The translations under genes were made by a program, and so were the position numbers. Under the pieces are notes generated by a model. It was not told where the DNA came from and did not search any database. It saw only the letters and a program-made list of their open reading frames with translations. Positions 1 to 64,000 of a stretch of 64,000 nt of DNA are shown here, piece by piece (within the stretch, counting starts at the first letter, position 1; each line of letters starts with the position of its first letter). The stretch comes from Candidatus Dormiibacterota bacterium. GTDB taxonomy: Bacteria; Chloroflexota; Dormibacteria; Dormibacterales; Dormibacteraceae. The stretch lies in contig JAMXLM010000018.1 in assembly GCA_024280995.1 (NCBI GenBank), positions 62,001-126,000 on the forward strand, in the 5' to 3' direction.

Positions 1-1482
1 GTCGACGGCCGTGCGGACCTGCTGCCCGGCCGCGTAGACCATCACGTACGCCTGACCCGCGCTGTGCGTGATGGCGAGGTTGGGCACCGTGATGGCGTTG
101 GTCGCCTTGCTCACCGTCACCGTCGCGTTGGCGGTCATGCCCTGCTTGAGCGCCTTGTCGGTCTGGTTGAGCGCGATGGTGGCGTAGTAGTTGACGACGC
201 CGCTCGAGACCGTGGCCGAGCTGGCGACCGCGATCACGTGGCCACTGATGGTGAGGTTGGGAACAGCGTCGAAAGTCACCTGAGCGTCCTGGTTGTTGCC
301 GATGCGCGCCGCGTCAGCTTCCGCGAAGGGAATCACGACCTCCATCGTGCTGACGTTGCCAACCTGCATGAACGCGGTGGATGGCGTGCTGGTCGGCAGC
401 GGCGCCTGACCTCCGGGCGCTTCGGCGGTGGTGCCGCCGCCGGTCCCGACGAACTCGCCGACGACGCCGTTGATGCTGTTCACGTCGCCGTCCATCGGCG
501 CGTAGAGGACGGTGTTGTTCAGGTTCTGCTGCGCGGTCAGCACCGCGGCTTGAGCGCTCGCCAGCTGAGCCTGCGCCGCGGCGATCTGGTTCGGTCGCGC
601 CTGCGTCTGGGTGGCCAGGTTGTCCCTCGCGCTCGTGAGCGCGGCCGCCGCCTGGTTGATGCTGCGCTGGCCGTTCACCTTGTCGGTCTGCTGCCGCGCG
701 GCGTCGACGCTGAGTCTCGTTTGATCCGCGCTGACGGCCGACCGGTCCAGGCTCAGCTTGCCCTGGTCGGTCGTGATGGCCGACTGGTCGTTGAGCACGT
801 TGGTGAAGTCGGTCATGCACGGGTTGGTCGAGAACGGCGCGTTGGCCAGCACGCATCCGTCCGTCGTGAACTTCGCCTTGTCGGTGGAGAGCTGCGCCTG
901 GTCGGCCGTGAGCTTGGCCTGGTCCTGCTGGTAGGCGAAGCTGGCGTTGAGCGAAGCCTGGTCCGCCGCGAGCTGAGCCTGGTCGCCGGAGACGGTGGTC
1001 GCATCCTGCGAGTTGGTCAGGTTGACCTGGGCGACCGTGTCGTCGTAGGCCTGCTGCGAGGTCGCGACGTTGTCCTGCAGCTGCTGGACCTGCGAGGGCG
1101 TGAGTGGCGTCTCGACCGACTGCAGGTTGGCCTGCGCCGTCTCGAGGTTGGCCTGGGCCTGGGCAAGCGCAGCCTGCTGCGACGAATTGTCGATCGCCGC
1201 CAGCTTCTGGCCGGCGCTCACCGGATCGCCGACCTTGACGTCGACCTCGGTCAGGACGCCCGCGACCTTGAAGTTCAGGTTCGCCTGGGTGGCGGGCACC
1301 AGGTTGCCGGACCCGGTGATGCTCGCCGTCACGGTGCGCCGCGTCACCGTGTACAGGTTCAGGGAGCTGCCCGTGTTCTTGGCGGGCACGAAGACGTCGC
1401 GATAGATGAGCGTGCCGAGCACGAGGGCGATGATCGCCAGCCCGGCCACGATCAGTCGAGTCCTGTTGAGCAAGCCGATCAC
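1..1482 (-). CDS. HlyD/MacA-type efflux adaptor (periplasmic membrane-fusion protein), partial
   Basis: The gene runs off the left edge, leaving 494 residues from a GTG start at 1482 with GGAGG a few bases upstream. A membrane segment lies at about residues 10-26. The lipoyl half-motifs sit at about 65-100 and 322-345 (ending LYAPMDGDV), separated by a long alpha-hairpin. Beta-barrel sequence follows at 375-470. The hairpin is built of heptad-like units of the form DQAxLxx, with two cysteines (210 and 222) near its tip. Adaptors of this family link an inner-membrane ABC or RND pump to export. The partner pump is presumably beyond the left edge. It is the last visible gene of an operon led by a sigma factor. 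Confidence 0.88.
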   Translation of the reverse strand, partial: MIGLLNRTRLIVAGLAIIALVLGTLIYRDVFVPAKNTGSSLNLYTVTRRTVTASITGSGNLVPATQANLNFKVAGVLTEVDVKVGDPVSAGQKLAAIDNSSQQAALAQAQANLETAQANLQSVETPLTPSQVQQLQDNVATSQQAYDDTVAQVNLTNSQDATTVSGDQAQLAADQASLNASFAYQQDQAKLTADQAQLSTDKAKFTTDGCVLANAPFSTNPCMTDFTNVLNDQSAITTDQGKLSLDRSAVSADQTRLSVDAARQQTDKVNGQRSINQAAAALTSARDNLATQTQARPNQIAAAQAQLASAQAAVLTAQQNLNNTVLYAPMDGDVNSINGVVGEFVGTGGGTTAEAPGGQAPLPTSTPSTAFMQVGNVSTMEVVIPFAEADAARIGNNQDAQVTFDAVPNLTISGHVIAVASSATVSSGVVNYYATIALNQTDKALKQGMTANATVTVSKATNAITVPNLAITHSAGQAYVMVYAAGQQVRTAVD

Positions 1483-1507
1483 CGTTGTGCCTCCCTCCGG
1501 TCAGATT

Positions 1508-2233
1508 TCAGAAATTCAGATCGCCGAACGTCCAGCCACCGCTGGATCCGAATCGCGTCACGACGGCAAGACCGAGCCCCGCCATCGCCACCGCTGCGAG
1601 CGCGAAAACCCCGGCGTAAGGGATCACGGCGAGGTCGAAGACGACCAGGGCGCCCGCAAACGCGACCACGAGCGGGTGCACCGCGGGCAGCTTGAACCGG
1701 CGGTGAACCAGGCGCCCGATCGCGAGCGAGATGCATGCGATGCCGAAGAGCGCTGCCACCAGCGCGATGACCAGCACCAAAGGCACGGCGGCGAGAAACA
1801 GCAGGGTGAAGCGGAGCAGGGTCGCGGCGGCGAGCGTGAGCAGGACCATCACCAGGCCCGCGCCAAGCGCGATCTCGACGCCGTGCCTGGCCTCGAGGCG
1901 CTCCACCGCGCTGCGAGCGCGGGTTGGAAACGCGACGAGGGCGGCCAGCGCCAGCAGCACCAGGCCCGCGCCGTTGGTCAGGAACGCGCGCAGCGCGAGA
2001 TATGGGACGAGCGAGCCGATGCCCCTGGGGGACGCGAAGATGAGCCTCTCCGAAACGCCGCTTCGATCGAAGCGCATCGGAACGGCCTGCACCGTGCCGT
2101 ACTTCGGTCCGACCAGCGCGTCGGAGAAAGGTGTCGGCCACCTGGCCGCGATCGAGATGTCCGCGACCGCCAGCACGACGCCCAGCACCGCCAGGCCCGC
2201 GATCAGGAGCGGCCAGGCCCAGCGCTCATTCAT
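1508..2233 (-). CDS. Multi-pass membrane protein of unknown function
   Basis: This 241-residue protein has an N-terminal membrane segment (residues 7-25), an outside loop of about 60 residues, then about five hydrophobic segments. I recognise no family motif. The ATG overlaps the TGA of the anti-sigma gene (ATGA), and the HlyD-type adaptor follows 25 bases downstream, so the four genes are very likely co-transcribed. Position suggests a role in envelope stress or export, but that is inference only. Confidence 0.7.
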   Translation of the reverse strand: MNERWAWPLLIAGLAVLGVVLAVADISIAARWPTPFSDALVGPKYGTVQAVPMRFDRSGVSERLIFASPRGIGSLVPYLALRAFLTNGAGLVLLALAALVAFPTRARSAVERLEARHGVEIALGAGLVMVLLTLAAATLLRFTLLFLAAVPLVLVIALVAALFGIACISLAIGRLVHRRFKLPAVHPLVVAFAGALVVFDLAVIPYAGVFALAAVAMAGLGLAVVTRFGSSGGWTFGDLNF

Positions 2234-2745
2234 GTACGGGGCGCGGCGGAGTGAGCCGGACCAGGCGCGACGCGCGGCGTCAGCCGCACAAGGATCGACA
2301 GGTGGTAGGCCGCGACCACCATCAGTGCGATGAGCGCGACCAGCAGGACGATGTCGACCTCGGGCAACCGCGGCAGAGAACCGGAGCCGAGGCTTGCCAG
2401 GTCGCCGAAGATCCCTGACGCGATCGACCCGAGGCCGTCCAGGCCGGAGAGGTACCAGAGGATGAAGCCCGCGAGCAGCGCCTCCGGGACCAGCAGCGTC
2501 CAGGAGCGGCGATAGCCGTCACGCTCCTCGCCGATCGCGCGCATGACGTCGGGCACGAGCGACGCGCGCGGCGCCGGCGCCCCGAGAGCCTTCACCCGGA
2601 ACGGCAGCGAGACCGCCTGGTCGTGCTGGCGGCGGCAGTCCTGGCAGGTGGCAAGGTGCGCTCGAACCTGGGCGGCCTCCGCCGCGGACACCTCGCCGTC
2701 GAGGTAAGGCTCGAGCAGGACGCGCACGCGCGCGCAGGCGATCAC
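2230..2745 (-). CDS. Anti-sigma factor with zinc-finger HC2 domain
   Basis: The 171-residue protein starts at GTG 2745, which overlaps the TGA of the sigma gene (GTGA). The N-terminal 50 residues carry the anti-sigma zinc-finger signature HLATCQDC (HxxxCxxC) after a YLDGEV segment. Two hydrophobic segments follow at about residues 90-110 and 135-155, so the C-terminal half is membrane-bound. Proteins of this type bind and hold the cognate ECF sigma factor at the membrane until a signal arrives. The partner is the immediately upstream sigma factor. Confidence 0.85.
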   Translation of the reverse strand: MIACARVRVLLEPYLDGEVSAAEAAQVRAHLATCQDCRRQHDQAVSLPFRVKALGAPAPRASLVPDVMRAIGEERDGYRRSWTLLVPEALLAGFILWYLSGLDGLGSIASGIFGDLASLGSGSLPRLPEVDIVLLVALIALMVVAAYHLSILVRLTPRVAPGPAHSAAPRT

Positions 2746-3326
2746 AGCGCTTCGCGCTCCTCCGCCTCGGCGAGCGAGTTGCGCAGCAAGGCGCGGGCGC
2801 GGTGGAGTCGTGACTTGACCGCCGGGATCGTCATCCCCAGCGCGTCCGCCACCTGCTCCAGCGAGAGATCGGAGTAGTAGTGGAGAAGGACCGGCACGCG
2901 GTAGCCGGGGTCGAGCTGGGCCAGAGCCTGCAGCAGCGCGGGGTCGTGCATTTGCGGTGTGGAGTCGGGGTCGGCGGTCTCCTCCCCCGGCTCGCTCGGC
3001 AGCGGCACGCGCTTGCGCCGGTAGTTGATCGTCGTGTTGGTCGCGAGCTTCCAGAACCATGGCTCGAACGGGCGCTCGGCGTCGTAGCGGCCCAGGTTGC
3101 GGTAGAGCTTGACGAAGATCTCCTGTGTGAGGTCGTGAGCCTCATGGGCGTCGCGGAGGTGCTGGAATGCGAAACCGTAGACGCGGCGCTGCAGCCGGCG
3201 GACGAGCTCCTCGAACGCGTCGAGGTCGCCCTGAGTCGCACCCCGGACCAGCTCACCGCTGGCGTTGGTGTGGACGTTCGAGGCTTCGGTCACGGGAACT
3301 GGTTGGACCGCCGCGCCGGCATTCAT
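2742..3326 (-). CDS. ECF-type RNA polymerase sigma factor
   Basis: The 194-residue protein shows region 2 (AFEELVRRLQRRVYGFAFQ, then DLTQEIFVKLYRNL and PFEPWFWKLATNTTINYRR) and region 4 (YRVPVLLHYYSDLSLEQVADALG with a helix-turn-helix ending VKSRLHRARALLR). The chosen ATG at 3326 leaves a short acidic leader before region 2. The frame stays open upstream, so a longer product cannot be excluded. It is coupled to its anti-sigma factor by a GTGA overlap and heads the operon that ends with an export adaptor. It is divergent from the PadR gene. Confidence 0.85.
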   Translation of the reverse strand: MNAGAAVQPVPVTEASNVHTNASGELVRGATQGDLDAFEELVRRLQRRVYGFAFQHLRDAHEAHDLTQEIFVKLYRNLGRYDAERPFEPWFWKLATNTTINYRRKRVPLPSEPGEETADPDSTPQMHDPALLQALAQLDPGYRVPVLLHYYSDLSLEQVADALGMTIPAVKSRLHRARALLRNSLAEAEEREAL

Positions 3327-3411
3327 CACAGCCTTGCTACCCCGGCTTGGAGTTTGGGGTTGCGACGCTGGGAATTTGCTGAGAAAACGCCCAGCTTCAC
3401 GGATGGAATAC

Positions 3412-3454
3412 TTGCGCCGGGGTACTTGGTTCTGTATATTCCGGATGGGATATA
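3412..3454 (+). promoter_or_regulatory. Promoter and possible PadR operator upstream of padR-emrB
   Basis: A -35-like TTGCGC (3412-3417) and a -10-like TATATT (3435-3440) are 17 bases apart. The -10 forms the left arm of a nearly perfect inverted repeat, TATATTCC (3435-3442), GGAT, GGGATATA (3447-3454). Repressor binding here would cover the -10 and the start point. PadR regulators commonly bind such sites in their own promoter. Assignment to this PadR is inference. Confidence 0.5.
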
Positions 3455-3459
3455 GCCAG

Positions 3460-4086
3460 GTGAACGAAGTCAGCATCGAGATCTCGCCGCTCGCCCTGTC
3501 CGTGCTCGAGCTGCTCAACGAGCGGCCGATGCATCCCTACGAGCTCGCCGCCACGATGCGCGCCCGCCACCACGACGAGTTCATCCGATTGAACTTCGGG
3601 TCGCTTTACCACACGGTCGATTCGCTCGAGCGCGACGGCTGGATCGTTCCGGTCGAGAAGGAGAAAGAAGGCCGCCGGCCCGAGCGGACGATCTACCGGC
3701 TGACCGACGCCGGTCGTAACGTGCTCCTGCAGGTCGTCGGCCAGATCGTGTCCCAGCCGCGGCGCGAGTATCCGCACTTCGCCGCAGGCCTCATGTTCAT
3801 GCACCACCTGCCGGCCGAAGAGGCGGCGCGCCTGCTGGAGCAGCGCGCACAGGCTCTCCGTGCGATCAACACGAAACTTTCACAGATCCTCGATGAGCTG
3901 TTGTCGAGCGGCCACGCGCGGCTCCACGTCATCGAGCTCGAGCACAAGATCGCGATGCACGAAGCCGAGCGGACATGGGTGCTGAAGATCGCGAAAGAGA
4001 TCACCGACGGGAAGCTGGAATGGACGGCCGGAATGCGCTCCGGCGATGAAGGGTTGAGGAGGAGACATGGCTCAGGCACGCACTAA
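3460..4086 (+). CDS. PadR-family transcriptional regulator
   Basis: The 208-residue protein starts at GTG 3460; an in-frame ATG lies 15 bases upstream but inside the inverted repeat. The N-terminal winged helix is typical of PadR (LALSVLELLNERPMHPYELAATM, then FGSLYHTVDSLERDGWI and RTIYRLTDAGR), followed by a helical dimerisation domain. It overlaps the start of the downstream exporter gene by 20 bases. PadR proteins usually repress neighbouring drug-export genes and release on binding a small hydrophobic ligand, which fits here. Confidence 0.88.
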   Translation: MNEVSIEISPLALSVLELLNERPMHPYELAATMRARHHDEFIRLNFGSLYHTVDSLERDGWIVPVEKEKEGRRPERTIYRLTDAGRNVLLQVVGQIVSQPRREYPHFAAGLMFMHHLPAEEAARLLEQRAQALRAINTKLSQILDELLSSGHARLHVIELEHKIAMHEAERTWVLKIAKEITDGKLEWTAGMRSGDEGLRRRHGSGTH

Positions 4087-5707
4087 TCCGTGGCTTGTTC
4101 TGCTGGTTCTGACCACGGGGTTTTTCATGATCATGCTCGACACGACGATCGTCAACGTGGCGATCCCCGCGATGAGCGCCGGTCTGAACACGACCCTGGA
4201 CCAGGTCCTCTGGGTGCTCAACGCGTACGTCCTCGTCTATGCGGTGCTGCTCATCACCGCGGGGCGGCTGGGTGACAAGTACGGGCAGCGGACGCTGTTC
4301 GCGATCGGCTTGTTCGTCTTCACAGTGGCCTCGGCGCTGTGCGGCATCTCCCAAACGCCGGAGCAGCTGATCGCCGCCCGCATCGTCCAGGGCGTCGGTG
4401 GCGCACTGCTGACGCCGCAGACGCTGGCGATCATCGCCTCGATCTTTCCTCCCGACCGCCGCGGCGCAGCGTTCGGCGTGTGGGGCGGCGTCGCCGGCCT
4501 GGCGACTCTCGCGGGGCCAACCGTTGGCGGCGCGATCATCACGTACATCGACTGGCGGTGGATCTTCTTCATCAACGTGCCGATCGGCATCCTCGCCTTG
4601 ATCAGCACCTTCCTCGTCATCCCCGACCTGCGGCCGGGACGCGCGCATGGATGGGACGTCGTCGGCATCATCGTCGCCACCGCCGGCCTGTTCGGGATCG
4701 TCTTCGGCCTGATCGAGGGCCAGCGCTACGCGTGGGGCGGATACGCGACGTACTCCGGCTACACGCTCACCATCCCCGAGATCATCGGCGGAGGCGTTGC
4801 GCTGCTGATCCTGTTCATCATCTGGGAGCAATTCCAGAAGGAGCCGCTGGTTCCGCTGTCGCTCTTCCGCGACCGCAACTTCGCCGTCGCGAACTGGCTC
4901 GCAGCCGCGATCAGCTTCGGGATGCTCAGCATCTTCTTGCCGTTCACCATCTACCTCCAGTCCGCGCGCGGATTCTCAGCACTGGTCGCGGGCTTGACGC
5001 TGGCACCGATGTCGCTGACGTCGATGTTCACCGCGCCATTCGCGGGCCGGATGGCCGATCGCTTCGGCGGCAAGTACATCCTGATGACAGGCGTGTTCCT
5101 CTTCACCATCGGCTTCGGCAGCATCGCGCTCGTCGCTGGACCGGACTCGACGTGGATCAACTTCCTCGCGCCGGCCATCGTCGCCGGACTAGGGATCGGC
5201 ATGACCTTCGCGCCCATGACCACGGTCGCGATGCGCAACATCGAGCCGCGCATCGCGGGTTCCGCCTCCGCGGTGCTGAACACGATCCGGCAGCTGGGCG
5301 CGGCGATCGGCAGCGCCGTTGTCGGTGCCTTGCTCCAGAACCGGCTCGCGACGACGCTGCACGACCAGGCGGTCGCGCACTCGGCCTCCTTGCCCGAGCA
5401 GTTCCGCGACCAGTTCGTGGCCGCGTTCACGGGCATCGCGTCCAAGGGCTTCCAGATCGGGACCGGCCAGACCGGAGCCCAGCTTCCCCCTGGCCTTCCC
5501 CCGCAGGTGGCGGCGCAGCTGACGGCACTCGCGCATGAGGTCTTCGTGAGCGGCTACATCGACGCGATGAAGCAGACATTCGTGCTGCCGGTTGCGTTCC
5601 TGTTCTTCACCGCCTTGACCACGATGCTCATCAAGCGCCGGCCGAAGGCGGCCGCCGCCGTGCCGCAGCAACCGAAGGAGGAAGAGGCCCGGGCGGTCGC
5701 CGGCTAG
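4067..5707 (+). CDS. DHA2-family (EmrB/QacA-type) multidrug MFS exporter
   Basis: The 546-residue protein has the 14-segment layout of DHA2 drug:H+ antiporters. Visible motifs are FFMIMLDTTIVNVAIP in segment 1, GRLGDKYGQR (motif A) after segment 2, and LAGPTVGG (antiporter motif C) in segment 5. A strong GAGGAGG precedes the ATG. It lies inside the 3' end of padR, so regulator and pump form one transcription unit. The substrate cannot be told from sequence. Confidence 0.9.
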   Translation: MAQARTNPWLVLLVLTTGFFMIMLDTTIVNVAIPAMSAGLNTTLDQVLWVLNAYVLVYAVLLITAGRLGDKYGQRTLFAIGLFVFTVASALCGISQTPEQLIAARIVQGVGGALLTPQTLAIIASIFPPDRRGAAFGVWGGVAGLATLAGPTVGGAIITYIDWRWIFFINVPIGILALISTFLVIPDLRPGRAHGWDVVGIIVATAGLFGIVFGLIEGQRYAWGGYATYSGYTLTIPEIIGGGVALLILFIIWEQFQKEPLVPLSLFRDRNFAVANWLAAAISFGMLSIFLPFTIYLQSARGFSALVAGLTLAPMSLTSMFTAPFAGRMADRFGGKYILMTGVFLFTIGFGSIALVAGPDSTWINFLAPAIVAGLGIGMTFAPMTTVAMRNIEPRIAGSASAVLNTIRQLGAAIGSAVVGALLQNRLATTLHDQAVAHSASLPEQFRDQFVAAFTGIASKGFQIGTGQTGAQLPPGLPPQVAAQLTALAHEVFVSGYIDAMKQTFVLPVAFLFFTALTTMLIKRRPKAAAAVPQQPKEEEARAVAG

Positions 5708-5734
5708 AGGCTGCCTCCGGCTAGAGGCGGCCTC
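5701..5734. repeat. Tandem 17-base repeat holding both convergent stop codons
   Basis: CGGCTAGAGGCTGCCTC (5701-5717) is followed directly by CGGCTAGAGGCGGCCTC (5718-5734), with one difference. Copy 1 contains the TAG of the exporter gene. Copy 2 contains, on the other strand, the TAG of the small membrane protein gene. The GAGGC/GCCTC arms can pair, so the pair may also act as a weak two-way terminator. Confidence 0.6.
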
Positions 5735-6020
5735 CGGAGACCAGTTTCAGCACGGCCAGCAGGACCACCGCGCCGATGAAGGCGACGATGATGCTGCCCC
5801 AGAAGCCCACGTTTCCGGAGGCGCCGAAGACCGCGCTGAGAAGAAAGCCGCCGATGATGGCGCCTGCGATGCCGACGACCACGTCGGCGATGCAGCCGAA
5901 ACCGCGGCCCGCCACCACGCGGGCCGCGACCGCGCCCGCGATCAGTCCGACGATGATCCAGGCAAGCCACGAGCCGGGGTTCACGTTCAGGTTCGACGCC
6001 AGAACCGCGGTGACGATCAC
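5721..6020 (-). CDS. GlsB/YeaQ/YmgE-family small stress membrane protein
   Basis: The 99-residue protein has three glycine-rich membrane segments typical of the transglycosylase-associated (GlsB/YeaQ) family: SWLAWIIVGLIAGAVAARVV, a GFGCIADVVVGIAGAIIGGFLL segment and a C-terminal VAFIGAVVLLAVLKLV. Its GTG (6020) overlaps the TGA of the upstream hydrolase gene (GTGA), so it is translationally coupled. Members are induced under envelope or acid stress in other bacteria. The biochemical role is unknown. Confidence 0.8.
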   Translation of the reverse strand: MIVTAVLASNLNVNPGSWLAWIIVGLIAGAVAARVVAGRGFGCIADVVVGIAGAIIGGFLLSAVFGASGNVGFWGSIIVAFIGAVVLLAVLKLVSGGRL

Positions 6021-6853
6021 TTGCTCAGCCACTCCGCAATTGTGGCGAAAACCTCGTCGCTGCCATGGTCGTTGAAAGGCTCGTGGAAACGAGCCTCGAA
6101 GAGGGTCAGCGTGCTCATCGACTCGGAGCGGCGATGGAGCTCTTCGCTGCCCGCGGGGTCGATCAAGGCGTCGGCGGTGCCGGCGATGATCAGGAACGGC
6201 AAGGTGATGTCGCCGGCGTACTCGATGTCCTCTTTGGCGGCGCGCTGCCACTCGGCGTAGAGCCGGCTCGACATCTTGCTGTGGACCAGCGGGTCGCCGC
6301 GGTATGCGTCCACCACCGCCTGGTCACGCGACACGACCTTTGGATCGAGGCCGGTGCCCTGGCTGAGGCGCGGCAGTATCCGCGAGGTCACGCCGGCCAG
6401 CGATGTCTTCCACGCCGGGACGGCGACCTTGACCTTGAGCGCCGGGCTCGAGACGACGAAACGCCGCGCGTTCGGAAGCCTGTGCGCGCGCATCGCGCTG
6501 AGCATCACCACGCCGCCCATCGAATGGCCCAGGGGCACGACCTCGCCTTCGACCTGTCGTTCGACGTAGTCGACCAACGCGACAGCGTCGTCGACCCACT
6601 GCGTCCACGAGTCGACGTGGCCGCGCTGGCCGGGGCTCTCACCGTGGCCTCTCAGGTCGACCGCGTAAGTGGCCATCTGATAGGCGGCCATGCCCTGCGC
6701 GAAGCGCTCGTAGCGACCGCTGTGCTCGCCGTGACCGTGGACGACCGCGAATGTCAGGCGGGCTTTGTCTTGCGGCCACGCGCGGAACGCGAGCTTTGTG
6801 CCGTCGGACGAAGTGATGGATCCCTTGCTCACCACCGCGCCTTCAGGCGCCAA
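6017..6853 (-). CDS. Alpha/beta hydrolase, monoacylglycerol lipase-like
   Basis: The 278-residue protein shows the serine hydrolase fold. The oxyanion motif is HGHGEHSGRY near residue 40, DLRGHGES follows at about 70, and the nucleophile elbow GHSMGG is near 110. An acid lies in GTADALID and the catalytic His in ARFHEPFND. These are the features of the lysophospholipase/monoglyceride lipase group. The ATG overlaps the end of the upstream gene by 11 bases and its stop overlaps the small membrane protein gene. Substrate is inferred only to be an ester lipid. Confidence 0.85.
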   Translation of the reverse strand: MAPEGAVVSKGSITSSDGTKLAFRAWPQDKARLTFAVVHGHGEHSGRYERFAQGMAAYQMATYAVDLRGHGESPGQRGHVDSWTQWVDDAVALVDYVERQVEGEVVPLGHSMGGVVMLSAMRAHRLPNARRFVVSSPALKVKVAVPAWKTSLAGVTSRILPRLSQGTGLDPKVVSRDQAVVDAYRGDPLVHSKMSSRLYAEWQRAAKEDIEYAGDITLPFLIIAGTADALIDPAGSEELHRRSESMSTLTLFEARFHEPFNDHGSDEVFATIAEWLSK

Positions 6854-7433
6854 GGTGACCGAATCCTTTCAGGATCTTGAGCGCTTCCTGCTCGGCCTCC
6901 AGGAGCGTGGGCGCGTAGGCGCGTATGCCGTACAGCGCGTAAGCCCACTCCGCACTCGGTGGGCTCATCGAGTGGAGGCGGAACGCCGGCGGATAGAAGA
7001 GGATGCGCTCGCCCTCGACCTTCTTGATCACCGGCCGTTTGGCGAGCACGTCCTCGAGGGAGTGACCGCTCGGCAGGCGGCCGAACCGAAAGTCGAGGTG
7101 GCGGAGCTTTGCGATCGGATGGTCCTCGTCGAGGATCGAGGTGCTGGTCCCGTACTCCTCGCTCAGGTCGCGCATGAAGATCGTGATGATCAGCGCGTCG
7201 GTCTCGTCGCCGGCCATCTTCACGAAGCCGGCGGCGCTCAGCCGCGGGCCGATCTCGTTCTTGAGGTGGCGGAAGTACTCCATCTCGAAGAGCCCGCGCG
7301 ACTGCGAGCTTGCGATCCATGGCTGCGCGCATCGCCACGCGCGCACGCCGGCGAGCGCGTCGAACTGTTCGTGGACCTGTTCCAGCCGGTGCTCGGGCAG
7401 TCCGTAAAGACGGTAGTGGAGGACCCGAGCCAT
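6843..7433 (-). CDS. Conserved-looking protein of unknown function
   Basis: This 196-residue soluble protein has no signal peptide or membrane segment and no motif I recognise. It begins MARVLHYRLYGL and has a mixed alpha/beta pattern with several aromatic-rich strands (FRFGRLPSGHS, ERILFYPPAFRLHSM). Codon use matches the neighbours. It overlaps the start of the hydrolase gene, so the two are probably expressed together. No Shine-Dalgarno is obvious before the ATG. Confidence 0.6.
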   Translation of the reverse strand: MARVLHYRLYGLPEHRLEQVHEQFDALAGVRAWRCAQPWIASSQSRGLFEMEYFRHLKNEIGPRLSAAGFVKMAGDETDALIITIFMRDLSEEYGTSTSILDEDHPIAKLRHLDFRFGRLPSGHSLEDVLAKRPVIKKVEGERILFYPPAFRLHSMSPPSAEWAYALYGIRAYAPTLLEAEQEALKILKGFGHLGA

Positions 7434-7439
7434 TGTGCC

Positions 7440-7489
7440 GACTAAGCCTACGCGACTAAGCGTGAGACTAAGCCTGAGACTAAGCCTGA
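7440..7489. repeat. 12-base tandem repeats GACTAAGCCTGA
   Basis: Units GACTAAGCCTAC (7440-7451), GACTAAGCGTGA (7454-7465), GACTAAGCCTGA (7466-7477) and GACTAAGCCTGA (7478-7489) follow each other. On the minus strand each carries an in-frame TAG for the VirB4-like gene, so the stop codon at 7480-7482 is backed up by further copies. Confidence 0.7.
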
Positions 7490-9531
7490 GAGTCAGAGGC
7501 GTCGCGGCCAGGCGCCCGCGCGGCGCGCATCACCTCCTCCTGCCATGGCGGCGCCTTGATCTCGAGGGTGAGGCGATCGGCGCCCGCGGCGAGGAGGAAG
7601 TCGCCGCGGTGAGCGGTCTCGAGGAAGCCGCGCTGCCGCGGGCTGAGACGAAAGGCGTGCTCGAGCTTGGCCGCCTCGCTCGGACGCTGGGCGCCGAAGA
7701 AGACCATGGCCGGGTTGGTGGCGACGACGGCGCCCTGGTCCGAGGTCAGGAGGTCGCCGGGGTTCTGGGTCGCGAAGACGAGCGAGCCGTGGTACTTACG
7801 GATCCGGCGGGCGAGGCTCACGACGAAACGCCGGATTGTCGCGTCCTCGAAGAGCAGTCCGAGCTCGTCGATGACGAGCATGCGCCGGCGATCCTTGCGC
7901 TTGATCCGCGTCCAGAGCGCCTCTGCCAGGAGGAAGTGGACGGGCGCGACCATCTCGTCGCGCAGCTCGCGCATGCCGAAGACGACGATCGGCGCCTCCA
8001 GGTCGACGTTCGTCGGGGAGCTGAACATCTGGCCAAGACTGCCGTTGACCCAGCGGTGGAGGATCACGGCAACGCGCGAGCCACGTGGAAGTCGCTCCGC
8101 GACGTCTTTCAGCACGGGTTCCGCGACCTCGTCGAACGCCTGGCGAGCCGCACCCTCGACCACGGCGCGTTCGGACTCGTCGAGCCCGCCGCAAACGCAC
8201 GCGCACAGGTCGACCGCGTCGGCGGCGGCGGGGCCGAGCCAGGCTTCGTCGGCACGGTGCCGGGGGCTGATGTCGAGGACGTTGAGGGCATGGCCGGAGC
8301 CGAGGGCGAGCTCGACGTCAATGCCTCCAAGCCGGCGGGCGAGGCCGCCGTACTCGTGCTCGGGGTCGACGATGAAGACCTGGGTGCCGCAGCCCAGCGC
8401 GCCCATCGCGAGCGTCGAGAGGAGGTAGGTCTTGCCCGCGCCAGAATGGCCGAAGACCGCGATGTTGGCGTTGGCGTATCGGCGCTGGTCGAAGGGATCG
8501 ATCAGGACTGGCGCGCCGGTTGCGCGGTTGCGGCCGACCAACAGGCCGCCATCTTGCTGCAGGTCGGGCTCGTTCCAGGGAAAGAAGGTCACGAGCGCCG
8601 TCGAGTCGAGGACACGCTTGCGCTGGAGCCGGTCCGGACCGCCGGCCCGCGTGGCGAGGAAGCCATCGAGCATTCGCAAAGTGCATGGCTGGATCTCGCA
8701 AAGCACGGCGCGGGCGGCGGACTCGATCTGCGCCGATCCCGCCTCCAGGTCCTCGCGCGTGGCGGACGTCAGGGTGAGGTACAGGGAGACGTGGAAAGCC
8801 TTGTCCTGGCTGGAGGCCAGGCGGCGCTGGAGGTCTTCCGCGTTGGGCAGCGCGCCGGCGAGCGCGGGGTCGGAGGTCGCCGATGCGACGTCGACGAGCC
8901 GCGTCGCGCGCATGTTTATCAGCTGGCGCTGGAGGTAGCCGACGATCCATGCCGCGGGGAGTGGCGTGACGTGCCAGGCAAGCCGGATCTGGAGGCCTGG
9001 AGGCAGCAGGCGGAAGCACCAGCCGGGGTCGAGCTCGGTGCCAGGCAGCCGATCGACGTACCAGGTGCGACTGAGGCCTTCAACGTGAAGGAACTCGCCT
9101 GCGCGTTCGCGACCGAACACTCTCGGAGGTTCTGACAGTCCGCTGCGCGCATGGATGCCCATGTCGGCAAGAGCGCGGAGGAGGCGCTCCGCATGCGGCC
9201 TCGCGATGACCAGAGAGGTATTGACCTGGTGCGCAAAGCGCGATCGCTTGACCGCGCTCGCAAAAGCGAGGTCTGCGCCGCGCATGTCGTCGAAATCGGC
9301 CGGGTCGTTCGGATGCTCGACGATCTCGCGTTGCTCGCCGGGGACGACGTCGACGATGACCTGGAGGGGTGAGTCGAGACCGTCGAGCATGCGTCGAAAT
9401 CCGGTGAGCCACTTGTGACGCTCGTCTTCTGCCGCGCCGGCGAAGCCGATCGGATCGGTCTCGATGATCGCGACAGAAGGGACGTGTGGTCGCCAGCAAT
9501 CGGCCGGGCCTGTGCGCTCGATGCGGATCAT
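7480..9531 (-). CDS. VirB4/TraC-type conjugation ATPase
   Basis: The 683-residue protein has the Walker A motif GHSGAGKT near residue 410, Walker B MLVIDELGLLF near 580 and the ATQNPGDLL motif after it. An N-terminal region of about 380 residues precedes the ATPase core. This is the arrangement of VirB4/TraC/TrbE ATPases that drive pilus assembly and DNA transfer. The chosen ATG (9531) overlaps the TGA of the PrgI-like gene (ATGA), so the two are coupled. No relaxase, VirD4, VirB6 or other secretion gene is visible in the window, so this is an orphan pair or the end of a larger locus. Confidence 0.85.
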   Translation of the reverse strand: MIRIERTGPADCWRPHVPSVAIIETDPIGFAGAAEDERHKWLTGFRRMLDGLDSPLQVIVDVVPGEQREIVEHPNDPADFDDMRGADLAFASAVKRSRFAHQVNTSLVIARPHAERLLRALADMGIHARSGLSEPPRVFGRERAGEFLHVEGLSRTWYVDRLPGTELDPGWCFRLLPPGLQIRLAWHVTPLPAAWIVGYLQRQLINMRATRLVDVASATSDPALAGALPNAEDLQRRLASSQDKAFHVSLYLTLTSATREDLEAGSAQIESAARAVLCEIQPCTLRMLDGFLATRAGGPDRLQRKRVLDSTALVTFFPWNEPDLQQDGGLLVGRNRATGAPVLIDPFDQRRYANANIAVFGHSGAGKTYLLSTLAMGALGCGTQVFIVDPEHEYGGLARRLGGIDVELALGSGHALNVLDISPRHRADEAWLGPAAADAVDLCACVCGGLDESERAVVEGAARQAFDEVAEPVLKDVAERLPRGSRVAVILHRWVNGSLGQMFSSPTNVDLEAPIVVFGMRELRDEMVAPVHFLLAEALWTRIKRKDRRRMLVIDELGLLFEDATIRRFVVSLARRIRKYHGSLVFATQNPGDLLTSDQGAVVATNPAMVFFGAQRPSEAAKLEHAFRLSPRQRGFLETAHRGDFLLAAGADRLTLEIKAPPWQEEVMRAARAPGRDASDSQA

Positions 9532-9821
9532 CGGCGCCGCCACCGGATGCGATACGTCGCGCGCAGGAACAGAACGAGGTCGATGGCCCAGCGATCGACT
9601 GGCCGTCCGCGCCACCTCCCCCATGCCGCGCCCGCACCGACTGCGGCCACCGCCGCTGCGGCCGCACCGCGGGCGGGGGCGAAGGCCCAGTGACCCGACC
9701 ACAGGGTGAACGCAGCGAGCAACGAGAGGACGAGGTAAACGAGCCGCGTCGGAGTCAGGCCGTAGAGGAGCTTGTCCTCGAGGTCGACGTCGAGAGGGAC
9801 GCGGGCAGACATGTGGGCCAA
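9528..9821 (-). CDS. PrgI-family (VirB3-like) membrane protein
   Basis: The 97-residue protein reads MSARVPLDVDLEDKLLYGLTPTRLVYLVLS and has two membrane segments at about residues 28-44 and 48-66, as in PrgI/VirB3 proteins of Gram-positive type IV secretion systems. Translation could start at residue 1 or 4. It is coupled to the VirB4-like ATPase by an ATGA overlap. The VirB3-VirB4 pairing is conserved in conjugation systems, which supports both calls. Confidence 0.75.
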   Translation of the reverse strand: MAHMSARVPLDVDLEDKLLYGLTPTRLVYLVLSLLAAFTLWSGHWAFAPARGAAAAAVAAVGAGAAWGRWRGRPVDRWAIDLVLFLRATYRIRWRRR

Positions 9822-9899
9822 CGGTAGAGGCGACTCGGGCGCGCGGGAACCCAGGCTGTTAACGGGCTACCTTAGAATCGATTTGCTCCTCTCTTACGC

Positions 9900-9973
<74 letters not shown>

Positions 9974-10309
9974 TTTCACCAATTTCAAGTTCACGAACCC
10001 ACGTCCAAGGTCCCTGGGCGCCATGACGCAGTGCATTAGATGGGAGAAATCCGCACGTCCATTCAGGTAGTCGGTGCGAGACCCGGTCGAGGCAGCGGCG
10101 GATTGAGAAGGCGCAGATTGCCAACTCGATGCTGACCAGCGCGGATGGCTTCATTGGTCGGAGCGACTGCCCAGCCGCACGCGAGATCTAAGGCCGGCGA
10201 GCCTGCGAGGGGTTGCCTGACGAACACAGGTCGACACCGTGTTCCTGCGTGATTCAGGAAGGACGAAGGAGCCCGGCCGGAGCCGGGCTCCCTTGGATAC
10301 GGACCAAAT
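9974..10309. other. Non-coding left end of the island
   Basis: About 340 bases between the tRNA and the stop of the DUF4386 gene. I see no convincing gene; short open frames here lack homology-like sequence. The only structure is the hairpin at 10268-10291. Confidence 0.6.
10268..10291 (-). terminator. Terminator hairpin after the DUF4386 operon
   Basis: GGAGCCCGGC (10268-10277), loop of four, GCCGGGCTCC (10282-10291) form a perfect 10-bp stem 19 bases beyond the stop codon at 10310. The downstream tract on the minus strand (TTCGTCCTTCC) is only moderately T-rich. Confidence 0.6.
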
Positions 10310-11035
10310 TCAACTGGCCAGTGCCGCAACCCGAGACTCGTCATCAACTCGGGCAACTGTGGACCGATCGCGGAAAAGTGTCTCTATGGCAGACGGCCTG
10401 AATCCCTTCACGGTCAGGTAAACGCCCAGCGAAAACTCCCAGAGCGCAATCGGAATGGTGGTGAGGGCCGGAACGGTGGAGGTCTGTCCCCAAAGGCCGA
10501 CCATGACTCCGACGTCGGACATGACGATGAGCGCCGCTCCAATGAGTCCAAGGGCGGGGAGAGCCCGAGGGACCAGCCGCGATTGGTAGAGGAGCGTTCC
10601 GAGGAAGAGGGCGTTTATCGCCGGCATGAAGCCCTGGCTGACCAGAAAGATGCTGTTGTACAGACCAACAATGGCGCGAGCGGTCGGCAACGCAGCGGCT
10701 CCGGCTCCGCTCTGACGAAGTGTCACGACTGAGAGCAGAACCGCGACGCCGGCGAAGATGCAGGTGCATTCCACCGTGCGCGAGGCAATGAAGCCAAGTG
10801 CCCTACTTTCGCCCTGCCTCTTGAGCACCGGGAACAGCGCAATGGCTGTGCCAACGCATGCAAGGCCCACGATCATCTCCAGAATGGCCCCGAATCCGGT
10901 GCCGCTATCTGGCACAGAACCAACGACGTAATTTGCGCTCTTCACTCCGCTGTAGAAGATGAACGACGGTATCGATACGAAGGTGATCAGGTAGAGGATC
11001 CCGCCGGCGAGCGAGTTCTTCCTGTAAGTACTCAT
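10310..11035 (-). CDS. DUF4386 membrane protein
   Basis: The 241-residue protein has about six to seven membrane segments and the DUF4386 features seen also in the gene at 46311: an MSTYRKNSL start, TAIALFPVLKRQGES, GFIASRTVE, VTLRQ and a C-terminal ALWEFSLGVYLTVKGF. AGGAG lies before the ATG. It is the last gene of a three-gene leftward operon within the island. DUF4386 proteins have no established function. Confidence 0.85.
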   Translation of the reverse strand: MSTYRKNSLAGGILYLITFVSIPSFIFYSGVKSANYVVGSVPDSGTGFGAILEMIVGLACVGTAIALFPVLKRQGESRALGFIASRTVECTCIFAGVAVLLSVVTLRQSGAGAAALPTARAIVGLYNSIFLVSQGFMPAINALFLGTLLYQSRLVPRALPALGLIGAALIVMSDVGVMVGLWGQTSTVPALTTIPIALWEFSLGVYLTVKGFRPSAIETLFRDRSTVARVDDESRVAALAS

Positions 11036-11052
11036 CTTCAGAACTCCTATGG

Positions 11053-11616
11053 CTACTTGGCAGCGTTGATCGTTCCGATCAACACCGAATTTGTGTCCAG
11101 CAACTGCAGAAATCCGGCATTCGCCTTCGCTTCTACTGCCTCCACCGTGGTCAGCTTCTGGCCGTCTACCGTTTGCGCCAGCGGCATTGCTCCTTGTTCA
11201 GGGACGCAGGCACCAGTGAAGGATCCTTGAGCGCTGCAGAAGACGAGATAGCCATGCAGGTGAACGGCGTAGTTGCCACCGTTCTGAGCGGGGATGTCGG
11301 CTACGACGTGGTCGTGGAGGAAAGGAACAGTTCCTTGTGGAACGCTTGTCTGTGGCGCGACGACGTAAAAGTTGCCAGTTGGCGCACTCGTTCCCAGCGG
11401 GAAGTTGAGGTTGGCAAACGTCATGTAATGCGGGCTGCCACCGGCCCAGACCGTTTCAAAACAGGGCGCCGCGCCGCTCTGGTTGCAGTTTGGAAGGCCG
11501 GCCGTGCCGGCTGCTGGCCCTGACGTGGACGCTGACGCTGACGCCGAGAAGAGGGTGAGTGTGGTCGCAAACAAGCCAGCGGCTGCCGCGAATCGTGCGA
11601 TGGGGGTATTCTTCAT
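11053..11616 (-). CDS. Secreted protein of the HDHxV type, function unknown
   Basis: The 187-residue protein has a clear signal peptide (MKNTPIARFAAAAGLFATT, cleavage likely after ASASA). The mature part contains a histidine-rich motif, FLHDHVVADIP then NGGNYAVHLHGYLVFC, plus four cysteines. The protein at 26448 carries the same pattern (HDHLV, GGDFNVAWHVYV), so the two are related. The His cluster suggests metal binding, which is inference. The ATG overlaps the stop of the upstream membrane protein gene (TGATG). Confidence 0.7.
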   Translation of the reverse strand: MKNTPIARFAAAAGLFATTLTLFSASASASTSGPAAGTAGLPNCNQSGAAPCFETVWAGGSPHYMTFANLNFPLGTSAPTGNFYVVAPQTSVPQGTVPFLHDHVVADIPAQNGGNYAVHLHGYLVFCSAQGSFTGACVPEQGAMPLAQTVDGQKLTTVEAVEAKANAGFLQLLDTNSVLIGTINAAK

Positions 11617-12329
11617 CAGAGGACTCCTGCCGTTTCGGCGAGCTGCGGCCCGATCTGGGCGACTTCCGGCTCTGAGGCCATCGAACGGCCCTCTGACCAG
11701 ACCGAATAACCGAGCCAAGCGAGCGCGATCGCCGTGGGAATCGCCCCGTACCGGCCGATCCAGTGCGGCACGAACGCGACAGCGGGCGTAAGCGCGGCAG
11801 CAATCACAAGGAGACCGGCCGCGTAGCGGGACAGGATTCGGGCGCGCAGCGTCGCGATGCCGAATACCAGACCGCCGAGTATGTACGTGAGGCCGACGAG
11901 CGAGTAGAGAGTGGTGAGGACGCCGAGGACGGATGCGTTCGCGTCCCCTCTGGCAAGCCCCAGATAGTCGTTCACGAATTGCGGAGATACTGGAGCGAGC
12001 CGGGGCATGATGAACGTCTCAGCGAAGACGAACGAAGTCTGGAGCCACCATGAGACGCTCAGGAGGAGAAAGCCGGCCAGCCCTAGCCAACCCGCCTTAC
12101 CGACCTGCCGTGCGTAAATTGCGGTAATTCCGACCAGGAAGAGAAAGCACATCGCCGTCTTCAAGGACGTGATAACAGTCCACGTAGTGGTAGTGACCGA
12201 TGACACTGTGTCCGGCGGATGTATCGGCTGAATGCCGGCGAAGATCACTCCGGCACCAAGAGCTGCCAAACCAGCCCAGCGGATCACTTTCGGCGTGAAC
12301 GGTGCTTTGGTGACCGTTGTCATACGCAT
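11616..12329 (-). CDS. Multi-pass membrane protein of unknown function
   Basis: The 237-residue protein has about six membrane segments. AAAAGGAGAG precedes the ATG at 12329 and a second in-frame ATG lies two codons on. The stretch IYARQVGKAGWLGLAGFLLL resembles LYSRIAGPGGWMAQAGLILV in the protein at 24076, so both probably belong to one family. It is the first gene of the operon with the secreted HDHxV protein and the DUF4386 protein. Confidence 0.7.
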   Translation of the reverse strand: MRMTTVTKAPFTPKVIRWAGLAALGAGVIFAGIQPIHPPDTVSSVTTTTWTVITSLKTAMCFLFLVGITAIYARQVGKAGWLGLAGFLLLSVSWWLQTSFVFAETFIMPRLAPVSPQFVNDYLGLARGDANASVLGVLTTLYSLVGLTYILGGLVFGIATLRARILSRYAAGLLVIAAALTPAVAFVPHWIGRYGAIPTAIALAWLGYSVWSEGRSMASEPEVAQIGPQLAETAGVL

Positions 12330-12413
12330 TTCGACTCTCCTTTTGATGATGATGATTGGTGACGAGGTTGGAGGGGACTGACGCGTGGTCTGTACGAGGT
12401 CAACGTGATCGCA

Positions 12414-12638
12414 TCAACCACCTCCAAACGGACCGCGGTGCGGCGTCGAGGTCAGGCTTATGACCTCGTACCCGCGCAACGCGTCGAGAAATGGTTGAAA
12501 GCTGCCGAGGACCAGGCAGCTCAGGACACTGCCCCGCACCTTGACTTCCGCGACGCCTGACGCGCGCGCGATTTGTCGGTCCGGCGGCCGGCCAACGAAG
12601 GTCACCTCGACTCGGTGACGCGGTAGCTCTTGAAGCAT
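12414..12638 (-). pseudogene. C-terminal fragment of an ABC transporter ATP-binding protein
   Basis: The 74-codon frame (RVEVTFVGRPP, GVAEVKVRGSVLSCLVLGSFQPFLDALRGYEVISL) looks like the regulatory tail that follows the nucleotide-binding domain in DrrA/CcmA-type ABC ATPases. Walker motifs and the ABC signature are absent, and the usual LEEIF-type ending is missing. It is probably a remnant of a gene broken when the island formed; an independently used small protein is the alternative. Confidence 0.5.
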
Positions 12639-12740
12639 GCGGTCAGCCTGCGCGAGCTACCGGGGCGGGCGAATCTACAGGATTATGGATTCGGTGCTTA
12701 GACGTCCTCAGGGCCCAGGTCGGTAAGTTCGATACAGACC

Positions 12741-15035
12741 ATGGCAAGGCCTCGCCGGCGTTCGGGCAACCTACCGGCAGAACTCACGAGCTTCATCGGC
12801 CGGCGCCGCGAGTTGGCCGAGATCCGAAAGAGGCTCACAACCGGCCGGCTTGTGAGCCTGGTAGGGCCTGGTGGCGTGGGTAAGACTCGGCTCGCGATTC
12901 GGACCGCTGCTGAGCTGGGTCGTGGCTTCTCCGACGGTGCCTATCTGGTCGAGCTGGCCGAAGTCCGTGATCCTGCCCTCGTAGCCAACGCTGTGTTGGA
13001 CGCTCTCGACCTTCGCAACGAGGCGGCGAAGAAGCCTCATGAAATCCTGGCCGCGAGCCTCAAAGAAAAGCGGCTGTTGCTCGTCCTCGATAACTGCGAG
13101 CACCTCCTCCAGGCCGCCGGTCAACTCGGCACTGAAGTCCTTCGTGCTGCGCCCGACGTGAAGGTGATCGCTACCAGCCGCGAGCCCCTTCAGGTGGGCG
13201 GCGAGCAGGTGGTACCTATCGCGCCGCTCGAGCTCCCAGAGACGGGGGAATCGCTCGCGGCGTTGAAGCGGAACGACGCCGCGATGTTGTTTGAGGAGAG
13301 AGCCGATGCGGCGTCCGGCTCGTTCGAGCTATCAGCGTCGAACCAAATCGCGGTCGCGAGCTTGTGCCGCCGACTCGACGGCCTGCCGTTGGCGATTGAG
13401 CTCGCAGCGGTGAGAACCCGGGTGCTCACCGTTGAAGAGATCCTTGCCCGGCTGGACGATCGGTTCGACCTCCTGACCGGAGGTAGTCGGGCCGCTCTGC
13501 CGAGACATCAAACGCTGCAGACGACCATCGACTGGAGCCATGACCTCCTGACTGAGCCTGAAAGGATCTTGTTGCGACGACTCTGCGTGTTTGCCGGCCG
13601 ATTCCCTCGCGAGGACGTCCAAGCGGTTTGTGCATCCAAAGGACTCCCCGCTGCATCCGTCGTTCATCTGCTGTCCTCATTGATCGAAAAGTCCCTTGTG
13701 ATGAAAGAGGAGTTCAAGGGCCAAGTTTGCTATCGGCTGCACGAGACGATGCGTGAATACGCGAGTCTCAAGCTGGATGACGCTCGTGAGAAGGATGAGA
13801 TCGAGAATCGCCTGGTCGAGCATTACCGGACGACCTGTCTCGGGCTAATCGACCAGCAGCGCCACGGCCTCGTCCAGTGGCTTGGGTGGGTCGACCTGGA
13901 AATCGACAACATCCGCTCAGTCCTTCAGCGCTGCCTGGAGCGCAGGCAATTCGCCGCTGGGATCGACATTGCAGCTTCACTCGCCTACTACTGGGTCACG
14001 CACGGGACGACCGAGAGCATTCGGTGGCTGGACAGACTGTTGGAACCCGGTGAGGGATCTATGCCGACCCTTACGCGAGCGTATGCGCTGCGGGGCTGGT
14101 TGAGTCTGCTGCAGGGCGATCCAACGGCGGCCACTCCGTGGACAGTTCGAGCCGTGGCGATGGCTCGCAAGACAGAGGACCTGTCGTTGCTGTCGCAATC
14201 GCTGTCAATCGCGGCTACTGCAGCCGATGTTGGCGGCGACGCCTCGGGAGCGACGCGCTTTCTGGAAGAAGCCGAGACGATTAACGCTGGTCTCGAGGAC
14301 TACGCGGCGAGGATCGAACTGTTACAGGCATACGGAGTCCACGCGTTTTTCGTGGGCGATGCCGATACCGCCAGGACGGTCTCACTTGAGGGAGCACGTC
14401 TTAGCCGCGAAGCCGGCGACCTGTTTCTTCTTGAGTCGATGCTTCGGAATCTCGCGATGAATGCGATGGGCACCGGCGACCTTGTGTCGGCCAAGAGATG
14501 GATGCTTGATGCGTTGCGGGTGGTGCGCCAGATCGACCACCGGATCTCGCAGTACTACCTGCTAACCGTTCTTGCATGGCACGCTGACAGCTCCGCCAAT
14601 CCGAGACTTGCGGCGCAACTGCTCGGGGCTGCCGCAAGCGTGGGGACCGAGGCCGGCGCAGGCATTGTCGGTCCTCAGGCTTCGGTGACCGCCCAGACGA
14701 CGGAGTCAATCATTCGCACTGTAGGAGAGGCAAAGTTCGAATCCGATTACAACGCCGGCAAGCGTATGGGTCGCGAACGCGCGATGCGGCTCGCGTTGGG
14801 CGAACCGGATCCGGAAGATGCCGGGGTCGCAACGGAGACAGCTTCGGGAACACTCGCAAGGCGCGAGGTGGAGGTAGCCCACCTTGTGGCCGAAGGGCTC
14901 AGCAACAAGCAGATCGGAGCGCGCCTCTACATTTCAGAGGGCACTGTCGCGACTCACGTTCGAAACATAATGAACAAGCTCGGCGTGAACTCGCGGGCTC
15001 AGATCGCGAGCTGGATGGCATCGTCCGCGCGGTAG
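12741..15035 (+). CDS. LuxR-type STAND regulator (NB-ARC-like ATPase, TPR-like middle, LuxR HTH)
   Basis: The 764-residue protein begins with [14 protein letters not shown] and the P-loop VGPGGVGKT (41-49). [12 protein letters not shown] (Walker B-like), VIATSREPL and GLPLAIELAA follow, the classical AfsR/SARP-like STAND ATPase set. A helical repeat region spans about 350-690. The LuxR helix-turn-helix is at the C-terminus (LARREVEVAHLVAEGLSNKQIGARL, then VATHVRNIMNKLGV). Architecture and motifs match the protein at 38128, so the two are paralogs. Its base composition is much lower in GC, supporting transfer with the island. Confidence 0.9.
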   Translation: MARPRRRSGNLPAELTSFIGRRRELAEIRKRLTTGRLVSLVGPGGVGKTRLAIRTAAELGRGFSDGAYLVELAEVRDPALVANAVLDALDLRNEAAKKPHEILAASLKEKRLLLVLDNCEHLLQAAGQLGTEVLRAAPDVKVIATSREPLQVGGEQVVPIAPLELPETGESLAALKRNDAAMLFEERADAASGSFELSASNQIAVASLCRRLDGLPLAIELAAVRTRVLTVEEILARLDDRFDLLTGGSRAALPRHQTLQTTIDWSHDLLTEPERILLRRLCVFAGRFPREDVQAVCASKGLPAASVVHLLSSLIEKSLVMKEEFKGQVCYRLHETMREYASLKLDDAREKDEIENRLVEHYRTTCLGLIDQQRHGLVQWLGWVDLEIDNIRSVLQRCLERRQFAAGIDIAASLAYYWVTHGTTESIRWLDRLLEPGEGSMPTLTRAYALRGWLSLLQGDPTAATPWTVRAVAMARKTEDLSLLSQSLSIAATAADVGGDASGATRFLEEAETINAGLEDYAARIELLQAYGVHAFFVGDADTARTVSLEGARLSREAGDLFLLESMLRNLAMNAMGTGDLVSAKRWMLDALRVVRQIDHRISQYYLLTVLAWHADSSANPRLAAQLLGAAASVGTEAGAGIVGPQASVTAQTTESIIRTVGEAKFESDYNAGKRMGRERAMRLALGEPDPEDAGVATETASGTLARREVEVAHLVAEGLSNKQIGARLYISEGTVATHVRNIMNKLGVNSRAQIASWMASSAR

Positions 15036-15052
15036 AACGTCCGTTGCTGGTC

Positions 15053-16333
15053 TTATCGCACGCGCCGCACAGGCAGGATGGCGACGGCGCCGAGCACGGC
15101 ACTGGCGCCTGCCACCGCATAAAGAAAGGCGTAACTGCCGGAACCGATCGCGAGGATAACGGGACCGAGCGCCGGCGCCACGGAGAAAGCACCGGCACTG
15201 GCTATGTTGAACACTCCGAGATCCTTGGCGGCGGTGGCTTTGGCCGGTAGTACATCCACTACAAGAGCGAGGTCGACTGCATAGTAGGCACCGAACCCGA
15301 GTCCGCTGATCGCCATGCCCACGAGGAAGCCGTTGAAGTGGCTCGAGATGGCTAAGACGATCAACGCCAATGCATATACCAGCGAAGCCCCGAAGACGAA
15401 GACCTTTCGCCGGCCCGACCAGTCTGAGAGCCGGCCACCGATAAGAGAAGCCGGGATCAGAAGCGCGGATTGGGCGAACGTGCCGAGGAATATCTGATGG
15501 GGCACTTCGGCCGTGGTGCTGCCGATCTTTTCCAGCAGGTAGTAGGCCAGGTAGGTTGCCAGGAAGGCATAGGCAAGCGTGAACAGGAAACGACTGGCAA
15601 AAGCCCAACCGAAGTCCGGGCTTTTCCGGGGATTGAAGTAGAAGGTACTGGCGAACTCGCGCAGCGACCAGGCTGGCCTGTTCGCTCTTGCAAGCCTGTG
15701 GTCGTTGAGATTGACCACGAACACAAGGATGAAGAAGCCGCCGACCACGCACGGCAGCAGGAACATCGCGAGCTGGTGTCCGTTGAAGAGGTTGACCAAG
15801 AAGGTCCCACAGACTGTCGCGATCGGCATGCAGACACCGAGTACGCCAGATATCAAGCCGCGTTGTGCGGTCGGTATCTGGTCCGGAATCACGGCCGCCA
15901 TGGCGGCGAGCAGGGCATTGAATGACAGCTGCGCGACGCACCAGCCCACGAGAACGACAGCGACGCTCGGAGCCAAAGCGACTATGAGGATTCCGATCGA
16001 ACCGGCCGTCAGGCCGATGACCATCCACGGCCGGCGCTTGCCGAATCGCGACGTTGTGCGGTCGCTCATCCTGCCGAAGAACGGATTGGCGAATATGGCC
16101 AACAGGGCGCCGGTGCCGGCGACAAGCGCCAAGCTGCTGGGTGCTTGCTTGATGCCGACGAGTGCGCTCACCTTCAACGCAAGGGTGACCAGTAAGGGGG
16201 CCACGAAGAGCAGGCTCGTGCTCGCGAAAGCCAACGCGTAGAGCAGCACGAACCAGAATCCGACCCGGGGTTGGACTTGTGGTTCTGGTTCAGTTACTAC
16301 AGGAGCGTCTGGCGCAACCGGCGTGAGCGCCAC
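15053..16333 (-). CDS. MFS transporter
   Basis: The 426-residue protein has 12 predicted membrane segments. The loop after segment 2, FGRMSDRTTSRFGKRRPWMV, resembles sugar:cation symporters (GPH/SUT type), and GGRLSDWSGRRKVFVFG repeats it in the second half. GTG start at 16333. It is convergent with the STAND regulator, 17 bases away. The substrate is unknown; a sugar or glycoside is only a guess from the loop motif. Confidence 0.8.
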   Translation of the reverse strand: MALTPVAPDAPVVTEPEPQVQPRVGFWFVLLYALAFASTSLLFVAPLLVTLALKVSALVGIKQAPSSLALVAGTGALLAIFANPFFGRMSDRTTSRFGKRRPWMVIGLTAGSIGILIVALAPSVAVVLVGWCVAQLSFNALLAAMAAVIPDQIPTAQRGLISGVLGVCMPIATVCGTFLVNLFNGHQLAMFLLPCVVGGFFILVFVVNLNDHRLARANRPAWSLREFASTFYFNPRKSPDFGWAFASRFLFTLAYAFLATYLAYYLLEKIGSTTAEVPHQIFLGTFAQSALLIPASLIGGRLSDWSGRRKVFVFGASLVYALALIVLAISSHFNGFLVGMAISGLGFGAYYAVDLALVVDVLPAKATAAKDLGVFNIASAGAFSVAPALGPVILAIGSGSYAFLYAVAGASAVLGAVAILPVRRVR

Positions 16334-16772
16334 GTCTTATCAACGCACGCCCTGGCCGGGGGAGACCGTGTCCCGCTGGGGTGACATTGGCGGACGCTCG
16401 AGGGATGTTGCCGTGGCCTGACGTTCCAGGCGATCTCATCGGATCCGCGCCTGAATTCCGCCGGGGCTGGATCCACAGGAGTTAGCTGGAGTGAGCGGCA
16501 AAGAGCGCGAGGCTGCTCGAGGCGGCGGGAAAGCGCTCGGTGCTGCTGGAGAATGCTGGAAGACGCTCGCGAGACTTTTACAGTCCGCCCATCTGAGTTA
16601 TTCGCCTAGTCGGACGTTTGGTCAGCCGCGCGTTGACACCCTAACTGACGCCTTCACGCAGACACTCGCTGACACTCCCTGACAACTCTGTGACACTGGT
16701 GCGTCATAAGCCCGAGCGCATTTGGCACTCCCCGACCCTCCGTGACACTCCCTGACACTGTGTGCCCGCAGC
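16334..16772. other. Non-coding right end of the island with TGACAC repeats
   Basis: No convincing gene is seen in these 439 bases. TGACAC hexamers occur at 16634, 16670, 16691, 16743 and 16753, all in one orientation, just left of the tRNA-derived repeat. Such short direct repeats beside an attachment core resemble integrase arm-type sites, which is inference. Confidence 0.55.
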
Positions 16773-16815
16773 CTCTTAATCCCAAGTCTCAGGGTTCGAC
16801 TCCCTGCGCGAGCAC
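16773..16815 (+). repeat. Duplicated tRNA-Lys 3' end (right att-like copy)
   Basis: 43 bases match 9931-9973 at 41 positions, from the anticodon loop to the base after the discriminator. No D arm or 5' acceptor strand is present upstream, so this is a scar and not a second tRNA gene. Its complement encodes the last eight residues and stop of the nitrilase gene. Confidence 0.85.
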
Positions 16816-17730
16816 CACCGGACTCCTGGCCGAATCATCGACCTCGAGACGAAACAGGTCCGGCCGCGCGTAATGACCGATGACATCAAAGTCGTACTTC
16901 GCTCGAGAGACGTCGTTTATGTCGATGTCCGCATAAAGAATCGTCTCGCCACTGAAATCAGGACCTGCCAGCACGTTGCCCAGCGGTCCCACGATGCAGC
17001 TCCCTCCCAGACAGACCACGTCGTCAGGTTTTGAAGCGAGCTCGTTCTTGATGTCGGACGGATAGTCGGAGAGCCTGGCGAACTGGTTGGCCGAAAGAAC
17101 GAAGCACCGTCCTTCGAGCGCGATGTGGCGGACGGTCGACAGCCACGTCTCGCGGCCGTCGGCCGTTGGGATGCAGTAGATCTGTATTCCCTTCGAATAC
17201 ATCGCCATTCGCAGTAGAGGCATGTAGTTCTCCCAGCAGATCACCGCACCGATGCGCCCCATTGGCGTGTCGAAGACTGGAAGAGTCGAGGCGTCTCCGA
17301 ATCCCCACACGAGTCTCTCCGCCGCGGTAGGCATGACTTTGCGGTGCTTCCCCATATAGCCCCGTGGCGAGAAGAACAATGCCGTGCAGTAGAGAGTGCC
17401 GGCCTCCCGCTCCACAACCCCGATGACCATGTGCACGCTCAGGTCGGCGGCCAACGTGGCCAGCTCGTCGACCACCGGCCCCGGAACATCAACGGAGCTT
17501 TCCCAGTACCTGCGAAATTGATCACGCCCCTCGCGTGTTCGTTCGCCAATGACGGTGCCGAAAGAGATTCCGCGCGGATAACCGGACACGAACGCCTCGG
17601 GGAACATGACGAGGCCGGCGCCGCCGGCGGCGGCTTCCGCAGCCAACCTCCGAACCTTTTCGAGCGTCCCGGGGCAGTCAAACACGACCGACGCCGCCTG
17701 CACGACGGCGACACGTCCGCCGTGGCTCAT
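16789..17730 (-). CDS. Nitrilase-type carbon-nitrogen hydrolase
   Basis: The 313-residue protein carries the Glu-Lys-Cys triad context of true nitrilases: [13 protein letters not shown] (Glu near 45), HRKVMPT (Lys near 130) and [17 protein letters not shown] (Cys near 165). The ATG at 17730 gives a normal N-terminus ([14 protein letters not shown]). Nitrilases convert nitriles to carboxylic acids and ammonia. The C-terminal VLAQGVEP and stop are written by the complement of the duplicated tRNA end, so the native C-terminus was probably replaced; known nitrilases are often somewhat longer. Confidence 0.88.
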
Positions 17731-18071
17731 GGCTCCTCTCGTGCGGCCGTCGACGGTGCCCAGGTCAAGAGACCGCTCGAGCGCTCGCGGACGGCGAGCA
17801 ACGCTTCATTTGCGAGGGCCAGATCCGCCAAGTCGTGGCAATGATATGCCCAGGTTTGTACCCCGGTTGACACCTCCGCCCTGACGCTACCTGCCCGCCG
17901 CCTCTTAATCCCAAGGTTCACCTTCGGCTGATATGTCCCATCGACTCCGGTTGATTCGTCGAGCCGCGGCCGGCGTGCCGTGACAAAGCAGCTCTATGAA
18001 CCGCTGAGCGGCTGAGGTGTTTCGGAGGCACCGGGCACATTGCGCCAGGCGCCTCCGATGGAAATGTCTTC
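17731..18071. other. Non-coding stretch with the third tRNA-Lys scar
   Basis: No convincing gene is seen. It holds the 19-base tRNA piece at 17902-17920, preceded by GGTTGACACC and TGCCCGCCGC, which resemble the sequence left of the copy at 16773. Confidence 0.55.
17902..17920 (+). repeat. Short tRNA-Lys fragment (third att-like copy)
   Basis: CTCTTAATCCCAAGGTTCA is identical to 9931-9949 and then diverges. The ten bases to its left (TGCCCGCCGC) match the left flank of the copy at 16773 (TGCCCGCAGC) but not the tRNA itself, so they look like the end sequence of a related element. Confidence 0.7.
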
Positions 18072-18791
18072 TTATGCGCGCGCGGGGACGACCGTGGTCG
18101 ACCGCTTGGGGTCGACCTGCTCGACCGCCATCCACCCTGCATCCGTGGTGAGCAGCACACGCAAACCAATCGCAGCGAGCGCTGTGACAAAGATCGCGTC
18201 GCTGATCACGCTGATGATCATGTCGGGCAGCCCGACCGTGCCCCCGACGATGTCGAGCACGATGCCAAGCCCAAGGGCCGGCCCGGCCCAGCGGTAACCA
18301 AAGCCCGACCGCCAGACCGCGATGCCGAAGAGGATGAGTCCGATCGCGAAGAGGTCGTGGCCCAGGACGAGCGGGAGACCCGCCGGATTCTGCTGTACCT
18401 GGTCGATGAAAGCTCCCATCGCCTGGCGGTCGACGCCGGGACCGGCCATCGCCCACAGCATCAGCTGCAATCCGTAAAGGGCCAGGCCGGCGAGCCCAAT
18501 GCCGGCCAGGGAGAGCACCGCCGCCACGTGCCCAAGCACGACGCCTCGTCGCTGGGTGATGTGAAGGAGCGTCATCACCGCGGGGATGAAAAGAATCGCG
18601 GACGCGATGCCGATGTAGATGTCGACCAGCATCAGGTCGTGGCTCTTCGCCGCCGCGGCCAGCTGGTCCGCCCCGCTACCGCTTAAGTCCGGAAAGGTGA
18701 TTTCGTTGATGGCGAAGAGAACCGGCGCGAGAATCAAACACAGACCACCCAGCGTTCGCCTGAAATTCGTGGAATCCCAAATCTTGAGCAC
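18072..18791 (-). CDS. Multi-pass membrane protein of unknown function
   Basis: The 239-residue protein has about seven membrane segments and starts at GTG 18791 behind a good GGAGG. Layout (an extracytoplasmic loop after segment 1, then paired segments) resembles the proteins at 36171 and 24076, and DUF4386 more distantly. It ends with a charged tail (EQVDPKRSTTVVPARA). It is divergent from the histidine kinase gene. Confidence 0.65.
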   Translation of the reverse strand: MLKIWDSTNFRRTLGGLCLILAPVLFAINEITFPDLSGSGADQLAAAAKSHDLMLVDIYIGIASAILFIPAVMTLLHITQRRGVVLGHVAAVLSLAGIGLAGLALYGLQLMLWAMAGPGVDRQAMGAFIDQVQQNPAGLPLVLGHDLFAIGLILFGIAVWRSGFGYRWAGPALGLGIVLDIVGGTVGLPDMIISVISDAIFVTALAAIGLRVLLTTDAGWMAVEQVDPKRSTTVVPARA

Positions 18792-18979
18792 TGTTCGTCG
18801 CCTCCTGAAGGATTGGATTCGAGCTGGTCAGCCCGCTGCGGCGAAGGTATGTCGAGGCAGCGGCCCAAACCCATCCCGCGGACCTCAAAATTCGGGACGG
18901 CTGTGATTGCGGAAAACCGCCACAGGTTTTGCGGCCCGCCTCCACGACAAGGCACGCGGATACGTCCCAAGATTTGCGC

Positions 18980-21031
18980 GTGACGGCCAAGCAGGCCAAC
19001 GCGTGGTGGCTCTTGCCGGGCGCGGCGGCGCTCGTCGCCGTCGCGGTCCTGGACCTGCGCAACGACCAGCTCTCTTCCGCCGCTGTCGATGTCGCTACCG
19101 GTTTGGTCTTTTACCTTGCCGGCGCGATCGCGTTCCTGGCCCGCCCGGCCAACCGCGCGGCCTGGTTGTTGCTGCTCACCGGCACCGTGCTGGCCGTGGG
19201 CAAGGCCATCGGCAGCGCCCTGTCTCCGCTGTCCGCGACGCATGGTTCGTCAAACGTGCTTTGGGCCGGAATCGTGGTCGCCAACGCCGCGGCATGGGGA
19301 GTGTCGACCGCGGGCGTCTCGGTGTTTGCCACGTTCCCGGACGGAAAGTTTCAGCGCCGCTACGAGCAGCGGGTGGTCGTGGGCCTGGTCCTGGCGTTCA
19401 TCCCGGTCCAGCTGTGCGCGTTGCTCGGCGCGGCCCACGTCAGCTCCGGCCAGTTCGGATCGGGGCCGATTGCGGCGGCAAGCCCCATCTATATCCACGG
19501 CCTTGACCCTGTCGGGGCTTTTGGCCAGGCGGTCCTCGACGTCAGCAACGTCGCGGTCGCGCTCGGCCTCGCCTTGCTCATCGCGCGCTACCGGCGATTC
19601 GGCCAGGAGCAGCGGCGCCAGATCCGCTGGCCCCTCTACGCGGTCGTGCTGTCGGGGCTCAGCTTGATGTTCGTGTTCTTCGGCCCGGGGCCACCCTCGA
19701 TCCCGTTCTGGGTGGCGGCCTTGCAGTACCTCGCGACCGTGTCGCTGTTGCCGATCGGGCTCGCCCTGGGGATCGTGGTCCATCGCGGCGTCGACATCGA
19801 CGACGTCATCCGCCGTTCGGTTGTCTATGGAGCGCTCTGGGCGCTCATCGCCGCGGCGTACGTGCTGCTGGCGGCGGGGCTCGGCATCGCCGTCGGCCAA
19901 CGAGTCCCGCTCGCGCTTGCCATCGCTCTCACGATCCTGGCGACGCTGGTGTTCCAGCCGGCCCGTCGCGAGCTCGAGAAGGTGGCCGATCGGCTCGTCT
20001 TCGGTCCGCGGCTCAGCGGCTACGAGCTGATCAGCCGGCTCGGCGCGCGCCTCGAATCCTCACCCGGGGCGGAAGACGTCGCCGGAACCGTCGCGACCGC
20101 GGTCAAGACCGGACTTGGAGCGCAGTGGGTGCGATTGGTGCTCGATCGCCCCGAGCCAACGGTCGTCGCTTCCGTTGGTGACCGGCGATCGGACGCGGCG
20201 GCACCAGAGCTCAGGGTGCCTCTCAGCCACGGCGCCGAGATGATCGGCGTGATCGAGTGCGGACCGAAGGAAGAAGGTCGATACACCAGGTCGGACGAGG
20301 ACCTTTTGATGAGCCTAGGCCGCCAGGCGGCGCTGGCGATACGCAACTCCGATCTCACGTCCGAGCTGTCCGCCCGCCTTTCTGAGCTGGAGGCATCCCG
20401 TGCACGGTTGGTCGAGGCGGAGGAGGCCGGGCGCCGGCGCCTCGAGCGCGACCTACACGACGGGGTTCAGCAGGAGCTGGTTGGGTTGCTAGCTCGCCTC
20501 GGCCTGGCGCGCAGTCAGCTCGCCAGAGGCAGCGACCGCACCGAGACCACCGTCCACGAGGCGCTGGATGATGCGCGACGCGCCCTCGAAAGCCTGCAGG
20601 AGCTGGCACGCGGGATCCATCCCACGCTGCTTACCGACCATGGGCTGATCGAGGCCGTGGAAGAACGCGCCTCGCGCATGCCGATTCCTGTCCAGGTCAG
20701 CTCGGATGGAGTACCACGCGACACGCGCTTTGCCGCTCCCATCGAAGGAGCCGGCTACTTCTTCATCTCTGAGGCTCTCACGAACGCGATCAAGCACGCC
20801 AACGCCTCGCGTGTGGACATCGGGCTTCGCCGTGACGATGCCGGTCGCCTGCTGATCGAGGTGTCCGACGACGGCGGAGGATTCAATCCGGCCACCGCGC
20901 AGCTATCGGGCCTGCGCGGCCTGGAGGATCGGATCGAGGCGCTCGGGGGGTGCATGGAGGTCACGAGCGGCGACGGTGGTGGCACCCGCCTGGTCGCCTG
21001 GCTGCCGCTCGGTGAGACGGCGCATGCCTGA
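18980..21031 (+). CDS. NarL-type sensor histidine kinase
   Basis: About 683 residues from GTG 18980 (TTG 18929 is an alternative). The N-terminal half has about eight membrane segments ending in GLALGIVVHRGVDIDDVIRRSVVYG. A GAF-like domain lies at about 350-450, then the HisKA_3 box RRRLERDLHDGVQQELVGLL with the phosphorylated His, and the HATPase core (NAIKHANAS, DDGGGF, GLRGLEDRIEALGG). It autophosphorylates and passes phosphate to the regulator encoded directly after it, with an 8-base overlap. The signal is unknown. Confidence 0.92.
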   Translation: MTAKQANAWWLLPGAAALVAVAVLDLRNDQLSSAAVDVATGLVFYLAGAIAFLARPANRAAWLLLLTGTVLAVGKAIGSALSPLSATHGSSNVLWAGIVVANAAAWGVSTAGVSVFATFPDGKFQRRYEQRVVVGLVLAFIPVQLCALLGAAHVSSGQFGSGPIAAASPIYIHGLDPVGAFGQAVLDVSNVAVALGLALLIARYRRFGQEQRRQIRWPLYAVVLSGLSLMFVFFGPGPPSIPFWVAALQYLATVSLLPIGLALGIVVHRGVDIDDVIRRSVVYGALWALIAAAYVLLAAGLGIAVGQRVPLALAIALTILATLVFQPARRELEKVADRLVFGPRLSGYELISRLGARLESSPGAEDVAGTVATAVKTGLGAQWVRLVLDRPEPTVVASVGDRRSDAAAPELRVPLSHGAEMIGVIECGPKEEGRYTRSDEDLLMSLGRQAALAIRNSDLTSELSARLSELEASRARLVEAEEAGRRRLERDLHDGVQQELVGLLARLGLARSQLARGSDRTETTVHEALDDARRALESLQELARGIHPTLLTDHGLIEAVEERASRMPIPVQVSSDGVPRDTRFAAPIEGAGYFFISEALTNAIKHANASRVDIGLRRDDAGRLLIEVSDDGGGFNPATAQLSGLRGLEDRIEALGGCMEVTSGDGGGTRLVAWLPLGETAHA

Positions 21032-21716
21032 CACCATCCGAATCGTCATCGCCGAGGACAATTACCTCGTCCGCGAAGGAACCAGGCGGCTGCTCGAAGA
21101 GTCGGGCGAGGTCGAGGTGCTGGCATCCGTCGGCACCGCCGAGGACCTCATCGGCGCGGTCGACCGTCTGAAGCCGCATGCGGTGATCACCGACATCCGA
21201 ATGCCACCGGGCCATCACGTCGAAGGCATCGAGGCGGCGCATGCGATCCGGGAGCGGCATCCACACGTCGGGATCGTCGTCCTCTCGCAGCATTCGGACG
21301 CCGCTTACGCCGTCCAGCTCCTCAAGAACGGAACCGACGGGCTGGCGTACCTGCTCAAGTCTCGCGTGGGGGACCTCGATGAGGTCATGCACGCCTTGCG
21401 TGAAGTCGTCGCCGGCCGCTCCGTCGTTGACGCCGGCGTGGTCCAGAAGCTCGTGGAATCCCGGAGCCGGCAGCTGGAGTCACCGGTTCGCCTGCTGAGT
21501 GAACGCGAGCTCGATGTCCTCCGAGAGATGGCGGAGGGTAAGTCGAACGCGTCGATCGCCGAGAGCCTTCATGTTTCGGACTCCTCGGTCGAGAAGTACG
21601 TCAACTCGATCTTTTCGAAGCTCGGCCTCGGTGAGGAGCGCGCGATGAGCCGTCGCGTCGCCGCGGTTCTTACGTATCTGCGCAACTCCGGCAGTGGATC
21701 GGAAGCTTTGTCTTAG
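21024..21716 (+). CDS. NarL/FixJ-family response regulator
   Basis: The 230-residue protein has a receiver domain (IVIAEDNYLVREG, phosphoacceptor Asp in AVITDIRMPP, Lys in YLLKSR) and a C-terminal LuxR helix-turn-helix (LLSERELDVLREMAEGKSNASIAESL, then VEKYVNSIFSKLGL). The chosen ATG overlaps the kinase gene's end. It is the partner of the upstream kinase. No obvious target site was found in the window. Confidence 0.93.
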   Translation: MPDTIRIVIAEDNYLVREGTRRLLEESGEVEVLASVGTAEDLIGAVDRLKPHAVITDIRMPPGHHVEGIEAAHAIRERHPHVGIVVLSQHSDAAYAVQLLKNGTDGLAYLLKSRVGDLDEVMHALREVVAGRSVVDAGVVQKLVESRSRQLESPVRLLSERELDVLREMAEGKSNASIAESLHVSDSSVEKYVNSIFSKLGLGEERAMSRRVAAVLTYLRNSGSGSEALS

Positions 21717-21862
21717 AACCGACCGGCGGAGATGCGCTCCTGGTCGGTCACGGATATGGCGCCTCGGGCGTGGTCACTTGATCAAGGGCAGTGCTTGCCA
21801 GCGAGTTACTGCGCGGCCATATTCACGATCGCGTTACTGGTCTAAGGGCCGGAGAGATCAGC

Positions 21863-22357
21863 CTAGTTAACTCGCACCTTGACTGGGGCAGGCAGCGGAA
21901 TCCGACTCCCATCTTCGAAAGTGGTGGCCCAGTACACACCAGGTGGCAGGGGTGGCATGACATCGCCTGGTGGCAGGCACGCTGGGACTCCACCCATGGC
22001 GCCCGTCTGACCACATTCGTAATAGCTGGCACGCACAGGTACGGGATAGCTTGATTGGCCAGTTGGAACCCTAATCCGTTGCAGACACAGTTGCCACCCC
22101 GGTTCAGGGGTATATGTGCTGCTCCTCAAGAGGACCTGGAAGATGCTGTGGCACCCGGTCAAGTTGATGTCACGTCCGGTGAGGTTCTCAACCACGACCC
22201 TTCCCGAGATCTCCGTTCCTGTCCTGACTGTGCTTGTGGAAAGAACAAGCGTGGCTGAGAGCGAAGGCCTGACCGCCACCATGATTACTGCGGTGGCGAG
22301 CGCCACGATTCCGACGAGCGTTCCAACTGCGATGGCGAGCAGCCGAGCGCGACTCAC
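21863..22357 (-). CDS. Membrane-anchored extracytoplasmic protein of unknown function
   Basis: The 164-residue protein has a single N-terminal membrane segment (LLAIAVGTLVGIVALATAVIMVAV) and an outside beta-rich domain with four cysteines (residues from about 70). The stretch VRTGTEISGRVVVENLTGRDINLTGC resembles immunoglobulin-like BsuPI-type domains, a weak match by eye. GTG start at 22357. No operon partner. Confidence 0.6.
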   Translation of the reverse strand: MSRARLLAIAVGTLVGIVALATAVIMVAVRPSLSATLVLSTSTVRTGTEISGRVVVENLTGRDINLTGCHSIFQVLLRSSTYTPEPGWQLCLQRIRVPTGQSSYPVPVRASYYECGQTGAMGGVPACLPPGDVMPPLPPGVYWATTFEDGSRIPLPAPVKVRVN

Positions 22358-22435
22358 CCCGGCAATGGTAGCCCTACGAATTCAGGTGTCCTTGTCAGTC
22401 TCCTCTCCGTCGGCGGGGCGGCGCACTCGACATTT

Positions 22436-22481
22436 TGATACAGGGCAGTGAGTTCCAGTGATACAGGGCAGCGAGTTCCAG
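22436..22481 (+). repeat. 23-base tandem repeat
   Basis: TGATACAGGGCAGTGAGTTC-CAG (22436-22458) and the following copy (22459-22481) differ at one base. It lies between two genes and has no coding role that I can see. Confidence 0.75.
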
Positions 22482-22504
22482 CCCCAAGCTTCCCGAGATC
22501 GTCT

Positions 22505-22852
22505 TTAGTGATCCGGCGCCGCAATGGCGCGAGCCTTGCGAATTGCCGCCCGAACCGATGGGTTCACGAGCTCGAGGTACTGATCAAGAACATCCGGATC
22601 GATCTCGACCGGTCCGCCGCCGGCCCAATGTCGGTCCCGACCATCCTTCTTGACCCCTGAGACCCAGAACTCTTCACGCGTTTTGAGGTCGACGTAGTTG
22701 CCGGCTAAACCCTGGTGGCGCTGCAGCTGGCGTCCCCTGTAGTACAGGGTTCGGCCCGTTTTCGACGTTCGCACGCGACCGATCCACGCCGGACCGTGGT
22801 CACCCTGATCCGACTTGAGCTCGACGTACATGATCCGTTCCGTGTGAGCCAT
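22505..22852 (-). CDS. Small conserved protein of unknown function
   Basis: The 115-residue protein starts MAHTERIMYVELKSDQGDHG and contains RTLYYRGRQLQR, GNYVDLKTREEFWVSGVKKDG and a C-terminal acidic helix. By memory this matches a widespread family of about 100 residues, often given misleading names in databases. It has no catalytic motif, signal peptide or membrane segment. Its basic N-terminal beta-rich part is followed by a helical tail. Confidence 0.75.
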   Translation of the reverse strand: MAHTERIMYVELKSDQGDHGPAWIGRVRTSKTGRTLYYRGRQLQRHQGLAGNYVDLKTREEFWVSGVKKDGRDRHWAGGGPVEIDPDVLDQYLELVNPSVRAAIRKARAIAAPDH

Positions 22853-22879
22853 CCTCAGCACCAATCCTCCAGAGCGGTA

Positions 22880-23356
22880 TCAGGCCAGGCTGCGCTGCAC
22901 CTTGCCCAGTAGTGCGAGCAGATCGGCCCGTTCCCGCTCGCTCAGCGGGCCCATCCAATCCGCCTCGGCCCGGTGGACCACGCGACGCACGCGGTCCGCG
23001 GCGCGAACACCGGCCGGAGTGAGATGGACCAGCACCATGCGCCTGTCGGCGGGGTTGGTGGTGCGCCGGATAAGTCCTTTCCCGGCCAACGTGTCGAGGA
23101 TGCCGGTGACGGTCGCCCGCGTCACTATCAACCTTTCGCTGATGTAGCCCGGCGCGCATGGTTCGCCCGCGTCCCGCAGCAGACCCAGCACCAGCCCACC
23201 GGCCGGGCTTACCGCGATGGGCTGAAGCGCTTCTGCCACTCGTGACAGGACCATGTCTCCCGCCCGCACCAGGTTCATCGCACACTCGGTCGCCGACGCG
23301 CTCCCGTAGGGGTACTTCGCGGCGAAGTCGGCGGCAACGCGAACTGGAGTATCCAA
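22880..23356 (-). CDS. MarR-family transcriptional regulator
   Basis: The 158-residue protein is taken from TTG 23356, with AGGGG placed at a suitable distance. The winged helix is clear (ISERLIVTRATVTGILDTLAGKGLIRR and DRRMVLVHLTPAG), flanked by dimerisation helices. It is divergent from the cupin gene, and the shared region holds a near-consensus promoter and CCTAAGCA repeats, the usual MarR self- and neighbour-control layout. Confidence 0.85.
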   Translation of the reverse strand: MDTPVRVAADFAAKYPYGSASATECAMNLVRAGDMVLSRVAEALQPIAVSPAGGLVLGLLRDAGEPCAPGYISERLIVTRATVTGILDTLAGKGLIRRTTNPADRRMVLVHLTPAGVRAADRVRRVVHRAEADWMGPLSERERADLLALLGKVQRSLA

Positions 23357-23366
23357 TGCTGAGGCC

Positions 23367-23421
23367 CCTAAGCATAAGTCTTGACACTTGGTTAGGTTAC
23401 GAATAGTATGGTGCCTAAGCA
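23367..23421 (+). promoter_or_regulatory. Strong promoter of the cupin gene with repeated CCTAAGCA sites
   Basis: TTGACA (23381-23386), 17 bases, TAGTAT (23404-23409) is close to the sigma-70 consensus. CCTAAGCA occurs at 23367-23374 and again at 23414-23421, framing the promoter, and AAGT-N6-ACTT overlaps the -35. These are candidate MarR operators, which is inference. Confidence 0.65.
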
Positions 23422-23441
23422 ATTTACGAGGAGGATGTCTC

Positions 23442-23915
23442 ATGTCGATCTCAACCGGGCGGTATACGGTGTTGGCGGCGGATGAAGGCCTGCGCCTGAC
23501 TTCGGGACCTGGCCGGGATCTCGTCTTCAAGGTCACCGGCGAGCAAACGGGTGGAGCCTTCGACTATTTCACCGTTGACGTGACCCCCAAGGGTGGACCC
23601 CCGCTCCACATGCACCACAAGCAGGAGGAGACCATCCACGTGCTGAAAGGCCGTTTCAAGGTGCGGATCGGCGAGGAGACGTTCCACTGCGACCCAGGAG
23701 GGTTCGCCTACCTGCCGTCCAACGTGCCCCACGCCTTTCTGAACATCACCGACGAGCCGGGCCAGATCATCGTCATCTACACGCCCGGAGGCGGGCACAG
23801 GTTCTATGAGGAGTTCGGGCCCACCGCGCGGAGCGGCGCCGACCGACAGATGATCGCCGCGCTCTTCACCAAGTACGACATGACCCTGCTGGGAGGTCCG
23901 CTGGACCCGGACTGA
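23442..23915 (+). CDS. Cupin-domain protein
   Basis: The 157-residue protein has the two cupin motifs: LHMHHKQEETIHVLKGRFKV (metal-binding His, His, Glu) and PSNVPHAFLNITDEP with the last His. GAGGAGG precedes the ATG. Single-domain cupins of this form include dioxygenases and isomerases; the reaction cannot be named. The divergent MarR gene very likely controls it. Confidence 0.85.
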   Translation: MSISTGRYTVLAADEGLRLTSGPGRDLVFKVTGEQTGGAFDYFTVDVTPKGGPPLHMHHKQEETIHVLKGRFKVRIGEETFHCDPGGFAYLPSNVPHAFLNITDEPGQIIVIYTPGGGHRFYEEFGPTARSGADRQMIAALFTKYDMTLLGGPLDPD

Positions 23916-23935
23916 GCGGTGGAGCGACACCTCCA

Positions 23936-23962
23936 GGTGAGGCCGCAGCCGGCGGCCTCACC
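23936..23962 (+). terminator. Hairpin after the cupin gene
   Basis: GGTGAGGCCGC, loop AGCCG, GCGGCCTCACC form a perfect 11-bp stem 20 bases after the stop. There is no strong T run behind it. Confidence 0.6.
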
Positions 23963-24075
23963 ACCTATCCTGTTCCGCCGTCAGAGGAGCCCTGCGCAAG
24001 GCTTGTTACAGCGCCGGCTGGTATCGACCCGCAAAGCTACCGGGCCTCCCCCGGCCATAAGGAGGTAACCACACC

Positions 24076-24732
24076 GTGATCGGAGCCAGGCTGGTGAGGA
24101 CCAGCGGAATCCTGCTGTTGGTGGGCGGTGTCGTGTTCGCAGTGATGAACACTTTTACCGCGGTTTCCTTTCCAGGTGACACGGCGGCGCAGGCCAAGGA
24201 AGCGCTCTGGACCCCTGCTTTCGCTCTCGTCGCGCTGGGCACCATGATGCTGCTGTTCGGGGCGCCGGTGCTCTACTCGCGAATCGCGGGACCCGGCGGC
24301 TGGATGGCCCAGGCAGGCTTGATCCTGGTCGCTGTCGTCGGCATGGCGCTGGGAATCTACGGCAATTTGCAGCAGGCTCTGGTACTGCCCTGGATCGCCT
24401 CCCAAGCCCCATCGATGCTGAGTGCCGCAGCACCGACGCCGGCCGCCTTTACGGTCTTCTACATCGTCGCCGGAGTGCTCGAAGCGCTCGGCCTCGTGGC
24501 CCTGGCGGTTCCCCTGCTGCGCGGGCGGCTCGCCCCGCGCTGGGCGGGAGGGGCGCTGGTACTGGCTGCCGTCCTGGGAATCCTGAGTTTCGTCGTGCCC
24601 GGCTCCAGCATGTCCGGCAACGTGGGGCTCAGCCTCCTGGCTGCGGCACCCTCGGTGCTCCTCGCGATCTTTTTTATCGAGATGGGCCGGCGGATACTCG
24701 CTGGACAACAGTCGGGTTTGTCCGCACGCTGA
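24076..24732 (+). CDS. Multi-pass membrane protein of unknown function
   Basis: The 218-residue protein starts at GTG 24076 behind an excellent AAGGAGGTAA. It has about six membrane segments. A PGDTAAQAKEALWTP loop and the LYSRIAGPGGWMAQAGLILV segment match the layout of the island protein at 11616. No function is known. It stands alone between the cupin and DnaJ-domain genes. Confidence 0.7.
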   Translation: MIGARLVRTSGILLLVGGVVFAVMNTFTAVSFPGDTAAQAKEALWTPAFALVALGTMMLLFGAPVLYSRIAGPGGWMAQAGLILVAVVGMALGIYGNLQQALVLPWIASQAPSMLSAAAPTPAAFTVFYIVAGVLEALGLVALAVPLLRGRLAPRWAGGALVLAAVLGILSFVVPGSSMSGNVGLSLLAAAPSVLLAIFFIEMGRRILAGQQSGLSAR

Positions 24733-24863
24733 CACCCTGACCTGGGCGATGCCGCCTACAGAAGCTTCGGATATTGAGCGGCGCCACCAACAATTATCCC
24801 AGTCGCCTGGGCCTTGCAACAAGCCAGCGGCCTCATGCGAGACTGCGCGACATCGCCCCACCG

Positions 24864-25448
24864 TTGGCCGATTACTACTTCGTTCTTGGCGTCCCGCCCG
24901 ACGCAACCGAGGCGGAGCTGCATGCCGCCTGGCGACGTCAGCTCAAGTACTGGCACCCCGACCGCGGCAACCATCCTGACGCCCTGGAGCACGCCAAGCT
25001 GATCAACCTCGCGCACGACGTCTTGACGAACAGCACCAAGCGCGCGGCGTACGATCGGCAGAGGGCGGCCGCCGGATGGCGTCCATCAGCCTCGGCCCCA
25101 ACCTACAGCCGCCCGGTTCAGTGGAGGACCGTTGCCCGGGAGGGCGCCCCGCGCTCCCCGGAAGGATTCGACAGGCACGGTTTTGTCGCGCGCCTCGAGG
25201 AGATGATGCACCGAGGCCGGCTGATGATCGAGAAACGCAAAGACCTGGCGTCGGCTTCGAAGTGGGAGGCCCAGAGTCAGGCATTGCTGCGAGATGAGCT
25301 GGGCGACCATCCCTACACCAGGCGCTTCGAAGATGCGCTCAAGCAACCCCGGCCCGAAAGCCTGGTGACGGCGTACGGCATCTTGTGGGCCGCGTACGAG
25401 GACGCGCTGAAAGGCGATCTCAAGCCCGCGGTCAAACGACCAGGATGA
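24864..25448 (+). CDS. DnaJ-domain protein
   Basis: About 194 residues from TTG 24864, which gives the usual J-domain start LADYYFVLGV; an upstream TTG at 24774 would add 30 residues and neither has a clear ribosome site. The J domain includes the HPD motif (YWHPDRGN), which stimulates DnaK ATPase, and ends AAYDRQR. The rest is a charged helical region without the Gly/Phe or zinc-finger parts of true DnaJ. The end overlaps the convergent oxidoreductase gene by 17 bases. Confidence 0.8.
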   Translation: MADYYFVLGVPPDATEAELHAAWRRQLKYWHPDRGNHPDALEHAKLINLAHDVLTNSTKRAAYDRQRAAAGWRPSASAPTYSRPVQWRTVAREGAPRSPEGFDRHGFVARLEEMMHRGRLMIEKRKDLASASKWEAQSQALLRDELGDHPYTRRFEDALKQPRPESLVTAYGILWAAYEDALKGDLKPAVKRPG

Positions 25449-26349
25449 CGTTGCCGCGCTTGTGCCCCTGGTCGACGTATGCGTGTGCCTCGGCGATCTG
25501 GTCGAGGGGATAGGTCCGGTCGATCACAGGCTTCAACGAGCCGTCGGCGCCAAGGCGGGCCAGCTCCTCGAGGTCCGCCTGGGTGAAGCGCGGCATCGCC
25601 TCGTCCACCGACACGTAGACGCCTCCCGGCGCAAGAACCTTCGCGACCCTCGCCCGCGACGGCGGATGCTTCAGCCCACCAACCGCGTCGACGACGACGT
25701 CGTACGCGACGTTGGCTTCGGTGAAGTCCTCGGTCGTGTAGTCGACGCACGCTGCCGCTCCGAGCGCGTGCACCAGCTCACAGTTCCGGGCGCTGCAAAT
25801 CGCGGTGACAGCGGCGCCGGCACGCGTCGCCAGCTGCACCATCGACGTCCCGTTCGCCCCGGAGGCGCCGAAGATCGCCACGCGCTGCCCATGCCTCACC
25901 CCCGCCCGGCGCAGGAAGAACATCGCCATCAGCCCGCCGTACGGGATCGCCGCCGCTTCCTCGTGGCTCAACTCCGCCGGCTTTCGAGCCAGCAGATCGC
26001 TGGCCGGCCAGCAGGCATACTCGGCCTGCGCGCCGAACTTGAACCGGTTGTCGAAGCCGAAGACATCATCCCCAGGCTTGAACGCGGTGACGTCCGTTCC
26101 AACCGATTCACCCTCCCCTGACAGCACCAGGCCCATGACCCTTCGTGGGGCGCGCAGGCCGACGACGACGCGGAGTGACAGTTGCAATCGCGGTGGATAC
26201 TGCAGTCCGCGGATCCGTGTGTCGCTCGTGGTGAGTGCCGCCGCGCGGACACGGATGAGCACGTCTTTGCGTCCAGGGCTTGGCTTGCGGACCTCTCGGA
26301 CCTTTACAACCTCCGGAGGCCCGTAAGCCGTGCAGACGACCGCCTTCAT
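25432..26349 (-). CDS. Zinc-independent MDR-family NAD(P)H quinone oxidoreductase-like enzyme
   Basis: The 305-residue protein has the MDR fold: an N-terminal GroES-like domain (VLIRVRAAALTTSDTR, GDDVFGF) and a cofactor domain with VAIFGASGANGTSMVQLA. The structural and catalytic zinc ligands of alcohol dehydrogenases are missing, as in quinone oxidoreductases. It likely reduces a quinone or enone with NADPH. Its start codon abuts a DUF1697 remnant on the other strand. Confidence 0.85.
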   Translation of the reverse strand: MKAVVCTAYGPPEVVKVREVRKPSPGRKDVLIRVRAAALTTSDTRIRGLQYPPRLQLSLRVVVGLRAPRRVMGLVLSGEGESVGTDVTAFKPGDDVFGFDNRFKFGAQAEYACWPASDLLARKPAELSHEEAAAIPYGGLMAMFFLRRAGVRHGQRVAIFGASGANGTSMVQLATRAGAAVTAICSARNCELVHALGAAACVDYTTEDFTEANVAYDVVVDAVGGLKHPPSRARVAKVLAPGGVYVSVDEAMPRFTQADLEELARLGADGSLKPVIDRTYPLDQIAEAHAYVDQGHKRGNVILVV

Positions 26350-26424
26350 GGCAACAAGAGGATGACAGCCAGCGACGCGAACACCATTCGCAAGCTCGAC
26401 CGGTTGACTGCCGGGAGGGCGTGA
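26350..26424 (+). pseudogene. 3' remnant of a DUF1697 gene
   Basis: Read on the plus strand, the last codons give KRMTASDANTIRKLDRLTAG then RA and TGA at 26422. The intact DUF1697 protein at 35156 ends KKITIRSANTMRKLDELTSR then DA. The similarity stops at the oxidoreductase start codon, so only the tail of a second DUF1697 gene is left. Confidence 0.65.
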
Positions 26425-26435
26425 ACCCTCCCGGC
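26410..26435 (-). terminator. Hairpin after the secreted HDHxV protein gene
   Basis: GCCGGGAGGG (26410-26419), loop of six, CCCTCCCGGC (26426-26435) make a perfect 10-bp stem 13 bases beyond the stop at 26448. The T tract is weak on either strand. Confidence 0.55.
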
Positions 26436-26447
26436 GAACGCGGATCG

Positions 26448-27071
26448 CTAACCGACCGGGTTTCCGGCCTGATAGGAGTTCTCGGAGACGACAGCACAGA
26501 GGAAAACGATCCCGGTGTCGACCTCTTTCAGCCCGCCTGAGGACTTGGTCGAATTGAGGTCGCCCAGCAGCGTGATGTGATGCACGGCTGCGGTCGATGT
26601 GAACAGCTCGACGTAGACGTGCCAGGCGACGTTGAAGTCACCGCCGGTCTTGGCCACGCCGACAAGGTGGTCGTGACCAGGCACGGCTGACGCAACCGGA
26701 TAGACCGACGGCATCTGCGCCGCGGCCAGGCCGGCGATCGCGCCGGCGTGGTCCGGGCAGTTGCCCGGGACGCCCATGCAGTTGAAAGTGCCGGCCGTCC
26801 CGGCGGGATAGACGATCAGGTACAGCGGTGCGACGGCGTGGGGGTTCACCTGCTGGGTCGTGTTGGTCGGTCCCAGCGGCGCGTGGTGGTTGGGAGTCTG
26901 CAGGTAGACGATGCCCCCTGTCATGTCGTCGTACGCCGGCTCTATGGTCACGTTGCCATGCGACCTTTCGCCGGTCGGCAGCGTGTCGGCGAGGGCGTTG
27001 AACGGAAACGTGCAAATGGCGACGAACGCGAGCGCGAAGAGCACCCTCTTGACGGTCAACAGACTTCGCAT
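26448..27071 (-). CDS. Secreted protein of the HDHxV type, function unknown
   Basis: The 207-residue protein has a signal peptide (MRSLLTVKRVLFALAFVAIC, cleavage likely after NALA) and AAAGGA before the ATG. The mature part holds VPGHDHLVGVAKTGGDFNVAWHVYVELF, matching HDHVV...GGNYAVHLHGYLVFC of the island protein at 11053, and a Cys pair (FNCMGVPGNC). Metal binding by the histidines is inference. It lies 17 bases after the DUF4242 gene and is probably co-transcribed with it. Confidence 0.7.
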   Translation of the reverse strand: MRSLLTVKRVLFALAFVAICTFPFNALADTLPTGERSHGNVTIEPAYDDMTGGIVYLQTPNHHAPLGPTNTTQQVNPHAVAPLYLIVYPAGTAGTFNCMGVPGNCPDHAGAIAGLAAAQMPSVYPVASAVPGHDHLVGVAKTGGDFNVAWHVYVELFTSTAAVHHITLLGDLNSTKSSGGLKEVDTGIVFLCAVVSENSYQAGNPVG

Positions 27072-27088
27072 GTGTCCTTTCCTTCCTC

Positions 27089-27361
27089 TCAGCGGTAGAA
27101 ATACGGGTCGAGGACGCTGACCTCGGTTATCCGGTCGACGGGCAGCGAGTTCTTGCCGGCGGTCTTGCGAATCGCCTCCGGGCTCGGTCCGTCGTAGATG
27201 CAGAAGGTCTTCCGCTTGTCGTCGGTGACGTACGAGTGGATCCACGTGACGCCCTCATCGGCGTTGCGGCCCACGACCGTCAGGCACGTGGCCGAGCCTT
27301 CCGCCGTCATCGGGATCAGCAAGCCGTCCGGAAAGGTCCTTTCGACGAGATACCTGGGCAA
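27089..27361 (-). CDS. DUF4242 (nickel-binding-like) small protein
   Basis: The 90-residue protein starts at TTG 27361 with AAAGGAGG seven bases upstream. PRYLVERTFPDGL, VTWIHSYVTDDKRKTFCIYDGPSPEAIRK and PVDRITEV are typical of DUF4242, a dimeric alpha/beta barrel fold. It is divergent from the large LuxR/AAA regulator; a second DUF4242-like gene at 37778 likewise neighbours a LuxR-type regulator. Function unknown. Confidence 0.8.
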   Translation of the reverse strand: MPRYLVERTFPDGLLIPMTAEGSATCLTVVGRNADEGVTWIHSYVTDDKRKTFCIYDGPSPEAIRKTAGKNSLPVDRITEVSVLDPYFYR

Positions 27362-27520
27362 CTTGAGCCTCCTTTCGTTTTTGGTTCGAATGCGCGCGGA
27401 GCTCAAGCTAGGGGTCAGGAGAAAGCCGGGCATCGGGACAACCACCCAGATTGCGAGGGGCGGCCACCCATCTTTTGTCCCTTGATCGGAACGCCCGCCC
27501 GGAGCACCATTTCTCCCCAT

Positions 27521-30133
27521 ATGGCCACCCTTCAGGCAGCTCCGCTCCTCGAGCGCTCGGCGGAGCTTGGGACGCTTGCCGAGCACCTCGATCAGGTGGT
27601 GGCGACGCAGGCCGGCCGTCTCTTCTTGATCGGCGGCGAGGCGGGCGTCGGCAAGACCGCGCTGGTCCGGAGCTTCTGCGCCGCCAGTCCGCGCACGACG
27701 GTGTTCTGGGGAACCTGTGATCCACTCTTCACGGCCCGCCCGCTGGCGCCGTTCGCCGACATCGGCGCAGCGGCCGGCGGCGAGCTCGACCGGCTGGTCA
27801 ACGGCAACGCGCGTCCATATGAGGTGGCCGCCGCCCTGCTCAACCTGCTGCGAAGCAGCTCACCGTCGATCGCCGTCCTCGAGGACCTGCACTGGTCCGA
27901 CGAAGCGACGCTTGACGTGCTCCAGCTGCTCGGCGGGCGCGTGGATTCGGCCCCCGGTCTTGTCATCGCGACGTACCGCGACGATCAGCTGGGGCGCGAC
28001 CATCCGCTGCGAAGGCTGCTGGGCGAGATGCCGCGCCACGACTCGGTCATACGGATCACGCTGCAACCGCTATCGCCGGCGGCGGTCGCCAGGCTGGCAG
28101 CGTCTCGCCACCTCGACGCCGACGAGCTCTATCGCAAGACCGCCGGCAATCCTTTCTTCGTAACCGAGGTCCTCGCGTCCGACGACGACTCGATCCCAAG
28201 CACCGTGCGCGACGCGGTGCTCGCCCGGGCTGCTCGACTGTCGGGGCGCGCGCGTTCCCTGCTCGATGCCGTGGCGGTGGAACCTCATCAGGCCGAGCTC
28301 TGGCTGCTGGAGGCGGTCGCGCCCTCGAGCTTTGGCAGCCTGGGCGAATGCCTCGACGCCGGGATGCTCGCCCGGAACAACGGATCCGTCGGGTTCAGGC
28401 ACCAGCTGGCTCGCGTCGCAATAGAACAGTCGATTGCTCCAGACGAGACGCTCCATCTCCATCGCCTGACGCTCAACGCACTGGAGACCTCAACCCGGGG
28501 ACCGCTGGACCCGGCGCGGCTGGCCCATCACGCGGCCCTGGCCGATGCATCCGCGGCGCTGCTTCGCTATGGACGCGAGGCCGGCCGGCGAGCGTCAGCG
28601 GTTGGTGCTCACCGCGAAGCCGCGGCGCAGTTCGAACGCGCCTTGACGGTCGCGGACGGCGCGCCGCCGATTGACCGCGCTCAGCTCCTCGAGGAGTTCG
28701 CCCACGAGAGCCTCCACATCGCAAGAGTCGACCGCTCCATCGAGGCCGAAGAGAAAGCCGTCGCCCTGTATAACGCGGCCGGCGACTCCAGGCACGAAGC
28801 GATTGCCCTTCGCCGGCTTTCGCGGTTCTACTCGTGCGGCGTTCGCGGATCGGAGGCCCGGCAACCTATCGACCGCGCGGTCGAGATTCTCAAGGACCTG
28901 CCGCCGAGCGGCGAGCTGGCTATCGCTCGAGCAATGCTTGCTTCGTTCGACATGGACGCGGGTGACGCCGAGTCCGGACTCGCCGAAGCACGCGCCGCGG
29001 TTCAAATCGCCGAGCAGTCGAACGACGAAGTGGCCATCGTCTACACCTTGAACAGCCTCGGCAGCTTCGAGCTCTGGCTCGGACACGAAGCCGGCCGGGA
29101 GAAGCTGCTCCGAAGCCTGGATATGGCAGATGAGCTGGGAATGGACGAGGACGTCGGCCGGGCGTTCCTGAACATAGCGTCCATCTCGGTCGGCTCCCGC
29201 CTGTACGAAGGACTGCTTCCGCTCATCGGCCGGGGCGCCGAGTACTGCTCGCAGCGAGGCCTCGAGCTGTGGCGCCTGTGGCTGCTCACATCGGAAGCGA
29301 AGGTGCACCTCGACCGCGGCGATCTCTCCCGGGCGGCCGAGGTGGCCGAGGAAGTGCTGCGTGGCGAGCGGGGCGAGCTGCCTCGGATCGTCGCGCTGCC
29401 GGTGCTCGGGCTTGTGCGCGCCCGGCGTGGTGACCCACACGTGTGGCCCCTTATGGACGAGGCGAAGGCGATGTCCGACGTCGATGGTTCACCTGGTTAC
29501 CAGGTGCCAGTCGCGGTCGCACGAGCCGAGGCGGCGTGGCTCGACGGCAGGCCTGAAGCCATTCGCGACGAAACCGAGTTCGTCTACCGCCGGGCCGTAT
29601 CGGTTGGGGCATGGTGGGACCTTGGTGAGATCAGCTGCTGGCGGCGGCGAGCCGGCATCGAGGACGTCGACATCCATCCCAGGCTTGCGGACCGCTACGC
29701 GGCGGAGCTCAGAGGCGATTTTGCGGAGGCAGCCGGCCTGTGGACGACGCTGGGCTGCGACTACGACGCGGCGATGGCGCTCGCGGCGTCAGACGACGAA
29801 GACCTGCTCAAGCACGCGCTCGTGAAGCTGCAGCAGCTCGGCACCCGCGCGGCAGCGGCAGCGGTTGCCCGCAAGCTGCGCGCCCGCGGCGCGACCGGCA
29901 TCTCCCGAGGCCCCAGGGCCTCGACCCAACGCAATCCGGCGCTGCTCACCGACCGCGAGATCGAGGTGCTCGAGCTCATCAACGAGGGCATGCGCAACGC
30001 TGAGATCGCAAAGCGACTCTTCGTCACGCCGAAGACGGTCGACCACCACGTGTCGGCGATCCTGCGCAAGCTGGCCGTCGACACCCGCTCGCAGGCCGCG
30101 CGCGAGGCCACCCGACTCGGACTCGTCAGCTAA
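27521..30133 (+). CDS. LuxR-family regulator with AAA ATPase and TPR-like repeats (MalT/LAL type)
   Basis: The 870-residue protein starts MATLQAAPLLERSAELGTL with the P-loop GGEAGVGKT (38-46) and Walker B AVLEDLHWSDEATLD, the AAA_16 set of large LuxR regulators. Helical repeats fill about 350-790, and the LuxR helix-turn-helix is at the C-terminus (LTDREIEVLELINEGMRNAEIAKRL, then VDHHVSAILRKLAVD). Such proteins act as ATP-dependent, ligand-triggered activators. The upstream 160 bases include GGGACAA and, 33 bases on, TTGTCCC, a possible site. Confidence 0.9.
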   Translation: MATLQAAPLLERSAELGTLAEHLDQVVATQAGRLFLIGGEAGVGKTALVRSFCAASPRTTVFWGTCDPLFTARPLAPFADIGAAAGGELDRLVNGNARPYEVAAALLNLLRSSSPSIAVLEDLHWSDEATLDVLQLLGGRVDSAPGLVIATYRDDQLGRDHPLRRLLGEMPRHDSVIRITLQPLSPAAVARLAASRHLDADELYRKTAGNPFFVTEVLASDDDSIPSTVRDAVLARAARLSGRARSLLDAVAVEPHQAELWLLEAVAPSSFGSLGECLDAGMLARNNGSVGFRHQLARVAIEQSIAPDETLHLHRLTLNALETSTRGPLDPARLAHHAALADASAALLRYGREAGRRASAVGAHREAAAQFERALTVADGAPPIDRAQLLEEFAHESLHIARVDRSIEAEEKAVALYNAAGDSRHEAIALRRLSRFYSCGVRGSEARQPIDRAVEILKDLPPSGELAIARAMLASFDMDAGDAESGLAEARAAVQIAEQSNDEVAIVYTLNSLGSFELWLGHEAGREKLLRSLDMADELGMDEDVGRAFLNIASISVGSRLYEGLLPLIGRGAEYCSQRGLELWRLWLLTSEAKVHLDRGDLSRAAEVAEEVLRGERGELPRIVALPVLGLVRARRGDPHVWPLMDEAKAMSDVDGSPGYQVPVAVARAEAAWLDGRPEAIRDETEFVYRRAVSVGAWWDLGEISCWRRRAGIEDVDIHPRLADRYAAELRGDFAEAAGLWTTLGCDYDAAMALAASDDEDLLKHALVKLQQLGTRAAAAAVARKLRARGATGISRGPRASTQRNPALLTDREIEVLELINEGMRNAEIAKRLFVTPKTVDHHVSAILRKLAVDTRSQAAREATRLGLVS

Positions 30134-30137
30134 ACGG

Positions 30138-30157
30138 ACCCGGATGGAAATCCGGGT
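30138..30157 (+). terminator. Hairpin after the LuxR/AAA regulator gene
   Basis: ACCCGGAT, loop GGAA, ATCCGGGT begins four bases after the stop codon. The stem is a perfect 8 bp; no T run follows. Confidence 0.55.
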
Positions 30158-30240
30158 GCCCGGCCCGCGCTCGCGGGACGCTTGTCCCATCGACGACGAC
30201 TGCGCGCGGACGACATGCTGGAGGTGGAGGAGATCAGCCG

Positions 30241-31851
30241 ATGTTGATACCCGACATTAGCGACCAGTCGCCGCCTCCCCTTCGGGTGGCGATCCGGCCC
30301 CCGTTCACGCCTCCGGCGAACATTCCTGACAACCTCCCCGCGATCGCGACGTGGTACAGGCAGGGCGCCCCGGAGCTGATCTTCGGCGCGCCCGATGGCT
30401 GGTCTCAAGCACCGGGCAACCCGACCTCCTTTCCCGTCGAGGTCGCCAATATCGACCGCGCGGCCCAAATCGTGGTTGCGACCCAGATCAAGGTCTCGAT
30501 CCAGAGAGGCGGCGACGGCGCCATTCCATGGACGATCCAGCTCCGCCGCTACGCAGGCCCGCTCGCGCCCGTCGTGATCCAGGACCCGACCACCTGGGCG
30601 AAGGCCAAGTCGCGGTGGGCAGAGTTCATCGGACCTCCCATCGAACGGACCGCCGCCGGCGGATCCGCGGTCATCCTCAGGTACGCCTACGAGCAAAGCG
30701 ACGTGCTCTACGTGATGTATGAAACCTGGCTCGCCTACGACGGCGGCGGCTACCACTTCATGGCGACTGGTCCGGCGGAGAGCGAAGAGAGGATGTGGCC
30801 TGACTGGGAGGCGATCCTGGGATCTGCGCGTGCTGACGCATCGGTCGCCGCCCAACCCACAACCGCTCCGGCCGCACCGACCATGCGGTACAGGTGCGGC
30901 GTCGCCATGCAGGTCCCGGTCACCCTGGAGAACGTGGCGAATCAGCAACGCTCCATGGTCATCGTCGGAACTCCGTCTACGGTCGCATGGGCAGCGTTCG
31001 CGGCCCTTGGAATGAGGCTCTACGGCAACGCCAAGGCGAGAGGGTTGGAAGGAAAGACGGTTTCGGTTCCCGCTCAGGGTGAGGCGATCCTGATGGACGA
31101 CCGGGTCGTGATCCGCGCCGTCATCGACCAGCGCGCCGGCGGCGTCGCACTGCGCGGCGACCCCTCCGGGCGAGCCGTCGATCTCGAGATTCCCTTTCGC
31201 ATCGTGCGCTCTTGTGGCACCGACTCGCACGGCGTCTGGTTGGACGTCGTCGGCCAGGGCGCGGTGTGGCTCCAACCGCAGGACAAGGGCGAGCTGGCCC
31301 AGTGGCTCGCTCATCTGTCGTACAACCGGACCTGGCGGCAGCCCGACGCGCTGACGGTGGCGCCTGGTCCGATAGCCGGCTGGTGCCAGCAGGACCCGCG
31401 CTACACGTTCGGCACCCCCGCGGGTTGGGCCGCTCCGCCCGCGGCCGCGCTGGCCGACTATGCCCGGCTTTTTCAGCCGAGCGTCATCCGATGCGCGGTG
31501 GCCCTCGACGCAGGGCAGCTGGAGGCGCAGGTCTTCGTCATCGAGGACGGGCCCTGGGACGGGCCGGTTGACGGCGACTCCCTCGCTGCGACGATCCTTT
31601 CAGCGACCAACATATCCCCGGTCGGAAACGCACAGGTCATCAACCTGGGCTCGGACACGGCCGCACTGGTCCGAGGCACATCGTGGAGCTCCGCGGGGCC
31701 GGAAGAGCGCTGCTACGGCGCGGTGGTGCACGGCGGCGTTCGGTTCATGCTCTGGTACGCAACCGTCGGCGGCACGATCGGCGATGGCGGCTACGAGCGG
31801 TACCTCGCCGACTTCCACACCATGCTCGCGACCTGGCACTGGTATCGCTAG
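30241..31851 (+). CDS. Protein with two copies of one domain around a middle domain, function unknown
   Basis: The 536-residue protein, behind GGAGGAG, has no signal peptide. Residues about 36-205 and 375-536 look like copies of the same domain: LIFGAPDGWSQAPG against YTFGTPAGWAAPP near each start, and YVMYETWLAYDGGGYHFMAT...WEAILGSA against FMLWYATVGGTIGDGGYERY...FHTMLATW at each end. The repeated part resembles PsbP/DcrB-like folds. The middle (about 215-370; EAILMDDRVVIRAV, VWLDVVGQGAVWL) has a PH-like strand pattern. Both fold calls are tentative. Confidence 0.7.
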   Translation: MLIPDISDQSPPPLRVAIRPPFTPPANIPDNLPAIATWYRQGAPELIFGAPDGWSQAPGNPTSFPVEVANIDRAAQIVVATQIKVSIQRGGDGAIPWTIQLRRYAGPLAPVVIQDPTTWAKAKSRWAEFIGPPIERTAAGGSAVILRYAYEQSDVLYVMYETWLAYDGGGYHFMATGPAESEERMWPDWEAILGSARADASVAAQPTTAPAAPTMRYRCGVAMQVPVTLENVANQQRSMVIVGTPSTVAWAAFAALGMRLYGNAKARGLEGKTVSVPAQGEAILMDDRVVIRAVIDQRAGGVALRGDPSGRAVDLEIPFRIVRSCGTDSHGVWLDVVGQGAVWLQPQDKGELAQWLAHLSYNRTWRQPDALTVAPGPIAGWCQQDPRYTFGTPAGWAAPPAAALADYARLFQPSVIRCAVALDAGQLEAQVFVIEDGPWDGPVDGDSLAATILSATNISPVGNAQVINLGSDTAALVRGTSWSSAGPEERCYGAVVHGGVRFMLWYATVGGTIGDGGYERYLADFHTMLATWHWYR

Positions 31852-31881
31852 CACACGGCGTACGTCGGGCCCCCGCCGATA

Positions 31882-33303
31882 ATGTGCCCGGTGCGCGTCC
31901 TCGAGACTGACTACCTGGTCCTCGGGGCGGGCGCCTCGGGGATGGCATTCACCGACACGCTCGTCTCCCGGGCGTCCGCCGACGTGGTCATGGTGGACCG
32001 CTTACCCGCCCCGGGCGGCCACTGGCTGGACGCCTATCCCTTCGTGCGACTGCACCAGCCGTCCGCGTGTTACGGCGTTCCTTCCACACAGCTCGGAAAT
32101 GACCGCATCGACGACGCCGGCCCCAACGCGGGCTTCTACGAGCGGGCCAGGGGTGACGAGATCCGCGACTACTTCGCGAAGGTCATGGAGCAGCGCCTGC
32201 TCACTACCGGCAAGGTGACCTTCCTCCCACTCACCGAGTACAGGGGCGAGGATGTCGACGGCCACCACCTGGTGTCGCGACTCACCGGACAGGACACCGT
32301 CGTCAAAGTCCGTTCGCGGTTCGTCGACGCCACGCCGCTCCAGGCCGAGATTCCGGCCCGCCACACGCTACCGTTCCCCGTCCACGACGGCATTCGGGTC
32401 TTGCCCCCGAACGACCTCGGCGACCTCGATGACATCGGCGGCTCATTCACCGTGATCGGCGCGGGCAAGACGTCGATGGACACGTGCGGCTGGCTCCTCG
32501 AGATGGGCGTCGAGCCCGACCGAATCCGCTGGATCCGAAGCAGGGAGTCATGGCTCTTCGACCGGGCAGTCTTTCAACCCCTCGACCTGGTGGCCGCTTA
32601 CATGCGCCTGCAGGCCGATTGGGTGGAGGCGGCCGCGGCCGCGGACGACGCCTCGGCATTCGCGCACGACCTCGAGGAACGCCGGGCCTTCGTTCGCATC
32701 GACCCGAACGTCGAGCCTGGGATCTGGCGCGGAGCGACCATCAGCCGCGCCGAGGTTGACGCCCTACGGAGCATCGAGAGGGTCGTCCGCCGGCGGCGTG
32801 TCAAAGCCATCTCCGCGGCTGGGGTCACCCTCGACGACGGCGACCAGCTTGCCGCGACGGCGGGCGAGATCTACGTCGACTGCACCGCGGCCGGGACGCC
32901 CGCCACCGCGACGGCGCCGGCGTTCGAGCCCGGACGGATCGCCCTCCGCTACGTAACGGTCGGCCTGACGACCTGGAGCGCCGCGATCTTCGGCGCCGTC
33001 GAGGCGCTGCCCGAGGACGATGCGACCAAGAACAAGCTGTGCCTGCCCGTCCCCTTCACGGGTGAAGCCGCGGGCTTGCTGGACGTGGTCCAGGCCGCTC
33101 TTCGTGGCGAGGTTGCCCGCAGCAAGAACACCGAGCTCCTGACGTGGAACCAGGCCTGCCGCCTGAACCCGGCGCGAGGTGCGGCCGAGCGTATGGCCGA
33201 CGACCCCGACCTGGTGGCTGCGTTCTCCGCCGTGCTCGCCGGCGTCGGGCCGGCGCTGCGCCACCTCGCCGCCCGGCCTGCCGTTGCCGCCTCGACAACC
33301 TAG
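31882..33303 (+). CDS. FAD/NAD(P)-dependent oxidoreductase
   Basis: The 473-residue protein has an N-terminal dinucleotide motif (YLVLGAGASGMAF), a second one in the middle (FTVIGAGKTSMDTCGWLL) and a PGGHW element, the pattern of flavin monooxygenase-like enzymes. GTG 31891 is an alternative start. The substrate is unknown. The channel gene follows 13 bases downstream, so the two are probably one unit. Confidence 0.8.
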   Translation: MCPVRVLETDYLVLGAGASGMAFTDTLVSRASADVVMVDRLPAPGGHWLDAYPFVRLHQPSACYGVPSTQLGNDRIDDAGPNAGFYERARGDEIRDYFAKVMEQRLLTTGKVTFLPLTEYRGEDVDGHHLVSRLTGQDTVVKVRSRFVDATPLQAEIPARHTLPFPVHDGIRVLPPNDLGDLDDIGGSFTVIGAGKTSMDTCGWLLEMGVEPDRIRWIRSRESWLFDRAVFQPLDLVAAYMRLQADWVEAAAAADDASAFAHDLEERRAFVRIDPNVEPGIWRGATISRAEVDALRSIERVVRRRRVKAISAAGVTLDDGDQLAATAGEIYVDCTAAGTPATATAPAFEPGRIALRYVTVGLTTWSAAIFGAVEALPEDDATKNKLCLPVPFTGEAAGLLDVVQAALRGEVARSKNTELLTWNQACRLNPARGAAERMADDPDLVAAFSAVLAGVGPALRHLAARPAVAASTT

Positions 33304-33316
33304 ACAGGCTGACGCA

Positions 33317-33946
33317 GTGGCGGACGATCAGCCCGAATCCGGGCTCGGGCGCATCACGGCCTTCAGCGACGGCATCTTCGCCGTCGCGATGACGCTCCTG
33401 GTGCTGTCGATCGCCGTGCCCGACCTCGGCAGCGCGCAGACGGACGCCAACCTCCAGGCCCGCCTGGTGGACACGATCCCGAGCATCCTCGGTTTCGTCA
33501 TCAGCTTTGTGGTCGTCGGCGTCTACTGGCTCAGCCACCGCCGCCTTTTCCAGTCGGCGCACGACTACGACCGAGCCACCCTCTATACGAACTTGCTGTT
33601 CCTGATGACGATCTGCTTCGTGCCATTCCCAACCGGTGTGCTGGCGCACTATCCCGAACTCACCACCGCCGTCGTCTTCTATGCGGCCAGCATGGCCTTC
33701 GCCGGAGTCACGCTCGCGCTGCTGTGGTGGGTCGCTGACGTCAGGCCGGCCCACGCGATAGAGCGGCGTCGGGTGGGCCGGTACTACGTCGTGCGGGCGC
33801 TCGGCACGTCTCTTGTCTTCGTGACCTCTATCCCGGTCGCGCTTGTCAGTGTCTCGGCGGCCCGCTACTCGTGGCTCGCGATCCCGGTCTTTTTTGTGAT
33901 CATCTCTCGGATCTTCGGCCGCGACGTGTTGCGCGAAGTCACCTGA
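33317..33946 (+). CDS. TMEM175-type (DUF1211) potassium channel-like protein
   Basis: The 209-residue protein starts at GTG 33317 and has six membrane segments. Segment 1 carries RITAFSDGIFAVAMTLLVL, the FSDxxxAxxxT filter signature of bacterial TMEM175 K+ channels, and WLSHRRLF sits after segment 3. Bacterial members are tetramers of six-segment units. It is convergent with the SRPBCC gene, overlapping by 8 bases. Confidence 0.88.
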   Translation: MADDQPESGLGRITAFSDGIFAVAMTLLVLSIAVPDLGSAQTDANLQARLVDTIPSILGFVISFVVVGVYWLSHRRLFQSAHDYDRATLYTNLLFLMTICFVPFPTGVLAHYPELTTAVVFYAASMAFAGVTLALLWWVADVRPAHAIERRRVGRYYVVRALGTSLVFVTSIPVALVSVSAARYSWLAIPVFFVIISRIFGRDVLREVT

Positions 33947-34472
33947 CCCTGGTCGCCTGCTCCTGGTACCCAGGAAGCAGGACGTCCCAGCGAGGTTCGG
34001 TGTCGCCGACCTCCCGGCCCGCCACGTGGGTGGCGAGATTCTCGGCGTGGATCTGGTTTCCGACCGCGAAGTAGTCGATCTTGTCCAGCGGCAGGCCACG
34101 CATCTCCGCCACCAGGATGGTGTGGTCGCCAGCGCCCGTCAGGGTGATCTCGGTCACCTCGTCGAAGGGAGCCGCGCCGCTGCCCTTTCCGGCGGACTCG
34201 TCCGTTTCGCGCGCTGCGATCACAAGTCGCCGCGGAGGCTCGCACGCCTCGACGCTACCGTTTCCCCGCCAGTCGTCTCTCTTGATGTAGGTGGTGAACC
34301 TTCCACCGGGCCGCAGGTCGCCTTCCACCTCGCCGTACCAGCGGGCCAGGCGCGCGGGATCGGTGAGGGCCGACCACAGATCGTCGATGTCGGTGTCGTA
34401 CCGAGCCTCGATGCGCAAGACGCCGATTCCGTCTGCCGAACGTATGGTGCCAACGATTCTTTCGCCATCCAT
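33939..34472 (-). CDS. SRPBCC-family (AHSA1-like) protein
   Basis: The 177-residue protein has the START/SRPBCC pattern: RIEARYDTDIDDLWSALTDPARLARWYGEVEGDLRPGGRF near the start, then VTEITLTGAGDHTILVAEM and a C-terminal helix. Such proteins bind hydrophobic ligands or act as co-chaperone-like domains. No catalytic residues can be named, and no partner gene is obvious. Confidence 0.82.
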   Translation of the reverse strand: MDGERIVGTIRSADGIGVLRIEARYDTDIDDLWSALTDPARLARWYGEVEGDLRPGGRFTTYIKRDDWRGNGSVEACEPPRRLVIAARETDESAGKGSGAAPFDEVTEITLTGAGDHTILVAEMRGLPLDKIDYFAVGNQIHAENLATHVAGREVGDTEPRWDVLLPGYQEQATRVR

Positions 34473-34557
34473 TGCTCGACTAACTTACCGAACGCCGGTG
34501 GGGTGCCTGGCTAAGTGAGGTCCTTGGCCATGAGGATCTTGGTGGGGTAGTACCCGC

Positions 34558-35109
34558 TCAAAGCTTCCGGACGGTGTCTCCGAGCCGGATGGTGCCCGAC
34601 TGCACGACCCGCGTATTGATTCCGCGCATGTTGACCGCCGTTCCCTCAGGCGAGTTGGCGAACTCTCGTGCCGCCTCCCCGAACCTCGCAGAGAACTTCT
34701 CGCACCCGAGGTGAGGCTGGTCGCTGACCTCGATCACCGCCGATCCAATCGCGAGCCGTGTGCCGGCGGGAATGTTGTCAGGGCTCAGGTCGAAGTCGGC
34801 GAAAAGCTGATCACCCGCGAGCGCCCACCGCGACCGGTCGCCGGCCACGAGGTCCACTGCGCGAGCGTTCATCACGGTGAGCATCGACTTCGGGTTCGGC
34901 CTGCTGCCCCGGCTCCACCTGTCGCCGACCAGCCCGCCTTCGGTTTGAAGCTCGGCCGAATCGAGAACTGCGCGTTCGTCGACTGCCGGTCGGGCGACGA
35001 TCATCTCGAGCGATCCGACCTCCCGGGGCGATTCGCGCACGCGCTCGAGGCCCGCTCGCAGCTCGTCCGCGTTCCGAGCCGTTGTCAGCATGTTCAGCGA
35101 ATCAGCCAT
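34558..35109 (-). CDS. MOSC-domain protein
   Basis: The 183-residue protein shows the MOSC core (GLVGDRWSRGSRPNPKSMLTVMNARAVDLV, LFADFDLSPDNIPAGTRLAIGSAVIEVSDQPHLGCEKF) with the conserved Cys that in molybdenum-cofactor sulfurase and MOSC enzymes takes part in sulfur or cofactor chemistry. No N-terminal MOSC_N domain or ferredoxin part is attached. Divergent from the DUF1697 gene. Confidence 0.85.
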   Translation of the reverse strand: MADSLNMLTTARNADELRAGLERVRESPREVGSLEMIVARPAVDERAVLDSAELQTEGGLVGDRWSRGSRPNPKSMLTVMNARAVDLVAGDRSRWALAGDQLFADFDLSPDNIPAGTRLAIGSAVIEVSDQPHLGCEKFSARFGEAAREFANSPEGTAVNMRGINTRVVQSGTIRLGDTVRKL

Positions 35110-35155
35110 TGCGCCGCCAGATTATCGCCCAGTGGCGCGGTCAGACTTGGGCTGG

Positions 35156-35698
35156 ATGACCTACGTCGCATTTCTCAGAGGCGTCAACGTCGGCGGCAAG
35201 GGGATGGTTTCCATGGCGGCGATCAAGGAGGCGCTCGTCGCCATCGGGCTGTCTGACGTGCGCACCTACATCAATTCGGGCAACGTCCTCTTCTCGACCA
35301 GAGCCCCATCGGTCGCTCGCCTCACCACGAAGATCGAGAAGGCGTTCGAGCAGCACACCGGCATGGAGATCAAGGTCCTGGTCATGGACCATGCAGCCCT
35401 CAAGAAGCTGGTCGATGCGATCCCGCGGACCTGGGTCGACGACAAGACTATGCGGACCTACGTCCTCATGTTGTGGAAGGAGATCGACGATCGCGGCATC
35501 CTCGACCGGCTTCCAACGATGCCGGGCATAGATGAGCTGAAGTACGTGCCCGGAGCTGTGATCTGGCGCGTCGATCGCGAGGACGTGTCCCGGAGCCACA
35601 TGAACAAGATCGTGGGCACGCCGCTCTACAAGAAGATCACGATCCGCAGCGCGAACACGATGCGAAAGCTCGACGAGCTGACCTCGCGTGATGCGTAA
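35156..35698 (+). CDS. DUF1697 protein
   Basis: The 180-residue protein has the family start MTYVAFLRGVNVGGKGMVSM and RTYINSGNVLFST, and the end NKIVGTPLYKKITIRSANTMRKL. The function of DUF1697 is unknown. A remnant with the same tail lies at 26350-26424. Confidence 0.88.
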   Translation: MTYVAFLRGVNVGGKGMVSMAAIKEALVAIGLSDVRTYINSGNVLFSTRAPSVARLTTKIEKAFEQHTGMEIKVLVMDHAALKKLVDAIPRTWVDDKTMRTYVLMLWKEIDDRGILDRLPTMPGIDELKYVPGAVIWRVDREDVSRSHMNKIVGTPLYKKITIRSANTMRKLDELTSRDA

Positions 35699-35765
35699 GG
35701 ACGACCAGGGCTGGTAAACCTGAAGGCAGGTGCCGGCGACCCGTGGAGCACAGGAGGTCTAAGCG

Positions 35766-36107
35766 ATGCAAACGAGTGAAGTCCTGACGCAAGCACGAGA
35801 GGCGATGACGGTCAAGCGGGTTTTCAGCGATCCGTGTGAGAAGAACGGCGTCACCGTGATCACCGCGGCCGGTATCTCGGGCGGCGCGGGCGCCGGCGGT
35901 GGAGAGGCGCCCCAGGGCCAGGGTCAGGGGTCGGGCGGCGGCTTTGGGTTGAACGCACGTCCGGTCGGCGCCTTCGTGATCAAGGGTGACCAGGTCTCCT
36001 GGCAGCCGGCCGTCGACGTCAATCGCGCGATCATCGGCGGACAGATCGTCGCCGTCATCGCGCTGCTTACCGCGCGGGCGGTGATCCGGATCCTCGCGAA
36101 GCGCTAG
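35766..36107 (+). CDS. GerW/YtfJ-family sporulation-type protein
   Basis: The 113-residue protein follows AGGAGGT. The order is an amphipathic start, VFSDPCEKNGVTVITAAGISGGAG, a Gly/Gln-rich loop (about 38-60), a GFGLNARPVGAFVIKGDQVSWQPAVD strand pair and a C-terminal hydrophobic segment. This is the pattern of the YtfJ/GerW family. In Bacillus the member is a spore germination protein, but homologs occur widely in non-sporing bacteria, so no sporulation is implied. Confidence 0.8.
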   Translation: MQTSEVLTQAREAMTVKRVFSDPCEKNGVTVITAAGISGGAGAGGGEAPQGQGQGSGGGFGLNARPVGAFVIKGDQVSWQPAVDVNRAIIGGQIVAVIALLTARAVIRILAKR

Positions 36108-36113
36108 AGCTCA

Positions 36114-36148
36114 GGCCTCGGTTCGCATGAGTCCGGCGAACCGAGGCC
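36114..36148. terminator. Bidirectional terminator between convergent genes
   Basis: GGCCTCGGTTCGC (36114-36126), loop of nine, GCGAACCGAGGCC (36136-36148) form a perfect 13-bp stem between two convergent stop codons. ACTCTTTG follows on the plus strand. Confidence 0.8.
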
Positions 36149-36170
36149 ACTCTTTGAAATCACACCCGGT

Positions 36171-36911
36171 CTATTCGGCAACGGCCACTGCACCGCTCGG
36201 AATCGCCCGAGCTTCGCGCCTCGGCATTCGCCACGCGAAGACGATGAGGTAGGCGCCGGCGAGGACCGGGATGGCCTGCGAGGCGTAGCTCGGGATGGCG
36301 CCCTCCGCGGCAAATCCCGCTTCGCCCAGGATCCAGCCGACGGCCAGGTTGCCGGCGCCGGCGATGGCAAGCAGAACCCCGATCGGCCGGGAAACGCGGC
36401 CCGTCCACAGGATCAGGCCCGCAAGCACGACCATCGACAGCCCGATCATGTAGTTCTGGTAGCTGCCGCTCGCTTCCTCCATCCATCGCACCGTCTCAGC
36501 GTTCGCGAACCGCGCTGCCGCTTCCGACGCCGGCGCGGTCACCCACGCGTTGACCGCTCGTTCGAGGACGACGCCGTCGATGAACATTCGCACGGCGCTG
36601 AGCGCGATGGCCACGACCGCCGACACGGTCGCGAGCCGAACCACCAGTCGTGAGATCTCGCCGTGCACATCGAGCGCCTCGATGAGAACAAGGAGCGCCA
36701 CGATCGAGATGAAGAACGACACGAAGAACAACAGGTGGTCCGGCGTCCAGCCGGGCCAGTGCGAGTACTGGGTGAACGACGCGACGTGATTGTTGGGATC
36801 GATTCCGTTCGGATGAAAGCGATTGGCGACTATCAAGACGACGTAACCGAGGACCATGAGCACGCCCGAAACGATCACCGACGTCCGCTGAACCGAATTG
36901 GTGCCTTGCAT
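36171..36911 (-). CDS. Multi-pass membrane protein of unknown function (DUF4386-like layout)
   Basis: The 246-residue protein has seven hydrophobic segments; GAGGAGGAG precedes the ATG. An outside loop with RFHPNGIDPNNHVASFTQ follows segment 1, as the FPGDT/HPPDT loops do in the proteins at 24076 and 11616. It is divergent from the gene at 37102, and the 190 bases between them hold the perfect CGTAG palindrome, so it is a candidate target of the STAND regulator at 38128. Confidence 0.7.
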   Translation of the reverse strand: MQGTNSVQRTSVIVSGVLMVLGYVVLIVANRFHPNGIDPNNHVASFTQYSHWPGWTPDHLLFFVSFFISIVALLVLIEALDVHGEISRLVVRLATVSAVVAIALSAVRMFIDGVVLERAVNAWVTAPASEAAARFANAETVRWMEEASGSYQNYMIGLSMVVLAGLILWTGRVSRPIGVLLAIAGAGNLAVGWILGEAGFAAEGAIPSYASQAIPVLAGAYLIVFAWRMPRREARAIPSGAVAVAE

Positions 36912-36988
36912 TTCTCCTCCTCGTGAATGCCGCGTCTGGGCGGCTCGAGGGCAACGCTAGGAGCCGGCCCGACACCGGCCATCGGAAG

Positions 36989-37012
36989 AAACACGTAGCC
37001 GGCTACGTGTTT
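36989..37012. promoter_or_regulatory. CGTAG palindrome, site 1
   Basis: A perfect 24-base palindrome (12 bases each side of 37000/37001) with core ACGTAGCCGGCTACGT. It lies 78 bases upstream of the leftward gene start at 36911 and 90 upstream of the rightward start at 37102. Sites 2 and 3 share the CGTAG-N4-CTACG frame. Confidence 0.75.
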
Positions 37013-37101
37013 TGCCGGATTGCCGCGCTGGGGGTGAGACCTAGCTTCTGCTCATCGAAAGCGGCGCACATCGCCGCCGCAAGTCAAAGGAGGAATCGGA
37101 G

Positions 37102-37731
37102 ATGAAACTCCAACGTCTGGCCGGTTTCGGACCCGCGGCGGCCTTCGTCAGCGCCGCGTCCGTCGTCGTTTTCGCGGCCATCCAGCAGGTTGGCGCCGCC
37201 GTCCCGCCGAGCTACCTCGTCCCGGTGATCGTCGCGTTTCTCGCGTCCATGGCCGTTTTCGTTCTCGCGCTGGCTGTGACGCTGTTCGACCTCGAATGGC
37301 TCGACCACCCGGCAACAAGCAAGCCGTGGATCCGATTGGCGCTCGTGGCCACACTGGTCGCAGCGGCGATGCCGACCGTCCTTGGCCTGATCCAGTTCGC
37401 CGCCGTTCCCTTGGACTTTGCGATCCCCTACACGATCTATTTCCTCGGCATCGGTGTCGGCCTGCTGGTCCACGGCATTGAGGGCCGGCGCGCTGGAATC
37501 GTCCGAGGACCGCTGGCCTGGCTCGGAATCGTCCTCGGCGCATTGTTCATCGTCCAGAGCGTTCTTCAGTTCCTGGTGTTGTTCACGTTCGCCCTCGTGA
37601 TGGGCGCCTACTACGGACTTCCGATCATCTACATCACGTACGTCGTCTGGGCGATCTGGATGGGCGTGCACCTGTTGCGATCGCGGTCGAAGTCCCCTGC
37701 TCCGGTCAGAGCTGCAGCCGCTGCCAGCTGA
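37102..37731 (+). CDS. Multi-pass membrane protein of unknown function
   Basis: The 209-residue protein follows AAAGGAGG and has six to seven membrane segments, with a short charged C-terminus (LLRSRSKSPAPVRAAAAAS). No family is recognised. It shares the promoter region of the divergent membrane protein gene, including palindrome site 1, and ends before a strong terminator. Confidence 0.7.
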   Translation: MKLQRLAGFGPAAAFVSAASVVVFAAIQQVGAAVPPSYLVPVIVAFLASMAVFVLALAVTLFDLEWLDHPATSKPWIRLALVATLVAAAMPTVLGLIQFAAVPLDFAIPYTIYFLGIGVGLLVHGIEGRRAGIVRGPLAWLGIVLGALFIVQSVLQFLVLFTFALVMGAYYGLPIIYITYVVWAIWMGVHLLRSRSKSPAPVRAAAAAS

Positions 37732-37751
37732 TCCACCATCGCGGTCAGATG

Positions 37752-37785
37752 AGAGGGCCCGGCCGTCGGGCCCTCTTTTAGTTTT
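37752..37785. terminator. Strong rho-independent terminator
   Basis: AGAGGGCCCG, loop GCCGT, CGGGCCCTCT (37752-37776) followed by TTTAGTTTT. The 10-bp stem plus T tract serves the rightward membrane protein gene, and it overlaps the last codon of the convergent DUF4242-like gene. Confidence 0.88.
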
Positions 37786-38056
37786 CCAGGTCGACCGCGA
37801 GCTCCAGGACGTCCATCGGCGCCTGCGCGATCTCGGCGACGCTGCGCACGACCTCGACGCTGCCGGCGAGAAAGTAGCTGAGCAGGCGATCTCGGCCGGG
37901 CAAGAACGTCGACCGCAGATACCGGACATGGTTCCCCCGAGCGGTCACCCGCGCGCAGGCTTCGACCAGCGCGGAACGCAGGAGCTCCAACTCGACGTCG
38001 GTGATGCGCGGCAGCCGGTGCTCGGCAAGAAAGAGTCGCTCGTGGTCCGATTCCAT
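37778..38056 (-). CDS. DUF4242-like small protein
   Basis: The 92-residue protein reads VEACARVTARGNHVRYLRSTF, GSVEVVRSVAEIAQAPMDVLELAV. This lines up with VTWIHSYV...PSPEAIRK...PVDRITEV of the DUF4242 protein at 27089, so I assign it to the same fold. Palindrome site 2 is centred 55 bases upstream of its start. It lies 71 bases downstream of the STAND regulator on the same strand. Confidence 0.7.
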   Translation of the reverse strand: MESDHERLFLAEHRLPRITDVELELLRSALVEACARVTARGNHVRYLRSTFLPGRDRLLSYFLAGSVEVVRSVAEIAQAPMDVLELAVDLEN

Positions 38057-38099
38057 CAGCGTGCACGCTAGGTGTGGCCCTCGCGCGCGGCATCGTCGT

Positions 38100-38123
38100 A
38101 AACCCGTAGGCCGCTACGTAATC
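38100..38123. promoter_or_regulatory. CGTAG palindrome, site 2
   Basis: Core CCGTAGGCCGCTACGT with CGTAG at 38105-38109 and CTACG at 38114-38118, four bases between. It sits in the gap between the STAND regulator's stop and the DUF4242-like gene. Outer bases match site 1 only in part. Confidence 0.65.
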
Positions 38124-38127
38124 TCCG

Positions 38128-40410
38128 TCAACCCACCCAGCGCGCCAGCTGCGTCCTGGAATTCAGTCCGAGCTTGTTCATCATGTTGGTCACGTGGGTC
38201 TCCACCGTCCGGCTGGAGATGAAGAGCCGGGCCGCCACCTCGCGGTTGGTCAATCCCTCCGCGATGAGCCGCGCGATCTCCATCTCCCGCTTGCTGAGCG
38301 TCGTGGCCGAGGGCGCGGTCGTAGCCGCGACGGGCTTCGATACAACCTTACGCAGCGCGTAATCGGCCGCCTCCGCGACCGACATCGCCAGGCCTGTCGC
38401 ATACGACTTCGCGAACGCCGAGTCGCCGAGACGATCTTTCGTCCGCGCGTGGCATTCCTCGTGCTGGGTCACGAATGGGGCGAGCACCGGAATCGACATG
38501 GTCTGACGTAGCGTTTCGGCGGCGCCGAAGAGCGTGGCCGAGCGCGCATAGTCGTGGCGGTCCGCCGTGATCCACGCCAGGGTTTCGATCAGGATGGCGA
38601 GGCCACGACGGTCGTCGAGCGCCTGCTTGCATTCGATGCCTTCGCGAACGTAGACCTCCGCCTGGTCGAGCTCGCCTCGACGACGCCTGGCTTCAGCCAC
38701 GGTGTTGGCGAGGGTGCCTCGCACGTAGACGTTGCCGAGCTTGCGCAGCGCGGCGAGCGCATCGTCCCCGAGCGCGACGACGTCGTCCACCTTGCCCTGC
38801 CCCAGCCAGTTGAGGCACTGGTAGTGCTGCGAGATCGCGACCAAACCGGGGTGGGCACTGGAGACTCCCGCCTCATGCATCTGTTCCACGAGTGCGTCGA
38901 CGCCCTCGCGCTTGCCCTGGATGAAGTCGGTGAAGAGCAGTGAGCCGCACGCCCATCCCGCCAGGTTGGCGTCACCCAGGGCGGTGGCGAGCTCCAGGGC
39001 TTCCTTTCCCGCCGTTTCGCCGGTCGCGGCGTCGTCCATCGCGTCGGCGAACAGCGCGATCCCGATCAGGCAGCGCACACGGCTCGTCGTATTCGGCTGG
39101 GTGAGAGCAAGCGCCGTTTCGAGGTATCTGCGAACGTCCCGCAGCGGACCTCGGGACAGCCAGTAATTCGTGAGCGTGGCGACGATCGCAACTCCGGCAT
39201 CGGACTCGCCTGCCTGGCGCTGGCAAAAGTCGAGGGCGGTCCACACGTTGTCGCGCTCGCGGCTGACACGGACGAATGCCAGCGCCTCGTCGGCTCCGAA
39301 CACGTCGGTGCCGGACAGAAGATGGGTGACCCAGTCCCGGTGTTTGGTCTGGACCACAAGCTCCTCGCCCAGCTCGCGGAGCTTGCGCCGTCCGTACTGG
39401 CGGACGGTCTCGAGCATCGAGTAGCGGGGCGGGCTCGAGGTCGCGTCGCGCTGCAGGATCGACGCCTCGACCAGGCCCGCCAGCACGTGAGAGAACCCAT
39501 CGCCATCGGCGCAAACCGCCGTCGCCGCCTCTTCTTCGAAGCCTCCCGCGAAGACCGACACCCTGGCCCACGCCCTGCGCTGCTCGTCGGTCAGGAGCGA
39601 ATAGCTCCAGTCGAGCGTCGCCTCCAGGGTTCGCTGCCTTTGCTCGCCTCCGCGCAGCGCGGACGAGGGCGCGGACAGCTCACTGTCCAGGCCGGCGAGC
39701 AGCTGCTCCGTCGAAAGGCCCTCCAGGCGCACCGCCGCGAGCTCGAGGGCGAGGGGCATGCCGTCGAGTCGTGCACACAGCTGCATCACTGCGGGCGCGT
39801 TGGCTTCGTTCACGCCGAACTCCGGCTGCACCGCCCGCGCCCGTTCGACCAGAAGGGCGACCGCGTCGAAGGCGGCGAGGCGACCCGGCGTCAAGCCGTC
39901 CGCGGCGTCCGGAAGGGAGAGCGGCGGAACCCGCAGCCTCACCTCGGCCGCCATGCCCAGGGCCTGCCTGCTGGTCGCCAGGATCCGGAGCTCCGGACAC
40001 GCCTTGAGCAGAGTCCCCGCGAGCACGGCCGCGCTGTCCAGCAAGTGCTCGCAGTTGTCGAGCAAGAGAAGCATGCGCCGGTCCCGCAGGTGGTCGATGA
40101 GCGAGGACATCGACCAGCGGGAGGACACGTCCTGGAGCCCGAGCGCGCTGAAGACCGCCTGGGTCACGAGGAGGGGGTCGTCGATCGGGGCCAGCGCCAC
40201 AAGGCAAGTGCCGTCCTTGAAGTTGCGCGCCATCTCGGACGCCGCACGAATGGCCAGCCGCGTCTTCCCCGCTCCGCCGCTTCCGGTCAGGGTCAGGAGG
40301 CGCGTCGTGCCGAGGAGCCGTTTGATCTCCGCGAGCTCACGGCGCCGGCCGACGAACGACGACAGCTCGGCCGGCAGGCTGGGCCTGTAGGGGGCCGTTC
40401 GAGCCGCCAT
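38128..40410 (-). CDS. LuxR-type STAND regulator (NB-ARC-like ATPase, TPR-like middle, LuxR HTH)
   Basis: The 760-residue protein starts [19 protein letters not shown] with the P-loop TGSGGAGKT near 41, [20 protein letters not shown] and [15 protein letters not shown]. Helical repeats fill about 350-690. The HTH is at the end ([25 protein letters not shown], then [14 protein letters not shown]). It is a paralog of the island regulator at 12741 but has the high GC of its neighbours. It sits at the centre of the three CGTAG palindromes, which resemble LuxR-type boxes, so it is their likely binder; that is inference. Confidence 0.9.
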
Positions 40411-40422
40411 TTGGTCGGCAGA

Positions 40423-41817
40423 TTACACGGCGGCCACGGACTCGAGCGAAGCGGCCCGCTGGCTCACCCCGTACCGAGACAGCAGCACGGCGGGAAGCAG
40501 GGCGCCCGGGATGATGACGTAGGCGAAGTAGCCGATGTAGCCGGCATTCGCCGTGGCCGCGAACAGCGGTCCGATGATCAGTGGCGAGATCATCGCGCCG
40601 ATGTGCCCGAAGCCGTCGGTCCAGCCCGTCCCGACGGCCCGGATCCGCGTCGGGTAGGCAACGGCCGTGTACGTGTACATGTTGAAGAGCCACAGGTACA
40701 GGCCGGCGGTGACCACGCTGGACGAGATCGCAAGCGCGGGCAGGCTGTGCAGGTACGAGCCGGTGATGAACGTAAGGACGAGCCCGATCGAAGCCACCAC
40801 GGCCCCGGCCAGGATCACGTCCTTGCGCTCGAAACGCTCGTTCAGCCGACCGGCGATGAAAAGGCCGGCGCCCGCGCCGAAGATGCTGGCGATAAGCCCG
40901 GCGGTAAAGATGGCCTGGGCGGAGAAGCCCACCTTCACGAAATAAAGGTTGATGAACCCGAGCGGGCCGTATACCAGTCCGCTGTAGCCAAGTATCCAGC
41001 AGACGAGGAGCAGCACGGTCCGGCCGCGAAAGCGCGGACCGAACAGGTCACGTACGCCTGCCTTGGGTTCCGCGACTACCTCGCCGATGGCCGGGTCGCG
41101 CAGAGTGCCGGCCCGGGTTTGCGACTCACGTTCGAGCCGGCTGGTGACCGCGTCCGCCTCCCCGCCACGCCCATGCGCGTCGAGCCAGCGCGGCGATTCC
41201 GGCAGCAAAAGTGCAACCAGCGGCACCACGACGAAGAGCGGGCCGGCGGCGATCAGGACCACGAGGAGCTGGTAGTGCTGCGGCATCAGGATCAGGGCGG
41301 AGAGGTTGCCGAGCACGTTCAGCAGCATCGGCGCGACGGCCTGCGTGGTCTGAGTCATCCGGCCGCGCACCTCTTTCGGCGCGACCTCGGCCATGTAGAC
41401 GATGTTTGTTGCCAGCACGCCACCGATCCCGGCGGCGCCCAGCCCGAGGCCGGCGGCGAGCACGTAGAAGTTGCTGGTGAAAGCTGCGACCACCGTGCCG
41501 AGGCCGCACGTCACCGCCGCGGCGATCAGAATGCTGCGCCGTCCCAGCTGGTCGGACAGCACCGCGAAGGCGTATTCGCCGAGGACGATCCCGGCTCCGG
41601 TCGAAATGACCAGCAGCCACGAGAAGTGGGCCAGGTCGAAGGCGTTTTGCGGGCCCCAGACGAACGGGTAGATCCGCGCCGCGATGCCGTCGGACAGCAG
41701 CGCGAACGCCCACGCGACCTGGGTCACGAGGCCGAGGCGCCACAGCGTCCAGGTCAGCGGCAGGCGGTCGAGCCGCTGGCCGATCGTCGCCTGGGGGGCG
41801 GCAGCGACCGTGGCCAC
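40423..41817 (-). CDS. MFS transporter (sugar/aromatic-acid porter-like)
   Basis: The 464-residue protein has 12 membrane segments. AVLSDQLGRRSIL (motif A), LLPESPRWL after segment 6 and YTYTAVAYPTRIRAVGTGW in segment 10 are features of the sugar porter/SV2-like group. GTG start at 41817. Palindrome site 3 is centred 56 bases upstream, the same distance as site 2 to its gene. It lies 12 bases upstream of the STAND regulator gene on the same strand, so the two may form one transcript. Confidence 0.85.
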   Translation of the reverse strand: MATVAAAPQATIGQRLDRLPLTWTLWRLGLVTQVAWAFALLSDGIAARIYPFVWGPQNAFDLAHFSWLLVISTGAGIVLGEYAFAVLSDQLGRRSILIAAAVTCGLGTVVAAFTSNFYVLAAGLGLGAAGIGGVLATNIVYMAEVAPKEVRGRMTQTTQAVAPMLLNVLGNLSALILMPQHYQLLVVLIAAGPLFVVVPLVALLLPESPRWLDAHGRGGEADAVTSRLERESQTRAGTLRDPAIGEVVAEPKAGVRDLFGPRFRGRTVLLLVCWILGYSGLVYGPLGFINLYFVKVGFSAQAIFTAGLIASIFGAGAGLFIAGRLNERFERKDVILAGAVVASIGLVLTFITGSYLHSLPALAISSSVVTAGLYLWLFNMYTYTAVAYPTRIRAVGTGWTDGFGHIGAMISPLIIGPLFAATANAGYIGYFAYVIIPGALLPAVLLSRYGVSQRAASLESVAAV

Positions 41818-41861
41818 GGCGCGAACGGTAATCCCTCACGGCCGCCCTGTCACAGGGCCCG

Positions 41862-41885
41862 AAATACGTAGGCGGCTACGGGTAG
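41862..41885. promoter_or_regulatory. CGTAG palindrome, site 3
   Basis: Core ACGTAGGCGGCTACGG with CGTAG at 41867-41871 and CTACG at 41876-41880. It lies between the divergent starts of the MFS gene (41817) and the sensor-like gene (41922), so it could control both. Confidence 0.65.
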
Positions 41886-41921
41886 ACCCGGATTGCAGCC
41901 GCGCCGCCGCCACTTAGCCTC

Positions 41922-43361
41922 ATGGTCGTGATCAGGTCGGCAAGGGTTGCATGGGCGCTCGGGCTCTCTGGGGCCGCCGGGTGCACGGTCGCGACCGGCC
42001 TGAGCATCGGTCTCGGAACCGCGGACCAGCTTCTCACCTCGGCTTTCGGGTTGGCCTTCGGCGTTCTGATGGGAGTGCTGGGCGCGTTGATCGCATCGCG
42101 CCAACCGCGTAACAGCATCGGCTGGCTGATGTGCGGTACTTCGCTCGCGACGAGCCTCGTCAGCTTGCCTACCAACTACGCATACGCCGCGTTGGTGACA
42201 ACCCGAGGTGCGCTGCCGCTGGGCACCCAGATGCTGTGGTTTGCGACCTGGGCGTCCATTCCCGTCTTCGGAGTGTTCTTGCCCTTCATCCTCGCGCGCT
42301 TCCCAGATGGACGGGTGCGGGCTCGGTGGAGGTTTGCCGGTTGGCTCGCCGTCCTCGGTACGGGATCGTGGATCCTCAGCATCGCGTTGTCGCCGAACGA
42401 TGTGCCGCTCGCGCCGCCGCGGGTCGAAGCCGCGCTGCTGCCCTTCGCGAGAAATCCGTTTGGGTTTTCGCCCCCGATGGTGGTGCTCTCGTACCTCTAC
42501 ATGGGTGGCCTCGCCACGATCGTCGCCGCGTATGTCGCCGCGGCAGGGGCTTTGGTGGCTCGTTTCCGCGTCGCTTCGCACGAGGACGCCATCCGTCTCA
42601 AGTGGTTCGCCTACGCGGGAGCTCTTGTCGCGCTCACCGTCGTCTACGCGGGCGTTGCCTGGGATCGAGGCGTCTACCTTGGCGACGCGCTGGTCCCGTT
42701 CGAGCTGACGGCGGTCGCCCTGCCGGTCGCGATCGGGATCGCGATCCTCCGCTACCAGCTGTTCGACATCGACCTGATCATCAACCGGACGCTTGTATAC
42801 GTCGGCGTCACAGCGATCCTCAGTGCGCTCTACACGGCGGTGCTCACCTTCATGAACCGCTACTTCATCGCCGCGACCGGTCAGAAGTCGGATGCCGCTT
42901 ACGTGATCACCGCGTTCGCGGTGGTCGCGGCATTCGGTCCGTTGAAAGACTGGCTGCAGCGGCGCGTCGACCGGCGACTAGGCGGTGCGACGGCCTCGGC
43001 CGCGCTCGATCGTTTCGCGGTCGAGGTGGAGACGGTGGTAGCAGTAATGGACGTCCAGCGGGTCGCGTGCATGCTGGTCGACACGGCGGTCACCGCGTTC
43101 GACGCCAGGAGCGCCGCGGTGTACGTGCAGTCGGAGGAGATCTACTGCCGCGGCCACATGAACGGCGATCCGGTGCTCGAGATCATGCTCCGGCACGACG
43201 GCCGGTCTGTCGGCCGTCTGGTGCTCGGCACTCGGCGGGGCGACGCGGCCTACAGCCGGCGCGATCGCGAGGCGCTCCAGCGCTCGGCCGATTCGGTGGG
43301 CGAGGCGCTTGCGCTGGCCACGCGCTTCGGCCACCGGCCGCAGGTCGCGCCCGCCAGGTAA
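41922..43361 (+). CDS. Kinase-less membrane sensor with GAF-like domain
   Basis: The 479-residue protein has about eight membrane segments and the linker ILRYQLFDIDLIINRTLVYVGV...DWLQRRVDRRLGG. This matches the sensor half of the kinase at 18980 (IVVHRGVDIDDVIRRSVVYG...ELEKVADRLVFG). A GAF-like domain follows (about 365-470). The phosphorylated His box and the HATPase domain are absent, and the frame ends cleanly. It may sense and signal without phosphotransfer, or have lost its kinase. Confidence 0.75.
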   Translation: MVVIRSARVAWALGLSGAAGCTVATGLSIGLGTADQLLTSAFGLAFGVLMGVLGALIASRQPRNSIGWLMCGTSLATSLVSLPTNYAYAALVTTRGALPLGTQMLWFATWASIPVFGVFLPFILARFPDGRVRARWRFAGWLAVLGTGSWILSIALSPNDVPLAPPRVEAALLPFARNPFGFSPPMVVLSYLYMGGLATIVAAYVAAAGALVARFRVASHEDAIRLKWFAYAGALVALTVVYAGVAWDRGVYLGDALVPFELTAVALPVAIGIAILRYQLFDIDLIINRTLVYVGVTAILSALYTAVLTFMNRYFIAATGQKSDAAYVITAFAVVAAFGPLKDWLQRRVDRRLGGATASAALDRFAVEVETVVAVMDVQRVACMLVDTAVTAFDARSAAVYVQSEEIYCRGHMNGDPVLEIMLRHDGRSVGRLVLGTRRGDAAYSRRDREALQRSADSVGEALALATRFGHRPQVAPAR

Positions 43362-43370
43362 ACATATGGC

Positions 43371-44627
43371 GTGCGAATCGAATCGCCTTCTCGGCGCAGT
43401 GGGCTGCGGCTATTCAAGGCGTGGTTCTGGACGCCCCCGCGTCCGCACGGCGAGACGATCGTCGATCGCCGGGTCAACCCGCTCGAGCTTCTCTACGACC
43501 TCGTGTACGGAGCCGTAATCGCCCGGGCGGGAGACCAGCTGGCGGGGCATGTCACGGCGGCCGGAGTTGTCGAATTCGCGCTGGTCTTCTCTCTCACATG
43601 GATCGCGTGGACCAACGGCACCCTTTACCTCGAGCTGCACGGTCGCAACAACGGCCGCACGCGGGCGTACGTCTTCCTTCAGATCGGGATCTTGACGATC
43701 CTCACCGTCTTCACCGCCGATCCCGCCGGCGCTAGCGGCTCGGCATTCGCCGTTGCATACACCGCCTTCCTGCTGGTGATGACGTGGCTCTGGTACGAGG
43801 TCCGCCGGCAGGACATCCGCGAACACCGGACCGAGTTCGCGAGCGACACGGCGCGCTACCTGGTGGCCATGTCGGTGTCGGTCGTGGCGATCCTTACCAG
43901 CGCCTTCCTGCCTGGCCAGGGCCGGCTCGGCGTGTGGGCGGTCTACACGATCGGATGGACGGTCCTGCTTCTGGTCATGGCCCGTGCGGAAGTGGGGCTT
44001 GGCCGTGGAATGGCGCCGACCGATTCGCTGGTCGACCGTTTCGGGACGTTCACCCTCATCGTCCTCGGCGCGGTGGTGTTCGGCGTCGTGGACGGACTGT
44101 CCCGGTCGCGGCACGACTTCACGACGATCGCGACCGGGATGGTCGCGTTAGTGGTGGGCTTCGGTTTCTGGTGGATCTACTTCGACGTCGTCGGCGGCAG
44201 GCGACCCAACCGGGACGGCCGCGCGATGGCGAACTGGATCATCAGCCACTTCCCGATCACGCTGGCGATCGCGGCATCCGGCGCGGGGATGGTGAGCCTG
44301 CTCGAGCACGCGCACGATGCGGGCACGCCGGAAGCCACGTCGTGGTTGCTGTCGGGGGCTGTCGCCCTTGGTCTGCTGTTCCTGATCCCGACGTCGCGGG
44401 CGCTCGCGGACGCAAGCAGGCTGGCCGCTGCGTTTCGCCCGACGTGGGCCGCGATGGCTGCAGGCGCGGCTATAAGCCTGGTCATCGGTTGGACGCGACC
44501 GTCGCCGTGGTTTCTCGCGCTGCTGCTGGATGCGGTCCTTGGACTCGTCTGGGCCGTCGCCGTCAGGGGATTCGTCCTGACGGACGCGTGGACGGTCGAA
44601 GAACGGCCCGCGCAGGGCGACACCTAA
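43371..44627 (+). CDS. LtrA-family (low temperature requirement protein A) membrane protein
   Basis: The 418-residue protein starts at GTG 43371 and shows the family features RRVNPLELLYDLVYGAVIARAGDQL and SLTWIAWTNGTLYLELHGRNN, with about ten membrane segments. LtrA was named in Listeria for growth in the cold; its activity is unknown. It follows the sensor-like gene by 9 bases, so the pair is likely one transcript. Confidence 0.88.
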   Translation: MRIESPSRRSGLRLFKAWFWTPPRPHGETIVDRRVNPLELLYDLVYGAVIARAGDQLAGHVTAAGVVEFALVFSLTWIAWTNGTLYLELHGRNNGRTRAYVFLQIGILTILTVFTADPAGASGSAFAVAYTAFLLVMTWLWYEVRRQDIREHRTEFASDTARYLVAMSVSVVAILTSAFLPGQGRLGVWAVYTIGWTVLLLVMARAEVGLGRGMAPTDSLVDRFGTFTLIVLGAVVFGVVDGLSRSRHDFTTIATGMVALVVGFGFWWIYFDVVGGRRPNRDGRAMANWIISHFPITLAIAASGAGMVSLLEHAHDAGTPEATSWLLSGAVALGLLFLIPTSRALADASRLAAAFRPTWAAMAAGAAISLVIGWTRPSPWFLALLLDAVLGLVWAVAVRGFVLTDAWTVEERPAQGDT

Positions 44628-44634
44628 GCGACGT

Positions 44635-44964
44635 TCAGCCTGTCCAGCTGGACAGCGGCTCTGCGCCGCGTGGGTAGGTCGTCGAAGGCAGGAAAACCAG
44701 GGCGTCGAACTCGCTGAAACTGTCCGGCGAAAGCACGAAGTACGTCGGGTTGAGGCTGCCGCCTGTACGCAACGGCGCCGGCGCGGGCGCCTGACTCGGC
44801 ATCGGCATGAAGGTCGCCTGCCCGCTCTTCAAGAGGTCCGCCTCCAGCGTTCCCGGCTCAGGCTCGCCGACGCCATTGGCTTCGGAGGTGCCGAGCGCCA
44901 TGCCGATCACCCTGTAGCCCTCGCCCAGCCGGAGCGCCACCTGCACGCCCGCCGCCCACCACAC
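44635..44964 (-). CDS. Short hypothetical protein, possibly a remnant
   Basis: The 109-residue frame starts at GTG 44964, 58 bases after the cupin gene. It has no ribosome site and no motif I recognise; a Pro/Ala-rich stretch (QAPAPAPLRTGG) lies in the middle. It could be a small gene of the same operon or the tail of a broken one. It is convergent with the LtrA gene, 7 bases away. Confidence 0.4.
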   Translation of the reverse strand: MWWAAGVQVALRLGEGYRVIGMALGTSEANGVGEPEPGTLEADLLKSGQATFMPMPSQAPAPAPLRTGGSLNPTYFVLSPDSFSEFDALVFLPSTTYPRGAEPLSSWTG

Positions 44965-45021
44965 CGAGTCGGCTTGAAATGGAAATCGCGTCCTTCTCGA
45001 TCCACTCGTCGACGGTGCCGG

Positions 45022-45417
45022 TCAGGCGCCGTACTCCTCGTCGGTGACGTGATCGAGCCACGTCGCGTTGTTGCCCTGCTCGTCGACCTCGAGCATCGCG
45101 ATATGGCTCATGAACCGAGTCCGCGCCGCGCCATGCCAGTGCTCTTCCCCAGGCTCGAAGAAGACGCGATCGCCGGGCCGGATGATTTCGACCGGACCGC
45201 CGCGTCGTTGGGCACGACCCTCGCCCTCCGTGACGAAGATCGTCTGACCGTTCGGGTGCGTGTGCCACGCAGTGCGAGCGCCGGGCGTAAAACGCACGCT
45301 GCTGGCGCTGATCCGCGCACCGCCCGACGGGGCAGCGACCGAGTCGACGAAGACCGCTCCGGTGAACCATTCCGCCCGACCTGGCGTCGTGTTGACGCCG
45401 TTTCTCGTGATCTCCAT
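45022..45417 (-). CDS. Cupin-domain protein
   Basis: The 131-residue protein has the cupin motif TAWHTHPNGQTIFVTEGEG and the second His in PGEEHWHGAARTR. GAAAGGA precedes the ATG. It resembles the short cupins found beside carboxymuconolactone decarboxylase-type genes. It is the third gene of the DUF4386-panE-cupin operon and so probably under the TetR operators at 47042-47091. Confidence 0.82.
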   Translation of the reverse strand: MEITRNGVNTTPGRAEWFTGAVFVDSVAAPSGGARISASSVRFTPGARTAWHTHPNGQTIFVTEGEGRAQRRGGPVEIIRPGDRVFFEPGEEHWHGAARTRFMSHIAMLEVDEQGNNATWLDHVTDEEYGA

Positions 45418-45426
45418 GCGTCCTTT

Positions 45427-46314
45427 CTACGCGACCACGGCCTGACCGGTGCGTGCCTGGAGGTCCATCACCACCTTCCGGGTCACAGGCACCGGCACGT
45501 TGTGCTTCACCGCTCGTCGCAGCAGGGCGCCGCCGAGGGCATCCAGCTCGAGCGGCCGGCCAGCGGCCTGGTCGCGCTGCATAGAGGTCTCCATCACTTC
45601 CGGGATCGAGTCGAGCCGCCGCAGCTGCGCGCTCGCGTCGATGGTCACGCCCTCCGCGGCGGCGACGGCGGACACCTCGTTGATCATCGCCACCGCGTCG
45701 TCCCGTCGCGCCGTGCGGATGACGCCTATCGGGGCGCGCTCGTCGGTGGTCAGCAGCGCCACCGGCGCGAGGAAAGCGAACTTGTCCCAGAGCATCGCGA
45801 GCTCGTCTTCCCGAATCCGGACGTCGAACCCTGCCGCCTTGAGCTGCTCGGCCAGCGGACCCACGCGGGCGCCCGCCAGCTCGATCGAGGCGAACGGGCT
45901 CGTATGCCGGATGACGCCCGGCCGTACTCGAGCCGTTTCGATGGCGATGGTCGCGGCGACAACATGCTCTGGCGGGTAGACGCGACGCAGGTGATCGACA
46001 TGATCCAGGCCGTTGAGAAACGGGACCACGAGCCCGTCGCCAAGAGCGCTCGCGGGAACGCGCCTGACGGCCTCCTCGAGGTGGGTCGCCTTGACCGTGA
46101 CCAGAACCGCGTCGACCGGCTCGGCCAGAGTCTCCGCGGCGCGCACCGCAACGTCGAAGTCGCCGAACCGTCCGCTCTCGACGCGGAGGCCGTCGCGGCG
46201 CAGGACGCCGGCCGTCTCGTCATTCGCCAGCACGATCACCTCGTCGCCGGAGCGGGCCAGGAGCGCGGCGAGCAGACCGCCGACGCCCCCCGGCCCCAGA
46301 ACAGCGAACTTCAC
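45427..46314 (-). CDS. panE: 2-dehydropantoate 2-reductase (PanE/ApbA family)
   Basis: The 295-residue protein starts at GTG 46314, overlapping the TGA of the DUF4386 gene. It has the NADP motif VKFAVLGPGGVGGLLAALLAR, the VKATHLEEAV segment, FLNGLDHVDHL, and Lys in LWDKFAFLAPVALLT, the ketopantoate reductase family pattern. The family reaction is NADPH reduction of ketopantoate to pantoate for CoA synthesis. Its place in a TetR-controlled operon with a cupin hints that it may act on another 2-oxoacid; paralogs with unknown substrates are common. Confidence 0.78.
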   Translation of the reverse strand: MKFAVLGPGGVGGLLAALLARSGDEVIVLANDETAGVLRRDGLRVESGRFGDFDVAVRAAETLAEPVDAVLVTVKATHLEEAVRRVPASALGDGLVVPFLNGLDHVDHLRRVYPPEHVVAATIAIETARVRPGVIRHTSPFASIELAGARVGPLAEQLKAAGFDVRIREDELAMLWDKFAFLAPVALLTTDERAPIGVIRTARRDDAVAMINEVSAVAAAEGVTIDASAQLRRLDSIPEVMETSMQRDQAAGRPLELDALGGALLRRAVKHNVPVPVTRKVVMDLQARTGQAVVA

Positions 46315-47018
46315 GCGACGGCCGCGCGCATGGCGCCTGCGCCCGCCAGGACCGGTGAAGGCTTGAATCCCTTGACGATCATCCACACGGCAAGACTCAT
46401 CTCCCATGAGAACACGGGGAGAGCGGTCAGCGCGCCCCAGACCGAGGTCTGCGAGTACAGGCCGAACAGCTCCGCGGTGCCCGACAGGAAGATTAGCGGC
46501 CCTCCAATGAAGCCGAGGATCGGGATGATCCGAGGCACGAGGCCTGATCGATACATGAGGTAGGCGAGAAGCGAGGTGTTGACGCCGAGCGCGAGGTTCG
46601 GCCCGAAGAGAAATGTCCAGTCATGGATGGCGACCAGCGCCCGCGCGACCGCCTCAGTGGCCGCGACGTCGCCCGCGTAGCTCTGCCGCAATGTCACGAT
46701 CGAGATGAGGCTCAGGATTCCGACCGCGATCAGCATGCCTTCGACCGTCCGGCCGGCAACGTAGCCGATGGCCGCGCCTTCGTTCTGACGTCTGACGACC
46801 GGGAACAGCGTCACCGCTGTGCCAATCACAGAGATGACGACGATCACCTCGCACAACGCCCCGAGCAGAACCTGCCAGTCCGCGGCAGACCTGCTGACCA
46901 CGTAGCCCTGGTCGTGCAGCACCGGCTGGTACATGGCCAGCGCCACCATCGCCGGGAATGCGGCGGCCAGGAAGAACACCCCCGCCACCAACGCGCTTCT
47001 GCGATACGTCGAGCTCAC
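46311..47018 (-). CDS. DUF4386 membrane protein
   Basis: The 235-residue protein starts at GTG 47018 behind GGGAGGAG; longer readings would run through the operators. STYRRSALVAGVFF, TAVTLFPVVRRQNEG, GYVAGRTVEG, VTLRQS and FSWEMSLAVWMIVKGFKPS match the island DUF4386 protein at 10310. It is the first gene of the operon with panE and cupin, divergent from the TetR gene, with two perfect palindromes between. Confidence 0.85.
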   Translation of the reverse strand: MSSTYRRSALVAGVFFLAAAFPAMVALAMYQPVLHDQGYVVSRSAADWQVLLGALCEVIVVISVIGTAVTLFPVVRRQNEGAAIGYVAGRTVEGMLIAVGILSLISIVTLRQSYAGDVAATEAVARALVAIHDWTFLFGPNLALGVNTSLLAYLMYRSGLVPRIIPILGFIGGPLIFLSGTAELFGLYSQTSVWGALTALPVFSWEMSLAVWMIVKGFKPSPVLAGAGAMRAAVA

Positions 47019-47041
47019 GTTCTCTCCTCCCAAATTGACCA

Positions 47042-47091
47042 GGTGTACGGCGTACACCATGGGTGACAGCCTAGAGTGTACGGCGTACACT
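47042..47091. promoter_or_regulatory. Twin TetR operators
   Basis: Two 17-base perfect palindromes, GGTGTACGGCGTACACC (47042-47058) and AGTGTACGGCGTACACT (47075-47091), share TGTACGGCGTACA and have centres 33 bases apart, about three helical turns. They lie between the divergent DUF4386 and TetR starts. Binding by the adjacent TetR to shut both genes is the natural reading. Confidence 0.85.
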
Positions 47092-47105
47092 TGTCAAGAC
47101 GTTCG

Positions 47106-47798
47106 ATGGCCCAGCAGGTAGAAACACCACGCCGAGCACACCTGTCACGGGAGCGCGTATTGAGCGCGGCCGTGGCGCTCGCCGACGAATCCGGGATCGA
47201 CGCGCTGAGCATGCGCAGGCTGGCCGACGCGCTGGACGTGGTCCCGATGGCGCTCTACAAGCACGTCGCCAACAAGGACCAGCTGCTGGACGGGATGATC
47301 GACACGGTCATCTCCGAGATCGACCCGGCGATTGCGGGCGCCGGCTGGAGGACCGCGATCCGCTCGCGCATCCTGTCCGCCCGCCAGGTTTTGAAGCGCC
47401 ACCCCTGGGCGTCGCGAGTCCTCGAGACGCGATCGAACGCCTCGCCGGTGGTGCTCGACTACATGAACTCGATGATCGGGATCTTCATCGAGGGCGGCTT
47501 CTCGATCGACCTGACCCACCACGTGATGCACGCGATGGGCAGCCGCCTCCTGGGCTTCAGCCAGGAGCTCTTCGACGACTCGGCGAGCATGGACCCCGAG
47601 ATGCGGGACGCCGTCGTCCGGCAGATGGAAGGTCGTTTTCCGCACATCGCCGCCGTGGTCAAGACCGTCTACCACGACGCCGGGTCGGTGGTCGGAGCCG
47701 GCTGCGACGACCAGTTCGAGTTCGAGTTCGCGCTGGACCTCCTCCTCGACGGGCTGGAGAGCCTGCGCGCGAAAGGGTGGTCGTCCAGGCGCGGTTGA
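47106..47798 (+). CDS. TetR-family transcriptional repressor (TetR_C type)
   Basis: The 230-residue protein has the TetR helix-turn-helix (LSRERVLSAAVALADESGIDALSMRRLADALDVVPMALYKHVANKDQLLDGM) and a C-terminal domain of the TetR/VioM type (MNSMIGIFIEGGFSIDLTHHVMHAMGSRLLGF). The ATG at 47106 lies 14 bases after operator 2, so the protein likely represses itself and the DUF4386-panE-cupin operon. Ligand unknown. Confidence 0.9.
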   Translation: MAQQVETPRRAHLSRERVLSAAVALADESGIDALSMRRLADALDVVPMALYKHVANKDQLLDGMIDTVISEIDPAIAGAGWRTAIRSRILSARQVLKRHPWASRVLETRSNASPVVLDYMNSMIGIFIEGGFSIDLTHHVMHAMGSRLLGFSQELFDDSASMDPEMRDAVVRQMEGRFPHIAAVVKTVYHDAGSVVGAGCDDQFEFEFALDLLLDGLESLRAKGWSSRRG

Positions 47799-47830
47799 CC
47801 TCAGCCACTTCTCTGACTAAAGTCAGAGAA
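47795..47830 (+). promoter_or_regulatory. Leaderless promoter overlapped by a perfect palindrome
   Basis: TTGACC (47795-47800), 17 bases, TAAAGT (47818-47823). The palindrome TTCTCTGACT-AA-AGTCAGAGAA (47809-47830) covers the -10 and ends on the A of the ATG. A start point 6-7 bases after the -10 would fall on that A, so the mRNA would have no leader. The MarR-like product probably binds here to repress itself. Confidence 0.7.
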
Positions 47831-48801
47831 TGGACGATGCGGCCGTCCGGCAGGTTCGCATCTTCAATCGCACGGTCGCCGAGCGCATCGGTGCGCTGAC
47901 CGATACCTTCCTCGGCCGGGCTCGACCGATGGGCGAGTCGCGCACGCTCTGGGAGATCGGACCGGATGGGATCGAAGTGCGCACGCTGCGCGCCAGGCTC
48001 GGCCTGGATTCGGGCTACTTCAGCCGGGTGCTGCGCTCGCTCGAAGCTCACGGCCTGGTCACGGTGGCCCCAAGCCGCAATGACGCGCGGGTAAGGTTCA
48101 TTCGCCTCACGCGGGCGGGCCGCGCGGAGCGCGCCGAGCTCGACCGCCGGGCGGACGATGTGGCGTGGAGCTTTCTCGAACCCCTCGACCAGGGCCGCCG
48201 CACCGCGCTGGTGGACGCGGTGGCGAAGGTCGAAGCGCTGCTGCGCGCTTCGATGGTGACGATCGCGGTGGAGGATCCGACGACTCGCGATGCGCGCTGG
48301 TGCATCGGTCAGTACTTCGCCGAGCTGGATCGCCGGTTCGAGAGCGGCTTCGATCCCTCGCAGTCCATCCCGGCCGACGCCGATGAGCTGGTCATGCCGA
48401 GAGGCGCCCTACTGATCGCGCGGCTGCGCGCCGAGCCGGTCGGCTGCGGCGCGATCAAGTTTCACCATCGGGCGCCGGCCGAGCTGAAGCGGATGTGGGT
48501 CGCGCCCGAGATGCGGGGCTCAGGCCTCGGGCGGAGGCTGCTGCGCGAGCTCGAGCGCCACGCGGAGGCGGGGGGAGCGCGGGCCGTCCGGCTCGAGACG
48601 AACCGCGCGCTCCAGGAAGCAATCTCGCTTTACCGCCAGAGCGGCTATCGCGAGGTGCCGGCGTTCAACGACGAGCCTTACGCCCACCACTGGTTCGAAA
48701 AGCGCCTCAGCGGCCCCCTGACGAAGCGACCTTCCACAGGTATCCGTCCGGGTCGGCGAACCACCCGGCCTTCCCCCACTTCGCCTCCGACGCCGCCTTG
48801 A
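47830..48801 (+). CDS. MarR-type HTH fused to GNAT acetyltransferase
   Basis: The 323-residue protein has a MarR winged helix (about 30-105; TLRARLGLDSGYFSRVLRSLEAHGLV) and a GNAT domain (about 145-295; LKRMWVAPEMRGSGLGRRLLREL with the acetyl-CoA loop, and ALQEAISLYRQSGYREV). Such fusions are known; the acetylated substrate is not. The GNAT fold ends at HHWFEKRL. The remaining 30 or so residues, rich in Pro/Arg/Thr, lie opposite the 3' end of the VOC gene and may be an accidental extension. Confidence 0.85.
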   Translation: MDDAAVRQVRIFNRTVAERIGALTDTFLGRARPMGESRTLWEIGPDGIEVRTLRARLGLDSGYFSRVLRSLEAHGLVTVAPSRNDARVRFIRLTRAGRAERAELDRRADDVAWSFLEPLDQGRRTALVDAVAKVEALLRASMVTIAVEDPTTRDARWCIGQYFAELDRRFESGFDPSQSIPADADELVMPRGALLIARLRAEPVGCGAIKFHHRAPAELKRMWVAPEMRGSGLGRRLLRELERHAEAGGARAVRLETNRALQEAISLYRQSGYREVPAFNDEPYAHHWFEKRLSGPLTKRPSTGIRPGRRTTRPSPTSPPTPP

Positions 48802-49099
48802 CGATCTTCCCGCCCGCGCTCTCGGCCTGGGCCAGCACCTCGTCGACGCGCTCGAAGTTCGGCACGACGTAGTGCAGCGTCATGCCGCTGAACCCACCGC
48901 CCTCCGGCGAAACGCCCGCGTCGGCGGCCAGCGTCGCCCTCGGATACAGCCCGAATGTCGAAGACCCGTCGCCGAGCTTGAACATCACGAACTGGGGGTA
49001 GTCGTTCACGATCGAGCAACCCAGGCCCTCGGCGTAGAACTTCTTCGATCGGGCGATGTCCTCCACTCCGACCAGCACTGACGTGATCTCGAGACTCAT
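48707..49099 (-). CDS. VOC-family (glyoxalase/dioxygenase superfamily) protein
   Basis: The 130-residue protein reads ITSVLVGVEDIARSKKFYAEGLGCSIV and TLHYVVPNFERVDEVLAQAESAGGKIVK...WFADPDGYLWKV, the paired beta-alpha-beta modules of VOC proteins. AAAGGAGTGAT lies before the ATG. Enzyme activity cannot be specified. The 3' 95 bases overlap the convergent MarR-GNAT gene, and the gene is divergent from the SigJ-like sigma factor. Confidence 0.85.
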   Translation of the reverse strand: MSLEITSVLVGVEDIARSKKFYAEGLGCSIVNDYPQFVMFKLGDGSSTFGLYPRATLAADAGVSPEGGGFSGMTLHYVVPNFERVDEVLAQAESAGGKIVKAASEAKWGKAGWFADPDGYLWKVASSGGR

Positions 49100-49180
49100 T
49101 TGCGTATCACTCCTTTGTCACATTGATTGCGCGGCAGCCGTCACCCAGGTAGACGGATCAAGAACAGGAAACGTGACCGC

Positions 49181-50029
49181 ATGACTGAGAAAGACTGGTT
49201 GGGCGAGCGATTCGAACAGAACAGAAGCCGGCTGACGGCGATCGCCGTACGCATGCTCGGCTCGCGGTCGGAGGCGGACGACGCGGTTCAGGAAGCCTGG
49301 CTGCGGCTCAGCCGGTCCGACGCCTCGGCCATAGAGAACCTCGGAGGGTGGCTGACGACCGTGGTCGGCCGCGTGTGCCTGGACATGCTGCGGTCGCGCA
49401 AGTCGCGGCGGGAGGAGCCGCTCGATATCCAGGCGCCCGAGGCGAGCGCCGACCCGGAGCGGGAGGTGATGCTCGCCGAGGGCATCGGCCTTGCCCTCGT
49501 TGTCGTCCTCGAGACTCTGACCCCCGCCGAACGGGTGGCATTCGTCCTCCACGACATGTTCGCGATGCCCTTTGAAGAGATCGCGCCTATCGTCGGCCGG
49601 ACGGCGACCGCCACTCGCCAGCTGGCAAGTCGGGCTCGCCGGCGCGTCCAGGGCTCGGACGAGCCCCGCGCCGGAATCGCGCGCAATCGGAGCATCGTCG
49701 AAGCCTTCCTGGCCGCGTCGCGGGGCGGGGACTTCGGCGCCCTGATCTCGATGCTGGACCCGGACGTGGTCCTTCGTTCAGACGAGGCCGCGGTGCAGAT
49801 CGGCTCGGACCGCGAACTGGTCGGAGCCGAGCCCGTCGCCACGACGTTCGCGGGACGGGCGCGCGCAGCGAGGGCGGCGCTCATCGACGGCGAGCCCGGC
49901 CTGGTCTGGGCGCCTGGCGGCTCGCCGCGCGTCGTCTTCGCGTTCAAGTTCGAGCGGGACCGGATCGTCGAGATCGACACGATCGCCGACCCGGAGCGCC
50001 TGAGCGCGATGGAGATAGAGATCCTTTAG
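49181..50029 (+). CDS. SigJ-like ECF sigma factor with C-terminal SnoaL-like domain
   Basis: The 282-residue protein has sigma region 2 (RLTAIAVRMLGSRSEADDAVQEAWLRL, ENLGGWLTTVVGRVCLDMLRSRKSRRE), region 4 (LTPAERVAFVLHDMFAMPFEEIAPIVGRTATATRQLASRARRRV) and a C-terminal NTF2/SnoaL-like domain (about 165-282; SIVEAFLAASRGGDFGALISMLDPDVVL). In this group the fused domain controls sigma activity in place of a separate anti-sigma factor. ATG 49181 fits the family start. Confidence 0.9.
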   Translation: MTEKDWLGERFEQNRSRLTAIAVRMLGSRSEADDAVQEAWLRLSRSDASAIENLGGWLTTVVGRVCLDMLRSRKSRREEPLDIQAPEASADPEREVMLAEGIGLALVVVLETLTPAERVAFVLHDMFAMPFEEIAPIVGRTATATRQLASRARRRVQGSDEPRAGIARNRSIVEAFLAASRGGDFGALISMLDPDVVLRSDEAAVQIGSDRELVGAEPVATTFAGRARAARAALIDGEPGLVWAPGGSPRVVFAFKFERDRIVEIDTIADPERLSAMEIEIL

Positions 50030-50123
50030 TTCGCCGTCTTATGCGGAGAGCGCGAGCGTGAGAAGCTCCAAGCCCAGATGCGCATGTACGACGCGCTCTA
50101 CGAGTGGTGCACGTCGGCCTGAC

Positions 50124-50741
50124 ATGGAGCTGCGGACCGAGCGCTTGATCCTGCGGCGGTGGCGCGACTCCGACCGAGAGCCGTTCGCCAGCATGAACGC
50201 CGACCCCAAGGTCATGCGCCACTTCCCGCACGCGCTCACGCGCGAGGAGTCCGACGCGTTCGTCGACCGCATCGAGGCGCACTTCGACGAGAAGGGGTTC
50301 GGGCTGTGGGCCGTCGAGGTTGCCGGTGGCGCCCCGTTCATCGGCTTTGTCGGCCTGTCGACCCATTCGGTCATTCCCGGAGTCGAGATCGGCTGGCGGC
50401 TCGACGAACCGTACTGGGGACGCGGTTACGCGACCGAAGCGGCGCGCGCGACGCTCGAGGATGGGTTCGACCGCGCAGGGCTCGAGGAGATCATCTCCTT
50501 CACGTCAACGCTCAACCTTCCGTCGATCGCGGTCATGGAGCGCCTCGGTATGACGCACGACCCGGCCGACGACTTCGATCACCCGAACGTGCCGGAGGGA
50601 CATCCCCTCCGACGCCACGTGCTTTACCGGATCAGCTCAAAGACCGGCCGTTTGCGCGCCGCTGCGTCCGGGTCGTCGAGCACCTCACGCGCGCCGAGCA
50701 CCGCGAGCAGCAAGCCACCCACACGGAGGCGGCGGACGTAA
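50124..50741 (+). CDS. RimJ/RimL-type GNAT acetyltransferase
   Basis: The 205-residue protein starts MELRTERLILRRWRDSDREPF and has IGWRLDEPYWGRGYATEAARATLEDGF (acetyl-CoA loop) and STLNLPSIAVMERLGM. These are features of GNATs that acetylate N-terminal or small-molecule amines. The fold ends near VLYRISS. The last 30 residues are Ser/Arg-rich and lie opposite the deazaflavin reductase 3' end, so they may be an unplanned extension. Confidence 0.83.
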   Translation: MELRTERLILRRWRDSDREPFASMNADPKVMRHFPHALTREESDAFVDRIEAHFDEKGFGLWAVEVAGGAPFIGFVGLSTHSVIPGVEIGWRLDEPYWGRGYATEAARATLEDGFDRAGLEEIISFTSTLNLPSIAVMERLGMTHDPADDFDHPNVPEGHPLRRHVLYRISSKTGRLRAAASGSSSTSRAPSTASSKPPTRRRRT

Positions 50742-51079
50742 GGGGCCAGGACGTCGCGGAAGAAGGCCGCACCCTCCTCCACCGTCAGCTCCCGCGCCGC
50801 CACCTCTTCACGAGTCTTGCCCACTGCCAGCGTCGCGTGGCGCGCGGCGCGCAGGTTGCGAACCCAGTTCGTCTCGCCGAACGTGCCGATGACCCAGCGC
50901 CCACCGCCGATCTCGACCAGGGCGACCGGGTTCGTGCGCGGCACGCCGCTCTTGCGCCCACGGATGGTGATCAGCGCGTTTGGACCGAGCAGCGGCCCCA
51001 CCCTGAGAACACGCTGCGCGAGCGGATTGAAGAAACCGACGAAACCTGGTGCCTTGGCCGGGGTTGTTGCGGTGCTCAT
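50624..51079 (-). CDS. Deazaflavin (F420)-dependent nitroreductase-family protein
   Basis: The 151-residue protein has the Ddn-type split-barrel signature: LITIRGRKSGVPRTNPVALVEIGGGRWVIGTFGETNWVRNLRAARHATL. Members use reduced F420 or a related flavin to reduce quinones or nitro compounds. It follows the TetR gene by 19 bases on the same strand, so the TetR probably controls it. The presence of this family suggests an F420-making organism. Confidence 0.85.
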   Translation of the reverse strand: MSTATTPAKAPGFVGFFNPLAQRVLRVGPLLGPNALITIRGRKSGVPRTNPVALVEIGGGRWVIGTFGETNWVRNLRAARHATLAVGKTREEVAARELTVEEGAAFFRDVLAPYVRRLRVGGLLLAVLGAREVLDDPDAAARKRPVFELIR

Positions 51080-51098
51080 ACCGTAACAAACTAATCAA

Positions 51099-51701
51099 TC
51101 AGTTGCTTGATTCCCTCTTTGGCGAAGAATCCGATCCGAGCCATCGTTCGAGCTGCCGCAGCGCCTGGTCGCCACGGTTTGCGTCCTGCATCACCGGCAA
51201 TGTCATCGCGGTCAGGGTGGCGATGATCAGCGCGGCCACGCCATCGCCGTCCACCTCGCGCCTGAGACCGCCCTCCTTCACGGTCCGGCGAAGAAGCCCG
51301 CGCATGGTCGTGTGCCACCCGTCGTAGACGTCGTCGAGGATCGTCCTTATGGACTCGTCGCGGACCGACCGGAGCGCAAGCTCGGCCATCACCGAACCCA
51401 GCTCGGGTTCCTCGAGCATCAGATTGCGCACGGCCCGGAGGTGGTTGCGGAGCTGCGACGACGGCGAGCCATGCGGCTCGAGCGTGGTGAGGAACCTGCC
51501 CATGGCGTGGTCGAGCACGGCGCGGATCAGGGACTCCTTCGTCGGGAAGTAGTAGTGGAGGGTCGCGATGTTGACGCCTACTTCGCCGGCCACGTCACGA
51601 GTACGGAGCCCCTCGAAACCCCGCTCCGCGATCTGGCGGTAGGCGGCGAGGACGAGCTCCTCGCGGCGTTTCTCGCTGACAGCCCGCCTGGCCGGTGGCA
51701 C
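51099..51701 (-). CDS. TetR-family transcriptional regulator
   Basis: The 200-residue protein starts at GTG 51701. RREELVLAAYRQIAERGFEGLRTRDVAGEVGVNIATLHYYFPTKESLIRAVL is a standard TetR helix-turn-helix; the C-terminal ligand domain is unassigned. It lies directly upstream of the deazaflavin reductase gene in one unit. No clear palindrome was found in the short gap to the divergent DUF559 gene. Confidence 0.88.
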   Translation of the reverse strand: MPPARRAVSEKRREELVLAAYRQIAERGFEGLRTRDVAGEVGVNIATLHYYFPTKESLIRAVLDHAMGRFLTTLEPHGSPSSQLRNHLRAVRNLMLEEPELGSVMAELALRSVRDESIRTILDDVYDGWHTTMRGLLRRTVKEGGLRREVDGDGVAALIIATLTAMTLPVMQDANRGDQALRQLERWLGSDSSPKRESSN

Positions 51702-51774
51702 GGGGCAATTAAACGCGACCCGGCCTTAACGGGCAGGGTTGCCTTGTCAACGGTGGCCATCCATCCTCGCCGAC

Positions 51775-52764
51775 ATGTCTCGCAGGGCGCTTGTACCGGC
51801 GAGCCTGACGCACGGTCCGTTCACGGTCGCCGACGCCAGGAAGGCAGGCCTCGATTCCTGGCATCTCAAAGGTTCGAGTTGGCGTCGTGTCGGTGTGGCG
51901 ACCTATGTCTGGTGCGGCCTTCGAGAAGATCCCATGCAGCACCTTATCGCCGCGCGCCTGCGACTCCCGGCCGGCGCCGCGTTCTCCGGTCTCACCGCTG
52001 CGTGGCTCCATGGACTCGACGTCAGGCCATGCGATCCCATCGAAGCCACCGTGCCGATCGCAGCGAGAGTGTCTGCTCGCTCCGGCATCGCCCTACGTCG
52101 CTCAACAATTGAGCCGGCGGATGTTGTCGTGGTGCGCGGACTTCCGGCGACGACGCCCATCCGCACGATTTCCGAGCTGTGTTGCCGGTTAGACGTCACC
52201 GAGGCTGTGGTCATTGCCGACGCTGCCCTGCATCAGCGCCTTGTTCAACTCGAACCGCTCTCGAATTGGGTGGAATCCCACGCCGGCCATCGAGGCATTC
52301 GCAAGTTAAGGCGCGTGCTTGGCCTCGTGGAGCCCGGCGCGGAATCGCCAATGGAGTCTCGACTACGAATGTTGTTGTTGCTTGCCGGCCTCCCACGGCC
52401 TCGAGTCCAGGTCTCGATCCATGACGGCGCGGGCCGATTCGCCGGCCGTCCCGATCTCTACTACGAGCGGCAACGGCTGGGTCTCGAATACGACGGAGGC
52501 CACCATCGATCCGCTTTGACCGAGGACAATCGCCGCCAGAACAGGCTGCTTGACGCGGGTGTCCGTCTGCTGCGTTTCACAGCGGCGGACGTGCTTGGTA
52601 ATCCGGGGTCGGTCGTCATGCGGGTTCGGGCCCAACTGACTGATGCGCCCCATTTCGCCCGACCGCCGGCAATGGGGCGATTGGCGTCAGATCAAAACGC
52701 CCGACCGCCGGCAATGGGGCGATTAGCGTCAGATCAAAACGCCCGAATGCCGGCAGTCGGATGA
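51775..52764 (+). CDS. DUF559-type protein with AbiEi-like N-terminus and repeat tail
   Basis: The 329-residue protein has a winged-helix-like N-terminus (FTVADARKAGLDSWHLKGSSWRRVGVATYVW), as in AbiEi-type and related proteins. The C-terminal endonuclease-like DUF559 part contains RFAGRPDLYYERQRLGLEYDGGHHR and VRLLRFTAADVL (Asp-Glu residues of the PD-(D/E)XK fold). A nuclease activity is inferred. The last 35 residues are an in-frame 14-residue repeat (ARPPAMGRLASDQN) written by a 42-base tandem repeat, so the natural end may be near APHF. Confidence 0.75.
   Translation: MSRRALVPASLTHGPFTVADARKAGLDSWHLKGSSWRRVGVATYVWCGLREDPMQHLIAARLRLPAGAAFSGLTAAWLHGLDVRPCDPIEATVPIAARVSARSGIALRRSTIEPADVVVVRGLPATTPIRTISELCCRLDVTEAVVIADAALHQRLVQLEPLSNWVESHAGHRGIRKLRRVLGLVEPGAESPMESRLRMLLLLAGLPRPRVQVSIHDGAGRFAGRPDLYYERQRLGLEYDGGHHRSALTEDNRRQNRLLDAGVRLLRFTAADVLGNPGSVVMRVRAQLTDAPHFARPPAMGRLASDQNARPPAMGRLASDQNARMPAVG
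52656..52760 (+). repeat. 42-base tandem repeat at the 3' end of the DUF559 gene
   Basis: Unit 1 (52656-52697) and unit 2 (52698-52739) differ at one base; a partial third copy runs to 52760. Each begins CGCCCGACCGCCGGCAATGG and contains GCGTCAGATCAAAA. Since 42 is a multiple of three, the frame is kept. Confidence 0.85.
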
Positions 52765-52765
52765 A

Positions 52766-53896
52766 TTAACCGCGCTTGGCCGGCTCTGACCTCTTCGCGA
52801 ACGCCACCGTCTCGCCGGCCAGCAGCTCGACCACCTTGTGCACGTCCCCGGTCTCGCGGAAGACGCGGAGCTGCCGGTCGGCGCTTGTGCCCTCCTCCAG
52901 GATAGTGTGCACGTACTCGACCGCCTTGCGCGAGCCGAGGTCGTCGACCACGTCGTCGACGAAGTCGACCAGCTCCAGCGCCAGGTCCCGCATCGGGACC
53001 TCGGCCTGCTTGCCGAAGTCGATCAGATTGCCGTCGATGCCGTAGCGGATCGCCCGCCACTTGTTCTCGGCGATCAGCGCAGGCATGTATTTGCGGAAAC
53101 CGAGGTTGCGCGCCCGAAGCTTCAGCAGCTTGGCGCAGATGGCCTGCATCAGCGCGGCGAGGCAGATCGTCTCCTCCAGGCGCGTGGTCATGTCGCACAC
53201 CCGGAACTCGAGCGTCGGGAACTGCGGGTGCGCCCGCATGTCCCACCAGATCTTCTTTCCGTTGTCTATCGACCCGGTCTTGACCAGCAGCTCCACGTAG
53301 TTCTCGTATTCGTCGTACGAGGTGAGTTCGGGCGGGATGCCGGTGCGCGGGAAGTTGGACCAGATCACGCTCCGGTACGACTTCAAGCCCGTGTTGCGGC
53401 CCATCCAGAACGGGCTCGACGTGCTCAACGCGAGCAGGTGGGGCAGAAAGTAGCGCGCCTCGTTGAGGACTCCGATCCGAAGCTCGGAATCGGGGATGGC
53501 GACATGCACGTGCAGCCCGAAGATCACCAGCGCGCGGACGACGTCCTGCAGCTCCTCTTCGAGCATCTTGTAGCGGTCGTAGTCGGTGATCTTCTGGTCG
53601 CTCCAGCGCGACGTCGGATGGGTGCCCGCGCACGCCAGGCGAAGGCCCTCGGGCTCGAGCAGGTCGGAGAGCGTCTGCCGCATCTCGCCCAGCTGGTCGC
53701 GCGCCTCGTCGACGTCGGCGCAGATCGTCGTGCCGACCTCGACCACGGACTGCATCATCTCCCGCTTCACGCGCTCGCCCAGCTTCGGCGCGGCGGCGCG
53801 CAGGAGCGTGTCGATGTGCGAGTGGAGCTCCCCAGTCTCGTCGATGATCTGGTACTCCTCCTCGACTCCGATCGTCAGCAGGCCATCCGTTTTCAT
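52766..53896 (-). CDS. GCS2-family carboxylate-amine ligase (YbdK-like)
   Basis: The 376-residue protein starts [19 protein letters not shown], the signature of the glutamate-cysteine ligase 2 fold, with CAGTHPTSRWSDQKITDYDRYK, GLHVHVAIPD and FRVCDM further on. The family joins a carboxylate to an amine using ATP, as glutamine synthetase and gamma-glutamylcysteine synthetase do. The ATG overlaps the stop of the cp-ATP-grasp gene (ATGA). It is the last gene of a four-gene unit with two ATP-grasp enzymes and an esterase. Confidence 0.88.
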   Translation of the reverse strand: MKTDGLLTIGVEEEYQIIDETGELHSHIDTLLRAAAPKLGERVKREMMQSVVEVGTTICADVDEARDQLGEMRQTLSDLLEPEGLRLACAGTHPTSRWSDQKITDYDRYKMLEEELQDVVRALVIFGLHVHVAIPDSELRIGVLNEARYFLPHLLALSTSSPFWMGRNTGLKSYRSVIWSNFPRTGIPPELTSYDEYENYVELLVKTGSIDNGKKIWWDMRAHPQFPTLEFRVCDMTTRLEETICLAALMQAICAKLLKLRARNLGFRKYMPALIAENKWRAIRYGIDGNLIDFGKQAEVPMRDLALELVDFVDDVVDDLGSRKAVEYVHTILEEGTSADRQLRVFRETGDVHKVVELLAGETVAFAKRSEPAKRG

Positions 53897-55197
53897 GCCA
53901 TTCCCTCGACCACGAATGTTGGCACGACGCTGCCCGCTCCGGCCGTGACATTGAGCAGCGCGGCCGCCGAGACGCGGGTCATGAATCCGCCGGCACGGCC
54001 ATCGAAGAGGTAGGGGTCGAGGTCGACCGCCAGGTCGATGTAGTGCAGCCCGTCCAGCACCACCGGGAACGGGACACGCGGGATCTCGACCGCCTCCTGG
54101 ACGACGTAGCTCTGGGTGACCGCGACCTTGATCGCCGCCTCCCACTCGGATTGCCCGACCGTCCATCCGAGGACGACACCCTTGCCGCCGTACTCGTCGT
54201 TCGGCTTGAGGACAAGCGAGTCACGCCGCCTGGCGATCTCCTCGGCCAGCTCGGGACGCACACGCCGGGTCCAGGGAATGTGGCGGCGGATGGCCGCGCG
54301 CTGGGCCGGCGTGTAGAGGTGGGCGTAGCGGTCGTCGGACAGGAGGGCAAGGCTCATCTTCTTGTGCAGGAGCTTGGCCCGGAAGCTGTTGACCACGCAT
54401 GCGGCCCCCGCGAGGTAGGCGTCGCGCAGGGCGCGGGTCTCGTCGCCCCGGTGCAGCAGCTCGCTCGTCAGCACTCGCCGGTAGACGAGGTTGACGTGCT
54501 TGCCCTGGGCGTAGAGCTTGCCCGATCGGAACTCGAGGGCACGCGGATCGCAGATCTCGGTCTGGACTCCGGCAGCTTCAAAGAACGTCTTGAACATCTC
54601 GAACTCGGGCGCGGTCGGCAGGCCCTCCCAGTCGACGATCGCCATCGACGGCTTCGCGCCCCGGTCCCACTGGGTGAAGGCGTGCAGCATCGCGCGGAGC
54701 TGGCTGCGCCGCGTCTGCAGAAATCGGCCGCGGTACTTCTTGCGGAAAGCCTTCATCGCCGGGAGGCCGGCGAAGATCGCCGCGAGGTTGTCGCTGTAGG
54801 CCATGCCCGCGGGCGACTCCGCGTTGTACTCGACGAAGCGCACCTCGTCGGCGAAGAAGCTGTCCAGCCGCGCGGACGGCGAGGAAGAGCGGAAGCCAGG
54901 GTCGGCCATCGCGAGGCGCTCCTCCTCGGGCTCGAGCCCAAGCTCGGCGCGAAGGTCCTCGTCCTTGAGCACCGCCCGCTCGAGCGCCGTGACTGCGCTG
55001 TAGATGCCTTCGGCAGCCTTCTTGGCCTGGTCGTAGCGCCGCCGGGTCAGCAGCTGCGGTCGCACGCACACGCACAACGGTCGCTCGCCGAACGTCAGCC
55101 GGCGCGCGCGCTGGCCGGCGGCGAGCATCTCCGCGCTTGTCGCCGCCAGCTCCTCATCCTCGAGAAGCGCGTGGTATCCGGCGACGGGGTCCTTCAC
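53893..55197 (-). CDS. Circularly permuted ATP-grasp-like ligase
   Basis: The 434-residue protein starts at GTG 55197, overlapping the stop of the previous gene (GTGA). [18 protein letters not shown] and [17 protein letters not shown] are nucleotide and metal-binding parts in the order of circularly permuted ATP-grasp enzymes, which resemble glutathionylspermidine synthetase. It probably forms an amide bond. The substrate is unknown, but its tight coupling to a GCS2 ligase and a second ATP-grasp suggests sequential steps on one product. Confidence 0.8.
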
Positions 55198-56171
55198 GCC
55201 TGGATCGGATCGGGTGCGGCGGTCTTGTCGACGTGCTTCCACCAGCGGTACTCGTTGCGCCACGGCGGTTTGGTGTCGCCCCGCGCGTAGCTGAGCACGA
55301 GGTCGCACATCTTGTCGAGCACCCAGCCGAAGTTCTCTTCCTTGATCGAGAAGTTGTCGAAATCGGGTGCCGGGTTCAGGAAGTCGATGGCGTACAGCAC
55401 GTCGTCGCGGACCGCGAACTCGACGGTGTCCATGTCATAGCCGAGCGCGTCGACGAGCGTCCGCGCGTCCTTGATCGCCTGGTCGCGCAGCCTGCCGACC
55501 GGCGGGTTGTGGATCTGGTACCGCTCGTGAAAGGGCGCGCGCGGGTTGTAGCGAATGGGCAGGACATGCTCGCGGCCGACGCAGATGCACCTGACGTAGT
55601 CGTCCCAGTCGATGAACTCCTGCAGGATCATCGTCTTCAAGCCGGTCTGGTCATAGGCGGTGATCAGCTCCTCGATCGAGTTGACGATGAACACGTCCTT
55701 CCAGCCGCCTCCGGTGTTCGGCTTGAGCACGGCGGGGAGGCCCGTGTAGCCGGCGATCGCCTCCCAGTCGAGCGGATAGCGGAGGTTGCGCAGCGAGTAC
55801 TGCTGGTCGATGTCGGGGATGTACTGCTTGTTGGGGAGCACGACGGTCCTGGGCACCGCGACGCCGAGCTTGCGCGCCAGCGTGCACTCGAAGAACTTCT
55901 CGTCGGCCTCCCACCAGAAGGGGTCGTTGATCACGGTCGTGCCCTGCAGCGCCGCGCTCTTCAGGTGCGCCCGGTAATACGGCACCTCGTGCGAGATCCG
56001 GTCGACGAGGACGGCGTGGCTCGGCTCTGACAGCTCCGGCGTCCCGCCCAGGACGGCGAGCTCGGCGGTGATGCCGTCGGAGGCGCCGCGGTGGTTGACG
56101 ATGTCGAGGAACGGGCCCGGGAAAGTGTTCTCGCGTCCGATCAAGAGACCGACGATCTTCTTCTGGGCCAT
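55194..56171 (-). CDS. ATP-grasp ligase (RimK/D-Ala-D-Ala-ligase-like)
   Basis: The 325-residue protein follows GGGGAGGGG. LGVAVPRTVVLPNKQY, LPAVLKPNTGGGWKDVFIV (ATP-binding Lys and Gly loop), MILQEFIDWDDYVRCICVG and YAIDFLNPAPDF (metal-binding Asp and Asn) are ATP-grasp core motifs. It would activate a carboxylate as acyl-phosphate and join it to an amine. It is the second gene of the ligase cluster, 23 bases after the esterase gene. Confidence 0.85.
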   Translation of the reverse strand: MAQKKIVGLLIGRENTFPGPFLDIVNHRGASDGITAELAVLGGTPELSEPSHAVLVDRISHEVPYYRAHLKSAALQGTTVINDPFWWEADEKFFECTLARKLGVAVPRTVVLPNKQYIPDIDQQYSLRNLRYPLDWEAIAGYTGLPAVLKPNTGGGWKDVFIVNSIEELITAYDQTGLKTMILQEFIDWDDYVRCICVGREHVLPIRYNPRAPFHERYQIHNPPVGRLRDQAIKDARTLVDALGYDMDTVEFAVRDDVLYAIDFLNPAPDFDNFSIKEENFGWVLDKMCDLVLSYARGDTKPPWRNEYRWWKHVDKTAAPDPIQA

Positions 56172-56194
56172 CGTTCCCCTCCCCTGGTGTCAGC

Positions 56195-56920
56195 TCAGCT
56201 GAGGTACTTCCGCATCATGTCCTTCCAGTAGGGCCAATCGTGCGCCCATCCGGACCAGATATCGAGCCCCACCTGCACTCCCTTGTCCTGCAGGAGCCGG
56301 CCGACCTTCACGGAGTCCTCGACGTTGGCGTCTTGCTCGCCGGTCGCAATCACCTTCGGATTCTGGGCGCGCAGCGGCCCGAGGTAGGACTCATCCGTCA
56401 GTCCCGGCAGGAACTCGACGAGGTTGGTGTAGTAGACGCTGTCGTCGTGGTAGCCGTCGAGCCAGCGCGAAGTGTCATAGGCGCCGCTAAGGCCGATGAA
56501 GCCGCCAACCCGAGTCGGGTGCCGGACGGCGAGCAGCACAGCGTGCAGGGCGCCGAAGGAGGCGCCGCATGCCACGGGCACGCCCCCGGGCATGCGCGGC
56601 AGAACCTCGTTGAGGAGGTACGCCTCGTACTGAAGATGCCGCTTGACACGGTCGGCGGGGTGCTTTTCCTTCGCGTACCAGGACTCGCCGTCGACGCTGT
56701 CCACGCAGACGAGCTGAACCCGACCGGCATCGATGAAGTCGGCGAGAGCGCCGACCAGGCCGAAGTCCTCCCACTGGTAGAAGCGGCCCTGCGAGGTCGG
56801 GAATACGAGAAGCGGCCTGCCCGAGTGGCCGAAATGAAGCAGCTCCATGTCGCGACCGAGGCTTGGGCTGTATTCCTTGATGTAGTCGCGCTGCATCTCA
56901 GTCGGGCTGCTGGTGGTCAT
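56195..56920 (-). CDS. Esterase-family alpha/beta hydrolase
   Basis: About 241 residues from ATG 56920 (starts at 56941 and 56896 are also possible). RPLLVFPTSQGRFYQWEDFG, VACGASFGALHAVLLAVRHP (nucleophile Ser in GASFG), ATGEQDANVED (acid) and WAHDWPYWKDM (His) fit the putative esterase family. It is the first gene of the ligase cluster and may release or trim the product. Divergent from the small HExxH membrane protein gene. Confidence 0.82.
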   Translation of the reverse strand: MTTSSPTEMQRDYIKEYSPSLGRDMELLHFGHSGRPLLVFPTSQGRFYQWEDFGLVGALADFIDAGRVQLVCVDSVDGESWYAKEKHPADRVKRHLQYEAYLLNEVLPRMPGGVPVACGASFGALHAVLLAVRHPTRVGGFIGLSGAYDTSRWLDGYHDDSVYYTNLVEFLPGLTDESYLGPLRAQNPKVIATGEQDANVEDSVKVGRLLQDKGVQVGLDIWSGWAHDWPYWKDMMRKYLS

Positions 56921-57036
56921 GGTGATGGTGAACCATCGCATGTTCCAGGCCCCGCTCGCTTCGCATCCGCGGGCGGAGCGACTCTCCGTTACCAACTAGC
57001 GCTCGGCCCATCCGAGGCTTTATACATTCCCCCGCA

Positions 57037-57528
57037 ATGTGGTGGAGGGTGCTGGTGGTCTCCTTGCTGGTCTTCGCCGCGGCGTTCGGCGCCCACGAGG
57101 TCATGCATCTGCTGCTCATCTACGCGGTCGGAAGCTCGGGATCGATCATCGTCCGGCCCTGGCAGATGGGCTTCCTGCCGTTCTCGATCTACGCGCTGCA
57201 CGCCCAGCCTGCCCAGCAGCTCGACGTGGTGCGGCAGTCGATAGTCAACTTCTTCGGCCCCTTCCTCGCCGCCGTGCCCCTGTACGCCTTGATCTGGTAC
57301 GTCCGCGAGCCGATTCCACTCGCGGCGCTGGTCGCGAACGCGGTGATCCTGGTCTTCTACGCCGTGATCGAGCTCGGCGACCTGCTGCTGGAGCAGGTGT
57401 GGAACACCGACGTTTCCCTGCTGACCACGCCAGAGTTCAACTACGGCGTGCCCGTGCTCGTGATCGTCTTCACGGTCCTGGGCGCGATGCTCTGGGACCG
57501 GCTACGGGGAACGCGGATCCCCGATTGA
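57037..57528 (+). CDS. Small membrane protein with HEVMH motif (possible M50-like metalloprotease)
   Basis: The 163-residue protein has about four membrane segments. The first contains FGAHEVMHLLLI, an HExxH zinc-binding motif inside the membrane as in site-2 proteases. The second M50 motif (NxxPxxxxDG) is not seen; the acidic AVIELGDLLLEQVWN lies in the third segment. Peptidase activity is therefore only a possibility. No ribosome site precedes the ATG. Confidence 0.6.
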   Translation: MWWRVLVVSLLVFAAAFGAHEVMHLLLIYAVGSSGSIIVRPWQMGFLPFSIYALHAQPAQQLDVVRQSIVNFFGPFLAAVPLYALIWYVREPIPLAALVANAVILVFYAVIELGDLLLEQVWNTDVSLLTTPEFNYGVPVLVIVFTVLGAMLWDRLRGTRIPD

Positions 57529-58539
57529 CGTGCACGTCGCGACCGGGTGCAGTCCCGGCGCGACGCCCCCGCCGCAGGCCCAGGCGCGGCCGTTGAACAT
57601 CGCGAGCTCGAAACCGTGGCGGGGCACGAGCATCGTGCCGGCGCCCACCCAGTTCTCACCGACCAGGTAGACGAACTGGTTCACGATCCTGGTCTCGCTG
57701 GCGTCCTGGCCGCCAAGCACGATCGCGGTGCCGTCGTTGAAGGCGATCGAGCCGCCGCCGCTGGTCGGCACCGGCAGGTCGGCGAGCTGACGCTTCCATT
57801 CCAGGACGTTGACCTCGAGACAGTCGACGCGCCCCGTGGTGGGGCTGCGGCCGCCGGCCACGCAGGCGACGCCGCCGCCGTCGAAGCCGGCGACGTGGTT
57901 GCGGGGGACAGGCAGCGAGGCAAGCACGGTCCAGGAGTTGGAGGCGGGGTCGTAGGACTCGGCTGGGCCGACGTTCCCGCGCGCGGTGTTGCCGCCGATC
58001 GCGTAGAGCTTGCCCCCCGCGGCGATCAGCGCATGGCCGCCGCGCGCGTAATGCATCGGGGCCAGCTGGGTCCAGCTGCTGCCGTCAAGTCGGTAGAGAC
58101 GCGCGCTGTCGGCGCCGAAGCTGTGCCCGCCCGCGATGTAAACCTGGTCGTTGAGCGTCGTCGCCGACGCGTGGTCGAGGCCCAGAGGAAGCCGCGTCCC
58201 ACTCGTCCAGGACGTGCCGTCGAAGACGTACACCGTGCTGAGGCTCGCCCCGGCGGCGTTGAAGCCGCCCATGATGTAGAGCTTTCCGCCCGCGGCGGCG
58301 GCGGCCGTCTCCTCGACCGGCGCAGGAAGGCTCGTCTCGGACTGCTGCAGCGGCAGCGGTGTCGGGCTCGGCGAGGGTGAGGGGCTGGGCGATGCGAGCG
58401 ACGGGCTTGGCGACGGCATAGACGCCGCGCCGCCACCCCCGCAGGCGGCCACGGCGAGAACGAGCGAGGCCAGTAGAGCCAGGAGAAGGTTCAGAGGCTC
58501 GCCAGGACCTCGCGCGTCTCCTCGACCCCCGCGCGCCAA
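57502..58539 (-). CDS. Kelch-repeat lipoprotein
   Basis: The 345-residue protein has a lipoprotein signal (LLLALLASLVLAVAACGG, Cys as lipidation site), a Ser/Pro spacer (PSPSPSLASPSPSPSPSP) and five to six kelch units of the form LYxIGGxxxx...YDPASNSWTxLxxLP, giving a beta-propeller on the cell surface. The start is uncertain: TTG 58539 is used here. The reading overlaps the stop of the creatininase gene, so the two are coupled. It overlaps the convergent gene at 57037 by 27 bases. Confidence 0.75.
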   Translation of the reverse strand: MARGGRGDARGPGEPLNLLLALLASLVLAVAACGGGGAASMPSPSPSLASPSPSPSPSPTPLPLQQSETSLPAPVEETAAAAAGGKLYIMGGFNAAGASLSTVYVFDGTSWTSGTRLPLGLDHASATTLNDQVYIAGGHSFGADSARLYRLDGSSWTQLAPMHYARGGHALIAAGGKLYAIGGNTARGNVGPAESYDPASNSWTVLASLPVPRNHVAGFDGGGVACVAGGRSPTTGRVDCLEVNVLEWKRQLADLPVPTSGGGSIAFNDGTAIVLGGQDASETRIVNQFVYLVGENWVGAGTMLVPRHGFELAMFNGRAWACGGGVAPGLHPVATCTSIGDPRSP

Positions 58540-59159
58540 ACGCGCATCGCGTCCTCGTCAGGGCGCTGGTAGTCGCCTCCGAACGAACCGTCGCCGATCT
58601 GTTCGCGCACCTCCCGCGGATCGGTCGCGGTGCGCCGCGCCGGTGGCTTGTGGCCCTGCGGCATGGCGACGTCGCGCAGCCGGTTCCACGGATAGTTCTC
58701 CATCCAGGACGCATGCGATGCATCGGGGTCGATGCCGCGCACGACGGCCATCGTCTTCGGGCCCTCCCACCAGTGATGGACTTTCACCGTCGGTCCGGCA
58801 AGCGTGTCGACGGGCTTGTTGCCGCCGTGGCCGTTGACGATCAAGAAACGCCTGAACCCCTGGCCGCGCAGCGATTCGAGGATCTCGCCCACGAATGCGA
58901 CATATGTCTCCTCGCGCACGCTCGGGCTCCCGGGGAAGGCGCCGAAGTATGGCGTCAAGCCGTAGGCAAGCACCGGCAGAACCGGCACGCCCAGCGGCTC
59001 GGCCGCGTCGACCGCCACCTTCTCGGCGAGGATCGCGTCGGTGGCGAGCGAAAGATAGGCGTGCTGCTCGGTCGATCCGAGCGGCAGGATGATGCGGTCG
59101 TCGCCCTCCAGGTAGTGCTCGAGCTGCATCCAGTTGAGGTCGGCGATCCTCACCGTCAA
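58491..59159 (-). CDS. Creatininase-family amidohydrolase
   Basis: The 222-residue protein (TTG 59159; GTG 59153 possible) has the family motifs ILPLGSTEQHAYLSLATDAILAE, REETYVAFVGEIL, FLIVNGHGGN and HASWMEN, which hold the metal-binding Glu, His and Asp. Members include creatinine amidohydrolase, the mycofactocin peptidase MftE and enzymes of flavin or deazaflavin pathways. The exact substrate is open. Confidence 0.85.
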   Translation of the reverse strand: MTVRIADLNWMQLEHYLEGDDRIILPLGSTEQHAYLSLATDAILAEKVAVDAAEPLGVPVLPVLAYGLTPYFGAFPGSPSVREETYVAFVGEILESLRGQGFRRFLIVNGHGGNKPVDTLAGPTVKVHHWWEGPKTMAVVRGIDPDASHASWMENYPWNRLRDVAMPQGHKPPARRTATDPREVREQIGDGSFGGDYQRPDEDAMRVWRAGVEETREVLASL

Positions 59160-59278
59160 GAGTTTGCGACTTGTCCGCCGGCGAGGTCTCGGCGAACCGG
59201 AAATTTGGCTTTCCCCCTTCAGCCGCTTAAGATTTCGGCTTCGCCGCGTCGGTCTATGGGTTCGTGGAGGTAGTGCCC

Positions 59279-60751
59279 GTGAAGGTTTCCCGCATCGGAA
59301 TCGCTTTCGTGATCGCCGCGATCACGGTCCTGGCGTTCGCCACATCTCCGTCGGCCGGTTCGACAGAATCCCCCTTCCAGTTCGCGTCGTGGTGGCAGAA
59401 GGCGCAGCACCTCATCAACGCCACGTCGCTGCCGCCGTGCGGCACGTCGAGCGGCAACTTCTCGGACGGGACGAACGTGGACATGAGCAACGAGGCGACG
59501 CCGCAGAGCGAGACCTCGATCGCCATCAATCCGTCGAACACGAGCCAGATCGTCGGCGGATCGAATGAGATCTTCTGCCTGCCCATGCGCGGCTACTTCT
59601 CGAGCCAGGGCGGCAAGAGCGGTTCGTGGGGCGCGGTCGACCTTCCGCTTCCTGGCCCCCAGAGTCCCAACGGGATGCTGTTCGGCTCCGACCCGACCGT
59701 CGCGTGGGACACGCTGGGCAACGTCTATTACGGCTACATCATCGTTTTCTGGAACCCCCAGTTCCACAACGTCACCGGCAGCGAGATGGCCGTCGCCCGG
59801 TCGAGCAACGGGGGCCAGACCTGGACGGCGACCTTCTTCAACCCCAACGCCGGCAACGGCAAGTTCAACGACAAGCCGATGATCACAGTCGACACCAATC
59901 CGGCCAGCCCGCACTTCAACACGGTCTACGCCGCCTGGGACAACGCGAGCCAGAGGAACGGCAAGTCGTCGGCGAACGACGACATCCTGGTCAGCTCGTC
60001 GACCGACCACGGCGTTACCTTCTCGAGCCCGGTCCAGGCGAGCCGGATCAGCGGCCCTTCGGGCGTGATCGGCGCCGACCCCTTCGTCGCGCACGACGGG
60101 ACCCTGTTCGTCGCGTGGCAGGACGGCCAGAACCCGGCGATTCGCGTTTCGTCCTCAACCGACGGCGGCCAGACCTTCGGCGCCGCCCACCTCATCGCCA
60201 GCACGCTGGCGGACTTCGAGGTCCTTCCTCCCGCGCAGGCTTCGCGCGGCGCGCTGATCTACCCGGCGTGCGCCGCGGCGCCGGCCGGCACCAGGCTCTA
60301 CTGCTCGTGGTCCGACGCCACCGCCTCCGACGGCATGCGCGTTTTCGTCTCTCACTCCGACGACGGCGGCGCGACATGGAGCACAGCGGCGCGGGTCAGC
60401 AACCCGAGCGGCGTCAGCGACCAGTTCAACCAGTGGCTCACGGTGGACCGGTCGAACGGCCATGTGGTGCTCAGCTGGAACGACTCGCGCAACGACTCGA
60501 CGCGCAAGTCGACGGACATCTTCTTCGCCGAGTCGACGGATGGCGGGGCCACCTTCGCCACCAGGCAGGTGACCACTTCGCCTACCGACGAGACGGTCAC
60601 CGGCGCGGACCTCGGCAACCAGTACGGCGACTATGAGGGCATCTCCGCCCTCAACGGAGTAGCGCACCCGATCTGGACCGACCGGCGGGCGAGCATCGCC
60701 GCGGTCACCGGCCTGGACGAGGAGATCTTCACCGCCACCATTTCCGAATAG
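59279..60751 (+). CDS. Secreted sialidase-fold protein with Asp-box repeats
   Basis: The 490-residue protein starts at GTG 59279 behind GGAGGT, with a signal peptide (VKVSRIGIAFVIAAITVLAF, cleavage likely after SPSAG). At least five Asp-boxes are seen: SSNGGQTWT, STDHGVTFS, STDGGQTFG, SDDGGATWS, STDGGATFA. These make a six-bladed propeller as in exo-sialidases. The arginine triad of sialidases is not evident, so the activity is unproven; other members bind or hydrolyse glycans. Confidence 0.82.
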   Translation: MKVSRIGIAFVIAAITVLAFATSPSAGSTESPFQFASWWQKAQHLINATSLPPCGTSSGNFSDGTNVDMSNEATPQSETSIAINPSNTSQIVGGSNEIFCLPMRGYFSSQGGKSGSWGAVDLPLPGPQSPNGMLFGSDPTVAWDTLGNVYYGYIIVFWNPQFHNVTGSEMAVARSSNGGQTWTATFFNPNAGNGKFNDKPMITVDTNPASPHFNTVYAAWDNASQRNGKSSANDDILVSSSTDHGVTFSSPVQASRISGPSGVIGADPFVAHDGTLFVAWQDGQNPAIRVSSSTDGGQTFGAAHLIASTLADFEVLPPAQASRGALIYPACAAAPAGTRLYCSWSDATASDGMRVFVSHSDDGGATWSTAARVSNPSGVSDQFNQWLTVDRSNGHVVLSWNDSRNDSTRKSTDIFFAESTDGGATFATRQVTTSPTDETVTGADLGNQYGDYEGISALNGVAHPIWTDRRASIAAVTGLDEEIFTATISE

Positions 60752-60781
60752 CTCGATGAGCGCCGTCGCATAATCGCCTCG

Positions 60782-61705
60782 ATGGCGACGGCGCTCTCCC
60801 TCACCCACCTGGGTTCGCTGATGCGCGGCGTGCGCAGCGTCGACGAGGTGGGCGCCGACGAGCGGGCGGCGTCGCTCGCCAAGCGCTCAATCAAGAAGTC
60901 GTCGAAGCTGTGGGCGCTCGACCTGGCGATCCGGTGCATGGACCTGACGACGCTCGAGGGCCAGGACACGCCAGGCAAGGTCGCGGCGATGTGCGCGAAA
61001 GCGATCCGTCCCAGGCCTGGCGACGCCACCATCCCATCGGTGGCAGCGGTGTGCGTCTACCCGCTGCGCATCGCGGACTGCGTCGAGCACGTGCGCGGGA
61101 CGGGTATCCACATCGCTTCGGTCGCGACCGCGTTCCCGAGTGGTCAGAGCTTCACGAACATCAAGGTCGCCGAGACAGAGGAGTGCGTTCGCGCCGGCGC
61201 GGACGAGATCGACATGGTGATCGACCGCGGCGCGTTCCTCTCTGGCGACTACCAGCGGGTCTACGACGAGATCGTCGCCGTCAAGGAAGCGTGCGGGAAC
61301 GCTCATCTGAAGGTGATTCTCGAGACCGGCGAGCTCGGCAACTACGACGCCGTGCGGCGCGCATCGATCCTCGCGATGGCGGCAGGCGCCGACTTCATCA
61401 AGACCTCGACCGGCAAGGTGCAGCCCGCGGCGACGCCGGCAATCGCGCTGGTGATGATGGAGGCGATCCGCGATTTCGTCCGCGAGACCGGCCGCCCGGT
61501 CGGTTTCAAGGCGGCCGGCGGCATCCGCACCGCCAAGCAGGCCATCACCTATCTCGTCATCACTTACGAGACGTTGGGACCCGATTGGATGACGCCCGAC
61601 CGCCTGCGCCTCGGCGCCTCGACGCTGCTGAACGACGTACTGATGCAGATCGAGAAGGAGCGCAGCGGCGCGTACCAGTCCATCGATTACTTCACGGTGG
61701 ACTAG
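60782..61705 (+). CDS. deoC: Deoxyribose-phosphate aldolase
   Basis: The 307-residue protein has the DERA core: VCVYPLRIADCVEHV, AFPSGQ, KVILETGELG, the Schiff-base Lys207 in DFIKTSTGK and the second Lys243 in GFKAAGGIR. It splits 2-deoxyribose 5-phosphate into glyceraldehyde 3-phosphate and acetaldehyde. The 45-residue N-terminal extension is usual in the longer class of DeoC. The next gene, an aldehyde dehydrogenase, starts on the base after its stop and may oxidise the acetaldehyde. Confidence 0.93.
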   Translation: MATALSLTHLGSLMRGVRSVDEVGADERAASLAKRSIKKSSKLWALDLAIRCMDLTTLEGQDTPGKVAAMCAKAIRPRPGDATIPSVAAVCVYPLRIADCVEHVRGTGIHIASVATAFPSGQSFTNIKVAETEECVRAGADEIDMVIDRGAFLSGDYQRVYDEIVAVKEACGNAHLKVILETGELGNYDAVRRASILAMAAGADFIKTSTGKVQPAATPAIALVMMEAIRDFVRETGRPVGFKAAGGIRTAKQAITYLVITYETLGPDWMTPDRLRLGASTLLNDVLMQIEKERSGAYQSIDYFTVD

Positions 61706-63178
61706 ATGGCCATCACGAAAAAGCAAACAGAAGCCCTCGCGAAGCAGGTATTCGAGTACGCGCCCGCGCCGGAGGCGATCGACCACGTCAAAGTCCAGCC
61801 TCGCTACGGGCTGTTCATCGGCGGCAAGATGGTCGCCGCGCACAGCAAGAAGCGCTTTCCGACGATCAACCCGGCGACCGAGAAGACGCTCTCCGAGGTC
61901 GTCGACGCGGACGAGGTCGACGTCGATCGGGCGGTCAAGGCCGCGAGCAAGGCTTTCGAATCGTGGTCGCACCTTTCCGCGTCGCGGCGCGCGCGTTATC
62001 TGTTCCGGATCTCGCGCATCCTGCAGGAGCGCTCGCGCGAGCTGGCGGTCGTGGAGACGATGGACGGCGGCAAGCCGATCAAGGAGTCGCGCGACGTCGA
62101 CATCCCGCTGAGCGCCGCGCACTTCTTCTACTACGCGGGCTGGGCGGACAAGCTCGAGTGGGCGTTCCCGAACCGCAAGCCGCGGCCGCTGGGCGTGGCT
62201 GGACAGGTGATCCCCTGGAACTTCCCGCTCTTGATGCTCGCGTGGAAGATCGCGCCGGCGCTCGCCGCGGGCAACACCGTGGTGCTGAAGCCCGCCGAGA
62301 CGACGCCGCTGTCAGCGCTGCTGTTCGCCGAGATCTGCATGCAGGCGGACCTGCCGCCCGGAGTCGTAAACATCGTCACCGGCGCCGGCAAGACCGGCTC
62401 GCTGGTCGTCTCTCACCCGGACGTCAAGAAGGTCGCGTTCACGGGCTCGACCGAGGTGGGAAAGCTCATCCAGCGCTCCATCGCCGGCACGGGCAAGAAG
62501 CTGACCCTGGAGCTCGGCGGCAAGGCCGCGAACATCGTCTTCGAGGACGCGCCGCTCGACCAGGCGGTCGAGGGGATCGTCAACGGGATCTATTTCAATC
62601 AGGGGCACGTGTGCTGCGCGGGCTCTCGACTGCTAGTCCAGGAGTCGATCGCTGAGCCGCTGCTCGAGAAGCTCAAGCGCCGGCTGTCGACGCTGCGCCT
62701 CGGCGACCCGCTGGACAAGAACACCGACATCGGCGCGATCAACTCGAAGGCGCAGCTGGAAAAGATCCAGGGCCTGGTCGAGTCGGGGATCGAGGAGGGC
62801 GCGGAGCTCTACCAGCCCGAGTGCGCGATCCCTGAGCGCGGCTTCTGGTTCCCGCCGACGCTGTTCACGAACGTGTCGCAGTCGTACCGGATCGCGCGCG
62901 AGGAGATCTTCGGGCCGGTGCTGTCGGTGCTCACGTTCCGGACGCCGAGCGAGGCGGTTGAAAAGGCCAACAACACTCCCTACGGCCTGTCCGCCGGCGT
63001 GTGGACCGACAAGGGCTCGCGAATCCTGTGGATGGCGGAGCGCATGCGCGCGGGCGTGGTGTGGGCGAACACCTTCAACCGGTTCGACCCGACCTCGCCG
63101 TTCGGCGGCTACAAGGAGTCGGGCTACGGCCGCGAGGGTGGCATTCACGGCCTCATGCCGTACCTGGACCTCAACTGA
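61706..63178 (+). CDS. Aldehyde dehydrogenase (NAD-dependent)
   Basis: The 490-residue protein has all catalytic parts of the family: VIPWNFPLLM (Asn), FTGSTEVGK, LELGGKAANIVFEDA (Glu near 269) and GHVCCAGSR (nucleophile Cys303), then EEIFGPVLSVLTF. It oxidises an aldehyde to acid with NAD(P). Zero spacing to deoC supports a role in deoxyribose or nucleoside use. Its TGA overlaps the start of the half-length paralog. Confidence 0.93.
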   Translation: MAITKKQTEALAKQVFEYAPAPEAIDHVKVQPRYGLFIGGKMVAAHSKKRFPTINPATEKTLSEVVDADEVDVDRAVKAASKAFESWSHLSASRRARYLFRISRILQERSRELAVVETMDGGKPIKESRDVDIPLSAAHFFYYAGWADKLEWAFPNRKPRPLGVAGQVIPWNFPLLMLAWKIAPALAAGNTVVLKPAETTPLSALLFAEICMQADLPPGVVNIVTGAGKTGSLVVSHPDVKKVAFTGSTEVGKLIQRSIAGTGKKLTLELGGKAANIVFEDAPLDQAVEGIVNGIYFNQGHVCCAGSRLLVQESIAEPLLEKLKRRLSTLRLGDPLDKNTDIGAINSKAQLEKIQGLVESGIEEGAELYQPECAIPERGFWFPPTLFTNVSQSYRIAREEIFGPVLSVLTFRTPSEAVEKANNTPYGLSAGVWTDKGSRILWMAERMRAGVVWANTFNRFDPTSPFGGYKESGYGREGGIHGLMPYLDLN

Positions 63179-63987
63179 TGGACGTCCGCAAGACCTACAA
63201 GCTCTTCGTGAACGGAGAGTTCGTGCGCTCCGAGTCGGGCCGCGCCTACCGTCCCAACGGCGGCGGGGTCAACGTGCCACGCGGATCGCGCAAGGACCTG
63301 CGCGACGCCGTGCGCGCGGCCAGGACGGCGTTTGGCGCCTGGGCCGGCCGGACGGCGATGAATCGCGGTCAGATCCTCTATCGCGCGGCGGAGATGCTGG
63401 ATGGCCGTTCGGCGCAGTTCGTCGAGCTTCTCGGCGGTGGCGTTCGCGCGCGACGCGAGCTGGACCAATCGGTGGAGACAATCGTCTGGTACGCAGGCTG
63501 GACGGACAAGCTCCCGCAGGTCACTGGCACGGTGAACCCCGTTGCCGGGCCTTATTTCAATTTCACCATCCCCGAGCCGACGGGCGTGGTCGGCGTTGTC
63601 GCGCCCGAAGACTCGCCGCTGCTCGGCCTGGTTCGGCGCATCGCACCTGCGCTGTGCGGCGGCAACGTCGTGGTCGCCCTCGCGTCGGAGACGAGGCCGC
63701 TGCCCGCGCTGACGCTGGCCGAGGTGCTCGCGACCTCTGACGTTCCGGCCGGCGTGGTCAACATCATCAGCGGCCAGCGCAAGGAGCTCGTGCCGTGGCT
63801 CGCTTCGCACATGGACGTCAACGCCATCGACGTCGCGGGCTGCACTGACCAGGAGATCAAAGCCGTCGAGGAGTCGGCGGCGAGCAACGTGAAGCGCGTG
63901 ATCAAGATTCGCGAAGAGGAGATGAGCCCTTACCTCATCGCCGCCTTCATGGAGATGAAGACGGTCTGGCACCCGATCGGAGTCTGA
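63178..63987 (+). CDS. Half-length aldehyde dehydrogenase paralog without catalytic cysteine
   Basis: The 269-residue protein (ATG in TGATG with the previous stop) covers only the N-terminal cofactor half of the family: LFVNGEFVRSESGR, VETIVWYAGWTDKL, EPTGVVGVVAPEDSPLLGLVRRIAPAL, SDVPAGVVNIISG. The usual PWNFPL Asn is replaced by Asp (PEDSPL), and the Glu and Cys regions are absent. The end (MKTVWHPIGV) is clean with its own stop. It looks like a pseudoenzyme partner of the complete dehydrogenase. Confidence 0.82.
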   Translation: MDVRKTYKLFVNGEFVRSESGRAYRPNGGGVNVPRGSRKDLRDAVRAARTAFGAWAGRTAMNRGQILYRAAEMLDGRSAQFVELLGGGVRARRELDQSVETIVWYAGWTDKLPQVTGTVNPVAGPYFNFTIPEPTGVVGVVAPEDSPLLGLVRRIAPALCGGNVVVALASETRPLPALTLAEVLATSDVPAGVVNIISGQRKELVPWLASHMDVNAIDVAGCTDQEIKAVEESAASNVKRVIKIREEEMSPYLIAAFMEMKTVWHPIGV

Positions 63988-63990
63988 GGC

Positions 63991-64000
63991 GTGAGTAAAA
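63991..64000 (+). CDS. Start of a further gene of the deoC operon (cut by the window edge)
   Basis: GTGAGTAAAA begins four bases after the preceding TGA, with CTGAGG upstream. Only three codons are visible, so neither the gene nor its product can be confirmed. Confidence 0.3.

Follow-up and report, generated by a model that had tools for sequence, protein, structure and literature searches.

A CGTAG-N4-CTACG box predicted to be the activator operator of a STAND/LAL-type LuxR regulator in Candidatus Dormiibacterota

Background

The DNA sites of the STAND-LuxR (LAL) class of regulators are little known, although such regulators are numerous in genomes like the one considered here. Described members of the class include MalT, SCO6993 and TpdR which, like the regulator of the present locus, are proteins of several hundred residues with an N-terminal P-loop NTPase and a C-terminal GerE domain. 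TpdR (788 aa) activates its neighbouring operon; MalT binds direct repeats, and a direct repeat was suggested for TpdR by its authors (PMC6099782). The MalT motif has been given as GGA[TG]GA, and SCO6993 binds dissimilar palindromes for which its authors could predict no consensus (PMC9628970). Compared with MalT, TpdR and SCO6993, the present locus differs in having one conserved inverted repeat whose spacing to the -10 hexamer is fixed. By inspection, the conserved element at its boxes does not correspond to the MalT-type direct repeat.

Two further groups of GerE proteins provide useful comparisons. Operators of the NarL/FixJ/ComA type likewise pair two inverted half-sites around a short centre; however, the receiver domain is absent from the Pfam matches of the regulator studied here, and we know of no family of this type with the half-site CTACG. 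The lux box of AHL-dependent LuxR proteins is also a dyad of about 20 bases upstream of a promoter and is recognized through a GerE domain, but it is centred at about -42, whereas the dyad described below is centred near -53, and an autoinducer-binding domain was not among the six Pfam matches of our regulator at E 0.001. Finally, one candidate target at the locus, a DUF4242-like protein, is a distant relative of SCO4226, which binds nickel (PMC4186839). In contrast to the situation here, the main text of that article does not contain the term LuxR, and its sections consulted here name no such regulator for SCO4226.

Results and discussion

The regulator and its neighbourhood

The window, by which we mean the whole stretch of DNA analysed (64,000 nucleotides of the genome of an uncultivated soil bacterium, Candidatus Dormiibacterota), contains a gene for a STAND/LAL-type LuxR regulator accompanied by three CGTAG-N4-CTACG boxes (Table 1). 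We consider it highly likely that these boxes are the activator operators of this regulator, as predicted from comparative evidence. The initial annotation had interpreted them as marking a possible local regulon, and this interpretation is supported by the exclusivity of the boxes, by their conservation at orthologous loci and by the way in which they track the recognition helix of the regulator.

Table 1. Coordinates and properties of the features discussed in the text
Feature	Position	Strand	Description
Box 1	36989..37012	.	AAACACGTAGCCGGCTACGTGTTT; perfect 24-base palindrome; common to two divergent promoters
Box 2	38100..38123	.	AAACCCGTAGGCCGCTACGTAATC; 4 bases past the stop codon of the regulator gene
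Box 3	41862..41885	.	AAATACGTAGGCGGCTACGGGTAG
STAND/LAL-type LuxR regulator, 760 aa	38128..40410	-	N-terminal P-loop, predicted helical middle, C-terminal GerE (704-758)
246-aa membrane protein, candidate target	36171..36911	-	Hydrophobicity by eye; no Pfam match
209-aa membrane protein, candidate target	37102..37731	+	Hydrophobicity by eye; nothing above cut-off in Pfam
92-aa DUF4242/SCO4226-like protein, candidate target	37778..38056	-	Homolog is paired with the regulator gene in relatives
MFS carrier	40423..41817	-	Best NCBIfam match aromatic acid/H+ symport, below cut-off
479-aa membrane protein, candidate target	41922..43361	+	GAF match below cut-off; kinase domain not found
Tail of 246-aa membrane protein	36954..36983	-	GATGGC, 18 bases, TAGCGT; held-out score 39.0
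Tail of 209-aa membrane protein	37018..37047	+	GATTGC (37018-37023), 18 bases, TAGCTT (37042-37047); held-out score 32.5
Tail of DUF4242-like gene	38065..38094	-	GATGCC, 18 bases, TAGCGT; held-out score 38.3
Tail of sensor-like gene	41891..41920	+	GATTGC, 18 bases, TAGCCT; held-out score 35.7
Diverged paralog promoter (L098)	12645..12703	-	Between 74-aa gene (12414-12638, -) and paralog regulator (12741-15035, +)
Tail without CGTAG box	27405..27434	-	GATGCC-N18-TAGCTT, before second SCO4226-like gene (27089-27361, -)

Both domains expected of a STAND LuxR protein were found in the regulator, in agreement with its earlier assignment: a P-loop NTPase (GSGGAGKT at residues 43-50; AAA_22, 27.7 bits with a cut-off of 27) and a GerE domain (PF00196, 76.7 bits), which matches the NarL, GerE, VraR, DevR and ComA chains by sequence. 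Matches to NB-ARC, nSTAND1 and AAA_16 were below cut-off. In a weak structure model (mean pLDDT 59.6, 4 sequences), residues 330 to 686 are nearly all helix. When the regulator was used as a protein query against 84,980 species, no relative came up, and a search of the family gave matches in 40 of 42 genomes.

The gene context reported initially was reproduced. Box 1 is flanked by two divergent membrane proteins, box 2 is centred 55.5 bases from the start of the DUF4242-like gene, and box 3 is centred 56.5 bases from the start of the MFS gene, which is divergent from the 479-aa membrane protein. For the latter, described initially as a kinase-less sensor, a GAF match below cut-off and no kinase domain were found. 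The DUF4242 label is weak for the 92-aa protein (PF14026, 19.9 bits, below the gathering cut-off of 28.5); the protein is 51-53% identical to homologs beside the box-carrying orthologs and 36-42% identical to those at four other regulator loci. The MFS and regulator genes are 12 bases apart and probably form one operon.

Occurrence of the box

All three boxes were re-found where they had been reported, and the perfect symmetry of box 1 over 24 bases is borne out by its sequence. The pattern CGTAG-N4-CTACG matches the window three times versus 0.02 times expected from shuffles, and none of 100 shuffles reached three. In the whole genome (3,021,951 bases in 46 contigs) it occurs at the same number of places, all within one 5-kb locus, whereas the reversed control pattern occurs at 15 places, so the core as such is not abundant. 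The unusual feature is the clustering of every genomic copy in one 5-kb locus and not the abundance. Searching with a degenerate 24-mer and tolerating at most three mismatches recovered the same three places in this genome and none with the control. Thus the box is not randomly spread, and all three genomic copies belong to the regulator's locus.

Across the family, 28 of 42 genomes contain the bare palindrome core, usually at one or two places each. Nine wider stretches with such matches (L067-L075) were taken as chance occurrences; by eye their flanks are unlike the 24-mer, and a tblastn match to the regulator is absent in all nine. A 14-mer identical to the box was also rejected; it lies within the coding sequence of a paralog regulator (L092, position 7159) and has no promoter tail. 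The initial annotation knew of no description of the box, and we likewise found none in open-licence papers, although this is a weak test as several searches returned mostly unrelated papers.

A composite promoter

The initial annotation took the symmetric palindrome as the motif. The three sites exist, but the conserved unit is a larger composite and not the symmetric palindrome alone. Aligned box sides gave a promoter tail with the layout CTACG, 10 bases, GATNNC, 18 bases, TAGNNT (-10), which is complete on four of the five gene-facing sides, toward the 246-aa and 209-aa membrane proteins, the DUF4242-like gene and the sensor-like gene. On four of five gene-facing sides the distance from the C of CTACG to TANNNT is exactly 39 bases; the chance of one offset shared by four of five sides is about 1.7e-6 by a simple estimate built on the TANNNT frequency in the three gaps and on 60 offsets. 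The tail is absent from the side of box 2 toward the 3' end of the regulator gene. On the MFS side of box 3, GAT is absent, TANNNT lies at offset 41 instead of 39, and the matrix score is -9.5. Since this side, which leads to the MFS and regulator genes, lacks the tail, these two genes are no more than a possible fifth unit controlled by the boxes, and autoregulation of the regulator in this genome is likewise only possible.

The GATNNC-N18-TAGNNT tail, the predicted leaderless starts and the recurrence of this layout at further STAND-LuxR loci are features beyond the initial observation. The ATG of the DUF4242-like gene is 9 bases downstream of the -10 hexamer, which suggests a leaderless transcript. 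In the sensor-like gene an ATG at 41922 is only 2 bases after the -10 and a GTG at 41928 is 8 bases after it. Start codons of the 246-aa and 209-aa genes lie 43 and 55 bases after the -10, respectively, the latter with an upstream AGGAGG.

Altogether, we collected 16 promoter-facing sites. Exact CGTAG-N4-CTACG is present in 5 of them, ACGTA in 15, CTACG in 14, GAT in 15 and (T or C)AGNNT in all 16. By inspection, the conserved element is the inverted repeat ACGTA-N5-CTACG.

When one mismatch was allowed, the composite had 11 matches in the own genome versus 8 for the control, and the only four exact matches were the four promoters described here. In 110 genomes of the class, CTACG with the exact tail occurs at 21 places in 16 genomes (reversed control, 2). 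Nine of these matches are at regulator loci, in four genomes possessing the ortholog; the loci of the other 12 have matrix scores of at most 18.2, compared with 44.5-56.9 for the 12 training sites. A longer composite pattern was scanned against 84,980 species genomes and gave six stretches, two of which (L134 and L137) are records partly used to build the pattern, while L132 and L133 are new. These four stretches contain a DUF4242 gene, three of them with a full regulator and one cut by a contig end; the genomes of the L135 and L136 stretches give no regulator match at E 1e-80. In a draw of 400 genomes from the phylum, no ortholog beyond the known ones was found at E 1e-135.

For the held-out test, a matrix was trained for each of eight loci without that locus, and the near copies L064 and L133 were mutually excluded. 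In all eight cases the held-out sites were the top matches of their own locus. High ranks are not independent for L065 and L099, nor for the second sites of L100 and L132, because the first matrix had originally picked these sites out; on a 410-kb reversed control the maximum of this matrix was 14.1. The window is the clean case: when the matrix was built on 12 foreign sites, the four promoters of the window took ranks 1-4 in 64 kb, with scores of 32.5-39.0 and the next match at 8.8.

Conservation at orthologous loci

The nearest regulators by sequence are found in genomes G108 (two copies, 50% and 48% identical), G010 (48%), G054 (47%), G100 (40-41%) and G026 (41%). In other genomes, the box composite (with TAG or CAG at -10) precedes regulator orthologs that are 45-48% identical, and it is oriented both toward the DUF4242-regulator operon and toward a divergent membrane gene. 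The initial annotation had proposed conservation upstream of orthologs as a test of its reading; the box is indeed kept there, namely in G010, G054, G108 (C38 copy) and L133, as well as in L132 at a contig end. It is weak at the C36 copy of G108 and absent in 12.4 kb around the G100 ortholog. In G010, G054 and the second G108 copy the DUF4242 gene adjoins the regulator, and the boxes are mostly ACGTAC-N4-CTACG. In relatives, the regulator gene itself sits behind a box.

Five loci (L064, L100, L101, L132 and L133) have paired, outward-facing composites 108-125 bp apart. One composite faces the DUF4242 gene, from which it is separated in four of the five loci by a small 54-aa gene or part of it. 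The other faces a membrane gene, DUF4386 in L064, L101, L133 and L100; in L132 a small gene comes first and DUF4386 lies behind it. The DUF4242 homolog of L132 begins 8 bases downstream of its -10; this contig breaks off in the first part of the regulator, and the rest of the partial genome shows only a 33% relative.

These data also bear on the idea that the palindromes are structural elements, such as RNA hairpins, terminators or mobile-element repeats, without any regulator. Such a role could account for the perfect palindrome in box 1 and for the position of box 2 so close behind the stop codon of the regulator gene. However, a loopless palindrome would be a poor hairpin, no Rfam match was found at the boxes, and the copies number just three, every one of them beside a promoter with constant spacing to a -10. 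Furthermore, in the aligned gaps of four relatives the stretch between the paired boxes has drifted while the boxes are kept (by eye). We regard a purely structural origin as extremely improbable.

The recognition helix and the box

The boxes were compared with the recognition helix of the regulator. We placed the presumed contact positions (E-T-T at 737, 738 and 741) after the base-touching residues of NarL. E-T-T regulators with the helix TVETH(V/I)T(N/H)M have the full box in all five cases compared (window, L064, L100, L101 and L133). The L099 regulator (E-S-V, TAESHIVNI), 49% identical overall, has a site with a score of 25.9 in which mainly the near half is kept, and in L102 (D-S-L, TVDSHVLNI) no box was found in 12.4 kb. 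In L065 (E-T-E), a composite with a score of 40.6 and an altered near half lies some 1.8 kb away from the regulator; L066 (E-T-E) has a tail before the DUF4242 gene with TACGTAG beside it, and L103 (E-T-S) only a partly similar site. Among the other helix types compared, a near-box score was seen in L065 only, with 25.9 in L099, in flanks of unequal length (about 1.5 to 10 kb). The L065 regulator also departs from the usual frame after GFSS.

In a tree of 27 regulators, the box-carrying rows group with L099 and L102 and do not form one clade. The box state requires three changes, and three are forced by the starred branches; values as low were obtained in 5 of 500 shuffles, in a set of related sequences that are not independent events. 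Judged from these sequences, the box changes together with the recognition helix of the regulator.

This co-variation is relevant to the alternative that the boxes are bound by a different DNA-binding protein, perhaps one of the remaining GerE proteins, with the regulator simply co-regulated as a neighbour. With 26 GerE matches the genome has other potential binders, but when all of these were read from their coordinates the E-T-T triple occurred in the regulator only and in none of the remaining 25. Box strength follows the helix of this very regulator, boxes coincide with regulator orthologs in three of the families of the class (f1, f2 and f4), and a Pfam scan of part of the neighbour genes found no other DNA-binding domain. 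A different binder is accordingly improbable.

A second box on the same tail

Relaxing the geometry of the first family, under which the palindrome search in the paralogs had been empty, brought out a second box. Beside paralogs with the helix TVDSHVRSI, RAATCGGTGATTCCACS or a close form stands immediately before GATTYC, on the side away from the regulator. The promoter tail is GATTYC, 18 bases and TAGGCT, TAGCTT or alike, followed by a gene of about 70-80 aa, and an ATG or GTG lies 7-9 bases after the -10 hexamer at all 12 loci, a leaderless layout. These 12 loci were chosen by clade and their sites partly located with hand-written patterns; in the held-out test, 11 of the 12 sites were the top match of their own locus (28.7-48.1, next at most 11.3). 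The sole failure, L098, has the helix TVATHVRNI, unlike the other paralogs.

In the window, GATNNC-N18-TAGNNT occurs at five places, of which four belong to the boxes and the fifth lies at 27434. This last one precedes a second SCO4226-like gene, whose product is a clear member (77.4 bits) and which is divergent from another large LuxR gene (about 27521-30133, +) whose product includes an AAA domain. Spacers of 16, 17, 19 and 20 gave no match in the window, with one match of the reversed control at spacer 19; allowing C for the first T of the -10 added two matches inside genes (29902 and 42089). In 406 kb of regulator-chosen loci we counted 21 tails at spacer 18, at most two at spacers 15-17 and 19-21, and two at spacer 18 for the reversed control. 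In contrast, 225 kb that were not regulator-chosen (overlaps counted twice) contained no tails and two matches of the reversed control. One of the 21 tails (L133, 6019) is away from any clear promoter. As the set is regulator-chosen and holds near copies, this enrichment is a strong hint and not a genome-wide count. The same layout with a different box beside related regulators hints at a recognition code that may be readable from sequence.

Predicted mode of action

Very probably, the regulator activates the genes around it by way of a private box at a fixed promoter distance, as the comparisons above suggest. Two C-terminal GerE domains would grip CGTAG-N4-CTACG as a dimer, with the box centre 41.5 bases before the -10 hexamer and about -53 from the transcription start, as estimated from the -10. 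Activated by a signal through its STAND module, the bound regulator would recruit RNA polymerase at promoters where the -35 element is replaced by GATNNC, 18 bases before TAGNNT. A -35 region that does not resemble TTGACA is typical of activator-dependent promoters, and we infer that an inverted repeat near -53 beside a non-consensus -35 reflects an activator in contact with RNA polymerase. The predicted regulon comprises two membrane proteins, the DUF4242-like protein and the sensor-like protein, served by three boxes and four clear promoters. Given that the candidate targets are membrane proteins and a possible metal- or small-ligand-binding protein, and given the reductase of L064, an envelope response or a response to toxic compounds is a guess. 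This reductase, of the F420 type, lies further along the L064 locus.

The regulator might instead act as a repressor that keeps the promoters shut until a signal releases it, as some LAL proteins do repress, for example SCO6993 (PMC9628970). Nevertheless, the boxes lie upstream of the -35 region and overlap neither the -10 nor the start, and the -35 stretch is not TTGACA-like. The distance from box to -10 is also constant in the 16 collected sites, although the matrix demands that frame. Repression is in our view unlikely.

Conclusions

Beyond activation at this locus, we tentatively suggest, as a possibility that we do not yet favour, that the STAND-LuxR regulators of the phylum share a dedicated promoter class, GATNNC-N18-TAGNNT, which is rare elsewhere, and that each subfamily has a private box readable from its recognition helix. 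If this is true, GATNNC would be a -35 element for a special sigma factor or for a surface common to STAND-LuxR regulators, and the whole would amount to a modular code of insulated, locus-private activators. In this uncultivated group, the site, the promoter layout and the helix-linked change of the site were read from sequence alone, and with these in hand the prediction of targets becomes testable for many such regulators. The results also suggest that a naturally occurring set of activator-promoter pairs, insulated from one another, exists.

Genes next to the boxes

The first gene downstream of the box of the CGTAG-N4-CTACG type in several relatives encodes a conserved 54-aa protein (LIEFIWACE...DAAIKYG), for which no matching Pfam family was found. 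In the relative L103, the box is half-changed (TACGTAG...AGTACTGA), and the helix triple of the regulator at this locus, i.e. the three recognition-helix residues of its GerE domain, is E-T-S. The regulator of another relative, L065, departs from the usual frame at its C-terminus, after GFSS, in the available assembly.

The L133 contig (QHVV01000057.1) is filed under Acidobacteria gp7. Sequence comparison with a Chloroflexi CF_47 contig gave 90.9% identity over 4,328 bases; L133 is either misbinned or transferred. The L133 record and the title of the matching contig have a sample label in common.

Further LuxR loci of the window

The SCO4226-like/LuxR pair also has a GATNNC-N18-TAGNNT promoter, with a putative box other than CGTAG-N4-CTACG. 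The 74-aa protein beside the paralog STAND-LuxR gene had no Pfam match above the cut-off. It contains the stretch GSFQPFLDAL, and a similar small protein (GSFQPLLDAV) begins downstream of a first-family (CGTAG-N4-CTACG) box in the relative L132.

Coordinates of the loci in the window and in relatives
Sequence	Position	Feature	Also in
L064	3038-3199	Conserved 54-aa protein	L133, L100, L099, L103
L065	10580-12860	Regulator	
L103	12595-12653	Box-plus-tail promoter upstream of 54-aa gene	
Window	12414-15035	Paralog STAND-LuxR gene divergent from 74-aa protein gene	
Window	27089-30133	Unambiguous SCO4226-like gene and, divergent to it, a further large LuxR gene that carries an AAA domain
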